Positions 1 to 64,000 of a stretch of 64,000 nucleotides of DNA are shown here, in pieces; within the stretch, counting starts at the first letter, position 1; every line of letters starts with the position of its first letter. The stretch spans positions 129,131-193,130 of the forward strand of contig NZ_JAMXEX010000010.1 of NCBI RefSeq assembly GCF_025370775.1. The letters run 5' to 3'. Below the pieces are notes generated by a model. It searched no databases, was not told the DNA's origin, and saw only the letters and a list, made by a program, of their open reading frames with translations. This stretch comes from Ancylothrix sp. D3o (GTDB lineage Bacteria > Cyanobacteriota > Cyanobacteriia > Cyanobacteriales > Oscillatoriaceae). Position numbers and translations under genes: made by a program.

Positions 1-971
1 GAATTTCTGCTGAGGCGTTTCGTCATCCTTTAGATCGAGAAGCTGAACAAGCATTGCGGAGTTTGCCTGGGTTTGATATGGTCGCCCGAAAGTTTGTAGA
101 GTTTGTTTATGAACGTCCGCAGTATGTGTTTTTGTTAGGCAATAGTATTCAAGTTGGCCCACGTCAATATGGTAGCGTTTATCAAATTTTTCGAGAGTGT
201 GTACGGGATTTAGATATTTATCCAGAACCGTCTTTTTTTGTAAGTCAAAATCCGATTGCTAATGCGTTTGCTTTGGGCCAAGAACAGCCTTCTATTGTGT
301 TAAATTCGGGGCTTTTAGATTTGGTGGATGAGAGTGAGTTGCGTTCAGTAATTGCCCATGAATTGGGGCATTTAAAATGTGGACATACGACTTTAATTCA
401 GATGGCGCGATGGGCGATGGAAGTGGCATTTTTTATTGGCGATTTAACTTTTGGAATTGGTAATATTTTGAGCCGGGGAATGATTTTAGGTTTTTATGAA
501 TGGATGCGAAAGGCGGAGTTATCTGCGGATCGGGCGTCGTTGTTGGTGGTGGATGATTTGGTGCCGGTGATGCGAACGATGATGAAGATGGCGGGGGGAA
601 GTTCTAAGCACACGAATGAGTTGAGTTTGGAGGAATTTTTACGTCAAGCGGAACGCTATCAATCTTTGGATTCTGATAATTTGAATCAGGTTTATAAGTT
701 TTTGCTTTATAATAATATTTCTCAGGGCGTTTTTTTGAGTCATCCCTTTACGGTTGAGCGAGTTCACTATTTGCAAGAGTGGGCAAAATCAGAGGATTAT
801 AATCAAATTCGTCGGGGAAATTATACGCGGGTTGGGGCGCAAGGTTCGGTGAATGTAAGGGCAGAAGAACCGGCATCAAATACAGGTGATGATGTGGATA
901 ATTTGCGCCGGCAAGTTGAAGAGTTGCAGCGAGAAATTGAGAGAGTAAGAAGAGAAAGGAATGATGGTTAA
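1..971 (+). CDS. M48 family metalloprotease (5' end outside the window)
   Basis: Zinc-dependent protease of the M48 (HtpX/Ste24-like) clan, probably acting on membrane or misfolded proteins. The frame is open from base 3, and the upstream codons (ISAEAFRHPLDREAEQ) read as coding sequence, so the TTG at 54 is not the start; the true start lies left of the window. The zinc motif HELGH is at 357-371, preceded by a typical VDESELRSVIA helix. A later KAELSADRA segment carries the third-ligand glutamate. The last 30 residues (DNLRRQVEELQREIERV) form a short coiled coil. No transmembrane helix is obvious in the visible part except a weak hydrophobic stretch after the zinc site. Confidence 0.88.
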   Translation, partial: ISAEAFRHPLDREAEQALRSLPGFDMVARKFVEFVYERPQYVFLLGNSIQVGPRQYGSVYQIFRECVRDLDIYPEPSFFVSQNPIANAFALGQEQPSIVLNSGLLDLVDESELRSVIAHELGHLKCGHTTLIQMARWAMEVAFFIGDLTFGIGNILSRGMILGFYEWMRKAELSADRASLLVVDDLVPVMRTMMKMAGGSSKHTNELSLEEFLRQAERYQSLDSDNLNQVYKFLLYNNISQGVFLSHPFTVERVHYLQEWAKSEDYNQIRRGNYTRVGAQGSVNVRAEEPASNTGDDVDNLRRQVEELQREIERVRRERNDG

Positions 972-1009
972 CTCAAGTTTCTAGTTACAACTAACGAGGG
1001 TTGGTAAGA

Positions 1010-1038
1010 GGTAATTGATTTCAATCCCAGCAATTACC
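1010..1038. terminator. inverted repeat after the M48 gene
   Basis: A perfect 8-base inverted repeat (GGTAATTG/CAATTACC) with a 13-base loop lies between two convergent genes. There is no strong T tract, so its termination role is inferred from position only. Confidence 0.35.
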
Positions 1039-1058
1039 AATTACCAATCGTTTCTAGT

Positions 1059-2105
1059 TTAACGAGGGAAAGCCGGCCTGGTATTGGAAGGGTTTATATT
1101 TGGCATTAAATTGCAAACATTAGGACGCAAATTAGACCCGTTTGGTGAAACATTTGGATTCACATTTTGGGGTGTTTGTTGCGGCCAAACATTCGGCACA
1201 GATTTGCTATTGGGCTGTGGGCCACTAGGGCGAGGAGAAGGGGAGGGAGAGGGTTGGGGTGAGGGCTGACAAGGGTTAGTTGTTGGTGTGGGAGTAGGTT
1301 TGGAACCCCCCGGCGCATTACGAGCAATTATTCCCCCTTCAGGATTCATTTTTTCTAACACATTTGCAGCCATTAAACGGGTAGTTGAGGATTGATTTTG
1401 CAGCGTTTCTTTTAAGCTTGGAACTGTTACCGGCAGAGTGGTTTTTCCTAATGCAAATGCCGCCGCAGATCGCACCGGCAAACTAGAATTCTGCAAGGCG
1501 GCTTGAAGTTGGGGAACTGCCGGCCCCCCAATTGAGCGCAGCGCAACCGCAGCATTTAACCGGATTTGTTCATCGTCATCCCCCAGCGCCACCATTAAAT
1601 TAGAAATGGCTGGTGTTCCTGCTTGCGCTACTCCTGCTAAGGCAAAGGCTGCACCACGTCGCACCTCAACATTTTGATTTTTCAACGCTTCAGCTAAAGA
1701 TATAACTGCCGGTTCACCAATTCGCCGCAACGCAACAGCCGCATCCATCCGCACTTGTTCATTACTATCTGCCAAGGCTTCTAGGAGGTTAGGTATAGCT
1801 ATTTCCGCTTGAATACCCATTGAACCTAAAGCAAAGGCTGCTCCCCCGCGTACCGCAGGCGCGTCATCTTGCAAAGCAACGGTGAGTGCGGGGATAGCCG
1901 CCACGCCAATATTTTTTAAAGCTTTGACAGCTTCCAAACGTTCGCGGGGGTTATTTGTATTAAATTTTTCGATATGGGAAAGAATCTCAAAATCGGGCTG
2001 TAATGCTTCGGTTTGAATGTTTGGAAACCCCATCAAAACTGTGGATAAACACAGCAATGCAAGTTTTGGGGCTAATAAAAGTTTTCGTTTAGTTTGGCTA
2101 TCCAT
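1059..2105 (-). CDS. secreted HEAT-repeat protein with Pro/Ser-rich tail
   Basis: Predicted exported scaffold protein; partner unknown. Residues 1-35 form a signal-peptide-like segment (KRK then LALLCLSTVLMG). Residues about 40-255 hold at least six HEAT/PBS-lyase-type repeats, with recurring patterns such as VRRGAAFALAGV and IRLNAAVALRSIG. The repeats alternate between two repeat types. Residues about 265-348 are low complexity, rich in Pro, Ser and Asn (PSPSPSPRPSG). HEAT-repeat proteins of this kind in cyanobacteria include phycobilisome lyase relatives, but the signal peptide and Pro-rich tail argue against lyase activity here. The ATG start directly precedes the signal peptide. Confidence 0.8.
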   Translation of the reverse strand: MDSQTKRKLLLAPKLALLCLSTVLMGFPNIQTEALQPDFEILSHIEKFNTNNPRERLEAVKALKNIGVAAIPALTVALQDDAPAVRGGAAFALGSMGIQAEIAIPNLLEALADSNEQVRMDAAVALRRIGEPAVISLAEALKNQNVEVRRGAAFALAGVAQAGTPAISNLMVALGDDDEQIRLNAAVALRSIGGPAVPQLQAALQNSSLPVRSAAAFALGKTTLPVTVPSLKETLQNQSSTTRLMAANVLEKMNPEGGIIARNAPGGSKPTPTPTTNPCQPSPQPSPSPSPRPSGPQPNSKSVPNVWPQQTPQNVNPNVSPNGSNLRPNVCNLMPNINPSNTRPAFPR

Positions 2106-2180
2106 TTTGGCCTCTCTTTATAATTGTTGACACTTTGAGAGTAGATGCGCCGGCTTTTTTACGGGTATTTTTTGATATTA

Positions 2181-4448
2181 TCACTTATTTTTATTTTCTA
2201 CCACCTGACAGTAAAAAGCCTCAAGCGCATCGACACAGGTTTTATCATCATAAAGAGCAATTTTTTGCTGCCTAATTTTGTTTCGGAACTGTTGTCTACT
2301 TCCAGCATTCAAACCCAGATTAACAGCAATATTAACATAATCCTCCTCAGTTTCCGCCAGAGTTTCCGTAAGCGAAATACGTTGAAGAATTCCCGCCGAC
2401 TGACAACCCCGCATAAACTCTCCCCTGCGAGTAACAACCGGCAAATCACAAGAAATTGCCTCTAAAGTCGTCAGAAAGCCGGTGAAATCAAAACTATCAA
2501 GAAACACATCTGAAACCAAAAGTAAATTCCAATAATCAAGCTTATTCAAACGCGGTAAAATCACACAAAAATCCTCAAAATTTAAACCCAACTTGGCAAA
2601 AGCACCTTCCAGACGCCGGCGAAACAAAGCCGTAATTTCCAAACTTTCGTGAGAAACAAAAACAAACTTAGCATTGCTTACCTGACGCGCAATTTCCGCA
2701 AAAATATAATCATATTGAGGCAGATATTTAAACAGTGATTGACAACAAACATAAACCACCGCTTCATCTTTCAATCCAAAATATTCTCGATTTTTACTCA
2801 CGGTTGGAATTTGCGGTTTTTTATAGTAAATACCGATATTCGGCAAACGAATTAATTTTTCTGAATAATGGCTTTCAGCATTTGCCGGTTCCATCAACTC
2901 CGCCGAAATAAAATAATCAATTGTAGGTAAACCAGTAGTTACCGGATGTCCCCACGCTGCACATTGAATTGGCGCAAGTCGTAACCCCGCAATTTGTGTC
3001 ATAGGCGCATACATTCCCACATCCAAAAACACCAAAATATCTAACTCATCCGCCAAAATTTGCTGAGAAAGCGCCTCTAAATTATGAGGTATTTCGTAGA
3101 AATAATCGCAAAAAAGCCGGTAAAGTTGATTGAGATTATCCTCTACATTATCCAGAGAATAACCGAAAATTTCAAAATCATTTCGGTTACAATTTTGCAG
3201 CCAACCCAAAAACACAATTCCCACCGTATGCCATTGAAAACAAGCTGAAACATACCCCACCCGAATTTTTCTGTTTTTCCGTGAAGAAATAAAGCGAGGT
3301 TTCACCCATTCGGGATAATTTATCGCCATCACCTTACAAACAAACTCGCCATATTTTTTCTGTAACTCTAAATCATTTTTTCCCTGATACTGTAAATAAA
3401 AATTAGTGTTATATCCCAGCGCTACAAGAGCATTTTTGCAGGTTTCTGGAGTAGAAAAAGGCGTTTGATTAATAAGCCGGTTTAACTCGGCGGCAAAGCG
3501 ATTTCTGTAGAAATCAATCTCTGCCGGTGTTTGATAAATAACCGGCAACAACCGCAGAGACTCCACCTGCAAAGACAAGCTATTTGCTAATAAATTTATA
3601 CCCTTATTAGCCACCTTAATCGCCTCATCAACTCTGCCAAAACTTTGCAACGCCAACATGAAAGACAAATAAATCTCAACCTGAGATAAGAATAACTCAA
3701 GCGCTTCTTGGTAAATTAAAATTGCCGGTTCAACAGCATTTAATTTTTGATAACAATCAGCCAAAGCCAGATAAAACTCAAAATCGCCTTGCTGAGATTC
3801 CAGAAACTTTTTAAAATAAACAATAGCCGATTCGTAATCTTGCTGACGGTAAGCAGCGTAACCCAAATAAAAACAACCTAAAACCCCATCACCTTTTGCC
3901 TGAAAAGCCACCCCCAAACTGCTAACAATTTCTGGGTTGCGCGGTTGAATTTCCAAAGCCGAATAATAAGCAGAAATCGCCTCATCTAGCTGTTGCTGTG
4001 CTAAAAAAACATTTCCTAAAATCAGATAAATTGTAGAATTAGATAAAATCGCAATAGCTTCCTGACAAACAGATAAAGCCGCATCAAAATTGCCGGCACT
4101 CAACAACAAACTCGCCAAACAATTATAAAAATCCACCCATTGCGGCTCAAAAAAAATAGCCTCCCGATAACTTAAAATAGCCTCCTCAAAATAGCCTAAT
4201 TTTTCCAAAACCAAACCCAAACAATAACGAGCAACCGCACTTTTATTATCCGCCTCTAACCACCGATAAACCCAATCCAAAGCCTCCTCAAACTCCCCCA
4301 AAAAATAATACCCCATCACCAAACATCGCCAAACCTCCCCATCCTCAAAACCACCAACCAAAACACCCTCAAAACACTCAACAGCCTCCCGCAAAAAACC
4401 AGAATGAAACAAAACCAACCCCTCAACAAAAGCCTCCCTCAACTCCAT
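2181..4448 (-). CDS. TPR protein with O-GlcNAc transferase-like (SPINDLY/OGT, GT41) domain
   Basis: Putative protein O-glycosyltransferase. Residues about 1-310 are TPR repeats (for example LGNVFLAQQQLDEAISAYYSALEIQP). Residues about 390-750 match the bacterial OGT-like C-terminal region: RVGYVSACFQWHTVG, LDVGMYAPMTQIAGLRLAP, AWGHPVTTGLPTIDYF, and a sugar-nucleotide-binding segment DSFDFTGFLTTLEAI...LPVVTRRGE. The ATG at 4448 (MELREAF) is chosen although the frame continues to 4490, because the 14 extra residues are encoded by a dispersed intergenic repeat found elsewhere in the window. Cyanobacterial GT41 homologues are known, but their targets are mostly uncharacterised. Confidence 0.85.
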   Translation of the reverse strand: MELREAFVEGLVLFHSGFLREAVECFEGVLVGGFEDGEVWRCLVMGYYFLGEFEEALDWVYRWLEADNKSAVARYCLGLVLEKLGYFEEAILSYREAIFFEPQWVDFYNCLASLLLSAGNFDAALSVCQEAIAILSNSTIYLILGNVFLAQQQLDEAISAYYSALEIQPRNPEIVSSLGVAFQAKGDGVLGCFYLGYAAYRQQDYESAIVYFKKFLESQQGDFEFYLALADCYQKLNAVEPAILIYQEALELFLSQVEIYLSFMLALQSFGRVDEAIKVANKGINLLANSLSLQVESLRLLPVIYQTPAEIDFYRNRFAAELNRLINQTPFSTPETCKNALVALGYNTNFYLQYQGKNDLELQKKYGEFVCKVMAINYPEWVKPRFISSRKNRKIRVGYVSACFQWHTVGIVFLGWLQNCNRNDFEIFGYSLDNVEDNLNQLYRLFCDYFYEIPHNLEALSQQILADELDILVFLDVGMYAPMTQIAGLRLAPIQCAAWGHPVTTGLPTIDYFISAELMEPANAESHYSEKLIRLPNIGIYYKKPQIPTVSKNREYFGLKDEAVVYVCCQSLFKYLPQYDYIFAEIARQVSNAKFVFVSHESLEITALFRRRLEGAFAKLGLNFEDFCVILPRLNKLDYWNLLLVSDVFLDSFDFTGFLTTLEAISCDLPVVTRRGEFMRGCQSAGILQRISLTETLAETEEDYVNIAVNLGLNAGSRQQFRNKIRQQKIALYDDKTCVDALEAFYCQVVENKNK

Positions 4449-4471
4449 AAACCCCCGCAAAAAACAACAAC

Positions 4472-4521
4472 CTATCTGTGGGGCAGGCATCCTGCCGGCT
4501 AGACATCTGCGGTTAAAAAAT
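4472..4521. repeat. dispersed intergenic repeat, copy A
   Basis: CTGTGGGGCAGGCATCCTGCC followed by CATCTGCGGTTAAAAAATC. Near-identical copies sit at 24203-24265 and, inverted, at 46357-46402. The GGCAGGCATCCTGCC core can form a hairpin. This copy fills the gap between the crcB stop codon and the OGT-like gene, and artificially extends the latter's reading frame. Confidence 0.75.
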
Positions 4522-4919
4522 CACCCCCCCAAACGAGCCAACCAAACCCCAACCTGCACCGCCAGCACACCCAAAAAAGCACTCCCCACCCAATAAAAAC
4601 TAGCCCCTAAAAACGCGCCCCCATTCAACAAAGTAAAAGTCTCCAAACCATAAGTAGAAAAAGTCGTATAAGCCCCCAAAAAACCCGTAGTTACCATCAA
4701 ACGAACCTCTATAGGAATAGCAGTCACCCTTTCCATAACCAAAGTCATAAAAAACCCCATCCCCAAACAGCCAGTCAAATTAATAAAAAAAGTCCCATAG
4801 GGAAACGCCGTACCAAAAACCTTAGCAAACCAAAGAGTCAAATAATACCGGCATAAAGCCCCAGCAATAGCACCCAAACTAATCGCAATAGGATTACGAA
4901 CCGCAGGATCAATAAACAT
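4521..4919 (-). CDS. crcB: fluoride ion transporter CrcB/FluC
   Basis: Small four-helix fluoride channel of the inner membrane that works as a dual-topology dimer and lowers cytoplasmic fluoride. Family motifs are present in order: [12 protein letters not shown] (helix 1), [14 protein letters not shown] (the N-x-x-G polar track) and [17 protein letters not shown] (the TTFST phenylalanine-box region). The start is set at the ATG at 4919 ([10 protein letters not shown]), giving 132 residues, the usual family length; the frame extends upstream without similarity. Only one crcB copy is visible, so homodimer function is expected. No fluoride riboswitch was recognised upstream. Confidence 0.9.
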
Positions 4920-4979
4920 AAAAAAAAGAGCGGACAACCTGATTGTAGCGCCGCTCCGATAAATTTTCAATATTTTTGC

Positions 4980-5531
4980 TTAACTTTTTCCCGTTGATTT
5001 ACCATCCAAAACCCGCACATCAATCACACTCGACTTGAAATTATAAGTAAAGCCATCCAACTCAAGATTAGTGCCAATTTTAAGCTTTTCATTGCCCAAA
5101 ACCGGCCCATCCTTAGTAATTTTCGCCTTGCCGGTAAGCGTAATCAAATAATTCGCACTGTAAGACTCCTCAACCCTCGGATCTCGCAAAGGTTTAACCG
5201 TACCATCCGGCTGAGGAACCGCCAAAAGCCTGTCAAGAAGCAGCACATTCTTAATATCAATTTGCCCGTAGGGTTGATTGCGGATAATAATATTCGTCTT
5301 CTTTGTTTTTTGCCATTCCTTCACCAAAGAATCAGGATCACGCACACTCAAACCCCGGACAATAATATCAACCTCAACCGGCTTTTCTGTCACCCCAATT
5401 TGAGCCACCGAACCCGTCGTCCCCGGAAAAAAGAAAATCCCCAGCACCACCAAAAAAATCACCAGTCCCGCCGCCACATCAAGGATACTCACCTTGCCAA
5501 ACAAGCGACCTTGAGAATCTAAAACTTTCAT
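4980..5531 (-). CDS. DUF4330 domain-containing membrane-anchored protein
   Basis: Conserved cyanobacterial protein of unknown function. It opens with MKVLDSQGRLFGKVSILD, followed by a single transmembrane segment (residues about 19-38, AAGLVIFLVVLGIFFFP) and a soluble domain ending in VIDVRVL. The layout matches DUF4330 proteins. ATG 5531 is preferred over the in-frame TTG at 5537 because an AGGA lies 7-8 bases upstream. It reads towards crcB with a 60-base gap, so the two may be cotranscribed. Confidence 0.75.
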   Translation of the reverse strand: MKVLDSQGRLFGKVSILDVAAGLVIFLVVLGIFFFPGTTGSVAQIGVTEKPVEVDIIVRGLSVRDPDSLVKEWQKTKKTNIIIRNQPYGQIDIKNVLLLDRLLAVPQPDGTVKPLRDPRVEESYSANYLITLTGKAKITKDGPVLGNEKLKIGTNLELDGFTYNFKSSVIDVRVLDGKSTGKS

Positions 5532-5726
5532 AAACAAATCCTGATCCAGAAGAGCAAGTAGTTAAAACTATATAGAGATTACCATCATCCGCGCAATCAG
5601 TCAGGTACTTCTGACAGAATCAACGATTGATACAACCGGCCCCATCTAGGGAACACTAAACTAGATATTAACCGTCAAACAAACCAACAACTCTTGAAAA
5701 AACAAACCACTCTCCCTTCAAAAAAT

Positions 5727-6596
5727 ATGCTCAACCCGCTGTCTTTGATGTCTCTCTCCCGTCGCCGCTGGTTTTATGGCTGTTTGTCTACCTTTGTGGC
5801 GCTGAGTTTAGTTATCACCTCCGCAAACCCCACAAAAGCTATCTCCATTGGAGACATTATACGCGGCGGAATTCAAGTTATCCAAGGCGTACAAATTGCC
5901 AATATGTCCGATGAAGATGAAGTCGAATTTGGCTCACAAATAGACGCCGAACTTCGCCAAAGCGAAATTAGAATTATCCGAGATAGAGAACTCGCCAGCT
6001 ATATCGATCAAATAGGGCAACGTTTAGCCGCAAGTAGCGACCGGCCCAACATTCCTTACACCTTTCAAGTCGTCAGAGATGATAATATTAACGCCTTCGC
6101 AACTGCCGGCGGATTTGTATATGTAAACGCCGGGTTAATTAAAGCCGCCGAAAACGAAGCCCAACTTGCAAGCGTCATGGCGCACGAAATTGGACACATC
6201 AATAATAAGCACGTTCTTAGAAGCATCAAACAAGCCGCCATTGAGCGAGGAATTGTTACCGCCGCCGGCATGGATCGCAGCACAGCAGTAGGCTTAGGCG
6301 TACAACTTGCCCTCAACTTACCCCGCAGCCGCAACTATGAATACGAAGCCGATGAATCCGGTTTGAATACATTAGTAAATGCCGGTTATGCTCCCATTGG
6401 AATGGTGCAATTTTTTAACAAGCTTTTAGAAAAAGGAGGCGGTTCAATGCCCGAATTTTTAAGCTCTCACCCCAACACCGGCGACCGCATTGCCTCCATT
6501 CAACAAGCCCTTGATCCTACCACAGCAAGCCAAGGCGACGGTTTAGATACAGTAGCCTACAAATCTAAAATCCGCAGCTTAGTCGGTAGATACTAA
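5727..6596 (+). CDS. secreted M48 family metallopeptidase (BepA/Oma1-like)
   Basis: Periplasmic or membrane-facing zinc protease, probably in envelope protein quality control. An N-terminal signal sequence (SRRRWFYGCLSTFVALSLV) is followed by ISIGDIIRGGIQ. The zinc motif HEIGHINNKH is at about residues 153-162, and the downstream EYEADESGL carries the third ligand. The end SSHPNTGDRI is typical of this group. The frame can begin at a TTG at 5694, but the ATG at 5727 gives a conventional signal peptide. This is the second M48 gene in the window and differs from the one at the left edge, which lacks this leader. Confidence 0.87.
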   Translation: MLNPLSLMSLSRRRWFYGCLSTFVALSLVITSANPTKAISIGDIIRGGIQVIQGVQIANMSDEDEVEFGSQIDAELRQSEIRIIRDRELASYIDQIGQRLAASSDRPNIPYTFQVVRDDNINAFATAGGFVYVNAGLIKAAENEAQLASVMAHEIGHINNKHVLRSIKQAAIERGIVTAAGMDRSTAVGLGVQLALNLPRSRNYEYEADESGLNTLVNAGYAPIGMVQFFNKLLEKGGGSMPEFLSSHPNTGDRIASIQQALDPTTASQGDGLDTVAYKSKIRSLVGRY

Positions 6597-6602
6597 CACT
6601 TA

Positions 6603-6660
6603 AAAACCCGGTTCCTAAAAAAATATCGTTTAAAAACGAACTTAAAAACCGGGTTCTTTT
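6603..6660. terminator. nested hairpin, likely bidirectional terminator
   Basis: Outer arms AACCCGGTT (6606-6614) and AACCGGGTT (6648-6656) enclose a smaller hairpin TCGTTT/AAACGA, followed by TCTTTT. It lies between the stop of the M48 gene and the convergent phosphatase gene. The same CCCGGTT core recurs in other intergenic hairpins of this window. Confidence 0.6.
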
Positions 6661-6738
6661 CAAAAAATCCTAGATTTCACCCGTGAATACTGCTGAAAAA
6701 TCCGGTTTCTTTTAGCAAGTCCTCTAACAAATCAGCCC

Positions 6739-7482
6739 TTACCTAGCCAAAACCTTTTGAGGTTCAATAGTCCGCACAGCTTCCTCCCAAGAAAGCGTGC
6801 GGATTTTATGTTTAAAAACATTCACTTGGTAAACTTTTCGCTCCGTTAAATCCAACGCAGTTAACCAACCACTAATCGGATGATAAACCCCCGTATCAAT
6901 ATCCAACCAACCGGCACCCTGCGCCAACTCACCTGGCTCAACCCCTGGTAAAGTAAACGTAATTGTATGGCCGGTAATAATTAATTTATTCGGAAAATAA
7001 GGCTTCTCACTACTATGAAATAGCTCCCGCACCCAGCAAAACTGGGAAGCCGTTTGTTTTTCCAAAGGCAACCCTGGATCTAGCCCCGCATGAACCAACC
7101 AAACATCCTCCAAATCCAAATAAAGCGGCAATTGAGAAAACCACTGTAAATGCTCCACAAACCGATCAGGATTTCCCTTATAACTTGCCATCGTACTGCG
7201 ACCACCACTATAAAGCCAAGCCGCCATCGCCGAATTATTTTGTTTACCATTTGGAAACGAATCAAGCAACAACTGCTCATGGTTTCCCAGCAAGCAAGTA
7301 TAAGAATTTTTTTTCACCAACTCCACCACATTTGAACTTTGGGGCCCCCGGTCAATCAAATCTCCTAAAAAATAAACCTTGTCGTCTTTATTTGGAGCAA
7401 CTTTATCTAACAAAACCAATAAACCATCATAGTGACCGTGTACATCACCAATAACAATACGGCGGGAGTTGGTTGAATTCAT
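6739..7482 (-). CDS. metallophosphoesterase, serine/threonine protein phosphatase-like
   Basis: Calcineurin-type phosphoesterase with the bacterial PPP/diadenosine-tetraphosphatase-like signature: GDVHGHYDGL near the N terminus, GDLIDRGP about 35 residues later, GNHEQLLL, and GHT with a C-terminal DTG (LDIDTGVYH). These provide the two-metal centre. The substrate, phosphoprotein or dinucleotide, cannot be told from sequence. Start ambiguous: ATG 7482 (MNSTNSRRIVIGD) places the first motif close to the N terminus, as usual; an in-frame ATG at 7518 adds 12 residues. Neither has a clear ribosome binding site. Confidence 0.85.
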   Translation of the reverse strand: MNSTNSRRIVIGDVHGHYDGLLVLLDKVAPNKDDKVYFLGDLIDRGPQSSNVVELVKKNSYTCLLGNHEQLLLDSFPNGKQNNSAMAAWLYSGGRSTMASYKGNPDRFVEHLQWFSQLPLYLDLEDVWLVHAGLDPGLPLEKQTASQFCWVRELFHSSEKPYFPNKLIITGHTITFTLPGVEPGELAQGAGWLDIDTGVYHPISGWLTALDLTERKVYQVNVFKHKIRTLSWEEAVRTIEPQKVLAR

Positions 7483-7700
7483 AGCAGCCGGTTCACCAAA
7501 AGCAGAGAAGGATACCATTTTAAGTTTTCAGTTTTTGAGCTTAAATTTTAAAAGTCTTACAAAAAGTCTTTTTACAGATAAATATCTATCAAACATTTGA
7601 ACAAAACCCGGAGCAGCTTTGCGCGAACGACCTCAAGCAAAAAATCCACCCGAAGCCGCCACGCGCAAAATCCGAGCCCTTCTTTCATTCTAAGCCGAAA

Positions 7701-8441
7701 TTATTGGCTCAGCGCTTTTAAAAAGCTTTTTAATCCCGATAAAAGTCCTTGACGTTTTGCTTGGGGTTGCGGTTGTCCTTGCGGCGAACCTTCGGGAGTC
7801 TCACCGGCACCCAGCGCCTTATTCAAAATATCATCCAACGCATCCCCCACCGGCTTTTCAGGTGTCTCTGAAATCAACTCATACCCCTCCCCAACTTCCA
7901 ACCACACCTGCCAAGGTGAAGGATAACAGCGAAAAATCGTCGCTCCTTCTCTTGCCTGAATATAGTAACAACTCTCAATCGTTTTCAAAAAACGCTCTCT
8001 CAAATCCCTTGCCGCTACGCCTATCCCAATCGTAGCAATATTTTCTAAGCGTGGAAGCAACAAAATTACCGCCCGATCTCCTGCTTCTTGACACATTTTT
8101 TCAACTTCATTCACTTCTACAGAAGACGGTTCAACAAACAAATAAACCTCATCATCTGGCTGCATTTGCCCCTTAATTTCACTCATTCCCCGAATCGTAT
8201 AAGGTTTCTCTCCCCAATCCCGCCGAGCCAGCGCCGCCGCACCGGCATCAGGAAAATACACCCTCAACTTTTCCCCATATTTCTCAACAGCCGGCAAAAA
8301 TTGCTCAGCCACCCCCTGCGCCTTCAATTCTGGAATCACAATTTCCACCTGCAAACGCCGGTAGCCATCCGCAAGCGCTGAAGAAGTCGCTTCTATTGAC
8401 TGAGCAATTGCTTCCTCTAAATCCTTGGGTAATTCAGCCAT
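7701..8441 (-). CDS. DUF1995 family protein
   Basis: Conserved in cyanobacteria and plastids; the plant relative LPA3 is linked to photosystem II assembly, though a function here is only inferred. The sequence begins LPKDLEEAIAQSIEATSSALADGYRRLQVE, the usual family opening, and has AAALARRDWG and VEKMCQEAGDRAVILLLPRL. The last 40 residues are low complexity (GETPEGSPQGQPQPQAKR) and end with a short basic helix. The ATG at 8441 is the only plausible start. Confidence 0.78.
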   Translation of the reverse strand: MAELPKDLEEAIAQSIEATSSALADGYRRLQVEIVIPELKAQGVAEQFLPAVEKYGEKLRVYFPDAGAAALARRDWGEKPYTIRGMSEIKGQMQPDDEVYLFVEPSSVEVNEVEKMCQEAGDRAVILLLPRLENIATIGIGVAARDLRERFLKTIESCYYIQAREGATIFRCYPSPWQVWLEVGEGYELISETPEKPVGDALDDILNKALGAGETPEGSPQGQPQPQAKRQGLLSGLKSFLKALSQ

Positions 8442-8553
8442 TGTCTCTTTAGGTTATCCTCGAATTTATTTTCCCTTATTTTAAAATATTTCCTGCCGCC
8501 AATTACACTTTTTTTATGTTTAGCAAAGTAAGAAAACAAGCCTTTTTATATTT

Positions 8554-8736
8554 TTACCTAACCCTCCTCTCTTTATCACATTTTAAAGAAATTGGGGAGA
8601 GGGTCAGGTTAAACTTGTTGGCGCAAGGTTGGCAGTAATAAACAATTTTCTTTTCTACAACTTTTTGACCGATGGGATAGCGCAGATAATTGCATTTTGC
8701 ACAGCATTGATTTTTGGTGCCGGTGTAAAATTCCAT
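8554..8736 (-). CDS. small zinc-ribbon-like protein
   Basis: Sixty residues with CAKC near residue 12 and a second YYCQPC pair, an arrangement that could bind one zinc ion. The family is not recognised. The ATG at 8736 (MEFYTGTK) is chosen over an in-frame TTG at 8754. It lies 36 bases after the cysteine desulfurase stop on the same strand, so cotranscription is likely, and a role in sulfur or metal handling is possible but unproven. Reality of the gene rests on the paired cysteines. Confidence 0.5.
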   Translation of the reverse strand: MEFYTGTKNQCCAKCNYLRYPIGQKVVEKKIVYYCQPCANKFNLTLSPISLKCDKERRVR

Positions 8737-8771
8737 CCCCACAACTATCCCCAATTTTCCAAACTAAAAAA

Positions 8772-9944
8772 CTAACAACAAGACAAAGCAACCTGGGGAC
8801 ATAACCGGCCCAAAACTTGCTTAAAAACCATTGCCGTCCACTCAATATCAGCCTCAGTTGTATCGCGGCCCAAAGTCAAACGCACCGCCGCCGTCGCCGC
8901 CGCTGGACGATATCCCATCGCCAACAAAACCGGACTCGGAGAAATTTTACCACTACTACAAGCCGAACCCGAACTAATAGCAATTCCCGCCAAATTCATT
9001 TGCCTAACCAAACTTCTCCCCGTCACCGTTTCAGGGCACGCCACATCCGTCAAGCAAAAACTGACATGATGAGGCAGCCGGTGTAACCGATTTCCTGTTG
9101 CACTCATACCGTGAACATCTCCCAACAACTCAAACAACCTATCGCGCAACCCAATCAAACGAGGAGTTTCTGTGGCCATTTCCTGCGCTGCCAACTCCGC
9201 CGCCACACCAAACCCGACAATTACCGGCACCGCCTGAGTGCCAGAACGCAACTTAAACTCTTGACCCCCACCGGCCAAAAGCGGCACCAATTTCACCCCT
9301 GGACGCACATAAAGCGCACCGGCACCCTGTGGGCCATAAATTTTATGACTAGAAATTGATAACAAATCAACCGGCAACTCCTGCACATTCAGAGGCAACC
9401 GGCCCGCCACCTGCACCGCATCCGTGTGAAAAAGCACACCATGAGCACGGGCAATATCCCCCAACATCGAAATCGGTTGCAGGGTGCCCACCTCACTTTG
9501 TCCGTAAATAATTGAAACTAAAACCGTATTAGGACGCAAAGCATTTTTCAAATCGCTTGGATTAACTCGTCCAGTTTCATCCACCGGCAACCGCGTCACC
9601 TCCCAGCCGCACTGTTCCAAAAAAGCAGCCGGTTGACTCACCGCCGAATGTTCAACACTCGAAATAATAATATGCTGAGGTTCCCGGTACGCGCGAGTCA
9701 CCCCCCAGACTGCCAAATTATCCGCCTCCGTTCCCCCAGACGTAAAAATAATCGACTCCGGCGTAGCAGCATTAAGCAAACTTGCTACCTGAGAGCGGGC
9801 CATTTCCACCACCATAGCCGAACGCTGACCCCATTCGTGAATACTCGAAGGGTTTCCCCACTGCTGAGTCATTGCCGCTTGCATTGCCGCCGTCACTTCT
9901 GGACGAGGGGGAGTTGTCGCGCTGTAATCAAGATAAATTTGCAT
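8772..9944 (-). CDS. cysteine desulfurase (NifS/IscS type)
   Basis: PLP enzyme that removes sulfur from cysteine to give alanine and an enzyme persulfide for Fe-S cluster and thio-cofactor synthesis. H99 stacks on the PLP; K201 in SSHKIYGPQG forms the Schiff base; the catalytic cysteine is C329 in SSGSACSSG, on the long flexible loop of group I (NifS/IscS) enzymes. The protein is 390 residues, normal length. It begins IYLDYSATTPPRPEV. No iscU or nif genes adjoin, so an iscS-like housekeeping role is more likely than nifS. Confidence 0.93.
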   Translation of the reverse strand: MQIYLDYSATTPPRPEVTAAMQAAMTQQWGNPSSIHEWGQRSAMVVEMARSQVASLLNAATPESIIFTSGGTEADNLAVWGVTRAYREPQHIIISSVEHSAVSQPAAFLEQCGWEVTRLPVDETGRVNPSDLKNALRPNTVLVSIIYGQSEVGTLQPISMLGDIARAHGVLFHTDAVQVAGRLPLNVQELPVDLLSISSHKIYGPQGAGALYVRPGVKLVPLLAGGGQEFKLRSGTQAVPVIVGFGVAAELAAQEMATETPRLIGLRDRLFELLGDVHGMSATGNRLHRLPHHVSFCLTDVACPETVTGRSLVRQMNLAGIAISSGSACSSGKISPSPVLLAMGYRPAAATAAVRLTLGRDTTEADIEWTAMVFKQVLGRLCPQVALSCC

Positions 9945-10084
9945 GATTTTTTGGGGAATCGGTAATCGCGCATCAAAATCGCACCTACATATTTATTTTG
10001 TCACTTTTGCGATTTCCCAATGTCAGAAACCCTAGAAGCGCCGCAAAAACTCTTAACAAAAAACCCTTGACAAAAAAACCTTCA

Positions 10085-10140
10085 TTATTTCTTAGTGACC
10101 AATGACTTTTGACCAATGACAAAGGACTTTTGACAAATTA
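10085..10140. repeat. short degenerate direct repeats
   Basis: GACCAATGACTTTTGACCAATGAC-like units are repeated with small variations (GACAAAGGACTTTTGAC). The pattern resembles the TTTGTCAT-type repeats at 41062-41097 read on the other strand. It lies in the 190-base gap between the zinc-binding protein gene and the desulfurase gene; no other feature is seen there. Confidence 0.5.
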
Positions 10141-10539
10141 GCCGCCTGGCTTACAAACGTTATACTCTTCGTGCGATAAAACTTCTTCTGGAACTAAAAA
10201 ACTACCGCAGTCTCGACAGAGCATACGGTAGTTCCGGGTGACAGGGATACTGATAATAAATCGATTGTGGCGCAGACGCTTTCCACCAAAATCTCTATAA
10301 TTCGTATTCGTCATCAAACCAGCAATAATTGACCGAGCCTTTACCACCACATGATCCGGCAAATCTCTCAAATCAATGGGATCTTGGGCAAAAGCGGCTT
10401 CCCACTCCTGTTTTTTTTGTTTTTTTTCCGCACGAGCGTGGTCAGCTTTTTCTCTTTGGGTGCGTGTTTGATCGCAGCGATGGCATATTTGACCATAGCC
10501 CTGATGTCCACACAGAAATGTCTTCTTTCTTCTAGGCAT
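10138..10539 (-). CDS. putative zinc-binding protein (DUF7682-like)
   Basis: Opens MPRRKKTFLCGHQGYGQICHRC, a cysteine/histidine cluster (C, H, C, C) likely to bind zinc. A charged helical region follows (REKADHARAEKKQKKQEWE), then a C-terminal CRDCGSF pair. Small cyanobacterial proteins with this opening are annotated as a zinc-binding DUF; assignment to DUF7682 is from memory and moderate. ATG 10539 is chosen because it begins at the conserved block; the frame extends another 11 residues upstream. Function unknown. Confidence 0.6.
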   Translation of the reverse strand: MPRRKKTFLCGHQGYGQICHRCDQTRTQREKADHARAEKKQKKQEWEAAFAQDPIDLRDLPDHVVVKARSIIAGLMTNTNYRDFGGKRLRHNRFIISIPVTRNYRMLCRDCGSFLVPEEVLSHEEYNVCKPGG

Positions 10540-10803
10540 AAAAAACAGTCGTGCTGGTTCAGACCCACACACCTGTAACCCAGCCGCCGCACAAAAGAGA
10601 CAATGCCTCTTTGATGCAGCTAGATAAGACGTGCAATCTGCCCAATGGTTGAAAGTTTGTACTTCATAACTTTTATCCTAGTTTAACAGTTTAAATACCT
10701 TTATTTTCTCAGACGCAAAGGTTTTAAGTGGCGCTGCTCAATGCAAACCATTGAAAAAGATATTCTCAAGCCGTTATCAGTGTCCCGCAGGCACATAACA
10801 CAT

Positions 10804-13710
10804 TTACTTATCATTAATCACCTCCACAATTCCAGCACTGCCATCAATTCTCACTTGTTGTCCATCCTGCAAACATTCCATTGCATTAGGAACATCCATC
10901 ACCGCCGGAATGCCATACTCTCGCGCCACAATCGCCCCGTGAGATAACCGGCCCCCCACCTCAGAAATTATACCTCCAGCACGCGCCAACAACGGCCCCC
11001 ACCCGGCGTCTGTATAAGGCACCACGACAATTGTCTGCCGGTCAACTTCCAAATTTGTGCGCCATTGACGGACTACTTTGATCTTTGCTTCAACAATCCC
11101 CGGACTAGCGCCAATTCCCCGCAAAATCGTCTCACCCACAGCCGGCTCCCTAACCACTGGCACCGGTGGCATATTACCATAGACAACAAACGGAATATTC
11201 GTTAAATTTCGGTCATTTTCTAGTTGATTTTTTCGCATTTCTATGGTATGATCCAGATTCATTTCTTGATCAATTCCGCCCACCACAAGCTGCCGGATTT
11301 CCGCAAATTCCAGATAAAAAATATCGCCTTTTTCCGCTAAAAATCCTGAATTCAGGAAAACATTTTCTAAAGCCAAAAACAAAGCCCGCAACTCAGCCAA
11401 AAATTGACTGTAAATGGCGGTTACTTGCCCCTTGAGATTTAAGCGACGCTGGACAATTTTTGTTTTCCAGTTTTCCTCTGCCGGTCTACTGGTAGCCAAA
11501 GTCGGCTGGCGTATATATTCAGCCAGCAAATCTAAAACTGCCTCTGGGGTTTCTTTCCATCGGGGTACAGCGATATCTGTTGCCACATCACTCAAATAAC
11601 CGAAATGTTCGAGAAACTCTTCAAATTTTTCTAAAATATTTTTTCCCGAATGAACTCTTGCCAATAAAGCAAAAATTTCTTCATTTTCTGCTGGCAAGTC
11701 GGCGGTGTTTGGTAACAACCGGCGGGCCGAATTGGCGAGATTTTGCAGAGAACGCACTGCTGCAACTTCTGGCAACTGACTGTTATCTAAGTCGCTCTCA
11801 TTCACTTTAAAAATTCCTTGCCGCAGAGCATAACTTAGGGGTGAAAATATGCTATAATAAGTTGCTTTTTTCAATGCTTCTAAGGCTGCATCAATCCGCT
11901 GCAATAACTCTAAAGGTTCCGTCGGTAAAGAGTTGGCTAATTGAGCTTGGGCCGGTCTGAAATAAAGATCGTAATCTCGCTGAAAATCTTTCTCTAAATT
12001 CCACTCTTGCTTGAGCAATCTTAGTAAACCGGGTAACTGTTGAAAGGTAGAAGAAAGGGGAGGTTTGGTAAATTTTGCTCCTCGTGTTAAAAATTCCAAA
12101 CTTTCGGCAGGTAAACCCATTTTGAGGAAAATTTCTCCTAGCAATGTTGCATTAAAGTAAGCACGAGAATAATGCAGGGTTGCTGTTTGATTAAAATCTA
12201 AATTTGCGGCGCTTTCGGCTAAAACAATTTTAAAAATATCGCCCCAAACGCCACAAGTTAAAGGCCGGTTAATTGACCAAGTTAAAGGCCGAATTAACCC
12301 CGGAATGACTTCGGCGGCGATTTTTCGTGTCCACAGCGGAAAAAGAGTAGTAACAGGACGGGCTTGCAACAACCATAAATGATCGCCATCATAAGACCAT
12401 TCAATATCTTGGGGGATGCCGTGATATTTGGCTTCTATGTGACGGGCTAAATAGGCTACTTCTTGAATTAAGGCCGGTGGAATATCGCCTTCTCCTTCAA
12501 CAATTAACTCTAAATTTTCGGGTTTTTTCCAATTTTCGACGTTTTCAATTTCGGGAACAAAAACTCGATATTGTTCTGGGGTAAATTGTCCTGATACGAT
12601 TCGATTGCAATCTCCTGGTAATGCTTCTATGACAACAGAATTTAGGCTAGAATTGATTGGATCGCGGCTGAAAGCGACACCGGAAAAAACGCCTTTAATT
12701 TGTTGCTGAATCACCACTGCCATCGAATTTTCAGGAAGTTGCCGGTCGCGGCGATAAGCTTGGGCAGCAGGGCTATTATATGAAGAAAAACAGCGAGTAA
12801 TTGCGTCTTGTAATTGCTGTTTATTGGTAATATTTAAAATGCTTTCATACTGACCGGCAGCGGAAGCTTTTTCGCTGTCTTCGCCAATGGCAGAAGAACG
12901 CACAACTAAAGGCTTTTCTACATTTGGTTGCAGCCAATCTAACAAAGGTTGGGGGTCATCACCTGCCGGTAAAATCCACCCCTGCGGTACGGGATACCCC
13001 CACGATTTTAGCTGAGATAAATTAGCAGCTTTTTGGCCGGCTTTTTGGGTTTCTAAAGGCCGGTCGAGTGTAAGAATTGCCTTATTTCCTTGGAAAAAGC
13101 GAAACATTTTTTGAGACTCCTCTTGTCCTGATGTTGCGGGTAAGTTTAAATCATCGGGAATCATTTTATAAATTAAAGCAAGTAAGAGAGAAAGCAAAAC
13201 TGCGGTAGCAACTCGTTCGCCTTCATAGGGGTGAAAAAGTGCTAAAACTACAGGGAAAATAACTAAACTAGCCAGCTTTCCTAAGTTTTTTTCTCTTATC
13301 AAAGTAAAGGTTACGCCGGTGATTAAAAAAACAAAAATAGCAGCTTTAGGGGAGTGAACCAATACACCCCAAACCACATTTGTTGTACCGGCACCTTTGC
13401 CAATGAAATACCGGCCCAAAACCAAGGCCATCAAAGCAACTAATTCCCACGCAGATCCCGGCAGAAAAAACATTCTTGTCAGCAATACTGCTAGAATACC
13501 TTTTGCTGCTTCCGAGACAACGGCCAAAATTCCGGCAGTTTTGCCACCGTGAAAAAATGCCGCTGAAACACTGATATTGCCGGTGCCAATTTGTTTTAAA
13601 TTTTGGCCGGTGATAAATTTAACAATCCAAGCAATTAAAGGCAGTCCTCCCAAAATAGGACAGACTAGCAAAATCAACACCAAACCCCAAACCTGAGTTA
13701 AAGTCATCAT
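10804..13710 (-). CDS. PlsY-like acyltransferase fused to PEP-synthase-like domains
   Basis: A 968-residue fusion. Residues about 1-190 are multi-pass membrane sequence resembling PlsY glycerol-3-phosphate acyltransferase (LKQIGTGNISVSAAF, AAKGILAVLL, GKGAGTTNVVWG), though the motifs are divergent from the canonical GSGNxGATN and GGKGVAT. Residues about 205-470 are a PPDK/PEP-synthase ATP-grasp domain (VRSSAIGEDSEKASAAGQYES, QQQIKGVFSGVAFSRDP, DIEWSYDGDHLWLLQARPV). The C-terminal 60 residues are the mobile phosphohistidine domain, with H924 in GGRLSHGAIVAREYGIPAV. The substrate is unknown. Both enzymatic halves look complete in order, but activity is not certain. Confidence 0.8.
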   Translation of the reverse strand: MMTLTQVWGLVLILLVCPILGGLPLIAWIVKFITGQNLKQIGTGNISVSAAFFHGGKTAGILAVVSEAAKGILAVLLTRMFFLPGSAWELVALMALVLGRYFIGKGAGTTNVVWGVLVHSPKAAIFVFLITGVTFTLIREKNLGKLASLVIFPVVLALFHPYEGERVATAVLLSLLLALIYKMIPDDLNLPATSGQEESQKMFRFFQGNKAILTLDRPLETQKAGQKAANLSQLKSWGYPVPQGWILPAGDDPQPLLDWLQPNVEKPLVVRSSAIGEDSEKASAAGQYESILNITNKQQLQDAITRCFSSYNSPAAQAYRRDRQLPENSMAVVIQQQIKGVFSGVAFSRDPINSSLNSVVIEALPGDCNRIVSGQFTPEQYRVFVPEIENVENWKKPENLELIVEGEGDIPPALIQEVAYLARHIEAKYHGIPQDIEWSYDGDHLWLLQARPVTTLFPLWTRKIAAEVIPGLIRPLTWSINRPLTCGVWGDIFKIVLAESAANLDFNQTATLHYSRAYFNATLLGEIFLKMGLPAESLEFLTRGAKFTKPPLSSTFQQLPGLLRLLKQEWNLEKDFQRDYDLYFRPAQAQLANSLPTEPLELLQRIDAALEALKKATYYSIFSPLSYALRQGIFKVNESDLDNSQLPEVAAVRSLQNLANSARRLLPNTADLPAENEEIFALLARVHSGKNILEKFEEFLEHFGYLSDVATDIAVPRWKETPEAVLDLLAEYIRQPTLATSRPAEENWKTKIVQRRLNLKGQVTAIYSQFLAELRALFLALENVFLNSGFLAEKGDIFYLEFAEIRQLVVGGIDQEMNLDHTIEMRKNQLENDRNLTNIPFVVYGNMPPVPVVREPAVGETILRGIGASPGIVEAKIKVVRQWRTNLEVDRQTIVVVPYTDAGWGPLLARAGGIISEVGGRLSHGAIVAREYGIPAVMDVPNAMECLQDGQQVRIDGSAGIVEVINDK

Positions 13711-13877
13711 GGAAAAGCGAAGGTTATTCTATGGGTTAAATTTTAATAACTTTGGAGAGAAACTGCAATGCCGCAAAGGAAGGGGTTTTTTATAAAAGTT
13801 GAAGATTTGATTTGGAGATATCGAAGAATAAATCCGGTTTCTAGCTTCCTAAAAAATGGGTTAAAGTTTGTAAGCTG

Positions 13878-14693
13878 TCATTTCTTGCGCCGGTAGCACA
13901 CCGTTTTATTAAACTGCACCGGCTCAAATTCCCTTATAATATGAGTTGTAGTTTCCGCCACACCCAAAAATAAATAACCATCAGGACGTAACAATTGGCG
14001 GACTTTCTCTAAAATCGCTTTTCTTGTTTCCAGATCAAAATAAATAAGCACATTTCGCATAAAAATAACATCCATCTGGGGTAATATAGGCCAATTTTCT
14101 ACTAAATTTAGCTGGCGGAAATCAATTAATCTGTTAATTTCTTCTTTGACAACCCAACTCTGCTCGTTTTTTTGGAAATAGCGCTTTAAAAAAATGGCCG
14201 GTAGTCCTCTTTCTACTTCTTTTTGACTGTAGCAACCGGCCACTGCACGGGAGAGCATTTCGCTGGAAACATCGCTGGCAATTATTTGCAGACCCCGCGA
14301 ACATAGAATAGGAAAACATTTATGAATTAACATCGCCAAACTGTAGGCTTCCTGACCGCTAGAACAAGCAGCAGACCAAATATTTAAAGGTCGTTGTCGC
14401 TGTTTTAAATATAGGGGTAAAATGAAGTTTTGCAAGGCTTCAAAGGGGTAAATATCACGGAAAAAATAAGTTTCGCAAACCAATAGAGACTCGATAACTT
14501 GAATATGAATTTGGCTATAAGCAGAAGACCGCAAAATTATCATTAATTCTGTGATGGAATTAAGGCCGGTTCGTTCGATTAGTGACGCCAACAGAAGGGG
14601 AAGTTTAGTTGCTTCTGCATTGTTTAACGAGATGCCGGTGTGTGTTCGCACTAAGTCGCGGATATATTCAAAATCATCGTTACTGAGAAGCAT
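13878..14693 (-). CDS. cheR: CheR-type protein-glutamate O-methyltransferase
   Basis: S-adenosylmethionine-dependent methylation of chemoreceptor glutamates, adapting taxis signalling. An N-terminal helical CheR_N domain (FEYIRDLVRTHTGISL) precedes the methyltransferase core: ETYFFRDIYPFEAL, SAACSSGQEAYSLAM (SAM-binding loop), ASDVSSEMLSRA, FRQLNLVENWP and FMRNVLIYFD. The protein is 271 residues, normal length. No other che genes adjoin; in filamentous cyanobacteria such genes may serve gliding or phototaxis. Confidence 0.9.
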   Translation of the reverse strand: MLLSNDDFEYIRDLVRTHTGISLNNAEATKLPLLLASLIERTGLNSITELMIILRSSAYSQIHIQVIESLLVCETYFFRDIYPFEALQNFILPLYLKQRQRPLNIWSAACSSGQEAYSLAMLIHKCFPILCSRGLQIIASDVSSEMLSRAVAGCYSQKEVERGLPAIFLKRYFQKNEQSWVVKEEINRLIDFRQLNLVENWPILPQMDVIFMRNVLIYFDLETRKAILEKVRQLLRPDGYLFLGVAETTTHIIREFEPVQFNKTVCYRRKK

Positions 14694-14783
14694 TTTTTAT
14701 AAAGGGTCTTTAAGTTATGAATTTAGTTCTAACTTCCAGATCAATTTTAGCTGCAATTCGACTAAACGGGCCGGTTAAATTAA

Positions 14784-14978
14784 TTTAATAATGCTTTCAT
14801 CAATCATGCGGCTGACCATGAATTAGCTAAAATAGAAGCATCCCCTTTCGGGACACGGTATGTTATTGAAGGTAGAGTCATCACCCCCGATGGCAGAAAC
14901 CCAGAAGTGCGTTCTGTTTGGTTTATTTCTACCGGCGATGATACCCCTAAACTCGTCAGCGCCTATCCACTCGAATAA
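14784..14978 (+). pseudogene. 5'-truncated remnant resembling DUF6883
   Basis: An open frame beginning directly after a TAA at 14781 encodes HAADHELAKIEASPFG followed by RYVIEGRVITPDGRNPEV and ends KLVSAYPLE-stop. This matches the C-terminal half of DUF6883-type proteins as I recall the family, but there is no start codon and no N-terminal half. It sits 20 bases before a DUF4926 gene, the usual genomic partner. It is therefore most likely a deletion remnant. Confidence 0.6.
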
Positions 14979-14998
14979 CATTATTTAAATTAAGTAAA

Positions 14999-15223
14999 AT
15001 GATTATTGAATTAGACAGAGTTGTTTTAACCGCAGATTTACCTGAATATGATTTAAAACCGGGCGATATTGGCACGGTTGTTTTAGTCCATCAAGAAGGT
15101 TTAGGCTATGAAGTAGAATTTATGACACTCACGGGAGAAACTATTGCAATTGTTTCTCTATTTAGTTCTCAAGTTCGAGCGATTGGTGACAGAGAAATTG
15201 CTCAAGCGCGAGTTATGGCATAA
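14999..15223 (+). CDS. DUF4926 domain-containing protein
   Basis: Seventy-four residues, a small beta-barrel-like protein (DRVVLTADLPEYDLKPGDIGTVVLVHQ, then YEVEFMTLTGETIAIVSL). It matches the DUF4926 family, which commonly follows DUF6883 in cyanobacteria; the pair looks like a toxin-antitoxin or small accessory module, but no activity is established here. The upstream partner is truncated. The ATG at 14999 fits the family start, without a clear Shine-Dalgarno sequence. Confidence 0.72.
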   Translation: MIIELDRVVLTADLPEYDLKPGDIGTVVLVHQEGLGYEVEFMTLTGETIAIVSLFSSQVRAIGDREIAQARVMA

Positions 15224-15277
15224 TCATTAATGGTGGAATGAGAAAAAAAGTTTTGGGAAAAAAAGCAGGTTTAATTT

Positions 15278-15991
15278 ATGGTAACTACCCCTCAACCCAC
15301 AAAGGTAATCTACCCAGATTGTGACGGAAATCCCATCTCAGATAATACTCGCCAGTTTCGTTGGATTGTAGTCATAAAAGAAAACCTAGAAATTCTCTTT
15401 GATGATGATCCTAATGTCTTTGTAGCCGGCGATTTACTCTGGTATCCCCAGGAAGGAAATAATAAAATACGTCAAGCTCCTGATGTAATGGTAGCAATTG
15501 GAAGACCGAAGGGTGATCGCGGCTCTTATAAACAATGGGAAGAAGGAAACATCGCCCCTCAAGTTGTATTTGAAATTCTCTCCCCAGGAAATCGCCTCAA
15601 GGAGATGGCGAAGAAAGAGAAGTTTTATGACTGTTATGGAGTTGAAGAATATTATATTTTCGACCCAGATCGTCTGGATTTCAATGGGTGGCTACGCGAT
15701 GAAGCCGGCTCCTTAGAGGTGATTGAGCAGCCGGAAAATTGGACGAGTCCCCGTTTAGGGATTCGCTTTGAACTCCAAGACGAACAGTTTACCATCTACC
15801 GTCCCGATGGCCGGCCATTTCTCACCCCCACAGAGTTAGCTAAACAAGCTGAACAACAACGTCTGGAGGCTGAACAACAACGTCTGGAGGCTGAACAACA
15901 ACGGCAGCGGGCTGAGTCAGCAGAAGCACGGCTTCGGGAATTAGAGGCGCGTTTACGGGAATTAGAAGGTGATCGCCATCGAGACGAGTAA
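15278..15991 (+). CDS. Uma2 family endonuclease-like protein (DUF820)
   Basis: PD-(D/E)XK-fold protein of the large cyanobacterial Uma2 family. Landmarks are RQAPDVMVAIGRP, APQVVFEILSPGNR (the E of the nuclease core), and KKEKFYDCYGVEEYYIFDP. The last 45 residues form a charged coiled coil containing a near-exact tandem repeat of a 21-base unit at about 15851-15892 (AEQQRLE twice, then AEQQRQRAE). Biological role is unproven; such genes occur in tens of copies in some filamentous cyanobacteria. The ATG at 15278 follows a weak AGGT. Confidence 0.85.
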   Translation: MVTTPQPTKVIYPDCDGNPISDNTRQFRWIVVIKENLEILFDDDPNVFVAGDLLWYPQEGNNKIRQAPDVMVAIGRPKGDRGSYKQWEEGNIAPQVVFEILSPGNRLKEMAKKEKFYDCYGVEEYYIFDPDRLDFNGWLRDEAGSLEVIEQPENWTSPRLGIRFELQDEQFTIYRPDGRPFLTPTELAKQAEQQRLEAEQQRLEAEQQRQRAESAEARLRELEARLRELEGDRHRDE

Positions 15992-16016
15992 TACCAAAGC
16001 CGGTTTAAAAAGGTAA

Positions 16017-16060
16017 CTTATCTGTGGAGCGGGCATCTTGCCCGCTAAGCAGGTAGGATG
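16017..16060. repeat. dispersed intergenic repeat, copy D
   Basis: TTATCTGTGGAGCGGGCATC with the perfect hairpin GCGGGCA-TCT-TGCCCGC. It lacks the CTGCGGTTAA half. It lies between the Uma2 gene and a convergent small gene. Confidence 0.6.
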
Positions 16061-16168
16061 CGGAAAGCATTGTACCGTGCAACGGTTTCGCCCTTCACCG
16101 GCATCCGCCGTATAACAGGGGAGTCATCGCTTAATAAAAGGCGATTGTACCCCTGCGGCAACTTAATA

Positions 16169-16381
16169 TTAATTTGCTTTCCGCCAACGCATCCACCGGC
16201 AATATAACAGCGTCACCAACAACCATACCGATGTACTGCAAAAACAAGGAAGCGCGACAGGATTACTCGGTAAAGGCTGGGAGTTAACTTCAATCAACCG
16301 ATTAATATGAGGTTCTACAAAATTGCCATACATATTTTCTAAGGCTTCCCGTTGTTTGATTTTATTTTCGATATTTGACAT
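16169..16381 (-). CDS. hypothetical protein with C-terminal membrane segment
   Basis: Seventy residues: a charged N-terminal helix (NIENKIKQREALENMYGNF), then a hydrophobic stretch (STSVWLLVTLLY) ending in basic residues (CRWMRWRKAN), so a tail-anchored topology is possible. An AGGT lies about 9 bases before the ATG. Family not recognised. It is divergent from the NACHT gene that starts 205 bases away, so the intergenic region may hold two promoters. Confidence 0.4.
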   Translation of the reverse strand: MSNIENKIKQREALENMYGNFVEPHINRLIEVNSQPLPSNPVALPCFCSTSVWLLVTLLYCRWMRWRKAN

Positions 16382-16586
16382 AGCTAATTACCTTGCTTTT
16401 AGCCTGGTTTTGAAGTACAAAACCTAGACTATAGGTAGGCTAAAGCTGTGAATTGGAAGCAGAACTGTAAGCAAGTGTAATTAAGTAGAAAATGGTGTAA
16501 AGGTATGATTTGAATAGCTTTTTGTTGACCTTTATCTTCAAATAAGCTAGACTATCAACAGAATTAACTGAGTCAAGGTTAGGGCA

Positions 16587-19500
16587 ATGGATTGGCAAAC
16601 CTTTCTCCGCGAACAAGCAAAAAATCACGATCTCTCAGCAGAAGAGACAGACACTTTATTGAAGCGATTTCCAGAGAAAGACCGTTATATTAAAAATGAA
16701 GCCCAATTTGTCACAATAATTAATGAGGGTATTTCTGATAAAAAATATCAGATTGGTGTTGAGGCAATCACCAAACAAATGCAAAAAATTTATAAAAAGT
16801 TTCAGGCAGATTGTGCAGAACTACAACAGCCATCTCGTGGGAAGTTAGAAATTTTACGTCGATGGCTAATTGATGAATTTGATAAAGTTAGTATTGGCCT
16901 TAAACCCCTCAACCGTTGCATCCTAGGACTCAAAGGCAACTATCAACAAGCGCAAGAGAAACTCACCGAAATTACCCAACATCTGCAAAACCTTCTCAAC
17001 GATAAAACCCTGTCTATTGCCAAAGTTGAAAAAGGCAGTATTATCCTGATTGTCCAGAGTTCCCAAACCGGCTATGAGGAAATTAAACGCCTGATTGGTG
17101 AAAAAATTATTGAAGAGTTTTCGGTGGAATATGTCATTGATGAATGGCAAGATATCTGCCGGCGGATGTTGATTGACCGGCAACCCTTAACCAGTAATAC
17201 AGTCGTAACTCAGGCGGTTGGAAATAGAGAAAATCGCAACTTAATTGATGAAGATTTATTTGTCGATTTGGAACTGGTGAAACCGAAACGGAGTGAGAAC
17301 GCAAAACAGCCCCAAGATATTAACCCAGAAAAAGGTTCCGACTTGTTCACTAGGCAGGAAGAAACTGTGGAGAAACAATTTCCTTACAAAGAGTTTCTCG
17401 AAAAAGTTATTAGGAAACGCACTGATAAAAATATTGCTATTATTGGAGAACCGGGGGCGGGGAAAACCACCTTACTCCAGAAATTAGCCTTTTGGTTATT
17501 ACAAGAAACCGATGATTTAGTGATTTGGGTATCCTTGGCAGAATTGGGCAGTAAACCCCTCGGAGAGTATTTAGAAGAAAAATGGCTCAAAGATGCGGTA
17601 GGGCTGTCCAGAGAGGAAATTAAAGCCGACTGGGAGCAGAAATTTGAAGGGGGTGCAGCCTGGTTACTGTTGGATGGCTTTGATGAGATGAGCCCGACCG
17701 ACCAACAGGCTTTAAATTTCCGAGGTTGGGTGATGGATGCTCGGATGATTGTCACCTGTCGCTTGAATTTGTGGCAAGCCAACCCCAGCCAGTTACAGGG
17801 GTTTCAAACCTATCTCACCCAACCGTTTGATGATGAAAAAATGCAGGAGTTTATCCGGCGGTGGTTTCGGGGTTTGGTTAAGGAGGGAGAGGATGTCAAG
17901 TTAGCAGAATTGTTGTGCTCAGAATTGCAAGCTGCGGGGAAGGAACGAATTAAGGATTTATGCCGCAATCCCCTGCGGTTAACCTTGTTATGTGCGACTT
18001 GGAAAGTGGATCAGGCGTTACCGGAAACGATGGCGAAGTTGTATGCGAAGTTTGTGGAGGCGATATATAAGTGGAAGAAAAAAGCATTTACTGTGAACAA
18101 GGAGGAAAAGAAACAGTTAAATGCAGCTTTGGGAGAGTTGGCGAAGGCATCCCTAGAGGCGGAAACAAGTCGATTTCGCTTAACTCATCGGTTGGTGTGT
18201 GAATATTTGGGAGAACGCGATGAGGATTCCCTGTTTGATAAGGCGTTAACGTTAGGCTGGTTAAATGAGGTGGGGGTGGCGGCGGAAAATCGCAGCGAAC
18301 AGGTCTATACGTTTTATCATGCGACGTTTCAGGAGTATTTTGCAGCTTGTAGTATCGATAAACCTGAGTTCTTTTTAGAGCATATCGAGCCTCAAAAATG
18401 GAGAGGATTTTTAAGTCGCAGTTACCGTATTTTTGAAAAACACTGGAAAGAGGTTTTTTTACTTTGGCTGGGACAGACTCAAAGAAAAAAAAGCCAAAAG
18501 GATAAATTAATTAAGAATTTATTAAACTTTCAAGATGATTGTGGAGGATTTTACAGCTATAGAGCATTTCTGTTGGCAGCAGAAGGAATTGCACAATTTC
18601 CTGATAGTGAGTTTGCCGATGATATTATTGGCTGGCTTCTTGAGTTAAGTTTTGGATTCCGTTTAAATATTTTCAATGAGCAACGAATAAATTTAGTGTA
18701 TGGGTATAATCTAATTTTAGGAAATGACTCACAAATCAAAACAAATATTTTCTGGTTCGCAATAAGAGAGTCAGCCACTAAAATTTTGTTTAAAACCAAT
18801 ACAACTAGAGTAGTGGAATTGCTGGTTGATTACATTAACCGAATCGTTATAATAAGTGATTTGATAGAGTGCAATTTTGAATTAGATATAGAATTTTCAC
18901 AAATCAACAGCCAATTAGAATCTTATTTGTACTTCTACTGGCTTACTATAATTACTAATATTATTGATGCTTTAATTGTCTTAGAGCCTTCTTTTAATCT
19001 TTTTGATATAGAAATGAAAACTACACAAAATTTTTATAACGATGTAGTTAACTTTTTTATCAAAAAAGATTTTTTTGATAATACAATGATATTGGCATTA
19101 AATTTTTTGTCTCAACTGGGCTATCAAAATGCAAAAGAATTGTTACCTGTAAAATATAGTCAAAGATTACTAAATCATCAAAATGAATTGATTATAATTA
19201 GAGCGGCTAGTGTTTTTAAAGAATTGAAAACCCTAGAAAATCTAGTAGACAATTGTCTCCCAGATCGCAAGTTTGAAGTGATGTTAAAGATTGCCGAGTT
19301 GAAGGCTAACAGATCGGCAAATTTAGAAATTAAAAACGTAAAAATTAATGAGGGCTCAGTAATTGATTTTTTGACTGAGCAACTGCTAACCCGAAAACAC
19401 GATTTTTCAACAAAATTATTTATGCAAATGGTGATTCTTTATGTAAATCAGACATACTTTAGTAATTTCAGGACAGAAATAGATATATATGAACTACGCA

Positions 19501-20270
19501 AATACTTTAAAAAAATCTTAAGTATAGAAAATTTTAGAATATTGAAACTGGACTCCTTATCAATGACAGAAATAATTTTACATAACTCAGAACAGTTGGG
19601 TTTCACTCCAGAGGAAATAGTATATTGGATGTCAAGTATTTTAAAGTCCCCCATTACGGATGAAAATTTTCAAGATTTCTGGGAATTTTTACCTCGTCTA
19701 AATGCTACATTATGGTACTGTGCCGGCAACCTCCCCTATCCCAAATTTTATCAAGCATGGCATCATCCCCCCACCACTCCCAATCGTGAAGTCACCGAAC
19801 AAACCCCCCATAGCGGCGGACAAACTTTCGCCTCTCCCATCACCCGCGAATCCCTGCAACACCTGCCCATTTATTGCCTCAACGCCGGCTTCCTCGCCAA
19901 CGAAACCCGCGAAAGTGAAATCGCCCAAACCCTCTGCCGGCTGATTTGGACACAAGTCTGTCCTCAGCAAATGTATCCCAGAGTTTCCACCCCCGCCGAT
20001 CTATGTTATTGCCTCGATAAACTCAAATTCACCCTCAGCCTCCCCCACTGCGCCATCCTGTTCTCGAAACATCGCCGTAGCGGCGACCAAATATTTTTGG
20101 AACCTATTCAACCCACCCCAGAACTCATTGCCTTTTGCGAAAAACTGACTGGGGTAATAGAAAAGATCGCCTTCCTCACCGGCCAACCCCTAGAAGCGCC
20201 CTTAAAAGGCTTTCCCCCCGATCAACCTAATTTAATATCAGCGATTGAAACGTGGTTAAAGGAGATTTAA
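16587..20270 (+). CDS. NACHT-domain STAND NTPase, candidate anti-phage sensor
   Basis: A 1227-residue signal-transduction ATPase. Residues 1-265 are a helical N-terminal region with no recognised effector. The NACHT core has Walker A GEPGAGKTT at 287-295, Walker B LLLDGFDE at 360-367, and CRNPLRLTLLC. The conserved YHATFQEYFAA segment is near residue 580, after the winged helix. Residues about 590-1040 are a long, very AT-rich, helical-looking region, likely the sensor. The C-terminal 180 residues return to normal composition (LPIYCLNAGFLANETRESEIAQTLCRLIW). Bacterial NACHT proteins are established anti-phage factors as a class; a defence role for this one is inference. Its 3' end is duplicated downstream. 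Confidence 0.88.
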   Translation: MDWQTFLREQAKNHDLSAEETDTLLKRFPEKDRYIKNEAQFVTIINEGISDKKYQIGVEAITKQMQKIYKKFQADCAELQQPSRGKLEILRRWLIDEFDKVSIGLKPLNRCILGLKGNYQQAQEKLTEITQHLQNLLNDKTLSIAKVEKGSIILIVQSSQTGYEEIKRLIGEKIIEEFSVEYVIDEWQDICRRMLIDRQPLTSNTVVTQAVGNRENRNLIDEDLFVDLELVKPKRSENAKQPQDINPEKGSDLFTRQEETVEKQFPYKEFLEKVIRKRTDKNIAIIGEPGAGKTTLLQKLAFWLLQETDDLVIWVSLAELGSKPLGEYLEEKWLKDAVGLSREEIKADWEQKFEGGAAWLLLDGFDEMSPTDQQALNFRGWVMDARMIVTCRLNLWQANPSQLQGFQTYLTQPFDDEKMQEFIRRWFRGLVKEGEDVKLAELLCSELQAAGKERIKDLCRNPLRLTLLCATWKVDQALPETMAKLYAKFVEAIYKWKKKAFTVNKEEKKQLNAALGELAKASLEAETSRFRLTHRLVCEYLGERDEDSLFDKALTLGWLNEVGVAAENRSEQVYTFYHATFQEYFAACSIDKPEFFLEHIEPQKWRGFLSRSYRIFEKHWKEVFLLWLGQTQRKKSQKDKLIKNLLNFQDDCGGFYSYRAFLLAAEGIAQFPDSEFADDIIGWLLELSFGFRLNIFNEQRINLVYGYNLILGNDSQIKTNIFWFAIRESATKILFKTNTTRVVELLVDYINRIVIISDLIECNFELDIEFSQINSQLESYLYFYWLTIITNIIDALIVLEPSFNLFDIEMKTTQNFYNDVVNFFIKKDFFDNTMILALNFLSQLGYQNAKELLPVKYSQRLLNHQNELIIIRAASVFKELKTLENLVDNCLPDRKFEVMLKIAELKANRSANLEIKNVKINEGSVIDFLTEQLLTRKHDFSTKLFMQMVILYVNQTYFSNFRTEIDIYELRKYFKKILSIENFRILKLDSLSMTEIILHNSEQLGFTPEEIVYWMSSILKSPITDENFQDFWEFLPRLNATLWYCAGNLPYPKFYQAWHHPPTTPNREVTEQTPHSGGQTFASPITRESLQHLPIYCLNAGFLANETRESEIAQTLCRLIWTQVCPQQMYPRVSTPADLCYCLDKLKFTLSLPHCAILFSKHRRSGDQIFLEPIQPTPELIAFCEKLTGVIEKIAFLTGQPLEAPLKGFPPDQPNLISAIETWLKEI

Positions 20271-20280
20271 GAATTTGAGA

Positions 20281-20313
20281 AAGCCGGGTTTCTGGCAAAA
20301 TTTTGCCGGCTGA
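20281..20313. repeat. AAGCCGGGTTTCT element after the NACHT gene
   Basis: The sequence AGAAAGCCGGGTTTCTG followed by GGCAAAATTTTGCCGGC immediately after the stop codon resembles the left arm of the hairpin at 21020-21057 but lacks the matching right arm. The GGCAAAATTTTGCC palindrome could form its own stem. Confidence 0.4.
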
Positions 20314-20356
20314 TCCAAGATGCAATTACAAAACCCCATTGCTGACTCTTACTACC

Positions 20357-20623
20357 TTAATAAACCTCATCATGGCTGCCAATATCAACAAATACAGCCT
20401 TTTCATCTTCTGTAAAATAGAATAATACTCTCTCGTCATAATCTACAGTAAAACTCCATAAATCCTTCAACTTGCCAGATAGTTTATGGGTTTTCAATCT
20501 CTAATCATAAGGGTCTAAAGTAAACATTTCTAATTTCTGCCAAAATTTTAACTCTAAATCTTCATTCCCTTTAATCCTTTTTTTAAAAGCGCGTTTAAAA
20601 CCAGAACTAAAACTAACTTCCAT
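20357..20623 (-). pseudogene. YafQ/RelE-family toxin gene with an internal stop codon
   Basis: Read from ATG 20623, codons 1-40 encode MEVSFSSGFKRAFKKRIKGN...FTLDPYD, then TAG at 20501-20503 (codon 41). The same frame continues RLKTHKLSGKLKDLWSF...DERVLFYF...FVDIGSHDEVY-stop. The order FKRAFKK, LKTHKL, LWS and DIG(S/T)HDEVY is diagnostic of the YafQ-like mRNA-interferase group. The gene starts 2 bases after the antitoxin stop codon. The single nonsense codon probably inactivates it, unless it is a sequencing error. Confidence 0.75.
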
Positions 20624-20625
20624 GA

Positions 20626-20835
20626 TTATTCCTCAATCAGTTGTCTCAATTCCTTAATCTGGCTAGAAAACTTGAGGTTTCCTTGTTGTTGTTCCATCTG
20701 CGCTGCTTGGAAATTATCATAAATATTGTCACGACGTTCTTCACGGAGATACTGCTGCAACAAGGCTTGAATTTCTTCTTTTTCATCCGTAGAAAGACCT
20801 TTGATTACCTCAACTACATCATTAAATGTCATCAT
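20626..20835 (-). CDS. antitoxin of a type II toxin-antitoxin pair
   Basis: Sixty-nine residues, acidic and helical (VIKGLSTDEKEEIQALLQQYLREERRDNIYDNF). Position and size fit an antitoxin: it ends 2 bases before a YafQ/RelE-like toxin frame on the same strand. The N-terminal segment probably carries DNA binding or dimerisation, and the C-terminal segment wraps the toxin, by analogy. The antitoxin is intact while its toxin carries a stop codon, consistent with loss of toxin first. Confidence 0.65.
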   Translation of the reverse strand: MMTFNDVVEVIKGLSTDEKEEIQALLQQYLREERRDNIYDNFQAAQMEQQQGNLKFSSQIKELRQLIEE

Positions 20836-20898
20836 TGACTAAGCCTCACGGTACTGCTTTACTTTGAATGATATCCTATTTCACCACTTTACCGACAC

Positions 20899-21010
20899 CG
20901 TAGCCATAGCCTTCCTCACCGGCGAACCCCTAGAAGCCCCCTTAAAAAACTTTCCCCCCAATCAACCTAATTTGATATCAGTTATTGAAACATGGTTAAA
21001 AGAAATTTAA
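20899..21010 (+). pseudogene. degenerate second copy of the NACHT gene 3' end
   Basis: In frame it reads VAIAFLTGEPLEAPLKNFPPNQPN and ends IETWLKEI-stop, the same ending as the NACHT gene at 16587. By eye, 20908-21034 aligns without gaps to 20168-20294 (offset exactly 740 bases) with about 12 mismatches over 124 bases. The match includes 24 bases past the stop codon. No coding sequence for the rest of a NACHT gene is present. Confidence 0.8.
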
Positions 21011-21019
21011 GAAATTGAG

Positions 21020-21057
21020 AAAGCCGGGTTTCTGAATCCAAGCCAAGAAACCGGCTT
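21020..21057. terminator. hairpin after the NACHT remnant
   Basis: Arms AAAGCCGGGTTTCT and AGAAACCGGCTTT with one bulged G and an 11-base loop. It probably ended transcription of the lost second NACHT gene and now also faces the convergent PIN-domain gene. Confidence 0.55.
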
Positions 21058-21200
21058 TATGCTATGTGATGATTTCTTGAATTCGTCTATTATTCGCCGT
21101 ACATCTTTTAATAACCCTTTATCAAACTCAATCACCGGAAGCTAAAATTTGACAGATATTAACTAAGTGTGCTGGAATGCAGCCTGGTTGCCTAAGCCTA

Positions 21201-21593
21201 TTAATTGCCCAACGCTTGAGCCGGTGTCACTCTTCCCAGTGGAGTCCTGTCAAAATCAGCATCAAAACTAACCAAACGCAAACCACGACGTTGAGCTAAC
21301 ACATACTGATAAGCATCATCAAAATCCAAATTTAAATTCCGTGCAGTTTCACCCAAACTCGCCAACTCTTCCAAATTTAGCCTCACTAAACGCATAGCAG
21401 CCATATCTTCCACAAACAATTCAAAAACATCTCCTAAATTCCGTCTCACAAGCAAAATGCCAATAGAATAAAGACGAAAATCTGTGATATGGATACTTCC
21501 TACCGGTGCATTTAATAAAAACCTCTGGGCTTCGTCCGCACGTTGTTGTTGCAACAGCACCTCTAAAAAAACATTTGTATCGACTAAAAACAC
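21201..21593 (-). CDS. PIN-domain toxin (VapC type)
   Basis: A 130-residue PIN RNase. MFLVDTNVFLEVLL carries the first catalytic aspartate; LDFDDAYQY and SFDADFDRT carry further acidic residues. The start is GTG at 21593, immediately after the antitoxin's TAA, so the pair is translationally coupled. It is paired with a DUF2281 antitoxin, a common cyanobacterial arrangement. RNA target unknown. Confidence 0.85.
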   Translation of the reverse strand: MFLVDTNVFLEVLLQQQRADEAQRFLLNAPVGSIHITDFRLYSIGILLVRRNLGDVFELFVEDMAAMRLVRLNLEELASLGETARNLNLDFDDAYQYVLAQRRGLRLVSFDADFDRTPLGRVTPAQALGN

Positions 21594-21803
21594 TTAATCG
21601 CTCCAGTTCTCTAAAACTTCCCGTTGCAAATCGGCAGCAGTAACACCTTTTTCCTCACGCAATGCTCCCGCCCATTTTAACTGTAAAGATTGAGTTGATT
21701 TAGCGTGTTTTTCTAATAAAAACTCAGCGAAATCTCTAACTTCTTGTTGTAAGTTTGGCGGCAATTCTTGCCACAGTTCCAGCATAGGTTTCGTTTCATT
21801 CAT
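21594..21803 (-). CDS. DUF2281-type antitoxin
   Basis: Sixty-nine residues; LELWQELPPNLQQEVRDFAEFLLEK matches the DUF2281 N-terminal helix pair, and the C-terminal half (ADLQREVLENWSD) is the likely toxin-binding tail. A strong ribosome binding site (GAGGAGG) lies 7 bases upstream of the ATG, which fits antitoxin being made in excess of the GTG-started toxin. Confidence 0.82.
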   Translation of the reverse strand: MNETKPMLELWQELPPNLQQEVRDFAEFLLEKHAKSTQSLQLKWAGALREEKGVTAADLQREVLENWSD

Positions 21804-21847
21804 GGCTTTACCTCCTCGTTATTAAAAGCATAGCAAATCTCAAACGC

Positions 21848-21881
21848 AAAAAGCGCCCCCCAATTCTGGAGAGCGCCTTTT
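21848..21881. terminator. psbA terminator, probably bidirectional
   Basis: Arms of 14 bases (AAAAAGCGCCCCCC and GGAGAGCGCCTTTT) around a 6-base loop pair fully if two or three G-U pairs are allowed. T/A tracts flank both sides. It lies 40 bases after the psbA stop codon and 45 bases before the vapB-like start. Confidence 0.75.
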
Positions 21882-21921
21882 GTAATTATTTAGTTTTCGA
21901 GGAACAAGCCCTCATAAAACC

Positions 21922-22983
21922 TTAGCCCTTGATAGCAGGAGCCTCAACAGAAGCCAAATCAAGAGGGAAGTTGTGAGCATTACGCTCGTGCATTACTTCC
22001 ATACCCAAGTTAGCACGGTTGATAACATCAGCCCAGGTATTAATAACACGACCTTGAGAGTCGATAACAGACTGGTTGAAGTTAAAACCATTCAAGTTGA
22101 AAGCCATCGTGGAAATACCCAAAGCGGTAAACCAGATGCCGATAACCGGCCAAGCACCCAAGAAGAAGTGCAAAGAACGGCTGTTATTAAAAGAAGCGTA
22201 TTGGAAGATCAAACGACCGAAGTAGCCGTGTGCTGCAACGATGTTGTAGGTTTCTTCTTCTTGACCGAATTTGTAGCCGTAGTTTTGGCTTTCAACTTCG
22301 GTGGTTTCACGAACCAAAGAAGAGGTAACTAAAGAACCGTGCATAGCAGAGAACAAAGAACCACCAAATACACCGGCAACTCCCAACATATGGAAGGGGT
22401 GCATCAAGATGTTGTGCTCAGCTTGGAACACCAACATGAAGTTGAAGGTTCCAGAAATACCCAAAGGCATACCATCGGAGAAAGAACCTTGACCCAAGGG
22501 GTAGATCAAGAATACTGCGGAAGCGGCTGCAACTGGTGCAGAGTATGCTACGCAGATCCAAGGACGCATACCCAAGCGGTAAGACAATTCCCACTCACGA
22601 CCCATGTAGCAGAATACGCCAATGAGGAAGTGGAAAATTACCAACTGGTAAGGGCCACCGTTGTACAACCACTCATCCAAGGAAGCAGCTTCCCAGATGG
22701 GGTAGAAGTGAAGACCGATGGCGTTAGAGGAAGGAACAACTGCACCAGTGATGATGTTGTTTCCGTAGAGCAAGGAACCGGCAACGGGTTCGCGGATACC
22801 GTCGATGTCAACCGGCGGAGCGGCGACAAAGGCGATTAAAAAGCAGGTGGTGGCGGTTAAGAGGGTAGGGATCATCAAGACGCCGAACCAGCCGATATAA
22901 AGGCGGTTTTCGGTGCTTGTAACCCAGCTACAAAACCGTTCCCAAACGTTAGAGCGCTCTGTGCGCTGTAAGGTGGTGGTCAT
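21922..22983 (-). CDS. psbA: photosystem II D1 protein
   Basis: Reaction-centre subunit of photosystem II, with five transmembrane helices in the thylakoid. All key residues are at standard positions: Y161 (TyrZ), H198 (P680), S264 (QB site), and manganese ligands D170, E189, H332, E333, D342 and A344. Residue 130 is Glu, as in the high-light/D1:2 type. The protein is 353 residues: the C-terminal extension cleaved by CtpA after A344 is only 9 residues (SVEAPAIKG), against about 16 in many cyanobacterial D1 proteins. Promoter and terminator are both visible, so it is monocistronic. Other psbA copies, if any, are outside the window. Confidence 0.97.
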
Positions 22984-23047
22984 CGTTTTATGAGTGCTTA
23001 TTTGTTTTTCAAGGTTCAGGTAAGTTGTTTTTCTTACCTTGATTAAT

Positions 23048-23076
23048 ACCTTACAGCATTTGTAAAGTAATGTAAA
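23048..23076 (-). promoter_or_regulatory. psbA promoter
   Basis: On the minus strand TTTACA (23076-23071), a 17-base spacer, then TAAGGT (23053-23048). Transcription would begin near 23041, giving a leader of about 57 bases, similar to known psbA leaders. The spacing is ideal for a sigma-70-type promoter. Confidence 0.65.
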
Positions 23077-23219
23077 GCTTTTTTTATTCGATTTTTACTT
23101 ATATAAGATATTAGTTTTTGTTATATAAGATTCCCGATGACCAAACAGTAAGCTTTTATAAAAGAAGCAAACCTATCAAAACCCCAGCCAGCCCTTAACA
23201 TTCCTAAAAATAAACACTC

Positions 23220-24179
23220 ATGGAATCTTTACAAAAAGTTACATACAGCCCCGCCTACACCATCGTCCCCACCTACGAATGCTTTAACCGCTGTAGCTAC
23301 TGCAACTTTCGGACAGAACCAAGCAAAAGCCCCTGGCTAGAACTCGATGAAGCGGAAAAGCTGCTGAGTTCCTTACAAAACACCGGCACCCTCGAAATAC
23401 TCATTCTCAGCGGCGAAGTCCACCCCCAAAGCCAGAGACGGGCTGCCTGGTTTCAGCGCATCTATGATATATGTCAGTTAGCCCTTGAGATGGGATTTTT
23501 ACCCCATACCAATGTAGGGCCACTGAGTTTTGCAGAAATGACGCAATTAAAACAAGTCAATGTATCAATGGGGTTAATGCTAGAACAACTAACACCGGCC
23601 CTCTTGCAAAGCGTTCATAAACACGCACCGAGCAAACAGCCCCAACTACGACTGCAACAACTACAATGGGCCGGTCAACTGCAAATTCCCTTCACCACCG
23701 GCCTATTACTGGGAATAGGCGAAACCCTCGCCGACTCGCAAAACACCCTTCAAGCAATTGCAGAAATTCATGGCCGGTGGGGAAACATCCAAGAAGTGAT
23801 ATTGCAACCCTATAGCCCAGGAACCAATGAAGAATATAAGCTTTCAGCATTTCCCATCAAAAAGCTTCCCGAAATTATTGCACTAGCCCGCCAAATCCTG
23901 CCATCGGAAATCACGATCCAAATTCCGCCGAATTTAATCAGCCAACCGGCCCTATTAATAGCCTGTATAGAAGCCGGTGCCAGAGACTTAGGAGGGATTG
24001 GCCCCTGGGATGAAGTCAACCCCGACTATCCGCACCCACCTCATCAAAAACTTGCAGATATATTACAAACTGCTGGCTGGCAACTCGTGCAGAGATTGCC
24101 GGTGTACCCCCAACACATCAACACATTACCCAGCCACCTCCAAAAAGCCATCAGCCAAACATTAAACTTGCATAAATAG
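23220..24179 (+). CDS. cofG: 7,8-didemethyl-8-hydroxy-5-deazariboflavin synthase subunit CofG
   Basis: Radical SAM enzyme of FO (deazaflavin) synthesis, working with CofH; in cyanobacteria FO serves as antenna chromophore of photolyases. The cluster cysteines are C21, C25 and C28 (CFNRCSYC). Family landmarks are GTLEILILSGEVHPQS, NVSMGLMLEQLTP, TTGLLLGIGET and AGARDLGGIGPWDEVNPDYP. The ATG at 23220 gives the family N terminus VTYSPAYTIVPTYE. It is divergent from psbA across a 236-base gap. cofH is not in the window. Confidence 0.92.
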   Translation: MESLQKVTYSPAYTIVPTYECFNRCSYCNFRTEPSKSPWLELDEAEKLLSSLQNTGTLEILILSGEVHPQSQRRAAWFQRIYDICQLALEMGFLPHTNVGPLSFAEMTQLKQVNVSMGLMLEQLTPALLQSVHKHAPSKQPQLRLQQLQWAGQLQIPFTTGLLLGIGETLADSQNTLQAIAEIHGRWGNIQEVILQPYSPGTNEEYKLSAFPIKKLPEIIALARQILPSEITIQIPPNLISQPALLIACIEAGARDLGGIGPWDEVNPDYPHPPHQKLADILQTAGWQLVQRLPVYPQHINTLPSHLQKAISQTLNLHK

Positions 24180-24202
24180 TACCTAACGCAACCCCCCAAA
24201 AG

Positions 24203-24265
24203 CCCATCTGCGTTAATCTGTGGGGCGGGCATCCTGCCTGCCTTATATCTGCGGTTAAAAAATCA
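24203..24265. repeat. dispersed intergenic repeat, copy B
   Basis: CCATCTGCGTTAATCTGTGG, then GGCGGGCATCCTGCCTGCC, then CTGCGGTTAAAAAATC. It is nearly identical to the inverted copy at 46357-46402 and close to 4472-4521. It fills the gap between the convergent cofG and phosphodiesterase genes. Confidence 0.75.
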
Positions 24266-25060
24266 ATAACCCTTAGCAGCCAAATCAAACCTACCCGCAA
24301 AAGCAACCCGCTCAACCCGCGTCTCAACTTTGCCATCAGGATAAAGCTTCAAAACCCGAAAACCCGGTTCCACAACATCCAAACCAAACTTCTCACTTTT
24401 TGGTTTAAACTGAATACAAGTAGAAGGAGAAGCCAAATAGCGAATACCTTGAAACTCGCGGTCAAACTCTTGATGAATATGACCAAACAAAACCAGCTTA
24501 ACTTGAGGATAGCGGGCCAAAACAGTAAACAATTCTTCAGGGTTTTGGAGAGTGCTGCTATCTAACCATTCAGAATTAACCAAAAACGGCGGATGGTGCA
24601 GAGACACAAGGGTAGGCTGGGGTGGAAGTTGGGAAAGTTGCCGGTCTAACCATTCTAAAGTTGACCCAGACAAATAACCGTGAACATAGCCGGGGACACC
24701 AGAATTCAGCAATATAAAATTCCAGTTTCCCTGCTGAAAAGATTTTTCAGGTAAAAAAGGAAATTTCGTTAAAACTTCGTCCATAAAAGGCAAACTGTCG
24801 TGATTGCCAGGGAGCCAATAAGTGGGAATTCCCAAGGGAGAAATTAACTGTTGTAGGTGTTGGTAAGATTCCTTTGTATGGTCTTGGGAAAGATCGCCGG
24901 TGAGCAATAATAAATCAGGAGATGGTTGTAGCTCTTTAAGGGTTTGCAAAACCGCTAGGAAGGATTCACTGGTTGGAAAACCGACTAATTCCTGTTGAGG
25001 AGTGGCGAAGAGGTGAATATCGGTAAGTTGTGCAACAAGCAAGGGTAACGCTTGGCTCAT
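24263..25060 (-). CDS. CpdA-like 3',5'-cyclic-nucleotide phosphodiesterase
   Basis: Metallophosphoesterase of the CpdA/class III cyclic-nucleotide phosphodiesterase type. Motifs in order: LTDIHLF (D-x-H), LLLTGDLSQD (GD), WLPGNHDS (GNH), LVSLHHPPF and VLFGHIHQEF (GHxH). Two metals are expected. The protein is 265 residues, normal length. The substrate is probably cAMP, but related enzymes act on other phosphodiesters. Confidence 0.85.
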   Translation of the reverse strand: MSQALPLLVAQLTDIHLFATPQQELVGFPTSESFLAVLQTLKELQPSPDLLLLTGDLSQDHTKESYQHLQQLISPLGIPTYWLPGNHDSLPFMDEVLTKFPFLPEKSFQQGNWNFILLNSGVPGYVHGYLSGSTLEWLDRQLSQLPPQPTLVSLHHPPFLVNSEWLDSSTLQNPEELFTVLARYPQVKLVLFGHIHQEFDREFQGIRYLASPSTCIQFKPKSEKFGLDVVEPGFRVLKLYPDGKVETRVERVAFAGRFDLAAKGY

Positions 25061-25265
25061 AGCTGATCTATCGAGTTGAGAGGTTATTGGGCTGGACGTG
25101 AATTAAACGCCTTTGTTCTCTAGGTTAGCTTTAAAAGAGCCATCAATAGGCGATTTAGGACAGAGTTGTAAGTGATCTGCATCACCTATTTTTGCGTAAA
25201 TTTAGTTTGGGGAAAAGCCGAGGGCCGGTGTCAGGAAAATTTTTGTAAAAACTTCTGCCGGTCTA

Positions 25266-25293
25266 TTGCAATTGAGTAAAAATTTGCTATGAT
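25266..25293 (+). promoter_or_regulatory. tRNA-Cys promoter
   Basis: TTGCAA, 16-base spacer, TATGAT, ending 25 bases before the tRNA 5' end. Confidence 0.6.
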
Positions 25294-25318
25294 AGGTTTT
25301 GCTGTTAAAAACAAGGCC

Positions 25319-25389
<71 letters not shown>

Positions 25390-25468
25390 TTTAAGCAAAA
25401 ACTTCCAAATCTAAGTAGAGACGTTCCGCTGGAACGTCTATAGTCTCTAGCCACTACTGCCAAACCCC

Positions 25469-28138
25469 CTAGCTAACAAAATTGGCGTGTCGTAGCGGAA
25501 TATCAATCACAAACTTCGCCCCCTGATTTGGTGCAGAAATACAGCGCAAACTACCCTTGTGTTTTTCCACAACAATTTGATAGCTAATTGCCAGCCCCAA
25601 ACCAGTACCCTTACCCACCGGCTTTGTTGTATAAAACGGATCAAAAAGTTTTTGCCGCACAGATTCCCTCATCCCCGCACCATTATCCGCGATTTCAATG
25701 CGAACAAATTGACAGTTAGGCTCAACAACTTGATTATCAGTTTTACAATCACTTTCAATTGTGCCAATATGCAGCGCCGTCTGAATAGTAATCGTAGGAG
25801 GATTGGCTTTAATTACTTCTTTTGAGCGGTGGCTGTTGAAATCGTCTAAAGCATCAATCGCATTTGTAAGAATATTCATAAACACCTGGTTAAGCTGCCC
25901 CGGATAGCATTCAACCAAAGGCAGATTTCCATATTCTTTGAGGATTTCAATAGGAAAATGTTCCGGTTTTGCTTTTATCCTGTTTTGCAAAATCATTAAA
26001 GTGCTTTCAATGCCAGAATGAATATCAGCCTCTTTCATTTCCGCCTCATCAATCCGTGAAAAGTTCCTCAAACTAGCAACAATTTCACGGATACGATCTG
26101 CGCCCACATTCATTGAATCCAGCATTTTTGGCAAATCTTCTTTCAAAAACTCCAAATCTATATCTTCAATTTTAAACTCTATTTCTTGCCCTGGATTAGG
26201 GTATTTTTCCTCATACATTTGCAACAATCTCAAAATATTTTGAGTATATTCTTTAGTATGAACCAAATTACCAAAAATAAAATTAACCGGATTATTAATT
26301 TCGTGCGCCACCCCCGCCACAAGTTGACCAAGAGAAGACATTTTTTCACTTTGAATTAACTGGGCTTGGGTGCGTTGTAGCTCTTGCAAAGCTTTCTCTA
26401 GTTCCATAGCTTTTTCTCTGATCTGTGCTTCCGACTGGCGCATCACCTCCTGAGCCTGTTTGCGTTCCGTAATATCGGCAGCCATGCTCATCACCAGACG
26501 CCGGCCATCCGGTAGTTCCCCTAAAGGCGCGGAACTAAACTCCCAAATTTTGATATTCCCGCTGGCTGTCCTAATTTCATATTCCCCCTCTTCCACCCTA
26601 CCAGCGAGGCTGTAAAGTTTGTCAATATAATCGTACACAGAGTTTTTTCTTTCCCCGTAGGCTTTTTGTGTCCAGTCAGCTATTGTTGGGATATCTTCTA
26701 GGGTGTAACCGCTCAACTCTGTCCAAGTTTGGTTAAGGGCGATAACTTCTCCATCTTCGGCATGAACGATCAGCGGAAAAGGAGCGTATAAAACCGCACG
26801 ACGAAAACGATCCTCGCTTTGCTGTAAAGCTTCTTGTGATTGTTTTTGCTCGGTAATATCATTATTAATTTCCAAAATTGCCGAAGGCTGACCGGCCTCA
26901 TCGCGCAGCAGCGTCCACCGGCTCGCCACTGTAATTTTCCCGCCATCGCGCAGAGTGTGAATCAATTCCCCTTGCCAGAAGCCCTGTTGCAAAAATCTTT
27001 TTAAAATTTCTTCGAGGGGCTGGGGAAATACTGTCTCTAAAAAACTGTGGATATACTTGCCGATGGTTTCTTGTTTAGTGAAACCGTAAAGCTTTTCTGC
27101 CCCCTGATTCCAGTAAATAATCACATCATCTAGGGAGCGAATCATAATAGAATCGTTTGCCAAGTCAATCATTTGGTTGTGTTGTTGCAGCGCCGCCTCC
27201 ACTTCTTTTCGCTCAGAAATTTCTGTGTTTAAAGCCCAATTCATCGCCTCGACTTGTTTTGTTTTGGCTTGTGCCTTTTGCGCTTGATAAACCGCCAGCG
27301 TCAGACACCCAGCCACTACCGAACCGGCCAGCAGTACCAATTCGGGAACTGATGATTGTTCATCTGCGAGCAACTCAGCAGAAGGCCAGACGCGCACTCG
27401 CAACGTAATACCGTCAAGAGGAAAAGACTCTTCCTGGCCCCAAATCTCTGCGTTTTGGCTATTGGCTTCGTCGCGGCTGTAAATTTTGGTTTGACCCTCA
27501 AACACGCTCAACCGATAGTCGGGGAGAATTTGCGTATTCAAAATTGTTTTGAATAGTCCTTCGGTGCGAAAGCTGGCGAAGACGAACCCTTCCAAACGAT
27601 TATTGCGGAGTACCGGCACATAGGCCCACAACTCCCTGCTGCCTTCGGCGGAGAGGGAGGGGACTACAATAATATCTCGCCACTTTGACGGCTTGGGGGC
27701 GAGAACTTGCTGATGGGCTTGGGTTTGGGGTGCCTCAATTTCAGGCCGCGATGTTGTCCAGCGCGGTTCAAACTCGGTGCTTACCCACTGCAAAGTCTGG
27801 CAATTGGGATAAAAATTTAAGTAAGTTTTTGCTGCTAACTGCCATTCGGAGGCGCTGAGTTGATCGTACTTAGCCAAGGAACTGCTGAGTTGTTGGAGTG
27901 CGTCAATTCGGGTAGCCAGACGGCCACGAACTTCGTTTCTGACAGCCTCCGCTGCGATCTGAACTTTCCCGTCAATTTGGCTGCGTACCTGTTGCTTTGC
28001 TACTTGCCAAAGCCCTAACGTGGCTAAAAGGGTTCCAGCGCCTACCAAGAGGGGAAGCCAGCGGAAGAAAGAGGGCGATTGGCCGGTGGGGGCATTCGTC
28101 CACTTTTCCCAATTGCCAGAGACGATGTTTATTTTCAT
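25469..28138 (-). CDS. PAS-domain hybrid-less sensor histidine kinase
   Basis: An 889-residue membrane sensor kinase. A transmembrane segment at about 27-46 and another at about 268-286 bracket an extracytoplasmic domain of roughly 220 residues with a CHASE-like appearance (SEWQLAAKTYLNFYPNCQTLQWV). Two PAS/PAC units follow (ending DITEQKQSQEAL and DITERKQAQEVM). A coiled coil leads to the phospho-acceptor in GVAHEINNPVNF, then the ATPase domain: NAIDAL (N box), ADNGAGM (G1), KPVGKGTGLGL (G2). No receiver domain is fused and no partner regulator adjoins. The stimulus is unknown. Confidence 0.9.
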   Translation of the reverse strand: MKINIVSGNWEKWTNAPTGQSPSFFRWLPLLVGAGTLLATLGLWQVAKQQVRSQIDGKVQIAAEAVRNEVRGRLATRIDALQQLSSSLAKYDQLSASEWQLAAKTYLNFYPNCQTLQWVSTEFEPRWTTSRPEIEAPQTQAHQQVLAPKPSKWRDIIVVPSLSAEGSRELWAYVPVLRNNRLEGFVFASFRTEGLFKTILNTQILPDYRLSVFEGQTKIYSRDEANSQNAEIWGQEESFPLDGITLRVRVWPSAELLADEQSSVPELVLLAGSVVAGCLTLAVYQAQKAQAKTKQVEAMNWALNTEISERKEVEAALQQHNQMIDLANDSIMIRSLDDVIIYWNQGAEKLYGFTKQETIGKYIHSFLETVFPQPLEEILKRFLQQGFWQGELIHTLRDGGKITVASRWTLLRDEAGQPSAILEINNDITEQKQSQEALQQSEDRFRRAVLYAPFPLIVHAEDGEVIALNQTWTELSGYTLEDIPTIADWTQKAYGERKNSVYDYIDKLYSLAGRVEEGEYEIRTASGNIKIWEFSSAPLGELPDGRRLVMSMAADITERKQAQEVMRQSEAQIREKAMELEKALQELQRTQAQLIQSEKMSSLGQLVAGVAHEINNPVNFIFGNLVHTKEYTQNILRLLQMYEEKYPNPGQEIEFKIEDIDLEFLKEDLPKMLDSMNVGADRIREIVASLRNFSRIDEAEMKEADIHSGIESTLMILQNRIKAKPEHFPIEILKEYGNLPLVECYPGQLNQVFMNILTNAIDALDDFNSHRSKEVIKANPPTITIQTALHIGTIESDCKTDNQVVEPNCQFVRIEIADNGAGMRESVRQKLFDPFYTTKPVGKGTGLGLAISYQIVVEKHKGSLRCISAPNQGAKFVIDIPLRHANFVS

Positions 28139-28554
28139 GGATCGTGTTTGATTGAGCGACTTTTAATACTTGTGGGAAGAGGCCAGCAATCTATCTCTAG
28201 TGGATAGCAATTCAAAGGCGCACCGCTCGAAAAGTAGATTTTTGGAAATAATATTGAGTGTTTAGTAGACGAGGGTAGTCTTATGGTTGTTGGGGTGGTC
28301 GGTGGGTAAGACCGGCTCTTGCGGTAGAATGATTTTCACCTCCTCTTGGAGTTATTGTCAAGATAAACTCTCCTTTTTATGGAAGTGCTGATGTACTCTG
28401 ATGGTTTATATGTTGCCGATTTCTTTTTAGAAAGACACCCTTCTGATATATAGCCTTTTCAGGCAGATGAAGTACACCCCCGATTATTGTAGGGGCGGTG
28501 CCCCCGTGCCAGCCCGTTCCGGAACGTACCTCACCAATATGAAAACCGCTATAT
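28139..28554. other. intergenic region without recognised genes
   Basis: About 415 bases upstream of the histidine kinase. It contains short G/T-rich stretches and TGTAGGGGCGGTGCCCCCGT at about 28480-28510, a GGGGC/GCCCC-containing palindrome common in intergenic repeats. No open frame with coding character was seen. Confidence 0.5.
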
Positions 28555-28731
28555 TTATTTGCTCCTTATGCTCAGTCAAGAAAATCCTATCGAAGCAGTT
28601 TGGTTATCATTGAAAAGCTTACTTAGACGGGGTTACCGCTTCTGTAAAAACTTTACCATTATCAAGTGAACGATTGTTTAAGCTTTTAGTTGATTTCAAG
28701 TTGTTCTCTTTTGCTGATATCAAAAAATATA
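28555..28731 (+). pseudogene. decayed IS630-type transposase C terminus
   Basis: Three overlapping frames together read FAPYAQ / QENPIEAVWLSLKSLLRRG-YRFCKNFTIIK / SSERLFKLLVDFKLFSFAD-IKKY. The NPIEAVW block is the third-acidic-residue region of IS630/Tc1-type DDE transposases. At least two frameshifts and a stop are present, and nothing upstream encodes the rest of the enzyme. Terminal inverted repeats were not identified. Confidence 0.65.
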
Positions 28732-28777
28732 ATGCTTTTTTATGCTTCATTGGAAAATGCTATATAAAAGTTTTATC

Positions 28778-29461
28778 TTATATCGCTTTATTTAAGTTTT
28801 CTAAACTAATCAGCCATTCATTAAAATGACGACATTTACTTCTAATGGTTTCTAAACCAATTTTTTGAGCCATTAAAGGTGCTACAGAAACTTTTGCACC
28901 TTTATAACTGGGAATAAATTCAATAATTCGCTTAGAAGGTGCAGTTGTTATTCCATCATTGATTAATTCGGGAGATGTATAGTTGTTACAAAATTCCGAT
29001 AATTGCTCTATATTTATTGAATATTCGGGGAACCTTTCTATTAATAGATTTGGATTACTTAGAATCAAGGCTTCAAATTCATGGAGTTGAATATAAGGAA
29101 TAAAACGATAATCATTAATATCGTTAGCAAAAGCCATTTCTAATTGTGTAACTCTTTGATATGGATCAGATATTTTTTTTGCTTCATCAAATTGAGGGAA
29201 TTCATTTGGTAAAGCATATAAATCAAGCATAGTTGTCAATCTTACCTCTTTAGCTTTGTCCTCTTTTAGCCAAATCAATATATCGTTTTTAGTTTTTTCA
29301 TAATTAACTAATCCACCTCGATAGACGCGGGTTTTAGTCCGTTTAGTTGTAACACAATGGACATCAGTAAGCACGTTAAAATCAGCTAAATGTTGAGCTA
29401 AAACGGAGTTTACAAATTCTTCTTCTGTTTGGCCTTCAGCAATAATATGTAAACGAATCAT
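28778..29461 (-). CDS. DUF4276 family protein (TOPRIM-like), partner of the AAA ATPase
   Basis: A 227-residue protein. The N terminus IRLHIIAEGQTEEEFV contains the conserved EGxTEE motif, and TMLDLYALP and YIQLHEFEALIL follow; this matches DUF4276, thought to have a TOPRIM-like nuclease fold. Its ATG overlaps the stop of the ATPase gene by 4 bases (ATGA), so the two are translationally coupled. In other ATPase-TOPRIM pairs, such as PARIS and OLD-type systems, the nuclease is released or activated by the ATPase upon phage infection; the same mechanism here is inference. Confidence 0.78.
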   Translation of the reverse strand: MIRLHIIAEGQTEEEFVNSVLAQHLADFNVLTDVHCVTTKRTKTRVYRGGLVNYEKTKNDILIWLKEDKAKEVRLTTMLDLYALPNEFPQFDEAKKISDPYQRVTQLEMAFANDINDYRFIPYIQLHEFEALILSNPNLLIERFPEYSINIEQLSEFCNNYTSPELINDGITTAPSKRIIEFIPSYKGAKVSVAPLMAQKIGLETIRSKCRHFNEWLISLENLNKAI

Positions 29462-30561
29462 TTGCTAGGTCTTCCTCCAATAATATTTTTATTCCATAAT
29501 TCAGAGAGGGAATATTCTTCTAACCAATCTTGAAGAGTGTCTGAATCTAACCGTTTCAAAGTAGATTCACGATTTTTTCTTTCAACGACAATAATATCTT
29601 CCGGTTCAAAACAATCAATTAACAAGGTAGATTGAGTTGCTAAAATGACTTGTGTATGATGAGAGATACTTTTAATCAAACCACCAAGAATATTAATGGC
29701 ATAAGGATGTAACCCTAATTCTGGCTCATCCAAAATCAAGACATCAGGTAAATCGCTTTCTGGTTGTAATAAAAGAGTCACTAATGCCATCGTTCTTAAT
29801 GTACCATCTGAGGCTTGATGCGAGCTAAAAATTAAGTCGGTATTATTTTCTTTCCATTGTATAATTACAGAATAATTTATAGGCTCTAAAACAAATTCAA
29901 GGAAAAAGGGAGCAATTTGTCTGAGAGTTTCTACTATTCTTTGGTAATAAATAGGTTCTGTTTCTCTTAACCTTAAAAGTAATGGTGCTAAATTTGCTCC
30001 ATCCTCTCGTAAATAACGATTATCGTCTGTATTCCATCTTTGCCTAATTCGAGCCGTTTCTGAAGTGTTATGAAACTGATAAACTGCACAATTTTGAATT
30101 AATTTAAAAATTATTTTAGCAGTAGAATCTCCTAAATTTGCTTGATTAATTAATGCTGCTTCTTTATGACCTGCATCTAACGATTGCCAAGATGCTAAAG
30201 TCGGAAAAGTTGAACGAGAAAAACGATATTTTTCCTCAGCAAAAATAAAGGTATCGGCTGCTCCATGAAAAAGCCTAAAAAAATAATCATTTTTACCGAC
30301 ATCTGTTTCAAACTTCAATTCTACTTGAATTTGGGGAGTGATTGCTGCACCATCAAACAAAAGAGCATTTGCTCCTCCAGATTGACCTATAAATATTTGT
30401 AATTGTCCGGGGTTTTGTATCATCCAACGGAGTAATTTAAAAAAAGAAATAAAGTTAGATTTACCGGCTCCATTTGCCCCTATTAAAACATTGATTGGTG
30501 ATAAAACTAAGTCAAGTTCTTTAATTGATTTGTAACCTTTTATTTTAATTCTTTTCAGCAT
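29458..30561 (-). CDS. AAA15/AAA21-type SMC-like ATPase, candidate defence sensor
   Basis: A 367-residue ABC/SMC-like ATPase. MLKRIKIKGYKSIKELDLVL leads into Walker A GANGAGKSNF at 28-37. Later SSHQASDGTLRTMALVTLL resembles the signature region, VLILDEPELGLHP is Walker B, and QVILATQSTLLID is the following beta strand with switch. There is no long coiled coil insert. ATG 30561 is chosen over 30579 because the conserved beta strand starts there. It is the first gene of a two-gene operon with the DUF4276 gene. Predicted role: sensing of invader and control of the partner nuclease. Confidence 0.85.
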   Translation of the reverse strand: MLKRIKIKGYKSIKELDLVLSPINVLIGANGAGKSNFISFFKLLRWMIQNPGQLQIFIGQSGGANALLFDGAAITPQIQVELKFETDVGKNDYFFRLFHGAADTFIFAEEKYRFSRSTFPTLASWQSLDAGHKEAALINQANLGDSTAKIIFKLIQNCAVYQFHNTSETARIRQRWNTDDNRYLREDGANLAPLLLRLRETEPIYYQRIVETLRQIAPFFLEFVLEPINYSVIIQWKENNTDLIFSSHQASDGTLRTMALVTLLLQPESDLPDVLILDEPELGLHPYAINILGGLIKSISHHTQVILATQSTLLIDCFEPEDIIVVERKNRESTLKRLDSDTLQDWLEEYSLSELWNKNIIGGRPSK

Positions 30562-30582
30562 AGTTATTTTATAGTCCAAAAA

Positions 30583-30645
30583 AACGATTTTCTAAAAATC
30601 CTGTTTCTCAAAAAGACCAGGTTTTTTAAAAAGCCTATTATAAAT
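30583..30645. repeat. CCTGGTTT/CTGTTTCT-type intergenic element
   Basis: AAAAATCCTGTTTCTCAAAA followed by GACCAGGTTTTTTAAAAAG lies between two same-strand genes. It is a diverged member of the AAACCCGGTTTCT hairpin set found at 6603, 21020 and 42342. Pairing is imperfect. Confidence 0.35.
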
Positions 30646-30649
30646 TACG

Positions 30650-31783
30650 TTAAAAATCTACACCGCGTTTCAATTCTACGCCGTGATTTGCATAGTGTTT
30701 ATGACAATAAACCTCAGAATGCACACTTGCCAAATCAAAATAAGCAGGAATTTTTACACACCGGCCTGTAATCACAATTTCGGTATCACGAGGTTTCCGT
30801 AACAAGGCTTCAACAATGGGTTCTACAGGCAGCAATTCTAAATCCACTGTCGGATTCAATTCATCTAATATAATCGTCTTATACAACCCTGATGCTATCG
30901 ACGCTCTGGCAATTTCCCAACCACGCTCAGCCTCTACATAATCTAGTTCTTGCTGTTGACCACGCCAGACAATTGCATCACGTCCGCAACGGTGATGATC
31001 AACTAAATTCGGATAAATTTGTTGCAAGGCTGCAATGGCTGCATCTTCTGTATATCCACTCCCACCTTTTAGCCATTGCATAATTAAAACTCGGTGAGAT
31101 TTATCTTGACTAATTCCGCGTCCAATGGCTTGTAAACCTTTGCCTAAAGCGCTGGTTGATTTGCCTTTGCCGGCGCCGGTATATATCTCTATTCCCTCCA
31201 GACCATTGTGTTGAGAAAGTTCGTGATAATGCGGCTTCATTTCTGAATGCAAATCGGCAATTTCTAACAACGCCGGGGGAGCAGACCGGCCTGTGGCAAT
31301 AATTTCGAGATGCTCTGGTTTATGCTGGAGAGTATGAATGACCTCCTCAACCGGCAACAATCCCAAGTCGAGAACGGGGTTTAATTCATCTAAAACCACC
31401 ACCGAGTACAAACCAGAGGCGATGGCACCTTTGGCGACATCCCAACCGCGTTGAGCTTCTAAGCGATCAAACCGAGTAATTTCATCTGGGCCAAAAAATT
31501 CTGCTCTGCCGGTGCGTACCTGGTCGATCAAATGCGGAAAACCGCGCTGTAAAGCCTCAATTGCGCCATCCTCATCGTAATCCCGTTCGGGCCCTTTGAG
31601 AAACCGCAACAGCAGGACTCGCGTAGGCTGTTCTGTATTTATCCCTAAGCCAATGGAGCGCAAAACCACGCCTAAAGCCGCTTGGGACTTGCCCTTGCCT
31701 GCTCCATCATAAACGTGAATTTGACCGACGATCCGCTCCTGACGGACAACAGCGGTGCGAATGCCAATCCCTATCCTGCTCAT
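30650..31783 (-). CDS. tandem-duplicated cob(I)alamin adenosyltransferase-like (CobA/BtuR) P-loop protein
   Basis: One polypeptide holds two homologous P-loop domains. Domain 1 (residues about 12-190) has YDGAGKGKSQAALG and VVLDELNPVLDLGLLPVEEV; domain 2 (about 195-375) has YTGAGKGKSTSALG and IILDELNPTVDLELLPVEP. Both halves retain Walker A and Walker B. CobA/BtuR enzymes adenosylate corrinoids, normally as homodimers of single domains, so the fusion may act as an internal dimer. ATG 31783 (MSRIGIGIRT) is chosen; the frame is open for another 27 residues upstream. No cobalamin riboswitch was recognised. Confidence 0.82.
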   Translation of the reverse strand: MSRIGIGIRTAVVRQERIVGQIHVYDGAGKGKSQAALGVVLRSIGLGINTEQPTRVLLLRFLKGPERDYDEDGAIEALQRGFPHLIDQVRTGRAEFFGPDEITRFDRLEAQRGWDVAKGAIASGLYSVVVLDELNPVLDLGLLPVEEVIHTLQHKPEHLEIIATGRSAPPALLEIADLHSEMKPHYHELSQHNGLEGIEIYTGAGKGKSTSALGKGLQAIGRGISQDKSHRVLIMQWLKGGSGYTEDAAIAALQQIYPNLVDHHRCGRDAIVWRGQQQELDYVEAERGWEIARASIASGLYKTIILDELNPTVDLELLPVEPIVEALLRKPRDTEIVITGRCVKIPAYFDLASVHSEVYCHKHYANHGVELKRGVDF

Positions 31784-31898
31784 GGTTTCAACTGTGTTTA
31801 GGTGCGCTTTCAATTTTCTTAAGGTATTGTACCTTTGTATGTAGCTCCCCACACAAAAAAACAAAATCTGCCTATTTATTTAACCGTTTAAAGCACAA

Positions 31899-32474
31899 AT
31901 GCTCATACCTTTACGCGCTATCTTGTTTCAAGCTTTTTTTTTACTAATTGTCATCGCCATCGAAGCGTCAATTTTGTACTGGCGCTTAAAAATTGGCCGC
32001 AAAAAAAGCGTTGAATATTCGGCAGCTATGAATTTATTTGCAGCGATTTTTGGCTGGGTTGTTTTTTTTCTTTTTGTTCCCTTGCTTAGTAGGGATTTAA
32101 AAGCACAAATTATCAGTTATATTTTTTTTAACAAGTTTTTCTATCCCAGCGACTTCCAGCCTGTGTTGTGGTTAGTGGTTGCAGCAGTTATAAGTTTTTT
32201 TGTTTCTTTGTTTGTCAAAATTCGCCTTTTAGAAATTTTGCGTTATTTACTCAAACCAGAACTCGTCAGAGATGATTTTCAACCAGGCACTCCCTTGAGC
32301 CTTGCCGAGCCTATTTTATCAATGACCGGCATCAAAAGCAAGACTCTCAAACAAAAAAGCAAGAGCCAAAAAATTTTGTTAGGACGCCGGCAAGCTATTG
32401 CAATATTATGGGGTCATGCAACCAGTCATACCACTATTTTACTGCTGTTATTTTTACGAAATATCCTGAGCTAA
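31899..32474 (+). CDS. fraC: filament integrity protein FraC
   Basis: Septum-associated membrane protein needed to keep cells of a trichome joined and for cell-cell communication. Hydrophobic helices lie at about residues 7-28, 44-63 and 88-107, then a basic loop and a C-terminal helix (HTTILLLLFLRNIL). Size, topology and position first in a fraC-fraD-fraE operon agree with the operon described in Anabaena. The stop codon is 4 bases from the fraD start. Recognition rests on context as much as on sequence. Confidence 0.8.
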   Translation: MLIPLRAILFQAFFLLIVIAIEASILYWRLKIGRKKSVEYSAAMNLFAAIFGWVVFFLFVPLLSRDLKAQIISYIFFNKFFYPSDFQPVLWLVVAAVISFFVSLFVKIRLLEILRYLLKPELVRDDFQPGTPLSLAEPILSMTGIKSKTLKQKSKSQKILLGRRQAIAILWGHATSHTTILLLLFLRNILS

Positions 32475-32478
32475 AAAT

Positions 32479-33591
32479 ATGAAAGGAATTCTTGAATTTA
32501 TCAAACAAGTTTTAACCCGTGTCAAACCGCCGCGTCCTTTTTCGTGGCAAACATTATTTATAATTAGCTTGTTTTCTTGGTTTATGGCTTTCATGTCTTT
32601 TCTTTTCTCTCAAGGAAGCAATAATACTTATAGTCCTTTTGTTCGAGAGCTTTTAACGTTATGGGGCTGGATTTTTTTAGTTTTAAGTTTGGATTGGTGG
32701 ACAGTCGAAAATTCTACTTCTTTCGCCAATTTTTTATTAGGAGCATGGCTGACTGGGGCGGTGGTGTGTATCTTTATTTTTGGGTTCTTATTTGAAAGAG
32801 TCTCGATTTTATATGAGCCTTTACCCTATGTGTGTTGGCCGATATTTTCTGCAACTATTGCTGTATTACACCGGCTTTATCCGGCTTCTGTTAAGTATAA
32901 ATCTCTTTTAGATCCGCCTAAAATTATAATTTTAATTTTACTACATCTTACCATAAGTTGCTGGTTAAACTTTCATTTTATGATTCAAGATTGGTTAAAA
33001 GAATATCCCAGTCTGCGAGGGGATAACTTTGATCGCAGCGGGTTTGTGAGTTTCGTGGAAGTGAACCCCTTATCAAATAATGCAGCACGGGGAGAAAATA
33101 TGCTCAATTCGCTAGGCACTTTTTTGAAAAACGCAGCGGATGGAGAACCTTTAGCAAAAGGACAAGAAGTGTTTGCCAAATTAGAAAAAGAGCTTAAAGG
33201 AAATAACCCCCAAACAGGAGAACAACTCACCGGCAAACCTTGGCTAGAGGTGAAAAAAACGCTTTTAAAAAATCAACAACTAACGACTCCAGACTTAGAA
33301 GAAGATGTTTTTTGGTATATCAGAGCCGACCGGAAAATCGGACAATTAGAATATACCCTAAAATTACAAGCCCTATGGCGTGGGCCGAGTTCCTCCGCCT
33401 GGGGGTATGAAATTGAAAAAATTTGCAGACTGGAGGAAATTTATCGTATAGTAACACCGCCTGCCGGCCAGAAACAAGCTCAAATGAAACAAGTTTCTGT
33501 TGGTGAGGTAAGTTGTTCAGCGCCAGAATTAAAACCCAAGGAAACCTCACCAAATCAATTAGTAAATAGTCGCAATGTTTTAGGAGATTAG
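32479..33591 (+). CDS. fraD: septal junction-related protein FraD (DUF5357)
   Basis: Component of cyanobacterial septal junctions. The N-terminal half has five hydrophobic helices (for example LFIISLFSWFMAFMSFLF and IIILILLHLTISCWLNFHF). A periplasmic C-terminal half of about 180 residues follows (NAARGENMLNSLGTFLKNAA, DLEEDVFWYIRADRKIGQLEYTL), consistent with the soluble domain known for FraD. It lacks a long coiled coil before the helices. It is tightly spaced with fraC (4 bases) and fraE (2 bases). Confidence 0.82.
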   Translation: MKGILEFIKQVLTRVKPPRPFSWQTLFIISLFSWFMAFMSFLFSQGSNNTYSPFVRELLTLWGWIFLVLSLDWWTVENSTSFANFLLGAWLTGAVVCIFIFGFLFERVSILYEPLPYVCWPIFSATIAVLHRLYPASVKYKSLLDPPKIIILILLHLTISCWLNFHFMIQDWLKEYPSLRGDNFDRSGFVSFVEVNPLSNNAARGENMLNSLGTFLKNAADGEPLAKGQEVFAKLEKELKGNNPQTGEQLTGKPWLEVKKTLLKNQQLTTPDLEEDVFWYIRADRKIGQLEYTLKLQALWRGPSSSAWGYEIEKICRLEEIYRIVTPPAGQKQAQMKQVSVGEVSCSAPELKPKETSPNQLVNSRNVLGD

Positions 33592-33593
33592 CC

Positions 33594-34367
33594 GTGAATA
33601 TCAATCGAGTTTTAACGATAGCTAAAAATGTCTTTTCCGAACTCATTCGCCAGCGAGTTCTCTATATCATCCTCTTTTATGGGATTGTCTTACTGGTTAG
33701 CTTCCCCCTTTTAAAAGAAATTTCTGTAGGAACGGAAAATAAAATTTTTATAGATTTTGGTTTGGGTTTAATGGGAATCCTTGGTTTAGTTGTTATTGTT
33801 TTTATAGGAACATCCCTGATTAACAAGGAAATCGAAAAACGCACGATTTTAGTGTTAATTGCTAAGCCGATCAGCCGCACAGAATTTTTGCTTGGCAAGC
33901 ATTTAGGTTTATCGGCTGTCTTGGGGTTGATGTTAGTGGCGATGAGTGCCATTTATTTTGCTTTGCTGATTCTGAGACAAGTACAATTTTCCTTTGGCAG
34001 TATTTTACTGGCGATTGTTTTTCTGTTTTTTGAATTGTCTCTTTTAGCGGCGGTGGCTTTATTTTTTGGGGCTTTTACTAATACGCTTTTGGCTACTTTA
34101 CTCACCTCTGCTGTGTATGTGATGGGACACCTTAGTAAGGATTTATTACAATTGGGGGAAATTAGCAAAAATAGCAATATCAAAAATGTTACTCAAGCAT
34201 TGTATTTAGTTTTGCCTGATTTGGGCCGGTTGGATTTGAAAAATCTTGCTGTTTATGGGATTTTGCCGCCGGTTACTGATTTGTTTTTGAATGCTTTTTA
34301 TGCTTTGATTTATGTGGTTTTGTTGTTGGCTTTTGCTAATTTAATTTTTTCAAGACGGCAGTTTTAG
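33594..34367 (+). CDS. fraE: ABC-2 type permease FraE
   Basis: A 257-residue ABC exporter permease with six hydrophobic helices. Landmarks are NVFSELIRQRVLYIILFYGI, NKEIEKRTILVLIAKPISRTEFLLGKHLG (the coupling-helix region typical of ABC-2 permeases) and VYVMGHLSKDLLQL. It starts with GTG or ATG at 33594-33597 directly after fraD; the frame given begins GTG. No ATPase gene adjoins. FraE is required for filament integrity in Anabaena. Confidence 0.85.
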   Translation: MNINRVLTIAKNVFSELIRQRVLYIILFYGIVLLVSFPLLKEISVGTENKIFIDFGLGLMGILGLVVIVFIGTSLINKEIEKRTILVLIAKPISRTEFLLGKHLGLSAVLGLMLVAMSAIYFALLILRQVQFSFGSILLAIVFLFFELSLLAAVALFFGAFTNTLLATLLTSAVYVMGHLSKDLLQLGEISKNSNIKNVTQALYLVLPDLGRLDLKNLAVYGILPPVTDLFLNAFYALIYVVLLLAFANLIFSRRQF

Positions 34368-34375
34368 GAGTTTTT

Positions 34376-34435
34376 TAACCGCAGATAAACGCAGATAAAC
34401 GCAGGGAGGATGTCTGGTTTACAGATGAATGCAGA
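34376..34435. repeat. dispersed intergenic repeat, copy E
   Basis: TTAACCGCAGATAAACGCAG, then ATAAACGCAGGGAGGATG and ACAGATGAATGCAGATG. It is the CTGCGGTTAA half of the family read in reverse, with an internal ATAAACGCAG duplication. It lies between fraE and larE. Confidence 0.65.
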
Positions 34436-34481
34436 TGTAGTAATGTTGTAAATGGGTTGTTTTTTTGTTTGATGGGGTTTT

Positions 34482-35294
34482 ATGCTGAATGAGAAGTTGG
34501 TTCGCTTAAGAGGGATTTTTGCTGAGATGGATCGGGCTTTGATTGCTTATTCGGGGGGCATTGATAGCACTTTGGTGGCAAAAGTTGCTTATGATGTTTT
34601 AGGTAGTCGTGCTTTGGCAATTACTGCTGTTTCTCCTTCTTTATTGCCTGAAGATTTGGAAGATGCGCGCATTCAAGCAGCAGAAATTGGGATTTTACAT
34701 GAGGAGGTAGAAACCCATGAAATGAATAATCCAAATTATACTTCTAATCCGGTTAATCGTTGTTATTTCTGCAAGAGTGAGTTGCACGATACGCTTAAAC
34801 CTCTGGCAATTGAACGGGGATATCCTTATGTTGTGGATGGGGTAAATGCTGATGATTTACACGATTACCGGCCCGGTATTCAAGCGGCAAAAGAACGCGG
34901 TGCTCGTTCTCCTTTGGCTGAGGTTGGTGTTAGTAAAGCTGAAGTAAGACAGTTGGCAAAAGAGTTAGGTTTACCTTGGTGGGATAAACCGGCCCAACCT
35001 TGTCTGAGTTCGCGTTTTCCTTATGGTGAAGAAATTACGGTTGCTAAGTTACAAAGAGTCGGACGTGCAGAAAGGTATCTGCGTCAATTAGGATTGAAAA
35101 ATTTGCGGGTTCGTTCAGAAAAAGATACCGCAAAAATTGAATTGCCGGCAGAAGAAATTAAGCAGTTTGTGTTAACTACTGAGTTGCCGGTTTTGGTTGC
35201 GGCTTTTCAAGACTTCGGTTTTATGTATGTGACGCTGGATTTGGAAGGCTACCGCAGTGGTAAACTTAATCAAGTTTTAAGTTTAATGGCTTAA
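34482..35294 (+). CDS. larE: ATP-dependent sacrificial sulfur transferase LarE
   Basis: PP-loop enzyme that sulfurates the nickel-pincer cofactor precursor by giving up a cysteine sulfur. PP-loop AYSGGIDSTLVAKVAYDV at residues about 22-39; NRCYFCKSELHDTL; DGVNADDLHDYRPG; and the sacrificial cysteine in WWDKPAQPCLSSRFPYGE. The protein is 270 residues, normal length. larB and larC are not in the window, so whether the pincer cofactor is made is unknown. The coding strand is unusually G/T-rich. Confidence 0.9.
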   Translation: MLNEKLVRLRGIFAEMDRALIAYSGGIDSTLVAKVAYDVLGSRALAITAVSPSLLPEDLEDARIQAAEIGILHEEVETHEMNNPNYTSNPVNRCYFCKSELHDTLKPLAIERGYPYVVDGVNADDLHDYRPGIQAAKERGARSPLAEVGVSKAEVRQLAKELGLPWWDKPAQPCLSSRFPYGEEITVAKLQRVGRAERYLRQLGLKNLRVRSEKDTAKIELPAEEIKQFVLTTELPVLVAAFQDFGFMYVTLDLEGYRSGKLNQVLSLMA

Positions 35295-35311
35295 GAAAAA
35301 TCTGGATTGGG

Positions 35312-35352
35312 CGGGTAATGTTTAATCGCGGGCAAGATGCCCGCGCCACTGG
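35312..35352. repeat. dispersed intergenic repeat, copy H
   Basis: Perfect hairpin CGCGGGCA-AGA-TGCCCGCG (35327-35345), related to the hairpin in copy D. It lies between larE and a methyltransferase gene and could also act as a terminator. Confidence 0.6.
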
Positions 35353-35409
35353 GGGTTAAGCCCTACAAAAACCGGCTTTTAAAAAAATACATAAAAGCAG
35401 AAAAAATTT

Positions 35410-36093
35410 ATGGGACTTCAATTACAAAATGTCATTCCTTGGGGTCGCAGGTTGGAAGAATATCTCCGAATGTTTGATTTATCTTCCGCAGACCGGCAGT
35501 TGTCTATTTTAGATTGTGCCGGTGGGCCTGCCAGTTTTAATTGTGAAAGGACAAGGTTAGGTTATAGAGTTATTTCTTGCGACCCAATTTATCAATTTTC
35601 TACGGCAGAAATTGCCCAACGTATTGAAGAAACCTACCCAACTGTTATCGAAGGTGTTGAGGCAAATAAAGAAAATTATGTGTGGAAAGATGTAAAATCA
35701 CCGGCCCATCTAGGAGAAATTAGAATGATGGCAATGCGGCAATTTTTAGAAGATTTGCCGGTGGGAATAGAACAAGGCCGGTATATTCCCGCAGAGTTGC
35801 CGGTTTTGCCTTTCAACAATCAACAATTTGATTTAGCTTTGTGCGGACATTTTCTATTTTCCTATTCGGATTTTTTCTCGCAAGAGTTTCATATTGCCTC
35901 AATTTTGGAATTGTGCAGAGTTGCAGCAGAAGTGCGGATTTTTCCTTTGTTGAAAATCAACAATGAACCCTCCCCAATGGTAGAACCGGCCATGCAAGAA
36001 TTAAAAGCACGAGGTTATCAAGTTGAGAAAAGGTTTGTACCTTATGAATTTCAAAAAAATGGCAATCAAATGTTAGTTTGCCGGCCGGCTTAA
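35410..36093 (+). CDS. SAM-dependent methyltransferase-like protein
   Basis: A 227-residue class I methyltransferase fold. LSILDCAGGPASFNCERTRLGYRVISCDPIY contains a SAM-binding glycine loop of unusual form (CAGGPAS) and an acidic end of strand 2; LPFNNQQFDLALCGHFLFSYSD is motif IV. Related proteins are widespread in cyanobacteria as hypothetical methyltransferases. Substrate unknown. Confidence 0.72.
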   Translation: MGLQLQNVIPWGRRLEEYLRMFDLSSADRQLSILDCAGGPASFNCERTRLGYRVISCDPIYQFSTAEIAQRIEETYPTVIEGVEANKENYVWKDVKSPAHLGEIRMMAMRQFLEDLPVGIEQGRYIPAELPVLPFNNQQFDLALCGHFLFSYSDFFSQEFHIASILELCRVAAEVRIFPLLKINNEPSPMVEPAMQELKARGYQVEKRFVPYEFQKNGNQMLVCRPA

Positions 36094-36104
36094 AAAATTC
36101 TTTT

Positions 36105-36455
36105 CTATTCCACCGGCACCAAAAAATAGCCGTTAATTCTCCAACTGTTATCGGCTTGTTTTTCCATCATATAAAGCGCCCTCACCGGCACACCTCCTGC
36201 ACTCATTAATAGCACTGGTTGAGCCGGCAACCCTTGCAAAATCGTCATTTCTTCAAAAATGACAGAACGGGGCCGGTAAACAGCTTTATAAGCCGTTTTT
36301 ACCATTTGCATAAAAAGGGCCGGTGTTTTAAATTGTGCCTGTATCCCCGGACTGGCAAAAGCAAAAGCAGCTTCCGCATCATCATTTTGAAAAGCGATTA
36401 ATTGACTTTCAATTATTGAACGGATCTCACTGCGATCATTTTCAGTAATCTGCAT
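36105..36455 (-). CDS. DUF4864 domain-containing protein
   Basis: A 116-residue SnoaL/NTF2-like small protein: EIRSIIESQLIAFQNDDAEAAFAFASPGIQ, PALFMQMVKTAYKAVYRPRSV and a C-terminal WRINGYFLVPVE. It matches DUF4864. ATG 36455 (MQITENDRS) begins the conserved helix; the frame allows 11 more residues. It converges with the methyltransferase gene, 11 bases apart. Function unknown. Confidence 0.72.
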   Translation of the reverse strand: MQITENDRSEIRSIIESQLIAFQNDDAEAAFAFASPGIQAQFKTPALFMQMVKTAYKAVYRPRSVIFEEMTILQGLPAQPVLLMSAGGVPVRALYMMEKQADNSWRINGYFLVPVE

Positions 36456-36496
36456 AATTGTATTTAAACTTGTATAAGAGTTAATCAAACCTTCAG

Positions 36497-36745
36497 CTAA
36501 CTAAGAGTTTTCATGGGAATTTGCAGGTAGGAGTCGGGTTTTTCTTTGTTGTTGTGAATTGCAAAAAAAAGTTTTTCAATTTCTTTAAGAACACTAGCTG
36601 GATAATAAATCATACCGCAGTCGAGACAAACCTCCACCGGCATATTCGGAACAAGCAAATATTTACCTTCATAGCTGTAAAGGTATTCGATAATTCGTTC
36701 TTCATAACAGTTAGTTCCACAAAAATTACATTTCACTTCTTGCAT
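36497..36745 (-). CDS. YgiT-type zinc finger protein (orphan antitoxin-like)
   Basis: An 82-residue protein. CNFCGTNC and EVCLDCGMIYYPASVLKEIEKL form the YgiT/MqsA-type zinc finger. Such proteins are usually encoded with a DUF4258 or MqsR toxin just upstream. No such toxin is seen here: the preceding gene on this strand is an unrelated small protein. The role as antitoxin is therefore uncertain. Confidence 0.78.
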   Translation of the reverse strand: MQEVKCNFCGTNCYEERIIEYLYSYEGKYLLVPNMPVEVCLDCGMIYYPASVLKEIEKLFFAIHNNKEKPDSYLQIPMKTLS

Positions 36746-36795
36746 AAATTTAGCCTCTAGTTCTAGGATCTATAAATTATTGACTTTTCATAGTT

Positions 36796-37194
36796 TTATC
36801 CAACTTGCAAAACTTCCTGTTTAATCGGCTGACATTGAAACACCAAAATAGATGAACATTCAGCAATAAAACTCAAACTAGGACGCAGATATTCAAAAGC
36901 AAAAATAACTTGATCTTGATAACCTTGGTCATTTTTACATACCCACACAGTCATCAGTTTTTTACCCAAAAAATTCCTACACCAAGAGGGAGTTACTGCC
37001 GGTTCAAAATAAGCTAAGTGTTCCTGAATAATCTCTATCTCATCGCTATCAGCAAGAGGTAAGAGAGTAACAGATGTCTTTTCAAAAAAGAGTTGAACTT
37101 TATCCAAGCATAAATTATCGCCGCCATCTTCTTTATATTCAACAATTGATACAGCTTTTAGAGGTTCCCCTATCGGAAATTCATTGATTGCCAT
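36796..37194 (-). CDS. DUF6334-like small protein, possible immunity protein
   Basis: A 132-residue protein: LCLDKVQLFFEKTSVTLLPLADSDEIEIIQ resembles DUF6334 (recalled, moderate confidence). Its ATG 37194 lies inside the 3' end of the preceding gene (14-base overlap), which indicates coupling. If the preceding gene is a toxin tail, this would be its immunity protein. GTG 37203 is an alternative start. Confidence 0.5.
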   Translation of the reverse strand: MAINEFPIGEPLKAVSIVEYKEDGGDNLCLDKVQLFFEKTSVTLLPLADSDEIEIIQEHLAYFEPAVTPSWCRNFLGKKLMTVWVCKNDQGYQDQVIFAFEYLRPSLSFIAECSSILVFQCQPIKQEVLQVG

Positions 37195-37447
37195 ATTTTT
37201 CACGTTTTTTCCTTGCTTGTTTTAGAATTTTAATCGCAGTTATTGCATCTTCATCACCCTCAGCCGCCAAATTAGCAATTTCACCGACTCTAAGATTTTG
37301 GTAATCGCTTCGCAGTTGTGAAACTTGACCTTGCCCGCCCCCCCGTTGTCGAATAGCATCCGCAATAATCTCATCTTTTATATTAACAAGATTACCTAGC
37401 TTCCTTTCTGCATCTCGTGTAAGTGCAATTCCTTCTTCCTCATTCAT
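37181..37447 (-). CDS. hypothetical protein resembling a polymorphic-toxin C-terminal fragment
   Basis: An 88-residue protein from ATG 37447 (MNEEEGIALTRDAERKL). The segment NLVNIKDEIIADAIRQRGGGQGQVSQL followed by GEIANLAAEGDEDAITAIKILKQARKKREKYG resembles short C-terminal domains found on large secreted polymorphic toxins, where such tails are swapped. Here it stands alone without a delivery domain or signal peptide. Assignment is inference. The next gene overlaps its end. Confidence 0.45.
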   Translation of the reverse strand: MNEEEGIALTRDAERKLGNLVNIKDEIIADAIRQRGGGQGQVSQLRSDYQNLRVGEIANLAAEGDEDAITAIKILKQARKKREKYGNQ

Positions 37448-37468
37448 TGATTTAACTTTTATATAAAA

Positions 37469-37502
37469 CTTAAAAACCCCCCAAAAAGGGAGGCTTTTTT
37501 TC
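37469..37502. terminator. terminator after the ferredoxin gene
   Basis: On the minus strand AAGCCTCCC-TTTTTG-GGGGGTTTTT forms a GC stem followed by T residues, directly after the ferredoxin stop codon. The A-rich left flank allows it to work in the other direction too. Confidence 0.6.
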
Positions 37503-37503
37503 A

Positions 37504-37728
37504 CTAAGGAGTCATTTGCAACTCAGGTCTTTCTTCAGGAAGAATTGCCCCTTCCACCGGACAAACATTCAAACAAATTCCACAGTCGATACAAGTTGCA
37601 AAATCAATCCAATAATAATCAGTACCCTTCGTATTTTTTCCTGGCCCTTCATGGATGCAAGCAACCGGACAAGCCTCTACGCAATCAGCAACCCCCTCAC
37701 AAACATTCGTAACAATTGTATGCGGCAT
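37504..37728 (-). CDS. 4Fe-4S ferredoxin
   Basis: Small bacterial-type electron carrier of 74 residues with two cysteine sets: CVEACPVACI plus an upstream C (VTNVCEGVADC), and CIDCGICLNVCPVEGAI. The arrangement fits a 7Fe or 8Fe ferredoxin. ATG 37728 (MPHTIVTNVCEG) is the family start, with a GGAGAG about 8 bases upstream. It follows hisZ on the same strand with a 95-base gap; a functional link is not evident. Confidence 0.88.
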   Translation of the reverse strand: MPHTIVTNVCEGVADCVEACPVACIHEGPGKNTKGTDYYWIDFATCIDCGICLNVCPVEGAILPEERPELQMTP

Positions 37729-37823
37729 AGTCTTCTCTCCTCTCAAAACATCGCGCTAAAAACCACCGGCAATTTCTCATCAAAATTACCGGCCCCTAGC
37801 ATCTTTACATAACTTCATTATCT

Positions 37824-39026
37824 CTAATTCACGCTCTCAATTTCCGCCTCCCCGTCATCCTTCACCCAAGCAATGTTTTTAATTCGCCGTTCCCGCGCAT
37901 ATTCGCGTACAGCATCCCGCGTTTCCCGCATCCCAAAATCCACCTCCACACGCACCAAATCCCCAGAAGCACGCAATTTTTGCGCGTAAACAAACGCCTG
38001 CGAGGCACCATCCACCGGCACCACCAACCAATCACAAGGCACCGTCTCCTGTGGCAACACCCCAGACGGCAACAAACACCCCTGTAACTCCTCAATATTC
38101 AAACAAAACCCAATTCCAGGCACATCTTCACCTTGAGGGTGATACAAACCCAACAACTGATCATACCTTCCGCCTTGCCCCAAAACACAATTACCTGTAT
38201 CCGTCACAACCTCAAAAACCAGGCCGGTGTAATAATCAAAAGTCTGCAACAAACTCAAATCCAAAATCACCGGCAACTGTGGCGAACACTCAGCCAACAA
38301 CTCCACCAAAGATTTTAACCTATTGACAATTTCCCGCTGATGTGCATTCAATTCCAAATTACTAACTCGCTGCAAAACATCCGCCGGACGTCCTCGCAGA
38401 TCAAACAAAAACAAAGCCCGTGAACGCAACTCAGGCGAAAGAGGCAACATCTCCAGGCTGAGCCGGTCAAGGTGAGCAATAGCATAACGAACTCTATCTT
38501 GCAAAGCCGGCGGAAACTCAGCCAAAAGCGAACGCATCAAACCGGCCTCACCCAAAAGCAACCGCCACCGGCTTAACCCCAAAAGCTGCAAACAGTCTGA
38601 CAGCAAAAGCAAAACCTCCGCATCCGCCATCAAACCACCGGCACCAAGCAACTCAACCCCAGCCTGAAAAAACTCTTGTTGCCCGCCGTGAACGCCCTCA
38701 CTAGCCCTGCGAAACACATTCGCCACATAGTATAACCTCTGCGGCTGAGATGACCCTACCATCCGCGTCACCGCAGCACGAGCAATCGAAGCCGTCAACT
38801 CCGGGCGCAACCCCAGCACCTCATCCTTATCCTGCAATTGAATCACAGCAGAGGGCTGAACAGCCCCCCCAGCCGTCAGAGTCTCCAACCGTTCCAAAGT
38901 TGAAGTAATAATCTGGTGGTAGCCCCACCGGCGAAAAACCGTTCTCAGCCGCTCCTCAATCCAATATTTTTGAGCAACATCAACCGGCAATAAATCTCTA
39001 GCACCTGTAGGGGGTTGATAAACCAT
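37824..39026 (-). CDS. hisZ: ATP phosphoribosyltransferase regulatory subunit HisZ
   Basis: Catalytically inactive histidyl-tRNA-synthetase paralogue that partners the short HisG in the first step of histidine synthesis. It opens PPTGARDLLPVDVAQKYWIEERL; LRPELTASIARAAVTRM and RLYYVANVFRR are class II synthetase-like motifs, and TFDYYTGLVFEV and LGQGGRYDQLLGLY complete the core. The protein is 400 residues, as usual. Its start overlaps the stop of the J-domain gene by 1 base, so they are coupled. hisG is elsewhere. Confidence 0.92.
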   Translation of the reverse strand: MVYQPPTGARDLLPVDVAQKYWIEERLRTVFRRWGYHQIITSTLERLETLTAGGAVQPSAVIQLQDKDEVLGLRPELTASIARAAVTRMVGSSQPQRLYYVANVFRRASEGVHGGQQEFFQAGVELLGAGGLMADAEVLLLLSDCLQLLGLSRWRLLLGEAGLMRSLLAEFPPALQDRVRYAIAHLDRLSLEMLPLSPELRSRALFLFDLRGRPADVLQRVSNLELNAHQREIVNRLKSLVELLAECSPQLPVILDLSLLQTFDYYTGLVFEVVTDTGNCVLGQGGRYDQLLGLYHPQGEDVPGIGFCLNIEELQGCLLPSGVLPQETVPCDWLVVPVDGASQAFVYAQKLRASGDLVRVEVDFGMRETRDAVREYARERRIKNIAWVKDDGEAEIESVN

Positions 39027-40096
39027 TATTTCTTTTTCCCGCCACCTCCAAACAACCCACCAAATATACCACCGCCCGGATTCTCTGGTTTATTTCCCGG
39101 TTTAGGAGGCGTTTTTTTCTGCGAAGACTGGCCGCCTTTTTGTGCCGGTTGGCTGCCACCGCCAAACAATCCACCGAATAAATCCCCCGCTTGTTCTGAT
39201 AGACTTGGTGATTTACCAGCGGCTTTTTTTCCAGCCGCACCCGCTTTTTGGGCCGGTTTTTCTATAATTTTCTTAGCATCCAAAGCAACTTTTTCTTGCG
39301 GGTTTAATTCCAGCGCTTTATTAATATGAACCTTTGCCATTGCTTGCTGCTTTTTCTTGAGATAAACCATCCCCAACAAAGCATGGCAGTGGCTATTTTT
39401 CGGTTCAATCTTCAGCGCATCTTTTAATTCCAAAATCGCCTTATCAAAATCATTATTTCCCATCCATTGTTCAGCCCTTTGATAATATTGCTCAACCTGG
39501 GAAGCGGATTTTACTGGCGGTGGCGGCGGTGGTGGTGGAGCCGCTTTTTGAGCCGCTGGCGCAGCCCCCGGAGTTGGGGGTTTTGGCGCAGCTGCTTGAG
39601 CGCCAACCACTGCACCTTTGCCTTCTTTTCTCATCAAATAAACAAGATTTAACTCGCTTATTTGTGTAATGATATCCAGAGTTTGCGATAAGTTTTGATA
39701 TTGATTTTCTGCCAGTTTTGTTAAGGCAGTTTTGTAGAAATTTTCATAATCATGCGCCTGCAATAATTGTTTAGCAGTTTCGCTTTGAATTTGCGCTTTG
39801 CTCAGGTCTTGGACACAGCGCTTTGCCATTTGGCCTAAAAGAATAGAATGTTCTGTACGTTCCCCCTCATTTTGCAATTTATCATAAGCCGGACTGACCA
39901 ACTTTGCTAAGAGTTGCTTGGCAAGTTCTTTTTCTTCTTCGCTGGATGCTTTACAAGTGTCTGGGTGGAGGTTGCGGGCTATTTTTAGATAGCGTTTGCG
40001 GATCTCGCTGGGTTCAGCGGTGACAGGAACGCCTAAAATGGCGTGGTGATCGGTAAAGTCGAGTTGAAATAAGCCTCGGTTGAGTTGAAATGACAT
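39026..40096 (-). CDS. J-domain protein with TPR and Gly-rich tail
   Basis: Residues about 15-80 form a J domain with the HPD signature (ARNLHPDTCKAS), so it should stimulate an Hsp70. A helical middle region follows; about 165-205 is a Pro/Ala linker (APPPPPPPP); about 205-285 has TPR units (AILELKDALKIEPKNSHCHALLGMVYL). The tail is Lys/Gly-rich with two GGLFGG motifs (DLFGGLFGGG, GIFGGLFGGG). Family members are cyanobacterial; clients unknown. Cotranscribed with hisZ. Confidence 0.82.
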   Translation of the reverse strand: MSFQLNRGLFQLDFTDHHAILGVPVTAEPSEIRKRYLKIARNLHPDTCKASSEEEKELAKQLLAKLVSPAYDKLQNEGERTEHSILLGQMAKRCVQDLSKAQIQSETAKQLLQAHDYENFYKTALTKLAENQYQNLSQTLDIITQISELNLVYLMRKEGKGAVVGAQAAAPKPPTPGAAPAAQKAAPPPPPPPPVKSASQVEQYYQRAEQWMGNNDFDKAILELKDALKIEPKNSHCHALLGMVYLKKKQQAMAKVHINKALELNPQEKVALDAKKIIEKPAQKAGAAGKKAAGKSPSLSEQAGDLFGGLFGGGSQPAQKGGQSSQKKTPPKPGNKPENPGGGIFGGLFGGGGKKK

Positions 40097-40187
40097 AGTA
40101 CGCTATTCCAGTGCGGTGCCGGTTGTTTCTAATTTATCTTGGTTGTGGCCTGATTGACATTAAAACTCTCTTGCTAACCCCCTCCCC

Positions 40188-40250
40188 AGTGGCGCGGGTG
40201 TCCCGCCGGCGAGCAATCACAGCCAATATGGCTGTCCCACTGGTGGTAAA
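40188..40250. repeat. palindrome-rich intergenic segment
   Basis: GGCGCGGGTGTCCCGCC and CAGCCAATATGGCTG palindromes in tandem, flanked by CCAGTGG and CCCACTGG. It lies between the inositol monophosphatase 3' end and the J-domain gene. It resembles the GCGGG hairpin repeats elsewhere but is not a clear copy. Confidence 0.45.
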
Positions 40251-40256
40251 TGAGGC

Positions 40257-41072
40257 TTATTGCCAAGAATTGAGGGGCGGAGTTTCTAATAATGCTTGGC
40301 TGAGGCTGTTGTGTAGATGTCCATTGGTGGCTAAGATTCTGCCAGAATGAATATCAAATTTATTGCCATCATAAGCGCTCACTTTACCCCCAGCTTCTTG
40401 TATCAATATCACACCGGCAGCCACATCCCAAGGTTGTAAACCTCTTTCCCAGTATCCATCAAGGCGCCCACAGGCGATATGAGCTAAGTCAATCGAAGCC
40501 GCGCCGCTGCGTCGCACCCCTTGGGTAAGATGGGTAAGATGGCAAAATTCCGCATAGTTATTATCGGAGGTTTCGCGGCGGTCGTAGGCAAAGCCGGTGA
40601 CGAGGAGGCTTTTTGCCAGATCAGAGGTTTGAGAGACGTTAATAGGTTGCCGGTTGCGGGTGGCGCCTAGTCCTTTGGCGGCGCGGAAAAGTTCGTTATG
40701 GAAGGGGTCAAAAATTGCTCCTACTGCCGGTATGCCATCAATTAATAAACCAATAGAAGCCGAGAAAAAAGGGTATTGGTGGGCAAAATTGGTGGTACCA
40801 TCGAGGGGGTCAATGGCCCAAAGATAGGGGCCGGTGGTGTTGCCGAGACTGCCGCTTTCTTCGGTAAGGATACCGTGTTGGGGAAGATGCCGGTTTAAGA
40901 CTTCCAAAATAGCTTTTTCCGAGGCTTTATCGGCTTCGGTTACTAAGTCGCCAGGGCGGCCTTTTTCTTGAATATTTTTGAGGTTTCCCAGATAACTTTG
41001 CAAAACTGTGCCGGCGGCTAAGGCGGCTTCTGTAGCGATGTCTAAAAATATCTGAAGTTGGTCATTTGTCAT
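40257..41072 (-). CDS. suhB: inositol monophosphatase family protein
   Basis: Metal-dependent sugar phosphatase. Motifs: VTEADKASEKAI and LTEESG (first metal glutamates), AIDPLDGTTNFAHQYPF (the DPxDGT motif) and GLQPWDVAAGVIL (WDxAAG). The protein is 271 residues, normal length. In cyanobacteria it may act on inositol-1-phosphate, fructose-1,6-bisphosphate-like or histidinol phosphate substrates; the sequence alone does not decide. The symbol is by family only. The ATG falls inside a GACAAATGAC repeat. Confidence 0.85.
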   Translation of the reverse strand: MTNDQLQIFLDIATEAALAAGTVLQSYLGNLKNIQEKGRPGDLVTEADKASEKAILEVLNRHLPQHGILTEESGSLGNTTGPYLWAIDPLDGTTNFAHQYPFFSASIGLLIDGIPAVGAIFDPFHNELFRAAKGLGATRNRQPINVSQTSDLAKSLLVTGFAYDRRETSDNNYAEFCHLTHLTQGVRRSGAASIDLAHIACGRLDGYWERGLQPWDVAAGVILIQEAGGKVSAYDGNKFDIHSGRILATNGHLHNSLSQALLETPPLNSWQ

Positions 41073-41097
41073 TTGTTATTTGTCCTTTGTTATTTGT
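41062..41097. repeat. TTTGTCAT-type short tandem repeats
   Basis: Four degenerate heptamer-like units: TCATTTG, TCATTTG, TTATTTG, TCCTTTG, TTATTTG. Such short tandem repeats occur between genes of filamentous cyanobacteria. This one overlaps the start codon of the monophosphatase gene. Confidence 0.6.
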
Positions 41098-41128
41098 GAA
41101 AATAGGGGCCGATAGGGGGGTAATGACC

Positions 41129-41677
41129 CTACATTGTTCCTGTGTTATTTTCTCTTTGTTTACGGAATTCTGCCGGTGTTTGTCGCATGGGGTTTTCGGG
41201 GTTCCAAATTCCTAAACCCATTATTCTTGCGTATTCTTGGGCACTTTCAAGGCGTTTTTGATATTTGGTGTTAGGGTCTCGTGGGGATGCGAGTACCAAG
41301 CCTTCTTTAGCCAGTTCTTCGTTTAACAGTTTGTTATTTACCCAAACATAAGCAAGCAGAGTACAGCGGTTCTCAAAACAATATTTACTTTCCACATCAG
41401 ACTCTAATAAAACCTGCTGATTATTAATCAACTCTTGCAGCCGTTGTTTAGCTTGTTCGCCCCAAGGTTCTTGTCTAAAATCAGGTGCATCAACACCAAT
41501 GAGACGAATTCGATTAGAAACTTCCAAACTGCCAGAAACTTCCAAACTTTGACCAGACAAAACTCGTTGCACCGGCACCGTGATTCCTTGTGGCTTAACC
41601 TGCTTTTGACACCCCCCCACCAAAAACAAAAACATCAGCAACAAACAGTAAACCCATCTGCGTTTATCAGCGTTCAT
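41129..41677 (-). CDS. thermonuclease (SNase)-like lipoprotein
   Basis: Predicted outer-surface or periplasmic nuclease. Residues 1-23 form a lipoprotein signal (LLLMFLFLVGGC, lipobox cysteine at 23). The SNase core follows: NRIRLIGVDAPDF (the R and D of the active site), EPWGEQAKQRLQEL, LLAYVWVNNKLLNEELAKEGLV and ESAQEYARIMGLGIW. The ATG and first residues (MNADKRRW) are encoded by a dispersed repeat; a later in-frame ATG within the signal peptide is an alternative. Confidence 0.82.
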   Translation of the reverse strand: MNADKRRWVYCLLLMFLFLVGGCQKQVKPQGITVPVQRVLSGQSLEVSGSLEVSNRIRLIGVDAPDFRQEPWGEQAKQRLQELINNQQVLLESDVESKYCFENRCTLLAYVWVNNKLLNEELAKEGLVLASPRDPNTKYQKRLESAQEYARIMGLGIWNPENPMRQTPAEFRKQRENNTGTM

Positions 41678-41697
41678 CTGCGGTTAAAAATTCTTAA
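41661..41697. repeat. dispersed intergenic repeat, copy F
   Basis: ATCTGCGTTTATCAGCG followed by TTCATCTGCGGTTAAAAATTC. It carries the CTGCGGTTAA half of the family and, on the minus strand, contains the start codon used by the SNase-like gene. Confidence 0.65.
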
Positions 41698-42062
41698 TCC
41701 TCATCAAGCGGCAAACCAAACCGCACCTTACCCTTACCAAAATACCGGCCAAACTGCAACTCATAGACCTCATCCTCATCCTGAGTTTCCACCTCCAAAT
41801 CTGTACGCGGATAGCTCACACAGAGTAAAGCATAACCCTGTTCGCGCAGTTGGGGCGAGAGTCCCATAGCTTCAGGTTGGTAAAGTTCGCCGGTTTTGAC
41901 ACGCACAGCACAGGCGGTACAGGCGCCGTTACGACAGGAAAAGGGAAGGTCTACGCCTTGATTTTCGGCACTGTGGAGGATGTAGCGGTCTTCGGGGACA
42001 GTGACGGTGTAGGTTTTACCGGTCTGCCGGTGGTGGATGGTGATTTTATGGGTTGGGGTCAT
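41694..42062 (-). CDS. 2Fe-2S ferredoxin with C-terminal extension (FdC2-like)
   Basis: Plant-type ferredoxin of 122 residues. Cluster ligands are in CRNGACTAC (residues about 43-51) and a distal C in YALLCVSYP. It carries a C-terminal extension of about 25 residues (YELQFGRYFGKGKVRFGLPLDED), which marks the FdC2 type found in cyanobacteria and plastids; its redox partner differs from photosynthetic PetF and is not known. The start is at ATG 42062. Confidence 0.88.
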   Translation of the reverse strand: MTPTHKITIHHRQTGKTYTVTVPEDRYILHSAENQGVDLPFSCRNGACTACAVRVKTGELYQPEAMGLSPQLREQGYALLCVSYPRTDLEVETQDEDEVYELQFGRYFGKGKVRFGLPLDED

Positions 42063-42236
42063 GTTGAGTTATGGCAAGGATGGTTCACTTTGTAGAGGGT
42101 ACGATAAAACGGGGGTCTGGGTCTAGCTGCCGGTGGGGGTGAAAAAGTTTTTTTGGAAAAGCTCTTGCCAAGATGGGGTAAGTTCTGCTAACGTATTTAT
42201 CTTGTGGCTAGTAAATTAATTTGCTAGTTTCCGCCT

Positions 42237-42323
42237 GGAGAGGTGGCCGAGTGGTTGAAGGCGCAGCACTGGAAATGCTGTTTGGGGGTAACTTCAACGA
42301 GGGTTCGAATCCCTCCCTCTCCG
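42237..42323 (+). tRNA. tRNA-Ser (anticodon GGA)
   Basis: An 87-base class II tRNA. Acceptor stem GGAGAGG/CCTCTCC with discriminator G; anticodon loop CTGGAAA gives GGA; long variable arm (TTTGGGGGTAACTTCAA region); T loop GTTCGAATC. CCA is not encoded. Confidence 0.95.
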
Positions 42324-42341
42324 TTGAAAAAAATAGTTTTT

Positions 42342-42374
42342 AAAAACCCGGTTTCGTCAAGAGGCCGGGTTTTT
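42342..42374. terminator. terminator after tRNA-Ser
   Basis: Perfect 10-base stem AAAAACCCGG/CCGGGTTTTT with loop TTTCGTCAAGAGG. It is a clear intrinsic terminator and a member of the shared CCCGGTTT hairpin set. Confidence 0.8.
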
Positions 42375-42727
42375 AAGTAAGGAATTATGAAATCGTTAGG
42401 ATGGGTATGTTGGTAGTAAACGTCATAGCCATGCGGGTAAAGAAACAAGATATTTTTTGTAAGGATTTTGAGGCGGTGGGGTTGGCTGAAATGTGGGGAT
42501 GGGATGGGGTGCCGGTGAAAGCAAATGTAGTTTGAAAAAGCCGTAGGAATTCTTCAACAAAACCGGCCTAAAATTTATGTATAGGAAAAAGGCATATATT
42601 TAAGCCCTAAACGCTGTTTTTTGTTAGTGTAGCATTTTGACCAGTGCGTTGATGGGGGTCGGTTTGAGACGCTTCAAACGCTCGAAATAAGCGCCAGCCG
42701 TGAAGAATAACACGGCTGAGTTATGTT
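42375..42727. other. intergenic region without recognised genes
   Basis: About 350 bases between tRNA-Ser and the convergent nuclease gene. The only clear element is an 8-base hairpin CAGCCGTG/CACGGCTG at 42695-42718, close to the nuclease gene stop, possibly its terminator. No coding frame was recognised. Confidence 0.5.
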
Positions 42728-43837
42728 TTAGCGTCGTGTTTCTAAAGCCATCTCAACTATCTTTTCTAAAGAATTAAAATCGGTAGACGATTCTATCAAT
42801 TTTAGATAGTATGAAATGCTCAGTGCTAATGGAAAATCCCCATTGTAACGTAAATCTTGTGGTTGTCTTAAAATTGCATTAATGTGGTTTTCGCGGAACG
42901 TTATATCGTTTAAAAAAGCATCCCTAGCTTGTTGACCATAATAGCGGGAAGGAAGTAACTTTGCTGGCGGAGAAACGGTTCCTAATCTAAACTCGGTTTC
43001 ACTTATAATTATGCCCATTCCCTTACGAACATAAGCAACATCCGAGACGTTTTCCCAATCAGTCCAGACTCTCATCCTAGCAGTAAATCTTGTGTTAAAT
43101 CCTTTCATATAAGGTAGCCACAAGAAAAGTGCTGGACTGTTTCGCTGATTATCAAAACGCAACTCAGCAAATAGCTTTGTTTTACCTCTTCCATATTTTA
43201 TACTGCCGGATTCGGTAATTTCTTTGATTCGTTTGTCAAAGCTGAGAATCTGCCGGCGTAGTTTCAATATTGCCTGTTTTTCTTCCTCATTACACTTGTC
43301 TATAAATTTAAAAAGTAACCGAGGAGGCTCAGGCAGATTAGCATCGGCATCCTTCACTTTCTTGAAAAGTTCGGCTTTTAATACTTCTTCGCCACTATCA
43401 ATGTTTTTGATGTGCAAATTAAAAAGATCGGCGGATTCTAAGATTTGAAATTGCCAAAAATCAATAGATAAATGGTGATACTTTCGATCTGTAAAATTAT
43501 CTCGGTGAAAAGCCGGTGTAACAGCGACAAGGCGGACAGGCAGAGAGTAGTCTATTTGTTCGGAGAAAGGTTTTTCGTCTTGCAAGGCGTCATAATAACG
43601 GGTGAGTTGCTGAACAACATATCGATCTTCAGTGTTTTTTAGTTCAAGCACCACTAACTGTTTATTTTCTCCAACAGCTAAAATATCGCAATATTGCCCG
43701 CTAATAGAAAATTGCCGCTTTAAAGGAGTTAAATTAAATAATTGTGCTAAATTCGCCCAGATAAAATCTTCTAGTGTTGCTTCGCTTTCAAATACCCACG
43801 CTGCTCCTGTTTTTCTTAAACTGACGTATTTTTCCAT
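42728..43837 (-). CDS. PD-(D/E)XK nuclease-domain protein (NucS/DUF91-like N terminus)
   Basis: A 369-residue protein. The N-terminal 110 residues contain a nuclease core: FESEATLEDFIWANL, D51 in GQYCDILAV, then E65 and K67 in LVVLELKN, followed by VQQLTRYYDAL, the usual DNA-binding helix. This matches NucS/DUF91-type endonuclease domains. The remaining 260 residues are unrecognised (FAELRFDNQRNSPALFLWLP, RMRVWTDWENVSDVAYVRKG). It stands alone, so a role in DNA repair or in defence against foreign DNA is open. Confidence 0.7.
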   Translation of the reverse strand: MEKYVSLRKTGAAWVFESEATLEDFIWANLAQLFNLTPLKRQFSISGQYCDILAVGENKQLVVLELKNTEDRYVVQQLTRYYDALQDEKPFSEQIDYSLPVRLVAVTPAFHRDNFTDRKYHHLSIDFWQFQILESADLFNLHIKNIDSGEEVLKAELFKKVKDADANLPEPPRLLFKFIDKCNEEEKQAILKLRRQILSFDKRIKEITESGSIKYGRGKTKLFAELRFDNQRNSPALFLWLPYMKGFNTRFTARMRVWTDWENVSDVAYVRKGMGIIISETEFRLGTVSPPAKLLPSRYYGQQARDAFLNDITFRENHINAILRQPQDLRYNGDFPLALSISYYLKLIESSTDFNSLEKIVEMALETRR

Positions 43838-44035
43838 CTTGACCCTGCCTTAAAAAAAGCTTGCCTTTGTAGTGTGAGACTGATTGTACCATGACAAGGG
43901 CTTTTGACCCGGCCAGATATTGTGTAAAATTTTTTAAGCCTTGCTGTGCGGGAATGGTTAAAAATTTGCCACTTAGAACTGGGTAAAAAAACCGGCTCCT
44001 TAAAGAAACCGGCTTTTTAAAAACCATCCAAAACG

Positions 44036-45811
44036 TTATCTTGAAGCAGCCGGTGCCGGTGCAGGAGCAGGCTTTTTCTGAGCCAATAACTTCTCAACAC
44101 TCATCGCCGCCACCCCAGAAGTAACCACCAACAAACCAAGAATTTGAACCGGCAAAATCATCTCCTTAATAATCAGAAAACCAAACAAAGCAGTTAAAGC
44201 CGGCCCACTTGCACCAATAATCGAAGCCAAAGCCGGCCCTGCAAAACGAATCGCAAAATTATTCAGCAAATAACTCGCCAAAGTCAACACCCCCAAAACC
44301 GCACCGCCAGCAATTAACTGAGGCCAAATATTCGGAGCAATTTGCACAGCTAAATTCTTTGGTAAAGGTAATGATAAACTTACCGAACACAAAACCAAAA
44401 TCGTTACAAAACCAACAAAAGTAAACGGGATGGGGTGTAACTTTTTCTGACCCAAAGCAGCAGTTAAAATATAAACCGCAAACGTCATACCAGAACCTAA
44501 AGCACTCGCTACCCCAAGACCAACATCACCAAAAGCTTTTTGACCAAAAGCCGGCACCGTTGCCAAAATTAACCCAGCCACAATTACCCCTATCGAGATA
44601 TAACGCAGAGTTGTAGGCCGGTCGCCAAATAGAACCCAAGAAGCAAATACCGTAACAATGGGATAAACAAAGAAAATTGTAATGGCAATGCCAGTCGGAA
44701 TATTCCCAAGTGCAATATAAATTAAAACCTGAGACAAAAACAAAAAGAAACCACTACCAACCACTTTTAACCACTGATCCGGATCTTTGGAAGTGACAAA
44801 CTTTTTCAAATCTTGCCAAACATTGGGATACAAAAAAGTTGCTAAAATCGGCAGAATTGTTAAAACAACAATCGTGCGAAATAGCAAAATTAACAGAGAG
44901 TTTCCAAACCCCGGAGTAACAATCCCCTCCAACTGAAAAAGACCTAAAATTGTCCGAGGAGCTTTGCTCTTGATGATAATTTTGATGCAGACATTAAACA
45001 GCGACAAAACCACCGCCGAACAAAACGCCAAAAGCACCCCAATTTGCACCATTGAAGCTGATTTTGCCGGTGCCTGTGCAGTTGCCGGTGTTTGCACAGG
45101 TTGAGGCTGCACCACCGGCACTGATTGCGGCGTATGCACCAACCCCCCAGACTGAGTAGCCGGCTCAGCCGCCATCAACCTTTGTATATCTTCGGGCGAG
45201 AGATGAGCAATATCTACCGCACTTGCATCCATCTCCAACTGTTCAATCAAACGATTAACCAGCCGCTCAATAATCACCTCACCTTGTTGCTGCAAACTAT
45301 TAAGCCGGTTAAGCTGCTCTATCATCACACTTTGAGTGTGCTGGATTTCCTGCTTTACCTCCTCATAATTAGCCATCAGCGTCCCATCAATTGACGCCAA
45401 ATATACCCCCGCACCCCGACGATCACGCGGGGTTGGTTGTGTCTCACTTACGATCTGTGAGCCGCGCATTCCGTCGGCAATCTCATCCAAGCGGGACATC
45501 AACTTCGCTTGCATTTGACTTGCAACCATTTCCGCGACTTGCTGCGCCAGAGCTTGCTGCTCGGCTGAACCGCGTTGTGAGAGGCTATCCATTTGCTGCA
45601 ATCTCAATTGCTGCTGCTGAACTCGCAGCCTATCAATATCCTCACTCAGCCGGTATTTTTCACCGACAAGGCGAGTGAAATCTTGCGCCAAATGCAAAAT
45701 CAAATCTTGCTGTAAATGTTTGAGCTCCTGAGTGACAGCTTTCAAAGCCGCTTCTGCCGCTTTTGAATCACCGGCACCCAAGTTATCTGGTCTATTGTCC
45801 AAAGGCCCCAT
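44036..45811 (-). CDS. EamA/DMT-family transporter with N-terminal coiled-coil extension
   Basis: A 591-residue protein. Residues 1-235 are soluble: two coiled coils (ELKHLQQDLILHLAQDFTRL with DRLRVQQQQLRLQQM, and YEEVKQEIQHTQSVMIEQL), followed by a Pro/Gln/Thr-rich linker (about 215-255). Residues about 258-575 hold ten hydrophobic helices of the drug/metabolite-transporter fold in two EamA repeats (YIALGNIPTGIAITIFFVYPIVTV in the first). The substrate is unknown. EamA proteins are usually about 300 residues, so the front part is a lineage-specific addition. Confidence 0.85.
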   Translation of the reverse strand: MGPLDNRPDNLGAGDSKAAEAALKAVTQELKHLQQDLILHLAQDFTRLVGEKYRLSEDIDRLRVQQQQLRLQQMDSLSQRGSAEQQALAQQVAEMVASQMQAKLMSRLDEIADGMRGSQIVSETQPTPRDRRGAGVYLASIDGTLMANYEEVKQEIQHTQSVMIEQLNRLNSLQQQGEVIIERLVNRLIEQLEMDASAVDIAHLSPEDIQRLMAAEPATQSGGLVHTPQSVPVVQPQPVQTPATAQAPAKSASMVQIGVLLAFCSAVVLSLFNVCIKIIIKSKAPRTILGLFQLEGIVTPGFGNSLLILLFRTIVVLTILPILATFLYPNVWQDLKKFVTSKDPDQWLKVVGSGFFLFLSQVLIYIALGNIPTGIAITIFFVYPIVTVFASWVLFGDRPTTLRYISIGVIVAGLILATVPAFGQKAFGDVGLGVASALGSGMTFAVYILTAALGQKKLHPIPFTFVGFVTILVLCSVSLSLPLPKNLAVQIAPNIWPQLIAGGAVLGVLTLASYLLNNFAIRFAGPALASIIGASGPALTALFGFLIIKEMILPVQILGLLVVTSGVAAMSVEKLLAQKKPAPAPAPAASR

Positions 45812-46078
45812 TAGTATCTATCCTCTAGTTAGTTGCTATCTGGGTTCTAATCAAATCGAATCCGTTCGTCAATCTTGCTATGTATTCTGGCAAATTGCGT
45901 TAATCAATTGCTGCAATTCTCCATAAAGAAATGTGATAATTTACCACTGGACGCATTTTTCTATGATTTTGAAATAAATTTTTCCAAATTCGTGCTAAAT
46001 GCGTCTTTGAAACCTTTTGCACCCCAGCGCTATTATTCTATCCCTGCTTTGGGGCGTCACAAGCCAAGAAATTCGGTT
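45812..46078. other. intergenic region without recognised features
   Basis: About 270 bases upstream of the EamA transporter gene and of the small frameshifted gene. No convincing promoter, repeat or gene was identified; a divergent promoter region is expected from the gene orientations. Confidence 0.4.
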
Positions 46079-46347
46079 ATGCGCTCACCAGAAGAACATT
46101 TCAAAGATTTAGAAGCTATTTTTCACCAGCACACTCAAGCACTGGAAGCAGAGATCCGGGCTGCACAGCGGATGAAATGCCCAACTGGCCGGCTGCTTGG
46201 AAACAAACCTATAACTGGCATTTTACAAAAATTTTTGCCGCCATCAAAATATTTCGCAATTGGGGGGCTGAAGCTGCCGGTTGGGGGTTTTTGCCTCAAC
46301 GGGATTATCCTAGTAAGGGTAATCGGGAGGGAACTGGTGATTGGTGA
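46079..46347 (+). pseudogene. small gene broken by a frameshift
   Basis: From ATG 46079, MRSPEEHFKDLEAIFHQHTQ continues as ALEAEIRAAQ. Near 46165 the coding character moves to another frame, which reads ADEMPNWPAAWKQTYNW, HFTKIFAAIKIFRNWGAEAA and GWGFLPQRDYPSKGN and stops at 46347. The tryptophan-rich tail has protein-like composition and codon positions; the uninterrupted first frame to 46360 does not. Together they would make a protein of about 89 residues. Family not recognised. The cause may be a real mutation, a sequencing error, or a tail ORF of 56 residues starting at its own ATG (MPNWPAAW). Confidence 0.5.
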
Positions 46348-46356
46348 TGGGGTTAT

Positions 46357-46402
46357 TTAACCGCAGAGGTAAGGCAGGCAGGATGCCCGCCCCACAGATG
46401 AA
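46357..46402. repeat. dispersed intergenic repeat, copy C (inverted)
   Basis: TTAACCGCAGAGGTAAGGC followed by AGGCAGGATGCCCGCCCCAC. Read on the minus strand it nearly equals copy B at 24203-24265. It lies between the frameshifted gene and the phosphate transporter. Confidence 0.75.
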
Positions 46403-46453
46403 TAGGATGGGTTTAGGGATTTTTGCGGGGGTGTGTTTTTTTGGGTTGGGGGG

Positions 46454-47761
46454 TTATATAAACCGGCTCACAATTGTAAATATTAGGGCACTCAAACCGG
46501 CTGCTATGGGCACTGTCACTACCCACGCCCACAAAATGCCTCGCAATGTCGCGCCACTCACCTCAAGCTGCTTTTTGCCTTCGAGCAAACTCCGCACAAT
46601 TCCAACTCCTACGACGCCGCCAACCAGCGCATGAGAAGTGGAAACCGGCAACCCCAACCGCGAGGCTACCAAAACCGTCGTCGCCGTCGCCAACTCCGCA
46701 GAAAAACCGGCGCTTGGTTGTAACTCAATAATTTTTTCACCCACCGTCGTAATGACTCGTTTTCCCAAAACTGCCAAACCGGCAACAATACCCAGTCCTC
46801 CCAATACCAAAACCCAGAAAGGCAAGTTAAAAGACTCCAGAGGAACGGTGCCGGTATTTTTTATATAATTTATAGCCGCCAAAGGTGCGATAGCATTTCC
46901 CACATCATTAGAACCATGTGCAAATGCCACAAAACAAGCGCTTAAAACTTGAAAGCGGCCTAATATTTTTTCGATTTTAAAATTTACATTTTCCATTGGA
47001 GATTCAAACTCTCCAGAGTTACTTGACTCAGCGACAGAATGAGAGGAGAGAGTTTTGAGTTTGTGCCAGGTAAAGAAGGTTATAGAGACTGCTGCACCGG
47101 CCCCCACCAACACGCTAAGATCGTGAGCAGGAAAATTTAAACCCGTGTGATTTATGAGCCACAAATGAGCCGGTGCCAAAACCGAAGGCAAAACTAAAAA
47201 ACCAAAGACTCCGACCAACGCAGAACTCAACCAAGGTATCCATTCTTGCAATTGTTTAATCGGCTCATTTTGCTGCAAAATCCATTTTTTAATACAAGCA
47301 TAAAAACCTGATGCAACAATTCCACTCACCACCGGAGTGAGAATCCAAGTAATGGAAATGATGCCAATATTTGACCAATCTACGGAACTTTTGCCTGCCG
47401 CTACCCAACTAAAGCCGGCAATAGCGCCAACAATGGCATGAGAAGAAGAAACCGGCCAACCTTTAAGCGTTGCAACCTGAACCCATAAAGCACCGGCTAC
47501 CATCACTACCATCATGCCGGTGATCAAGACTGCGGGTTTATTAATAAACATTTCTGGATTGACAATTTCTGTGGCAAGGGTAGAGGAGACTTCTTTGCCA
47601 AAAAGCACGGCACCCAAAAACTCTAAAATGCCGGCTACTAGCAAAGCTTGCTTTAAGGAAAGCGCTTTTGAACCGACGGAGGTTCCCATTGAATTCGCGA
47701 CATCATTTGCCCCTAAATTCCAGGCAACGTAAAAAGCGAGAATTGCTGCAAAAATGATCAT
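46454..47761 (-). CDS. inorganic phosphate transporter, Pit family
   Basis: Low-affinity phosphate (metal-phosphate) symporter of the inner membrane. The duplicated Pit signature is present: WNLGANDVANSMGTSVGSKAL near residue 15 and AFAHGSNDVGNAIAPLAAI near 280. Each is followed by a GWPVSSSHAIVGAI/GLPVSTSHALVGGV segment. About ten hydrophobic helices are seen, with a polar central loop (about 235-265). The protein is 435 residues, a typical length. Confidence 0.92.
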   Translation of the reverse strand: MIIFAAILAFYVAWNLGANDVANSMGTSVGSKALSLKQALLVAGILEFLGAVLFGKEVSSTLATEIVNPEMFINKPAVLITGMMVVMVAGALWVQVATLKGWPVSSSHAIVGAIAGFSWVAAGKSSVDWSNIGIISITWILTPVVSGIVASGFYACIKKWILQQNEPIKQLQEWIPWLSSALVGVFGFLVLPSVLAPAHLWLINHTGLNFPAHDLSVLVGAGAAVSITFFTWHKLKTLSSHSVAESSNSGEFESPMENVNFKIEKILGRFQVLSACFVAFAHGSNDVGNAIAPLAAINYIKNTGTVPLESFNLPFWVLVLGGLGIVAGLAVLGKRVITTVGEKIIELQPSAGFSAELATATTVLVASRLGLPVSTSHALVGGVVGVGIVRSLLEGKKQLEVSGATLRGILWAWVVTVPIAAGLSALIFTIVSRFI

Positions 47762-47918
47762 GGTGAGTAGGGAAATAAAAAGTTTAAGGTTAAAGTTTAG
47801 CGAAAAATAAGAGCCTGTGAAATCCTCTAAAAGAGGGAGTTTTTTACGCAGAGGTTAACAGAGTAGGAAGATAGCTTTTTATCGCACCTTATCTGCCAGT
47901 TTCTCTGCGTAAAAAATA

Positions 47919-49802
47919 TTATTGCTGTTGAAGATAAGACTCAAAACGCTCTCGCAATTGCTGAACGGTTAAATTTTGCGTCCAAAACTCAATCAAAGCG
48001 TGACCAAAGGCCCAAGCATTTCGCTCTGGGGTGGCTTGATTTTCTAAGAGCAAAGGCCACAAAGTCAATAAGTCAAAATTGGGCATTTTTTCATCGCCGT
48101 TATTTAAAAGTGAGTAGAGTTCATAGGCCATTTGCAGTTTGCCAATAACGACGGGTAATTGTTCTACGGGGATTTGGGTGGCGAGTAAATTTGCGAGGGT
48201 GGGAGAGCCGGTGGTTAAGGTTGAAATAAATTGCAAAACGGGGCTTTTTAAAAGTGCGGTTAAGCCTTGGGTTGTTGCCATTTGAAAGGTGTAATTATCG
48301 ATGATTTTAGCAGCAGCAACAGTACGGACTTCAAGGTTGCGTAAAAAGCGAGCAAGGCGGAGTTTTTTGACCGGCTCAATGGCGTCTAAAAGTGCTAAAG
48401 ATAAGGCATCAATGCCCCAGGAAGTGCGATTTATTTTGATATCACTTGTGACAACGGGTAAAACAAACTCACATAATTCGCCAAAGGTTTTTGTGCGATA
48501 TTCTGTTGCTTCGCGGATGGAGATTTCTTTGGGCCGGTTGCCCCATTCCCAATCGTAGGGCGGTTCCCATTCCCGGATGGGACGCAAGCGGTCTACTTGT
48601 GTGACGATGGCGATGGCGGGGAGGTCTTCTACATCTGTATAAATTTCTTTGAGGAAGTCTACGTCCATTTGCAAAGCAGGGTCAAGGGCGGGGGTGACAA
48701 GTAAGAGCAAGTCAGCGTTGGTAGCATACTCTAGCACTGTCTCGCGGAGGTCGTCGCGTTTAACTTGTTCGTAACCGGGGGTGTCAGTGAGGGTGAGGGT
48801 TTGGTCGTTTTGTGTCCAGTGGTAGTTTTTGATTTTGTCGGTGCTGGGGAGGATGTCTACTTCGGCTTTGTCGGCTTGAAAGAGGCTGTTTATGAGGCTG
48901 CTTTTACCGGCGCCGGTGCGTCCGACAAGCATGATGTTAAGGGGTTTTTGTTCGACTTCTGTGATGGGTTCGGCTTGGCTGAGGATGTCTTTGAGGGTTT
49001 GGGTTTCGGCTTTGGGGAGGGCCGGTTGGGTTGTGGTAAATTCGAGGGGGAGTGTGCCACCACTATAAAGGGCGACTGCTTGCCGGCACAAGTTTTTGAG
49101 GGCGGCTTCTCGTAACATTTGGTTGAGGTTTCCAAGCAGTTGTTCGGTGGCTTTATTGTTGGCGCCTTTCGTGGCAATTCTTGCGGCGGCGGATGCGGGG
49201 TTTAAGAGCCATTGTGCCCAGTTCCAAACTTGTAGTAATTTGCGGGCGGAAGGTTCTAGTTTGCGATAGATTTTGTAAGATTCATAGGCTTGTCCGACGG
49301 TGATTTGATTGAGGGCGGGGGAAAGTTTTTGCATCCATCGATCCATGTCATCAATTGTGCCTCGTATCAGGCTATAAGCTTGGGGAATGTAAATGGAAAG
49401 GAGGGGATATTTGACTTCGGGATGGTAGATATGGGCGATGGCGGTTACGAGTTCTTGACATCTTTGCCAGAAGGTTTGTAAGTCTTCCCAAATGGGGGGA
49501 TCATTTTGTGATTTTAGGATAATTTCTTCGAGGGCTGTTTGGGGCTGGGTGTTGGTGTTATTGGGGGTGGTTTCTATTTCTTGGTTGATGTCTGCGATGA
49601 TGGCTTCTATTTGTTGGCGGGCCGGTTGTGTCCATTTAACGAGCAGCCATCGCCAGGCAAGAAATATGAGGGTAAATATTGCCCAGATCCAGTTAATTCC
49701 CCATTCGTGAATTTGCTGGCCGGCGGCTATTAAAATGAAGCCGATAATGCCGGTGATGGGTAGGGCTAAAATAATCCATTGCCAGGGTTGTAGTCGGGTC
49801 AT
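47919..49802 (-). CDS. membrane-anchored GTPase
   Basis: A 627-residue protein. Two transmembrane helices lie at about residues 10-29 and 37-56. The G domain (about 290-440) has G1 GRTGAGKSS, a switch I threonine in ILPSTDKI, G3 DTPGYEQ and G4 TQVD. A C-terminal helical region follows (about 470-627). Related cyanobacterial proteins are annotated as GTPase or DUF697-like membrane GTPases; function unknown. The coding strand is strongly A/C-rich, unlike its neighbours. Confidence 0.85.
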   Translation of the reverse strand: MTRLQPWQWIILALPITGIIGFILIAAGQQIHEWGINWIWAIFTLIFLAWRWLLVKWTQPARQQIEAIIADINQEIETTPNNTNTQPQTALEEIILKSQNDPPIWEDLQTFWQRCQELVTAIAHIYHPEVKYPLLSIYIPQAYSLIRGTIDDMDRWMQKLSPALNQITVGQAYESYKIYRKLEPSARKLLQVWNWAQWLLNPASAAARIATKGANNKATEQLLGNLNQMLREAALKNLCRQAVALYSGGTLPLEFTTTQPALPKAETQTLKDILSQAEPITEVEQKPLNIMLVGRTGAGKSSLINSLFQADKAEVDILPSTDKIKNYHWTQNDQTLTLTDTPGYEQVKRDDLRETVLEYATNADLLLLVTPALDPALQMDVDFLKEIYTDVEDLPAIAIVTQVDRLRPIREWEPPYDWEWGNRPKEISIREATEYRTKTFGELCEFVLPVVTSDIKINRTSWGIDALSLALLDAIEPVKKLRLARFLRNLEVRTVAAAKIIDNYTFQMATTQGLTALLKSPVLQFISTLTTGSPTLANLLATQIPVEQLPVVIGKLQMAYELYSLLNNGDEKMPNFDLLTLWPLLLENQATPERNAWAFGHALIEFWTQNLTVQQLRERFESYLQQQ

Positions 49803-50395
49803 GGTTTTAGGTTGTGAATTGAGGTATATTTTTATTTTGGCGTTTTTGTGCGGAGATGGTGGAGGGTGTGGGTGTGGTATCAGAGGAGGATAAAAGTTTT
49901 CGAGGCGGGCCGGTGTGATAAAAAGTTAGTCACCACTTTTTATAATGGGGTGCAGATATGCGTTTCTTCCGGGTTCATACAGTTGCTGAGTTTTTCGAGG
50001 TTGATAGTTATTTTACTCAATGTAAAATTGACCATTGATGAGGTTTCGTACAAAGGTAATCTTGATTACATCAATAGTGGTTTTGTGAAGTATTTGGGTA
50101 ATGAGATCAGATTGAATACCTATCAACACCAGCAGATTGCGATTGAGTATATGCAGAAAAATAAAAACGCTCTCAAAGCTGGGTTAAACGGCGCTCTTAA
50201 AAAAAATAAGACTCAGCATTAACCTAAAGATTATAGTTAATTCAAGCTTGATGGCGAGAGGCTTTTTAACGGAAAAGACGCTAGGTTAACCGAAGCAATA
50301 ACACAACCCTTCACCCCAAAATTCCCTCACTAAAACCCATAAAAAAAGCGACCACAAAAAAACGCAGCCGCCATCAAAACCACTTTTAAAACACC
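49803..50395. other. intergenic region with a doubtful open frame
   Basis: About 590 bases between divergent GTPase and convergent SLH genes. A frame at 49848-50222 (+) is open for 124 codons; its end (NSGFVKYLGNEIRLNTYQHQ then QIAIEYMQKNKNALKAG) is hydrophilic and could be the tail of a lost gene, but the start (RRWWRVWVWYQRR) looks non-coding. No other feature seen. Confidence 0.3.
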
Positions 50396-51370
50396 TTATT
50401 TAGCTTGAGCCGTGCTGTCTCTTTTTGCCGCAGCAGTAGGAATATATTTCGCAGCCTCGGAATTTTTGGGAAGAGGTTGTAACTCGCCACGATAAACTAA
50501 TGCTTGATGAATTAACGCCGCCGCTGAGCCCCTTGTAAGCATCTCATTAGGCTTGAAAAATCTCCGATCTGGATAATTCACCACAATATCTGCCTGCGTT
50601 GCAGCCGCTACATTATTAACCGCACTTTTGGGGATTTTATCAGCATCTTGGTAATAAGATTTAAGCAAATCTAAAGCCGCATTATCACTCGATGACGTTG
50701 CGGTTGTTGCAGCTTGTTGCGGAGCAGCATTTACCGGTTTCTGTTGCTGTGGTAGCGAGGCAATCACCGGCATTAACGGCTGCATCAAAGCCGTTGAAGC
50801 AAGGGGAAATAATAACCGATTTTTAGCAATTTTAGACTGTTTTGGCGGCGTTGCTTTTTGAGGAACAACAGCGGCTTGATTGGTTTTCCCCTTATAATCT
50901 AAATTCAAGCCTTTTGTTAAATCAATTATCGCCTGCGTGCGGGTAATTCCTTGCTCTGGTTTAAACAAATTTCCCTGGTATTCTTTCATAAATCCTGTTT
51001 CGTAGGCTTCTTCGATTGGTGGAGCAGCCCAATAGCCTTTTGGCACATCTTTAAAGTAACTTCCGCTGGGAATTTCCGTAATTTTTCTCTCCTCAAAGGC
51101 TTGCCGAATCATCGCCGCAAATTCGTCACGATCTACAATTTGATTGGGTCTAAATGTTCCGTCTCGATAACCTTTGATGACTCTTTTTTCTGCTAAGTTT
51201 TCAATAAAAGGTCTTGCCCAATAATTCTGCTTGACATCGGGAAACATCTGTTGATTTTTTTGAGCCACCACCGGCTCCGTTTCTAAGACAACATAAGCCG
51301 CACCTACCCCCAGGAATAATGAGCAAATGCCCAGGTTGAGCCAATTTACATTACAGTGTTTAAACATCAT
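50396..51370 (-). CDS. secreted SLH-domain protein
   Basis: Predicted envelope protein that binds peptidoglycan-linked polymer. A signal peptide (about residues 1-37, LNLGICSLFLGVGAAYVVL) precedes SLH repeat 1 (FPDVKQNYWARPFIENLAEKRVIKGY...FRPNQIVDRDEF), SLH repeat 2 (FKDVPKGYWAAPPIEEAYETGFM...FKPEQGITRTQ) and a low-complexity Ala/Gln linker (about 165-230). A third, incomplete SLH repeat lies near the end (PDRRFFKPNEMLTRGSAAALI). Neighbouring genes also concern envelope and stress. Confidence 0.88.
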   Translation of the reverse strand: MMFKHCNVNWLNLGICSLFLGVGAAYVVLETEPVVAQKNQQMFPDVKQNYWARPFIENLAEKRVIKGYRDGTFRPNQIVDRDEFAAMIRQAFEERKITEIPSGSYFKDVPKGYWAAPPIEEAYETGFMKEYQGNLFKPEQGITRTQAIIDLTKGLNLDYKGKTNQAAVVPQKATPPKQSKIAKNRLLFPLASTALMQPLMPVIASLPQQQKPVNAAPQQAATTATSSSDNAALDLLKSYYQDADKIPKSAVNNVAAATQADIVVNYPDRRFFKPNEMLTRGSAAALIHQALVYRGELQPLPKNSEAAKYIPTAAAKRDSTAQAK

Positions 51371-51445
51371 AGTTATTCTCCGTTATTGAGCTAGTTAACA
51401 AATGTCAAAAAAGCCGAGATAAAAAGAAGTCGGCTTTTTCATCTT

Positions 51446-52420
51446 TTAACGGTCTTTGGTTTGGGAATTCAACTGATTTAACTCAGGATTTCCTTCGGTT
51501 TTTACCTCTAATTCTTCGCGGCGCAGGGTGGCTGATTTTTCCACAGTATCGCGATCAACTTCTTTGCGGATCTTAACTTCCTCACGCACAACAGCCTGCT
51601 TTTGAATATTCGCTGTTTCTTCGTAAACTTCCATCCGCACGATTTCTTTTTCTTTAAAAGCGTTATCTGCCAACACCGGCTCAGGGCTAGGAGTTATTGG
51701 CACAGACTCAATTACTACCCGCTCTTTTTCGACAGGAACAGATACTCGTCCTGTTTCAGTTTCGACACGCTTATTAACTTCAACTTCACCGGCTTTCTCT
51801 CGCTTTTTGTTGGCAATTAATCGCTCTTCAAATAATTTAATTTGTTGATCGTAGTTTTTCGTTTTATCCAATGCCGGCTCTGGTTCATAACTGTTATTCG
51901 GTTGACTTGGCGAGACTGCCGATGGTGGCACAACCGGCTCTTTTTTCTCTACCGTTGGTGCTACTTCTAAAGGAATACTAAGCGGCCTATGACGATCTAC
52001 AATGGGCGTAGTTTCTAATGGCAAAGAAGCTTCCACCGGCACCGAGCCTTCCACCGTTGCGGTGCGATAAATTCCTTGCACTTGCTCTTGATAATCATCA
52101 TCAACGGCGATGCCATCTTCATATCGGGGCAGTTGTTCTGCTTGATCTTTACTTCTCAAGCCGGTGGCTTGAACACGTCGCTCATTCCAGTCTACGCGAC
52201 AAAAATCAATAGGAATTAATATTTTTTTGCCAAAAATCCAGAAGCCGGTGTCAACAACAAAATAGCGAAAACTCCCCGTTTCATCCACTAAAATTGTATC
52301 GATTGTGCCAATTTTATCATCGCCGGTGCCGGCATAGACATCTAACCCTTTAATATCTTCCCCCTCAAACACATCTTGACGATATTGGGGATGAAAATCA
52401 TCTATTTTGTAAAGTAACAT
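51446..52420 (-). CDS. PRC-barrel and DUF2382 domain protein
   Basis: A 324-residue protein. The N-terminal PRC barrel (residues about 20-90: GLDVYAGTGDDKIGTIDTILVDE, GFWIFGKKILIPIDFCRVD) is joined by a Pro-rich, acidic linker to a C-terminal DUF2382 region (about 195-310). That region is made of short repeats such as VEVNKRVETETGRVSVPVEK and VREEVKIRKEVDRDTVEKSA. DUF2382 proteins in cyanobacteria are often stress-responsive; the function is unknown. Confidence 0.88.
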   Translation of the reverse strand: MLLYKIDDFHPQYRQDVFEGEDIKGLDVYAGTGDDKIGTIDTILVDETGSFRYFVVDTGFWIFGKKILIPIDFCRVDWNERRVQATGLRSKDQAEQLPRYEDGIAVDDDYQEQVQGIYRTATVEGSVPVEASLPLETTPIVDRHRPLSIPLEVAPTVEKKEPVVPPSAVSPSQPNNSYEPEPALDKTKNYDQQIKLFEERLIANKKREKAGEVEVNKRVETETGRVSVPVEKERVVIESVPITPSPEPVLADNAFKEKEIVRMEVYEETANIQKQAVVREEVKIRKEVDRDTVEKSATLRREELEVKTEGNPELNQLNSQTKDR

Positions 52421-52763
52421 GATGGTCTTATCCTATAATTTTTCTGCCATTATTCCTTGTATTGTAAAAAAAATTTAATTTTCCGACTTCATCCTTCTGA
52501 AAGATTTAGCCACTAGAAAAACCCTAGCAATTTAGCCTTTAAATAATTACCCCTTTTGATAGATGAATCCCTAAATTATTTTTCTAGCCCAGCCACAAAC
52601 CTCTGTAAACATTGAATTTACGTTTGTTGATCTGTATCTTTGAGAATAAGCTAGGGGTGGTGAGAGCGATCTCAACTCTTATAACCAACGATAGATATAA
52701 TTAATAAAAATTTTCGATACAATAAATTTCAAATACAGAATTTACCCAACAAAAAAAACCCTT
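52421..52763. other. divergent intergenic region
   Basis: About 340 AT-rich bases between the divergent PRC-barrel and membrane-protein genes, so promoters for both are expected. No specific operator or repeat was recognised. Confidence 0.4.
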
Positions 52764-53378
52764 ATGACTTCTTATTCAGAACGAACAGGCAATCAACTTT
52801 CTGATCCCGCAATTATTAATCCCGTTGTTGATTACCATGATCGAGTTCGCTGGGGCCCAATTATCGGCGGAATTGTTATTGCTATTAGCACCCAGCTAAT
52901 CTTAAGCGCATTGGGAGCCGCGATTGGACTCAGTGCCGGTGCGAGTGGTGCTAATGCAGGAAACGTCGGTTTAGGAGTAGGAATTTGGTCAATTATTAGC
53001 TTACTGATTTCCCTGTTTTTAGGTAGTTGGGTAATGGCGCTTTCTTGCGGCCCAATGAACAAAAAAACAGCCCTTTTAAATGCAGCTATTTTGTGGGGAA
53101 CCACGTTAGCTTTGAGTTCTTGGTTATTAGTCAGCGGCATTTCTGGTCTTTTTGGAGCAGTGGCTTCTAATGCCGGCGAAATTGCAAATCAAGTGCAACA
53201 ACCAGGAGGCGTTAATATTCCCAACCAAGCCCCTAATGTAAGCATAAACGATGCTCGCAACGCCGCAGCAAATACTGCTAAAGGTGCATGGTCATTTTTA
53301 TTTGGTTCCTTACTTGGTTTAATTTCCTCAATGATTGGTGCTTCCGTGGGCGCTCGCAAACCTCGCGTTTATTCCTAA
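52764..53378 (+). CDS. multi-pass membrane protein of unknown function
   Basis: A 204-residue protein with about four hydrophobic segments. A conserved-looking start YHDRVRWGPIIGGIVIAISTQLILSALG precedes glycine-rich helices (GASGANAGNVGLGVGIWSII); an ISGLFGAVASNAGEI segment and a polar loop precede the last helix (GSLLGLISSMIGASVGARKP). Similar small membrane proteins occur near PRC-barrel/DUF2382 genes in cyanobacteria. Not a recognised transporter. Confidence 0.72.
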   Translation: MTSYSERTGNQLSDPAIINPVVDYHDRVRWGPIIGGIVIAISTQLILSALGAAIGLSAGASGANAGNVGLGVGIWSIISLLISLFLGSWVMALSCGPMNKKTALLNAAILWGTTLALSSWLLVSGISGLFGAVASNAGEIANQVQQPGGVNIPNQAPNVSINDARNAAANTAKGAWSFLFGSLLGLISSMIGASVGARKPRVYS

Positions 53379-53565
53379 AAATCCCCAATAAAATACAATG
53401 CGCTCCTCATCTTTGCATTCGCCAAACTCCGACAAATACAACCATTGTCGGAGTATTTTGTAGCCTTTATTTTTTGTAACCGGCTGGCAAACTAAGTCAA
53501 GAGATAGAGGCAAAACTTTTAATCTTTAAATACGATAAACAAGAAAGTTTGTGTAGCCAGCATTT

Positions 53566-54576
53566 ATGACTTTCCAAACATCCGTTGCAACAGCGTGGCA
53601 AAAAGTGCAAAACATGGGCAATAGCTTAATTGTGTTGTTGCCAAATTTGATTTTAGCCACCATCGTTTTCTTCATCTTTTTTTTCATAGCAAGGGTGTTG
53701 AAATACAGCGTTAAACGCCTGACACGCCGGCACCGGCAAGCCAGAAATTTAGGATTAGTTCTCGGTCGTTTGTCGCAAGGCATCACGATTTTAATAGGTC
53801 TATTTGTTGCCCTTTCCATCGTCATACCTTCCTTCAAAGCCGGAGATTTAATTCAACTGCTGGGAATCAGTGGAGTTGCTATTGGTTTTGCCTTCCGCGA
53901 CATTTTGCAAAACTTCCTCGCCGGCATTTTAATTTTATTAACCGAACCGTTTCAAATTGACGACCAAATTGTCTATAAAGGTTTTGAGGGAACCGTCGAG
54001 AATATTCAAACTCGCGCCACCACCATTAAAACCTATGACGGACGCCGAATTGTCATTCCCAACTCAGAACTTTTTACCAATGCCGTGATGGTTAATACCG
54101 CCTTTGAACACCGCAGAGTCGAGTATGATATTGGCATTGGTTACGGTGATGATATTCACAAAGCCAAGCAATTAATTTTAGAAGCAATTGCCAGCGTAGA
54201 CGAAGTATTAAAAAATCCCGCTCCCGATGCTTTGGTGATGGAACTTGCAGGTAGTACGGTCGATATTCGTGCTCGTTGGTGGGTGAATCCACCCAACCGC
54301 GCCAGCACCTTAGATTCCCGCGACAAAGTATTAACAGCCATTAAAAACAAACTGATGAAAAATGGAATTGATTTGCCATTTCCAACCCAACAAATATTAT
54401 TTCATGATCAAACCGAAGAAACCGATGGAGATCGCAGCCGGCAACGCGAAGGATGGCCCGCCGGCCAGGGAAATGTGCCAAAACCACGCAGCATTGGCGG
54501 TTCTCTGAGAAAACTAGCGGAAATGCGATCCCAAACAAACGGTAACAGTAGCATTGAAAACCAAAATCACGAATGA
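53566..54576 (+). CDS. MscS-type mechanosensitive ion channel
   Basis: Small-conductance mechanosensitive channel that opens on osmotic downshock. Three transmembrane segments (about 23-44, 68-90, 95-120); TM3 and the beta domain carry GISGVAIGFAFRDILQNFLAGILIL, then LTEPFQIDDQIVYKGFEGTVENIQTRATTIKTYDGRRIVIPNS. The C-terminal alpha/beta domain follows (EYDIGIGYGDDIHKAKQLI) and a disordered tail of about 50 residues. The protein is 336 residues, standard size plus tail. Confidence 0.92.
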   Translation: MTFQTSVATAWQKVQNMGNSLIVLLPNLILATIVFFIFFFIARVLKYSVKRLTRRHRQARNLGLVLGRLSQGITILIGLFVALSIVIPSFKAGDLIQLLGISGVAIGFAFRDILQNFLAGILILLTEPFQIDDQIVYKGFEGTVENIQTRATTIKTYDGRRIVIPNSELFTNAVMVNTAFEHRRVEYDIGIGYGDDIHKAKQLILEAIASVDEVLKNPAPDALVMELAGSTVDIRARWWVNPPNRASTLDSRDKVLTAIKNKLMKNGIDLPFPTQQILFHDQTEETDGDRSRQREGWPAGQGNVPKPRSIGGSLRKLAEMRSQTNGNSSIENQNHE

Positions 54577-54589
54577 AAGTTAAGCTTTT

Positions 54590-54944
54590 TAAGCTTTGGG
54601 ATTTCTTCTCGCTGTCAAACAATTTCCCTCGGCTTATCGCTATGACAAAAATAACTTTGTGCGGGTGATTGTTGAGCCGGTAACATTTAGTGGGGTTATT
54701 GATGCTGCTTTTAATCAAATTCGCCAATATGGAAGCACAAGTGTAGCGGTAATGATTCATTTTTTAGAGGCAATTGCCACCATTGCAGAACGCACAAGCA
54801 ACCAAAAAAAACAGCATTTGTTTATTGCACTATGCCACTGCAATTGAGCGAGCAAGACGGCAAATTTATGAACAGTTAGATCGGCAAGATATTGAAGAGC
54901 GCTATCCAGCAGCATTACGAGCCATTGAACACAGTCAAAAATAG
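54590..54944 (+). pseudogene. truncated and frameshifted DUF2254-family remnant
   Basis: The frame LAVKQFPSAYRYDKNNFVRV then TFSGVIDAAFNQIRQYGSTS and EAIATIAERTSNQKK is the C-terminal part of a DUF2254 membrane protein. At a run of A bases near 54810 the coding frame shifts, and LHYATAIERARRQIYEQLDR then QDIEERYPAALRAIE continues to the stop at 54944. The membrane-spanning N-terminal half is absent, so the gene is dead. Confidence 0.7.
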
Positions 54945-54979
54945 CTTTTAAATTAGGTAATTATCAGACTCCAAATATT

Positions 54980-55780
54980 ATGAGCCATCAAACTACCTCA
55001 GAAAAAAGTACATTAAAACAAGAACGCTGGGAAGTTCTCGAACAACTTGAGGACTGGCTAGAAACGCCCATGTTTTTGTTGGGTTTTGCCTGGCTGGCGC
55101 TTTTGGGAATTGATTTAATTTTTGGGTTAAATCCTTTTTTGGAAACAATTAGTAATTTGATATGGATTTTGTTTATTGTAGATTTTATTGTCAAATTCAC
55201 TTTAGCTCCAAATAAATTAAGTTATTTGAGAGCCAATTGGCTAACAGCATTTTCCTTATTATTACCGGCATTGCGTTTATTTAGAGCCGTGCGAGTTTTT
55301 CAAATTTTAAGAGCAGCGCGAGGACTGCGTTTAGTGCGCGTGATTAGTTCTCTTAACCGGGGAATGCGAACGCTGAGAGCAAGTATGAGCCGCCGAGGTT
55401 TCGGTTATGTAATCGCGCTAACATTGGTAGTGACACTAATCGGATCGGCGGGAATGTATGCCTTTGAAAAAGACACGACAGAGGGTTTTAAAGATTACGG
55501 AACGGCGCTTTGGTGGACGGCGATGGTGATGACAACAATGGGGTCAGAATCTTGGCCAAAAACAGCAGAAGGACGGGTACTTTGCCTGGTTTTATCGCTT
55601 TATGGATTCGCTGTTTTTGGGTATGTAACGGCGGCGTTGGCGACGTTTTTTGTGGGGCGAGATGCAGAAGATGAGCAAGCAGAAGTGGCCGGTGCAAAGG
55701 CTCTTGCAGCATTACATCAAGAAATTACAGCCATGAGAGCAGAAATTCAAGTGCTTTTGCAGCAAAAATCGGATGCTTAA
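54980..55780 (+). CDS. voltage-gated-like ion channel with non-canonical filter
   Basis: A 266-residue six-helix channel subunit. S4 is a clear voltage-sensor helix with regularly spaced arginines (LRLFRAVRVFQILRAARGLRL). The pore loop reads MVMTTMGSESWPKTAEGR where potassium channels have TTVGYGDxxP, so the GYG selectivity signature is replaced by GSES. S6 is VLCLVLSLYGFAVFGYVTA. A C-terminal coiled coil (EITAMRAEIQVLL) may assemble tetramers. Ion selectivity cannot be predicted and may not be potassium. Confidence 0.82.
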   Translation: MSHQTTSEKSTLKQERWEVLEQLEDWLETPMFLLGFAWLALLGIDLIFGLNPFLETISNLIWILFIVDFIVKFTLAPNKLSYLRANWLTAFSLLLPALRLFRAVRVFQILRAARGLRLVRVISSLNRGMRTLRASMSRRGFGYVIALTLVVTLIGSAGMYAFEKDTTEGFKDYGTALWWTAMVMTTMGSESWPKTAEGRVLCLVLSLYGFAVFGYVTAALATFFVGRDAEDEQAEVAGAKALAALHQEITAMRAEIQVLLQQKSDA

Positions 55781-55822
55781 AGAAAGTTTGTTCGATTTTA
55801 ACGCTTGGAGGAATCTAAAATT

Positions 55823-56590
55823 ATGTTACTTGTTGCAGAATCTTCGAGTTTGATTTACCTTCCGTTTTTGTCAGGAATAATGGCCTTAATTCTTGCCATT
55901 ATTCACATTTTTTCAGGAAAATTGCTTTTTTTAAAAGGAATTCCTCGCAACGCATGGCTTTCGATTGGAAGCGGCGTCTCAGTTGCCTATATTTTTGTCC
56001 ATATTTTACCCGAACTCAGCGAAGCGCAGGAGACGGTTAATCAGGCGACTGAGCAAGTTTTGGGGTTTTTGGAGCACCATGTTTACCTTGTTGCCTTGTT
56101 AGGAATGAGTTCATTTTATGGTTTAGAAAAAGCCGCATTAAGGTCACGAAACCGCAATCAAAAAGCGGGAAACGGAGATGTAACAGAACCAGAGATTTTT
56201 TGGCTACATATTGCTTTTTTTGCTGTTTATAATGCCTTGATTGGTTATTTGTTAGTTCACCGAGAAGAACCAGGTTTGCTGAGTCTGTTGTTGTTCTTCT
56301 TGGCAATGGCTTTACATTTTGTTGTCAATGATTATGGCTTGCGGGAAAATCATAAACACATTTATGATCATGTAGGCCGGTGGATTTTGGCCGCAGCGAT
56401 TATTGCCGGTTGGGCGATTGGAATAGGCACAGAAATTGATAAGAATTCTCTGGCATTACTTTTTGCTTTTTTAGCCGGCGGTGTGGTTTTGAATGCGCTT
56501 AAAGAAGAATTACCCGAAAATAGGGAAAGCCGGTTCTGGGCGTTTGCTTTGGGTGCGGCGATTTATGCCACTTTACTGATAGCTATTTAA
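55823..56590 (+). CDS. membrane protein, possibly distant ZIP-family metal transporter
   Basis: A 255-residue protein with about seven hydrophobic helices. FVHILPELSEA resembles the H-x-x-P-E motif of ZIP helix 4, and HFVVNDYGLRENH sits where the second histidine motif would be, but the match is weak. ATG 55823 is chosen over a TTG at 55805 because GGAGGAA lies at 55807-55813, an ideal spacing. It follows the channel gene by 42 bases and is likely cotranscribed. Confidence 0.65.
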   Translation: MLLVAESSSLIYLPFLSGIMALILAIIHIFSGKLLFLKGIPRNAWLSIGSGVSVAYIFVHILPELSEAQETVNQATEQVLGFLEHHVYLVALLGMSSFYGLEKAALRSRNRNQKAGNGDVTEPEIFWLHIAFFAVYNALIGYLLVHREEPGLLSLLLFFLAMALHFVVNDYGLRENHKHIYDHVGRWILAAAIIAGWAIGIGTEIDKNSLALLFAFLAGGVVLNALKEELPENRESRFWAFALGAAIYATLLIAI

Positions 56591-56609
56591 GCAAAAATGC
56601 TGGCTTTAA

Positions 56610-57179
56610 TTAATCATGCTGAAGCCAACTTAACAGCCCCAAAGAAGTAACTACACCCACAAAATGAGCCGCAATTCCATTAAGATTTGCCACAACTACA
56701 AAAACATCTAAAGCCCGAATAATTCGGTTAGCATCGGTGATAGCAACTCCGGGGGGTTGGGACACAGATTTTGCCACCAAAACCCCCACCGTTGAACCGG
56801 CACCTAAAATACCTAATAAAATTCCCACTAAACTCACAATTACTGCCAAACGTAGCATTTTAAGGGTATCGCTTTTACTGGGATGATCTTCAATATTAGG
56901 TTTTGCTAAACCTTTGGCGATTCGAGTGTAGCGATAGGCAAAAAAGATATTCGCAAAAAGCGCAAAAACAGCACAACAAGCCCAAAAAATACCGATACTA
57001 ATTCCGGGGTTTAATTCCGTGCTAAAATTTCGCCCAGAACTCGCAAAAATTAACACTAATCCTGACCCAAGAGTAAAAGCTAACTCCACCCAAAAAGCAA
57101 GCCAACCAAGGGCACGAAATGCGCTGATAATTCTTTGTTTAGTTGGACTGATGGAGTAGGTTTCTTGTTGAGTTTGCAT
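56610..57179 (-). CDS. DUF3611 family membrane protein
   Basis: A 189-residue protein with four hydrophobic segments: ALGWLAFWVELAFTLGSGLVLIFA (residues about 22-45), GIFWACCAVFALFANIFFAYRYTRIAKGLA, AVIVSLVGILLGILGAGSTVGVL and a C-terminal VVANLNGIAAHFVGVVTSLG. It matches DUF3611, found in cyanobacteria and chloroplasts (function unclear). The ATG at 57179 (MQTQQETY) is preferred over GTG 57200. Confidence 0.82.
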   Translation of the reverse strand: MQTQQETYSISPTKQRIISAFRALGWLAFWVELAFTLGSGLVLIFASSGRNFSTELNPGISIGIFWACCAVFALFANIFFAYRYTRIAKGLAKPNIEDHPSKSDTLKMLRLAVIVSLVGILLGILGAGSTVGVLVAKSVSQPPGVAITDANRIIRALDVFVVVANLNGIAAHFVGVVTSLGLLSWLQHD

Positions 57180-57442
57180 AGGTTTTTTGGGTGGCTGCAC
57201 TTATGTTGAATTTTACAGCGCCGGCCAAATTTATGCCTCCGTCTGGGGAAAGAATATTGTCTATAAAAGCTTTATTCCCTAAGTTGGGTTAAGCATAGTA
57301 AAAAACCCAACAACCGCCGATTACTCGCTTTTTTCAAGCAACAATTTGCTTAAAAAGTACCCGTGTTGCACGCCGTACAATAATGCAAGAAAAATTGAGC
57401 GCTGTCCCCACAATTTGCTAAACTCCAATTTCAGAGAGTTTA

Positions 57443-58678
57443 ATGGGGAATTGCGCCCCTGGTGGCAAAGTGGCTCAAACTGCACAAAAAAACGATTTTT
57501 CATGGTCTTTTTGGCCGGTACTTCCAATTTATCCCTACCGTGAGCGGCGCACAATTTGTCAAGAAGTCGTCAAAGATGCGATTTGGACATTTGACCAGAT
57601 ACAAGGTATATTCTACGTTGTAGTCCCCATTCGCATGACGGTGGTAAAGCTGGAAGAAGGCGGTTTGCTAGTGTATGCTCCAGTAGCACCCACCGGCGAA
57701 TGTCTGCGACTGATGCGAGAGTTAGAAGCGAAACATGGTGAAGTTAAGTATATTATTTTGCCCACAATTTCTGGTTTAGAACATAAAGTTTTTGTGGGCC
57801 CCTTTGCGCGATTTTTTAAAAAAGCACAAGTTTATGTTGCACCTTCTCAGTGGAGTTTTCCATTAAATTTACCTTTAACTTGGCTTGGTTTTCCCCGCCA
57901 ACGCACGCATATTTTGCCAGAAGATTGCAGCGAAACTCCGTTTGCTAATCAATTTAATTATGCAATATTAGGGCCCGTTTATTTAGGCCCAGGCCGGTTT
58001 GCAGAAGTAGCTTTTTTTGATAAGCGAACCAGCACATTATTAGTCGCAGATTCGATAGTTTCGATTCCCGAAAATCCGCCTCCTATTGTGCAAATTAACC
58101 CCTATGCTTTGCTTTATCATGCAAAGGAAAATGCAGCAGATATTATCGAAGACACACAAGAAAGCCGGCGTAAAGGATGGCAGAGAATTTGTTTATTTGC
58201 TATGTATTTTAACCCCAGCGTTTTAGACGTTCCCACCTGGAAAGAAGCATGGCAAGATGCTGGCAAAGCAAAGGATCGTTCCAGACAAGGTTATTTTGGT
58301 TTATTTCCCTTTAAATGGCAGCCAGACTGGAAACGCGCCTTTGATGCGTTGAGAGGCGATGGCCGGTTATTTGTTGCACCGATTCTGCAAACGCTGATAT
58401 TAAATCGTGCACCCAAAGAAACAATAGACTGGGCAAATTTAGTGGCCGGTTGGAATTTTGAGAGAATTATTCCCTGTCATTTTGATGCCCCCATTAACGC
58501 AACACCACAACAGTTTAGACAAGCCTTTTCTTTCCTAGAAAAACACCCTGCCATTAGTGCCGGCTTGTTTGCAACTGATACTTATCCTTTGCCAGAAATT
58601 GAGTTTAAATTGTTGAGAGCAATTGATCAAGGCTTGAGTAAATCAGGAATCGTGCCCGCATCCAAAGAAAAAATATAA
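57443..58678 (+). CDS. DUF4336 domain-containing protein
   Basis: A 411-residue protein with a metallo-beta-lactamase-like outline as described for DUF4336: VVVPIRMTVVKLEEGGLLVYAPVAPT, YIILPTISGLEHKVFVGPFAR (a modified metal site lacking the HxHxDH motif), FFDKRTSTLLVADSIVSI and ERIIPCHFDAPI. The N-terminal 30 residues are unconserved. Found in cyanobacteria and plants; no enzymatic activity is known. Confidence 0.85.
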   Translation: MGNCAPGGKVAQTAQKNDFSWSFWPVLPIYPYRERRTICQEVVKDAIWTFDQIQGIFYVVVPIRMTVVKLEEGGLLVYAPVAPTGECLRLMRELEAKHGEVKYIILPTISGLEHKVFVGPFARFFKKAQVYVAPSQWSFPLNLPLTWLGFPRQRTHILPEDCSETPFANQFNYAILGPVYLGPGRFAEVAFFDKRTSTLLVADSIVSIPENPPPIVQINPYALLYHAKENAADIIEDTQESRRKGWQRICLFAMYFNPSVLDVPTWKEAWQDAGKAKDRSRQGYFGLFPFKWQPDWKRAFDALRGDGRLFVAPILQTLILNRAPKETIDWANLVAGWNFERIIPCHFDAPINATPQQFRQAFSFLEKHPAISAGLFATDTYPLPEIEFKLLRAIDQGLSKSGIVPASKEKI

Positions 58679-58697
58679 CCCCCCGACAAAAAAATCA

Positions 58698-58728
58698 ACT
58701 TATCTGCGTTCATCTGCGGTTTAAAAAA
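58698..58728. repeat. dispersed intergenic repeat, copy G
   Basis: ACTTATCTGCGTTCATCTGC followed by GGTTTAAAAAA: only the CTGCGGTT half of the family. It lies between convergent genes. Confidence 0.6.
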
Positions 58729-58746
58729 CCCAAACTTTCAACATAA

Positions 58747-58765
58747 GGCCGGCCTGAAACCGGCC
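58747..58765. terminator. short GC hairpin between convergent genes
   Basis: GGCCGG/CCGGCC stem with a 7-base loop followed by AAAA; a likely terminator for ilvA on the minus strand. Confidence 0.45.
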
Positions 58766-58773
58766 CAAAAAAC

Positions 58774-60285
58774 CTACCCTAAAAACAACTTATAAGCCGG
58801 ATTCTCACTTTCATCCCAATACTGATAACCAAGCGAATCAAGAAAAGCCTGCCATTCCTGCATTTCCTCCGGCGGAACTTGCATACCCACAGCAATACGC
58901 CCATAATCAGCACCATTATTGCGATAATGGAACATACTAATATTCCAATTTGGACTCATAGAAGCCACAAACTTCATCAAAGCACCCGGACGTTCTGGAA
59001 ACTCAAAACGATACAATAATTCATGGTGAGCAAGCGGCGATCTTCCCCCTACCATGTGCCGTAAATGTAACTTCGTCAACTCATCATCCGTTAAATCAAT
59101 CGTCCTTAAACCTTGCGCCTCAAAACTCTCCACAATCTTCACTGCATCCGCACGATTTTGAATTTGCACCCCCACAAAAATATGTGCTTCTTTTTCCTCA
59201 GCAATACGGTAATTAAACTCCGTTAAATTTCGGCGTCCTAAACAATCACAAAACTTACGCAAACTCCCCCGTTTTTCAGGAATCGTCACCGCAAAAATAG
59301 CCTCCCGCCGTTCCCCTAATTCCGCACGTTCTGCCACAAAACGAAGCCGGTCAAAATTCATATTTGCACCGCAAGCAACCGCCACTAAACTTTGCCCCTC
59401 AATTTGCTCGCGTTCTACATAAGCTTTTGCCCCCGCAACAGCCAAAGCACCAGCCGGTTCCAAAATTGATCTTGTATCTTCAAAAACATCCTTAATCGCC
59501 GCACAAGTGTCATCCGTATCCACTAAAATAATCTCATCCACATATTGCTGACAAAGCCGAAAAGTCTCTTCTCCAACTTCCCGAACAGCGACGCCATCTG
59601 CAAATAAACCAACTTGCGATAAACGCACCCGATGACCGGCCTTTAAAGATTGATTCATTGCATCAGAATCCACCGGCTCGACACCAATAATTTTAATTTC
59701 AGGACGCAATCTTTTCACATAAGCAGCAATTCCAGAAATCAAACCACCGCCACCAATAGCAACAAAAATAGCATGAATTGGTTTTTGATATTGCCGTAAA
59801 ATTTCCATCCCAATTGTACCCTGGCCGGCAATCACATCCGGGTCATCAAACGGGTGAATAAAAGTTAAATTCTTTTCCGCTTCTAACTGGCGAGCAAAAG
59901 CATAAGCATCATCATAAGTATCCCCATGCAAAACCACTTCTCCGCCGCGAGCTTTCACCGCATTAATTTTAACTTGAGGCGTAGTTACAGGCATCACAAT
60001 TATCGCACGAGTACCAAGACGTTTTGCACCCAAAGCCACACCTTGAGCGTGATTGCCGGCGGAGGCTGCAATCACACCTTGTGCCAGCAGATCAGGTGGT
60101 AATTGTGCCATTTTGTTATAGGCACCGCGCAGTTTAAAAGAAAACACAGACTGCATATCTTCACGTTTGAGCAGCAGTTTATTGTTGAGCCGTGTTGACA
60201 GGTTTGGTGCCACTTCCAGGGGAGTTTCCTGAGCAACATCGTAAACGCGAGCAGTGAGAATTTGAACCAGGTAATCGCAATACAT
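58774..60285 (-). CDS. ilvA: threonine ammonia-lyase, biosynthetic
   Basis: PLP enzyme converting threonine to 2-oxobutanoate, the first step of isoleucine synthesis. The PLP lysine is in SVFSFKLRGAYNKM; GVIAASAGNHAQGVALGAK and AIFVAIGGGGLISGIA are the substrate and phosphate loops. Two C-terminal regulatory ACT-like domains (about 330-415 and 420-500; FAVTIPEKRGSLRKFCDCLG and YRFEFPERPGALMKFVASM) bind isoleucine and valine. The protein is 503 residues, the long feedback-regulated form. Confidence 0.95.
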   Translation of the reverse strand: MYCDYLVQILTARVYDVAQETPLEVAPNLSTRLNNKLLLKREDMQSVFSFKLRGAYNKMAQLPPDLLAQGVIAASAGNHAQGVALGAKRLGTRAIIVMPVTTPQVKINAVKARGGEVVLHGDTYDDAYAFARQLEAEKNLTFIHPFDDPDVIAGQGTIGMEILRQYQKPIHAIFVAIGGGGLISGIAAYVKRLRPEIKIIGVEPVDSDAMNQSLKAGHRVRLSQVGLFADGVAVREVGEETFRLCQQYVDEIILVDTDDTCAAIKDVFEDTRSILEPAGALAVAGAKAYVEREQIEGQSLVAVACGANMNFDRLRFVAERAELGERREAIFAVTIPEKRGSLRKFCDCLGRRNLTEFNYRIAEEKEAHIFVGVQIQNRADAVKIVESFEAQGLRTIDLTDDELTKLHLRHMVGGRSPLAHHELLYRFEFPERPGALMKFVASMSPNWNISMFHYRNNGADYGRIAVGMQVPPEEMQEWQAFLDSLGYQYWDESENPAYKLFLG

Positions 60286-60346
60286 AGGTTAAAAGGTTAG
60301 GGGCCGGTTGGTTTATAATTTTACTGTATTTGTGACACCGGCTACT

Positions 60347-60736
60347 TTACTGTAAAAATTGAGCGATTTGATAAGCCAGCACTGCCGAATCCGCCGTTAA
60401 AATTATCAACTTATGCTGTAGCGATTGACAAATTAGCAAACGGTCAAATGGATCGCGGTGGAGTGGGGGTAATTTAATTAATTGAGCCACACTTGCTTCA
60501 TCAATTCGTAAGCTTTTTATTTTGTGGAGTTCGCGTTGTTTTGGTAAATAAATTTCTGGAGATTCTGGTAAAGGTAGTTTTCCCAATTGATATTTAATGA
60601 TACACTCCCACAATGAAACTACGCTTAAATACACAGTGTTGTTAGACTCTTGAATGTTCTCTCTAAACTTGGCTGATAGCTGATTATTCCCGCTAATCAA
60701 CCAGAGGAATATGTGAGTATCTAATAATAATTGCAT
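60347..60736 (-). CDS. PIN-domain toxin (VapC type)
   Basis: A 129-residue PIN RNase: MQLLLDTHIFLWLISG carries the first aspartate, SVVSLWECIIKYQLGKL the conserved acidic residue of helix 3, and HRDPFDRLLICQSL plus TADSAVLAY the remaining acidic sites. The gene begins 3 bases after the upstream antitoxin stop. It belongs to the same PIN subgroup with the HRDPFDR motif as many cyanobacterial toxins. Confidence 0.87.
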   Translation of the reverse strand: MQLLLDTHIFLWLISGNNQLSAKFRENIQESNNTVYLSVVSLWECIIKYQLGKLPLPESPEIYLPKQRELHKIKSLRIDEASVAQLIKLPPLHRDPFDRLLICQSLQHKLIILTADSAVLAYQIAQFLQ

Positions 60737-60739
60737 CGC

Positions 60740-60973
60740 TTATGAGTTTCCTTCAAAGTCTTGCAAAACCTCTTCAGGTAATGGATCGTTAAAGTCAGGG
60801 GGTACTGTAAACTCTCCCGCTGCAAGTCCAAAAGGACGGGGCTCTTTCGGTTCTTCTAACGGGGCCGGTTGGTTTCTGCGAGCTTTTGCAAATAAGAGAA
60901 AGTCTAATACTTCTTCTACAAGAAAATCAGGAGAATTGTTAATTTCTTCAATGAGTTTTTCTTTGGGAGTCAT
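60740..60973 (-). CDS. DUF2281-type antitoxin
   Basis: A 77-residue protein. The N-terminal helix pair (EKLIEEINNSPDFLVEEVLDFLLFAKARR) is a DUF2281-like start, and the proline-rich C-terminal part (FGLAAGEFTVPPDFNDPLPEEVLQDFEG) is the toxin-binding tail. Partner of the adjoining PIN toxin. Confidence 0.8.
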   Translation of the reverse strand: MTPKEKLIEEINNSPDFLVEEVLDFLLFAKARRNQPAPLEEPKEPRPFGLAAGEFTVPPDFNDPLPEEVLQDFEGNS

Positions 60974-61046
60974 TGTCTGATCTATGTTTTAACTAGCAAG
61001 GTGGCAAGTTCCTATAGCAAACGCCTGTAACATACCCAATACCAAC

Positions 61047-61289
61047 ATGATATTAGCATTAAGGGTAAGAATCTCACTACTTCAAGGAAAGGACAAGACA
61101 AAGTGCATCTCCTTGAAAGTATTGGATTTAGTTGATTATAACCATATATCTTTCTTTACAACATCAATGATATCATCTATGTTAAACTTACCTCAATGGG
61201 ATAATCCCAGTCAGAGCGACAGTATCCCATTTCTAAAATTTCTACTCTTATTGCTTTACACACTTACAATACTTTTAGCTGAATTATGA
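61047..61289 (+). CDS. doubtful hypothetical frame before the AIPR gene
   Basis: Eighty codons whose stop overlaps the AIPR start codon by 4 bases (ATGA), which would suggest coupling. The sequence (ISLLQGKDKTKCISLKVLDL) is not recognised, and the hydrophobic C terminus could be chance in an AT-rich leader. Weak evidence. Confidence 0.2.
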   Translation: MILALRVRISLLQGKDKTKCISLKVLDLVDYNHISFFTTSMISSMLNLPQWDNPSQSDSIPFLKFLLLLLYTLTILLAEL

Positions 61290-62959
61290 GCATCATACAC
61301 ATTAGTCAAATAGAGGCCAAGCTCAAATCTCTTTTTGAAAACTTGATAGATATTAGTGATTTTTCCAATAAACCACCATCAGATCAAGAATCTCTTTTCC
61401 TTACTCGCGCACTTGCTGCATTTGCAATTTTGGCCATGACTGATATCACTCCAGAGCAAGCAGCAGCTTGTATAACCGATGGATATCAAGATAACGGCCT
61501 TGATGCAATTTACTTTGATGAGCTTGAAAAAACTCTATTTTTAGTACAAGCCAAGTGGCATAAGGATGGTAAAGGCAGTATTGACAGCGGAGATAGCCAT
61601 AAATTTATTCAAGGGATAAAAGATATTCTTGATGTAAGATTTGATCGCTTTAATAAAAAAATAAAAAATCGTTGGTCAGAGATTGACAAAGCTATGAATA
61701 ACACAGAGACTCGTTTTGTTATGTTACTTGCTCATACAGGTGCAGCGAAATTAAGTCCAGAAATTGAAATAATATTCAATGACTTTATGAAGGAAATTAA
61801 TGACTCCTCAGATGTTATTGAATTACAAGTTCTTCAGCAAAAAGACTTATATAGCGTGATTAAGGATGGTTTAGGCAAACCAATCAACCTAGAAGTTGTA
61901 TTAAAAGAATGGGGACAAATAAAAGAACCATTTCTTGCATACTATGGTCGTGTAGCATCCAGTGACGTTGCTAAGTGGTGGAATGATTATCATCCAAGGC
62001 TATTTGACAAAAATATTCGCTCATTTTTGAAAACAGAAATTAACCAAGGAATTATTGAATCTTTGTCATCGGAACCAGAAAACTTTTGGTATTTAAACAA
62101 CGGTATAACGGCCTTATGCAAGACAATTAAGAAAAAGCCTATAGGTGGTTCTTCAAATGATAGTAGTACATTTGTATGTGAAGATGTCACTATTGTCAAT
62201 GGTGCTCAAACAGTAGGAGCAATTGCCGCCGCAAATGCGAAATCACCTGAGAACGTGGAGCGGGCAACTGTGATGATTAAATTTATATCTCTTGAAAATT
62301 GCCCGGAAGATTTTGCCCGTCGTGTAACGCGAACAACAAATACTCAAAATCGTATTGAAAACCGAGACTTTGTTTCACTAGATCCAGAACAAGAACGGTT
62401 ACAAAATGAATTGAAGATAGACGGAATTGACTATGTTTACAAAGCAGGATATGGTCTCCCAGATACAAACAAAGGTTTTAATTTAACTGAAGCAACAGTC
62501 GCTCTTGCCTGTTACTCTAAGCTTTCCTATGCGGTACAAGCAAAAAGCGGCATAGGCGCGCTTTGGGAGGATGTCACGAAAGAACCTTATAAAGCTTTGT
62601 TTAATCCAAGCCTTTCCAGTCTTAAACTCTGGCGTCTAGTTCAGGTACATCGTGAAATTGAAAAGAGCCTAGAATTAGAAAAAAATAATTTACAAGGCAA
62701 AGAAGCAAAGTTACCTGTGCATGGAAATCGATTTTTAGCTAGACAAGTATTCAATCAACTGACCGCTATCAATTTTAATGATCCAAAAAAGTCTGTAGAA
62801 CCCCTGATTAGTGAAGTTCCCGAAGTAACTCATCGTGTAGTTGAATTAACAATTTCTGCTATTAATGAACTTTACCCCGACTCATACATTGCCAATCTTT
62901 TCAAAAATGTTACAAAATGCCAAGAAATTGAAGATTGGATTAAATCACATTGGACGTAA
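61286..62959 (+). CDS. AIPR family protein with nuclease-like N terminus, candidate phage-resistance gene
   Basis: A 557-residue protein. The AIPR domain hallmark is WYLNNGITALC and VTIVNGAQTVGAI, with NTQNRIENRDFVSLDPEQERLQ. AIPR was named for abortive-infection phage resistance. In the N-terminal part, GYQDNGLDAIYF and LFLVQAKW (D73, Q88, K90) match a restriction-endonuclease-like core with the D...QxK variant. It stands alone next to a PIN toxin-antitoxin pair on the other strand. Defence function is inferred. Confidence 0.82.
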   Translation: MSIIHISQIEAKLKSLFENLIDISDFSNKPPSDQESLFLTRALAAFAILAMTDITPEQAAACITDGYQDNGLDAIYFDELEKTLFLVQAKWHKDGKGSIDSGDSHKFIQGIKDILDVRFDRFNKKIKNRWSEIDKAMNNTETRFVMLLAHTGAAKLSPEIEIIFNDFMKEINDSSDVIELQVLQQKDLYSVIKDGLGKPINLEVVLKEWGQIKEPFLAYYGRVASSDVAKWWNDYHPRLFDKNIRSFLKTEINQGIIESLSSEPENFWYLNNGITALCKTIKKKPIGGSSNDSSTFVCEDVTIVNGAQTVGAIAAANAKSPENVERATVMIKFISLENCPEDFARRVTRTTNTQNRIENRDFVSLDPEQERLQNELKIDGIDYVYKAGYGLPDTNKGFNLTEATVALACYSKLSYAVQAKSGIGALWEDVTKEPYKALFNPSLSSLKLWRLVQVHREIEKSLELEKNNLQGKEAKLPVHGNRFLARQVFNQLTAINFNDPKKSVEPLISEVPEVTHRVVELTISAINELYPDSYIANLFKNVTKCQEIEDWIKSHWT

Positions 62960-63023
62960 AATATTATTTTTTATAAAGTTAGGACTTAGTTACTAACCAT
63001 AAACCCGCCACCAAACACCAAAA

Positions 63024-64000
63024 ATGCAAAACCAACAAAACCTAAACCTACCAACAATGGGATGTGGCACCTGGGCATGGGGCAACCGGCTCCTCTGGGG
63101 ATACAATCAAAACATGGACGAACAACTCCAACAAGTCTTTAACCTCTGCGTCCAAAACAACATCACCCTATTCGACACCGGCGACTCCTACGGCACCGGC
63201 AAACTCAGCGGACGTAGCGAACAACTACTCGGACAATTCACCAAACAATATCACGGCCCCAACCAAAACAACATCTGCATCGCCACAAAACTCGCACCCT
63301 ACCCCTGGAGACTAACCCGAAACTCCTTCATAAAAGCCGCAGAAAACTCATCAAAACGCATCCACAAAAACATCGACCTAGTACAAATGCACTGGTCAAC
63401 AGCCAACTACGCACCCTGGCAAGAAATCCCCCTTTTAAACGCACTTTGTGACCTCTACGAACAACAAAAAGTCAAAGCCATTGGCCTCTCAAACTACGGC
63501 CCAAAACGCCTAAAACAAATCCATAAACTCTTCAGCCAAAGAAACATCCCCATCACCACATTACAAGTACAATACTCCCTCCTTTCCACCTACCCAATCA
63601 CCCAACTAAACCTCAAAGAAACCTGCGACGAACTAGGAATAAAAATCATCGCCTACAGCCCCCTAGCCCTCGGACTACTCACCGGCAAATACACCCCAAA
63701 TACCCCCCTCCCCAAAGGAATCCGCAGCCTAGCATTTTCCCAAATGCTACCAGGAATACAACCCCTACTCAACACCATGCAAGAAATCGCCAACCACCGA
63801 AACAAAACCCTCTCACAAATCGCAATCAACTGGTGCATCAGCAAAAACACCATCCCCATCCCCGGCGCCAAAAACCTCAAACAAGCCCAAGAAAACATCG
63901 GATCACTCGGCTGGAAACTAGACCAAAACGAAATCGAAGAACTCGACAAAATCGCAGCCGGTGTCCCCAAAAAAATGATACAAAACAACTTCCAAACCAA
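63024..64000 (+). CDS. aldo/keto reductase (3' end outside the window)
   Basis: NAD(P)H-dependent carbonyl reductase with a TIM barrel. From ATG 63024: LNLPTMGCGTWAWGN, then TLFDTGDSYGTGKLSGRSEQ (catalytic D and Y), ATKLAPYPWRLT (catalytic K), LVQMHWSTANY (H), GLSNYGPKRL, QVQYSLL, IIAYSPLALGLLTGKY and IPIPGAKNLKQAQEN (cofactor phosphate). At least 325 codons are present and no stop is reached by base 64000. Codon choice is strongly A/C-biased (AAC, ACC, CTC, AAA), and the coding strand is poor in G and T. Confidence 0.9.
   Translation, partial: MQNQQNLNLPTMGCGTWAWGNRLLWGYNQNMDEQLQQVFNLCVQNNITLFDTGDSYGTGKLSGRSEQLLGQFTKQYHGPNQNNICIATKLAPYPWRLTRNSFIKAAENSSKRIHKNIDLVQMHWSTANYAPWQEIPLLNALCDLYEQQKVKAIGLSNYGPKRLKQIHKLFSQRNIPITTLQVQYSLLSTYPITQLNLKETCDELGIKIIAYSPLALGLLTGKYTPNTPLPKGIRSLAFSQMLPGIQPLLNTMQEIANHRNKTLSQIAINWCISKNTIPIPGAKNLKQAQENIGSLGWKLDQNEIEELDKIAAGVPKKMIQNNFQT

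Follow-up and report, generated by a model that had tools for sequence, protein, structure and literature searches.

The PARIS system keeps an ATPase, AriA, and a TOPRIM-fold effector, AriB, in separate genes, and AriB is a DUF4435 protein. RloB (PF13707), which has an ATPase partner and a TOPRIM assignment, starts with EGxxTE. AriB is described as a two-metal TOPRIM nuclease that cuts tRNA, the PARIS effector being also reported as toxic (PMC12409363), and AriA is reported to sense phage Ocr (PMC12839542). In the OLD nucleases (class 1; class 2, with GajA of Gabija; class 3, with retron-Eco8; and HEC-04/IbfA), an ABC ATPase and a TOPRIM are fused in a single protein; in BpOLD, two metals are bound by E400, D455, D457, E404, T506 and E508, and K562 aids (PMC6755086). 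OLD-ABC/TOPRIM modules have already been published within BREX loci (PMC12839542). The name HEC stands for Hma-embedded candidate, a label for genes that sit between those for the helicase, the methylase and the ATPase of Hma (PMC12111858), a system itself described in PMC8565338; HEC-04 (PMC12111858) and "several" HECs including HEC-06 (PMC12988326) are reported to be active, and HEC-01 appears in one paper as a predicted system in Desulfovibrio piger. Our literature search, outside which the founding preprint (10.1101/2024.01.29.577857) lies, found no test of HEC-01 and no paper mentioning DUF4276.

We considered a pair of genes lying in a stretch of 64,000 nucleotides of the cyanobacterium Ancylothrix sp. 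D3o, the whole of which is called the window here (Table 1). The ATGA overlap holds the stop codon TGA of the ATPase gene (29458-29460) and the start codon ATG of the DUF4276 gene (29459-29461), both on the minus strand. The first-pass annotation had read an ATPase with Walker motifs followed by an overlapping second gene, and both are indeed present: the ATPase carries the Walker A motif GANGAGKS and the Walker B motif VLILDEPELGLHP and matches AAA_21 (Pfam, E 1.2e-31), and the second protein carries EGQTEEEFV near its start and has DUF4276 (E 8.8e-54) as its sole Pfam match at E <= 0.1, values at which neither identity is due to chance. NCBIfam assigned the DUF4276 protein to no family and, for the ATPase, none of the 25 listed out of 51 families reached its cut-off.

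Table 1. Features of the ATPase/DUF4276 locus, in window coordinates.
Feature	Coordinates	Strand	Basis
ATPase gene (HEC-01A), ABC/SMC-head-like, 367 aa	29458..30561	-	Pfam, PADLOC, AF2 model
DUF4276 gene (HEC-01B), TOPRIM-like fold, 227 aa	28778..29461	-	Pfam, PADLOC, AF2 model, alignment
4-nt ATGA overlap of both reading frames	29458..29461	-	sequence
GGA GGA codons of the ATPase C-terminal GGRP, Shine-Dalgarno-like GGAGGA	29473..29478	-	sequence; family-wide codon tests
Right-hand end of decayed IS630-type (DDE_3) element	28552..28765	+	match to long genomic copies

Among the models of PADLOC-DB 2.0.0 (2023), the best match of the ATPase is HEC-01A (PDLC04175, E 2.1e-140, residues 2-365), well ahead of AriA (6.5e-31), and the best match of the DUF4276 protein is HEC-01B (PDLC04188, E 1.1e-78, residues 1-224); both genes thus match the HEC-01 models over nearly their full length, and they are adjacent and co-directed, with the same strand and a 4-nt overlap. 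The locus had been proposed as a type related to PARIS and OLD but distinct from them, with DUF4276 in place of DUF4435. The replacement of DUF4435 is confirmed, as Pfam finds only DUF4276 in the protein and PF14491 has no match in the genome. The claim of a new type has to be withdrawn because the HEC-01 models match both genes, and the concept of OLD-ABC/TOPRIM pairs in BREX is in print. Membership in PARIS itself was rejected, DUF4435 being found neither by Pfam, nor by the genome search with PF14491, nor by hhalign. Gabija was rejected as well, since the genes are two and separate and no UvrD-like helicase occurs among the scanned neighbours (kinase, CobO, FraC-type), as was a class 3 OLD/retron, with no RT in 10 neighbours (Pfam) or in 49 window ORFs (PADLOC, 1e-20). 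Rfam gave no match in 26000-34000.

For the AlphaFold2 model of the ATPase (pLDDT 92.6), the structural matches are the heads of SMC and Rad50 (Z up to 22.5), together with PtuA-type ones at about 19 to 20; in a sequence search, the OLD nuclease 6p74 ranks first among PDB entries (1.4e-11). The DUF4276 protein was modelled from a 65-row alignment made of the window protein, 62 of 80 genome loci and two of three viral loci, with a pLDDT of 93.6 and a pTM of 0.89. Its best Foldseek match in the PDB is the OLD Toprim 6njv (E 1.8e-3, probability 0.97, TM 0.37/0.40), no PDB match falling under 1e-3. In VIA-align, the first seven rows are OLD Toprims (Z 9.3, 8.9, 8.7 and 8.7), PH0156 (9.0), AriB (7.6) and the retron-Eco8 OLD (7.4), with 6nk8 superposed at Z 9.3 and 3.9 A over 175 residues and AriB at 4.7 A over 185 residues; as unrelated folds begin at Z 6.8, within 1 Z of AriB and Eco8, only the rows above 8.5 stand clear. 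The agreement of the top rows, at low TM-scores, gives modest support to a TOPRIM-like fold for the modelled protein, and the likeness to OLD and PARIS that the first-pass annotation had suggested is upheld by these matches. Comparison by hhalign with DUF4435, OLD-Toprim and RloB gave probabilities of 0.2, 0.7 and 0.3 of 100, null results that are weak because the partner alignments had 10, 4 and 12 rows, respectively; when the 65-row alignment served as a profile against PDB sequences, the single match was a chaperonin (E 0.57), which we ascribe to chance.

Six residues, E9, E13, D80, E128, E130 and K190, are invariant in 65 of 65 DUF4276 homologues. E9 sits after strand 2-8 of the model, in agreement with the invariant Glu that follows the first strand of a TOPRIM, and the anticipated EGxTEE motif is present, as EGQTEEEFV. 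The D-x-D that had been expected with it is replaced by D80-L-Y82, position 82 being Tyr in 64 and Phe in one of the 65 rows, and for this reason we use the label TOPRIM-like and not canonical TOPRIM; the DUF4276 paralogue of the same genome has DLD there. From motif order and secondary structure, and not from superposition, we infer that E9/E13/D80/E128/E130/K190 would correspond to E400/E404/D455/T506/E508/K562 of BpOLD. The E..E, D, E, K pattern is thus shared with OLD nucleases, from which the pair differs by its two genes in place of a single fused protein and by DxY in place of DxD. In BpOLD, D457 is reported to contact the metal only via waters and single mutants stay active (PMC6755086), so that by analogy the D-x-Y of DUF4276 need not mean an inactive protein. 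RloB resembles the DUF4276 protein in the start of its sequence and differs from it by D90 and D92, which all 12 RloB rows keep, and by having no profile similarity to DUF4276.

We read the pair as a stand-alone copy of HEC-01, in which an ABC-type (OLD/SMC-head-like) ATPase would gate a TOPRIM-like two-metal nuclease acting by abortive infection, and we give this reading about two chances in three. An ATPase-gated abortive-infection nuclease is proposed because of the analogy with AriA/AriB of PARIS, to which the pair is alike in its ATPase and TOPRIM-fold effector in separate genes and unlike in the DUF4276 family of that effector. The ATPase would hold the DUF4276 nuclease and sense a phage-made trigger or a nucleic-acid state; once triggered, it would release or activate the nuclease, which would cut host RNA or DNA so that the infection aborts, as AriA/AriB do with tRNA.

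The C-terminal tail of the ATPase carries a GGxP motif that hardly varies across the family (G362, G363 and P365 at 90% or more) and that falls in the low-confidence end of the model, residues 359-367. In the window, the GGAGGA in the GGRP codons lies 11 nt before the DUF4276 ATG. Among 74 loci (five of 79 have no GGxP and were omitted), the GGxP codons contain a Shine-Dalgarno-like tetramer (GGAG, GAGG or AGGA) in 54, where the codon use of the individual genes would predict 25.8 +/- 3.8 (2,000 draws, maximum 38). We also compared glycine columns in 43 of 73 ATPases retained after dereplication at 70% identity, the 73 being those of 72 of the 74 loci (the others are shorter than 340 aa) and of the window: the first tail Gly shows the tetramer in 74%, against 0-29% for nine other conserved Gly columns, and purine-ending codons make up 70 and 74% at the two tail Gly and 27-54% at the other conserved ones. 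From this excess, the GGxP motif may owe its conservation at least in part to a signal for translating the second gene, a role of the motif in the protein being also possible, and the Shine-Dalgarno-like site would tie synthesis of the effector to translation of its keeper. Promoter and terminator scans gave roughly the same yield as shuffled sequences, and the repeats around the pair are short two-copy matches.

The two genes are nearly always found together. All 31 best-scoring loci, which count the window's own pair and its paralogue, have a frame homologous to the ATPase in the 1.5 kb flanking DUF4276; in two of them (L021, L023) this frame is partial. Considering public genomes, and only the best 80 of at least 538 relatives, 79 have an ATPase frame immediately upstream in the same orientation, partial in three of them (L039, L079, L105), and in the exception (L110) only 47 bp of the record precede the DUF4276 frame. 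Twenty named phyla are represented among these 80, along with three unassigned records. Of 292 genomes sampled from the phylum of the window, 66 contain DUF4276, with up to nine matches per genome. Homologues of the protein itself occur in 13 of 60 relatives, a figure that includes the own genome; the seven same-family genomes, of which one has a completeness of 66%, have none. In a tree of the 65 rows, three cyanobacterial proteins form a group with that of the window (98/99), the Cyanobacteriota need at least three changes on starred branches with other phyla interleaved, and the phylum labels require 31 changes against a shuffled mean of 44.3, so that they, and likewise the Cyanobacteriota, are more clustered than by chance. 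The interleaved phyla and the patchy distribution are consistent with horizontal transfer but do not prove it. Relatives of DUF4276 are present on 12 of 72,556 plasmid records, in none of 50,697 phage records and on three viral contigs, two of which also carry the ATPase. One of the plasmids, Acinetobacter pTR11_2 (L203), is an 11-kb mobilizable replicon that combines vapBC, an ATPase/DUF4276 pair and the resistance gene tet(39).

In the window, the pair has a GC content of 31.0 and 32.7%, below every one of 37 other genes measured there, which average 43.8% (s.d. 4.0) and go no lower than 36.2%. It is flanked on one side by a PAS/histidine kinase and on the other by a CobO-type adenosyltransferase and a FraC-like cluster (Pfam), and stands among housekeeping genes, not inside Hma or restriction genes. 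The CobO/BtuR-type protein (30650-31864) has two PF02572 stretches in a single chain, apparently a tandem duplication, and full-length relatives at 74-94% identity; the genes that follow (31899-34367) are FraC (filament integrity), then DUF5357 and ABC-2 membrane genes, a Fra-like cluster. A 130-aa PIN-domain protein, possibly a lone toxin, is encoded at 21201-21593.

The decayed transposase already noticed beside the pair could be identified as the last 214 bp of a 1,144-bp IS630-like (DDE_3) element, at 86% identity, with 12 bp between the remnant and the DUF4276 stop codon; the 41-aa transposase remnant has no Pfam match by itself, and its IS630-type identity comes from the match to a long genomic copy, two of which exist elsewhere in the genome. 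In contig C36:3000-14000 (L215, 3086-6773), a long copy is followed downstream by a different ATPase gene, PDC-M07A-like (E 4.6e-75); the 194-aa gene overlapping this ATPase contains a VDRDGK stretch and is matched by neither Pfam nor PADLOC. When a clean empty site was sought, nothing past cobO matched the window in six relatives, which show three different arrangements. The proximity of the remnant, together with the lack of a DUF4276-protein homologue in the seven sister genomes, could be taken to mean that the pair is a decaying or inactive relic carried in with the IS element; both frames are nevertheless intact, the Walker motifs and the six catalytic-type residues are kept, and so is the ribosome-binding-like site, which makes a relic very improbable. 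The window pair is an intact and probably horizontally acquired member of HEC-01, a known candidate defence family, and the signs of mobility pointed out by the first-pass annotation are upheld.

The first-pass annotation had named recurrence of the pair beside other defence genes as a point to check, and the genomic survey shows it for some relatives. Again among the best 80 of at least 538 relatives, at least nine loci have a gene matching a defence model as immediate neighbour of the pair. In L038, the order is HEC-06, the pair, PglZ and then BrxL, and in L042 and L066 the pair stands between PtuB and PglZ; these three loci, with the pair beside PglZ, share concept and context with the published BREX OLD-ABC modules, of which the pair may be one, the term DUF4276 being absent from the main text of PMC12839542. 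The pair lies between HsdS and a type I restriction subunit in L092 and between type III mod and res in L100; it follows HsdS in L059 (Caldilineaceae), precedes a type I methylase in L046 and a type IIG enzyme in L099, and in L088 it has an Orf5/HEC-06-like gene before it and an SspC-like gene after it. The Aeromonas plasmid pMC64A carries the pair between SNF2-type helicase and DNA methyltransferase genes, unlike the window copy, which is not inside Hma or restriction genes. L059 encodes, past HsdS and the pair, a further HEC-01A/AriA-like ATPase (10709-11968, E 1.6e-40), and L056 (Rhodothermales) a second HEC-01B-type gene (7539-8261, E 1.3e-73) about 0.6 kb upstream of the ATPase of the pair.

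A second, divergent HEC-01 pair exists in the genome of Ancylothrix sp. D3o itself (contig C11:128000-137000, L216, 650-7902; HEC-01A 1.7e-160, HEC-01B 2e-73). It comes after a type III methyltransferase (mod) gene (3.3e-144) and before a ResIII-type gene (Pfam 1.2e-12), with 4-nt overlaps at both the mod-ATPase and the ATPase-DUF4276 junctions.

These gene orders bear on whether the pair could be a selfish toxin-antitoxin or addiction module, in which the ATPase restrains a toxic DUF4276 nuclease, the carrier DNA is stabilised and phage defence is incidental. Toxin-antitoxin pairs are often overlapped and translation-coupled, as the present genes apparently are; the ATPase family bears the Pfam name "putative AbiEii toxin, Type IV TA system", relatives occur on plasmids, once beside vapBC, and frequently no defence gene adjoins the pair. 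The location of some relatives inside mod/res, hsdS/hsdR and BREX gene orders speaks against such a module, and one pair could play both roles, toxicity being a property of the PARIS effector as well; we regard the addiction module as an improbable explanation, though the foremost one to set beside an abortive-infection HEC-01 copy.

Most of the closest loci (the same best 80 of at least 538) have varied, unshared neighbours that are not recognisable defence genes, which speaks against a defence-island picture. No neighbour family occurs in more than five loci except an ABC-ATPase-like cluster found in 16 loci at a median of 5.7 kb. Five Nostoc loci have a common neighbourhood, which suggests a long vertical stay within the genus. 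This common neighbourhood, the many copies among genes without a PADLOC match and the closeness of the ATPase model to SMC/Rad50 heads would fit a cellular DNA-repair or chromosome-cycle factor, as reported for the archaeal OLD ATPase Cran1 (PMC12796447). The presence of DUF4276 in under a quarter of the sampled genomes of the phylum and in none of the family relatives, the odd base composition, the plasmid copies and the near lack of recurrent neighbour families are opposed to such a housekeeping role, which we hold to be distinctly unlikely.

Using PADLOC at E <= 1e-20, we found defence matches in at least 15 of 141 near-neighbour proteins, a count that leaves out ATPase-type and HEC-01B-type neighbours and single matches to the DarG and RtcR models. 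Distant proteins gave seven kinds of defence family, with one member each of 108 among the matches listed, which possibly represent fewer proteins, some perhaps from the same islands; size exclusion concerned 6 of 147 immediate-neighbour proteins and 1 of 109 far ones. Near and far proteins compared in this way show no clear enrichment of defence genes around the pair. The PADLOC scan of the window itself covered 49 of the 65 listed ORFs of at least 100 aa, and in the 47 besides the pair only the SspA/DndA and AbiU models find a match, one member each, probably generic.

The reading of the pair as a stand-alone HEC-01 copy is supported by computation: the gene identities, the overlap, the near-obligate pairing, the TOPRIM-like model, the invariant catalytic-type residues, the patchy distribution and the sister pairs within restriction and BREX operons. 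A broader and rather doubtful proposal, offered tentatively, is that DUF4276 forms a separate lineage of TOPRIM-like nucleases whose metal site would consist of D-x-Y and an HExE helix in place of D-x-D, that the disordered GGxP tail would serve both as docking peptide and as ribosome-binding site of the effector, hard-wiring effector output to the ATPase, and that the genes would be mainly a solitary wandering immune pair, inserting at times in restriction or BREX operons to provide a second layer of defence.

Taken alone, the locus is an unremarkable copy of a candidate already catalogued, for which testable detail now comes from the fold, from the D-x-Y site and from the coupling signal. 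For DUF4276, a domain of unknown function, the TOPRIM-like fold and the named invariant residues open nuclease activity to direct testing, while a cell's means of keeping a toxic effector matched to its keeper is suggested by the coupling site.
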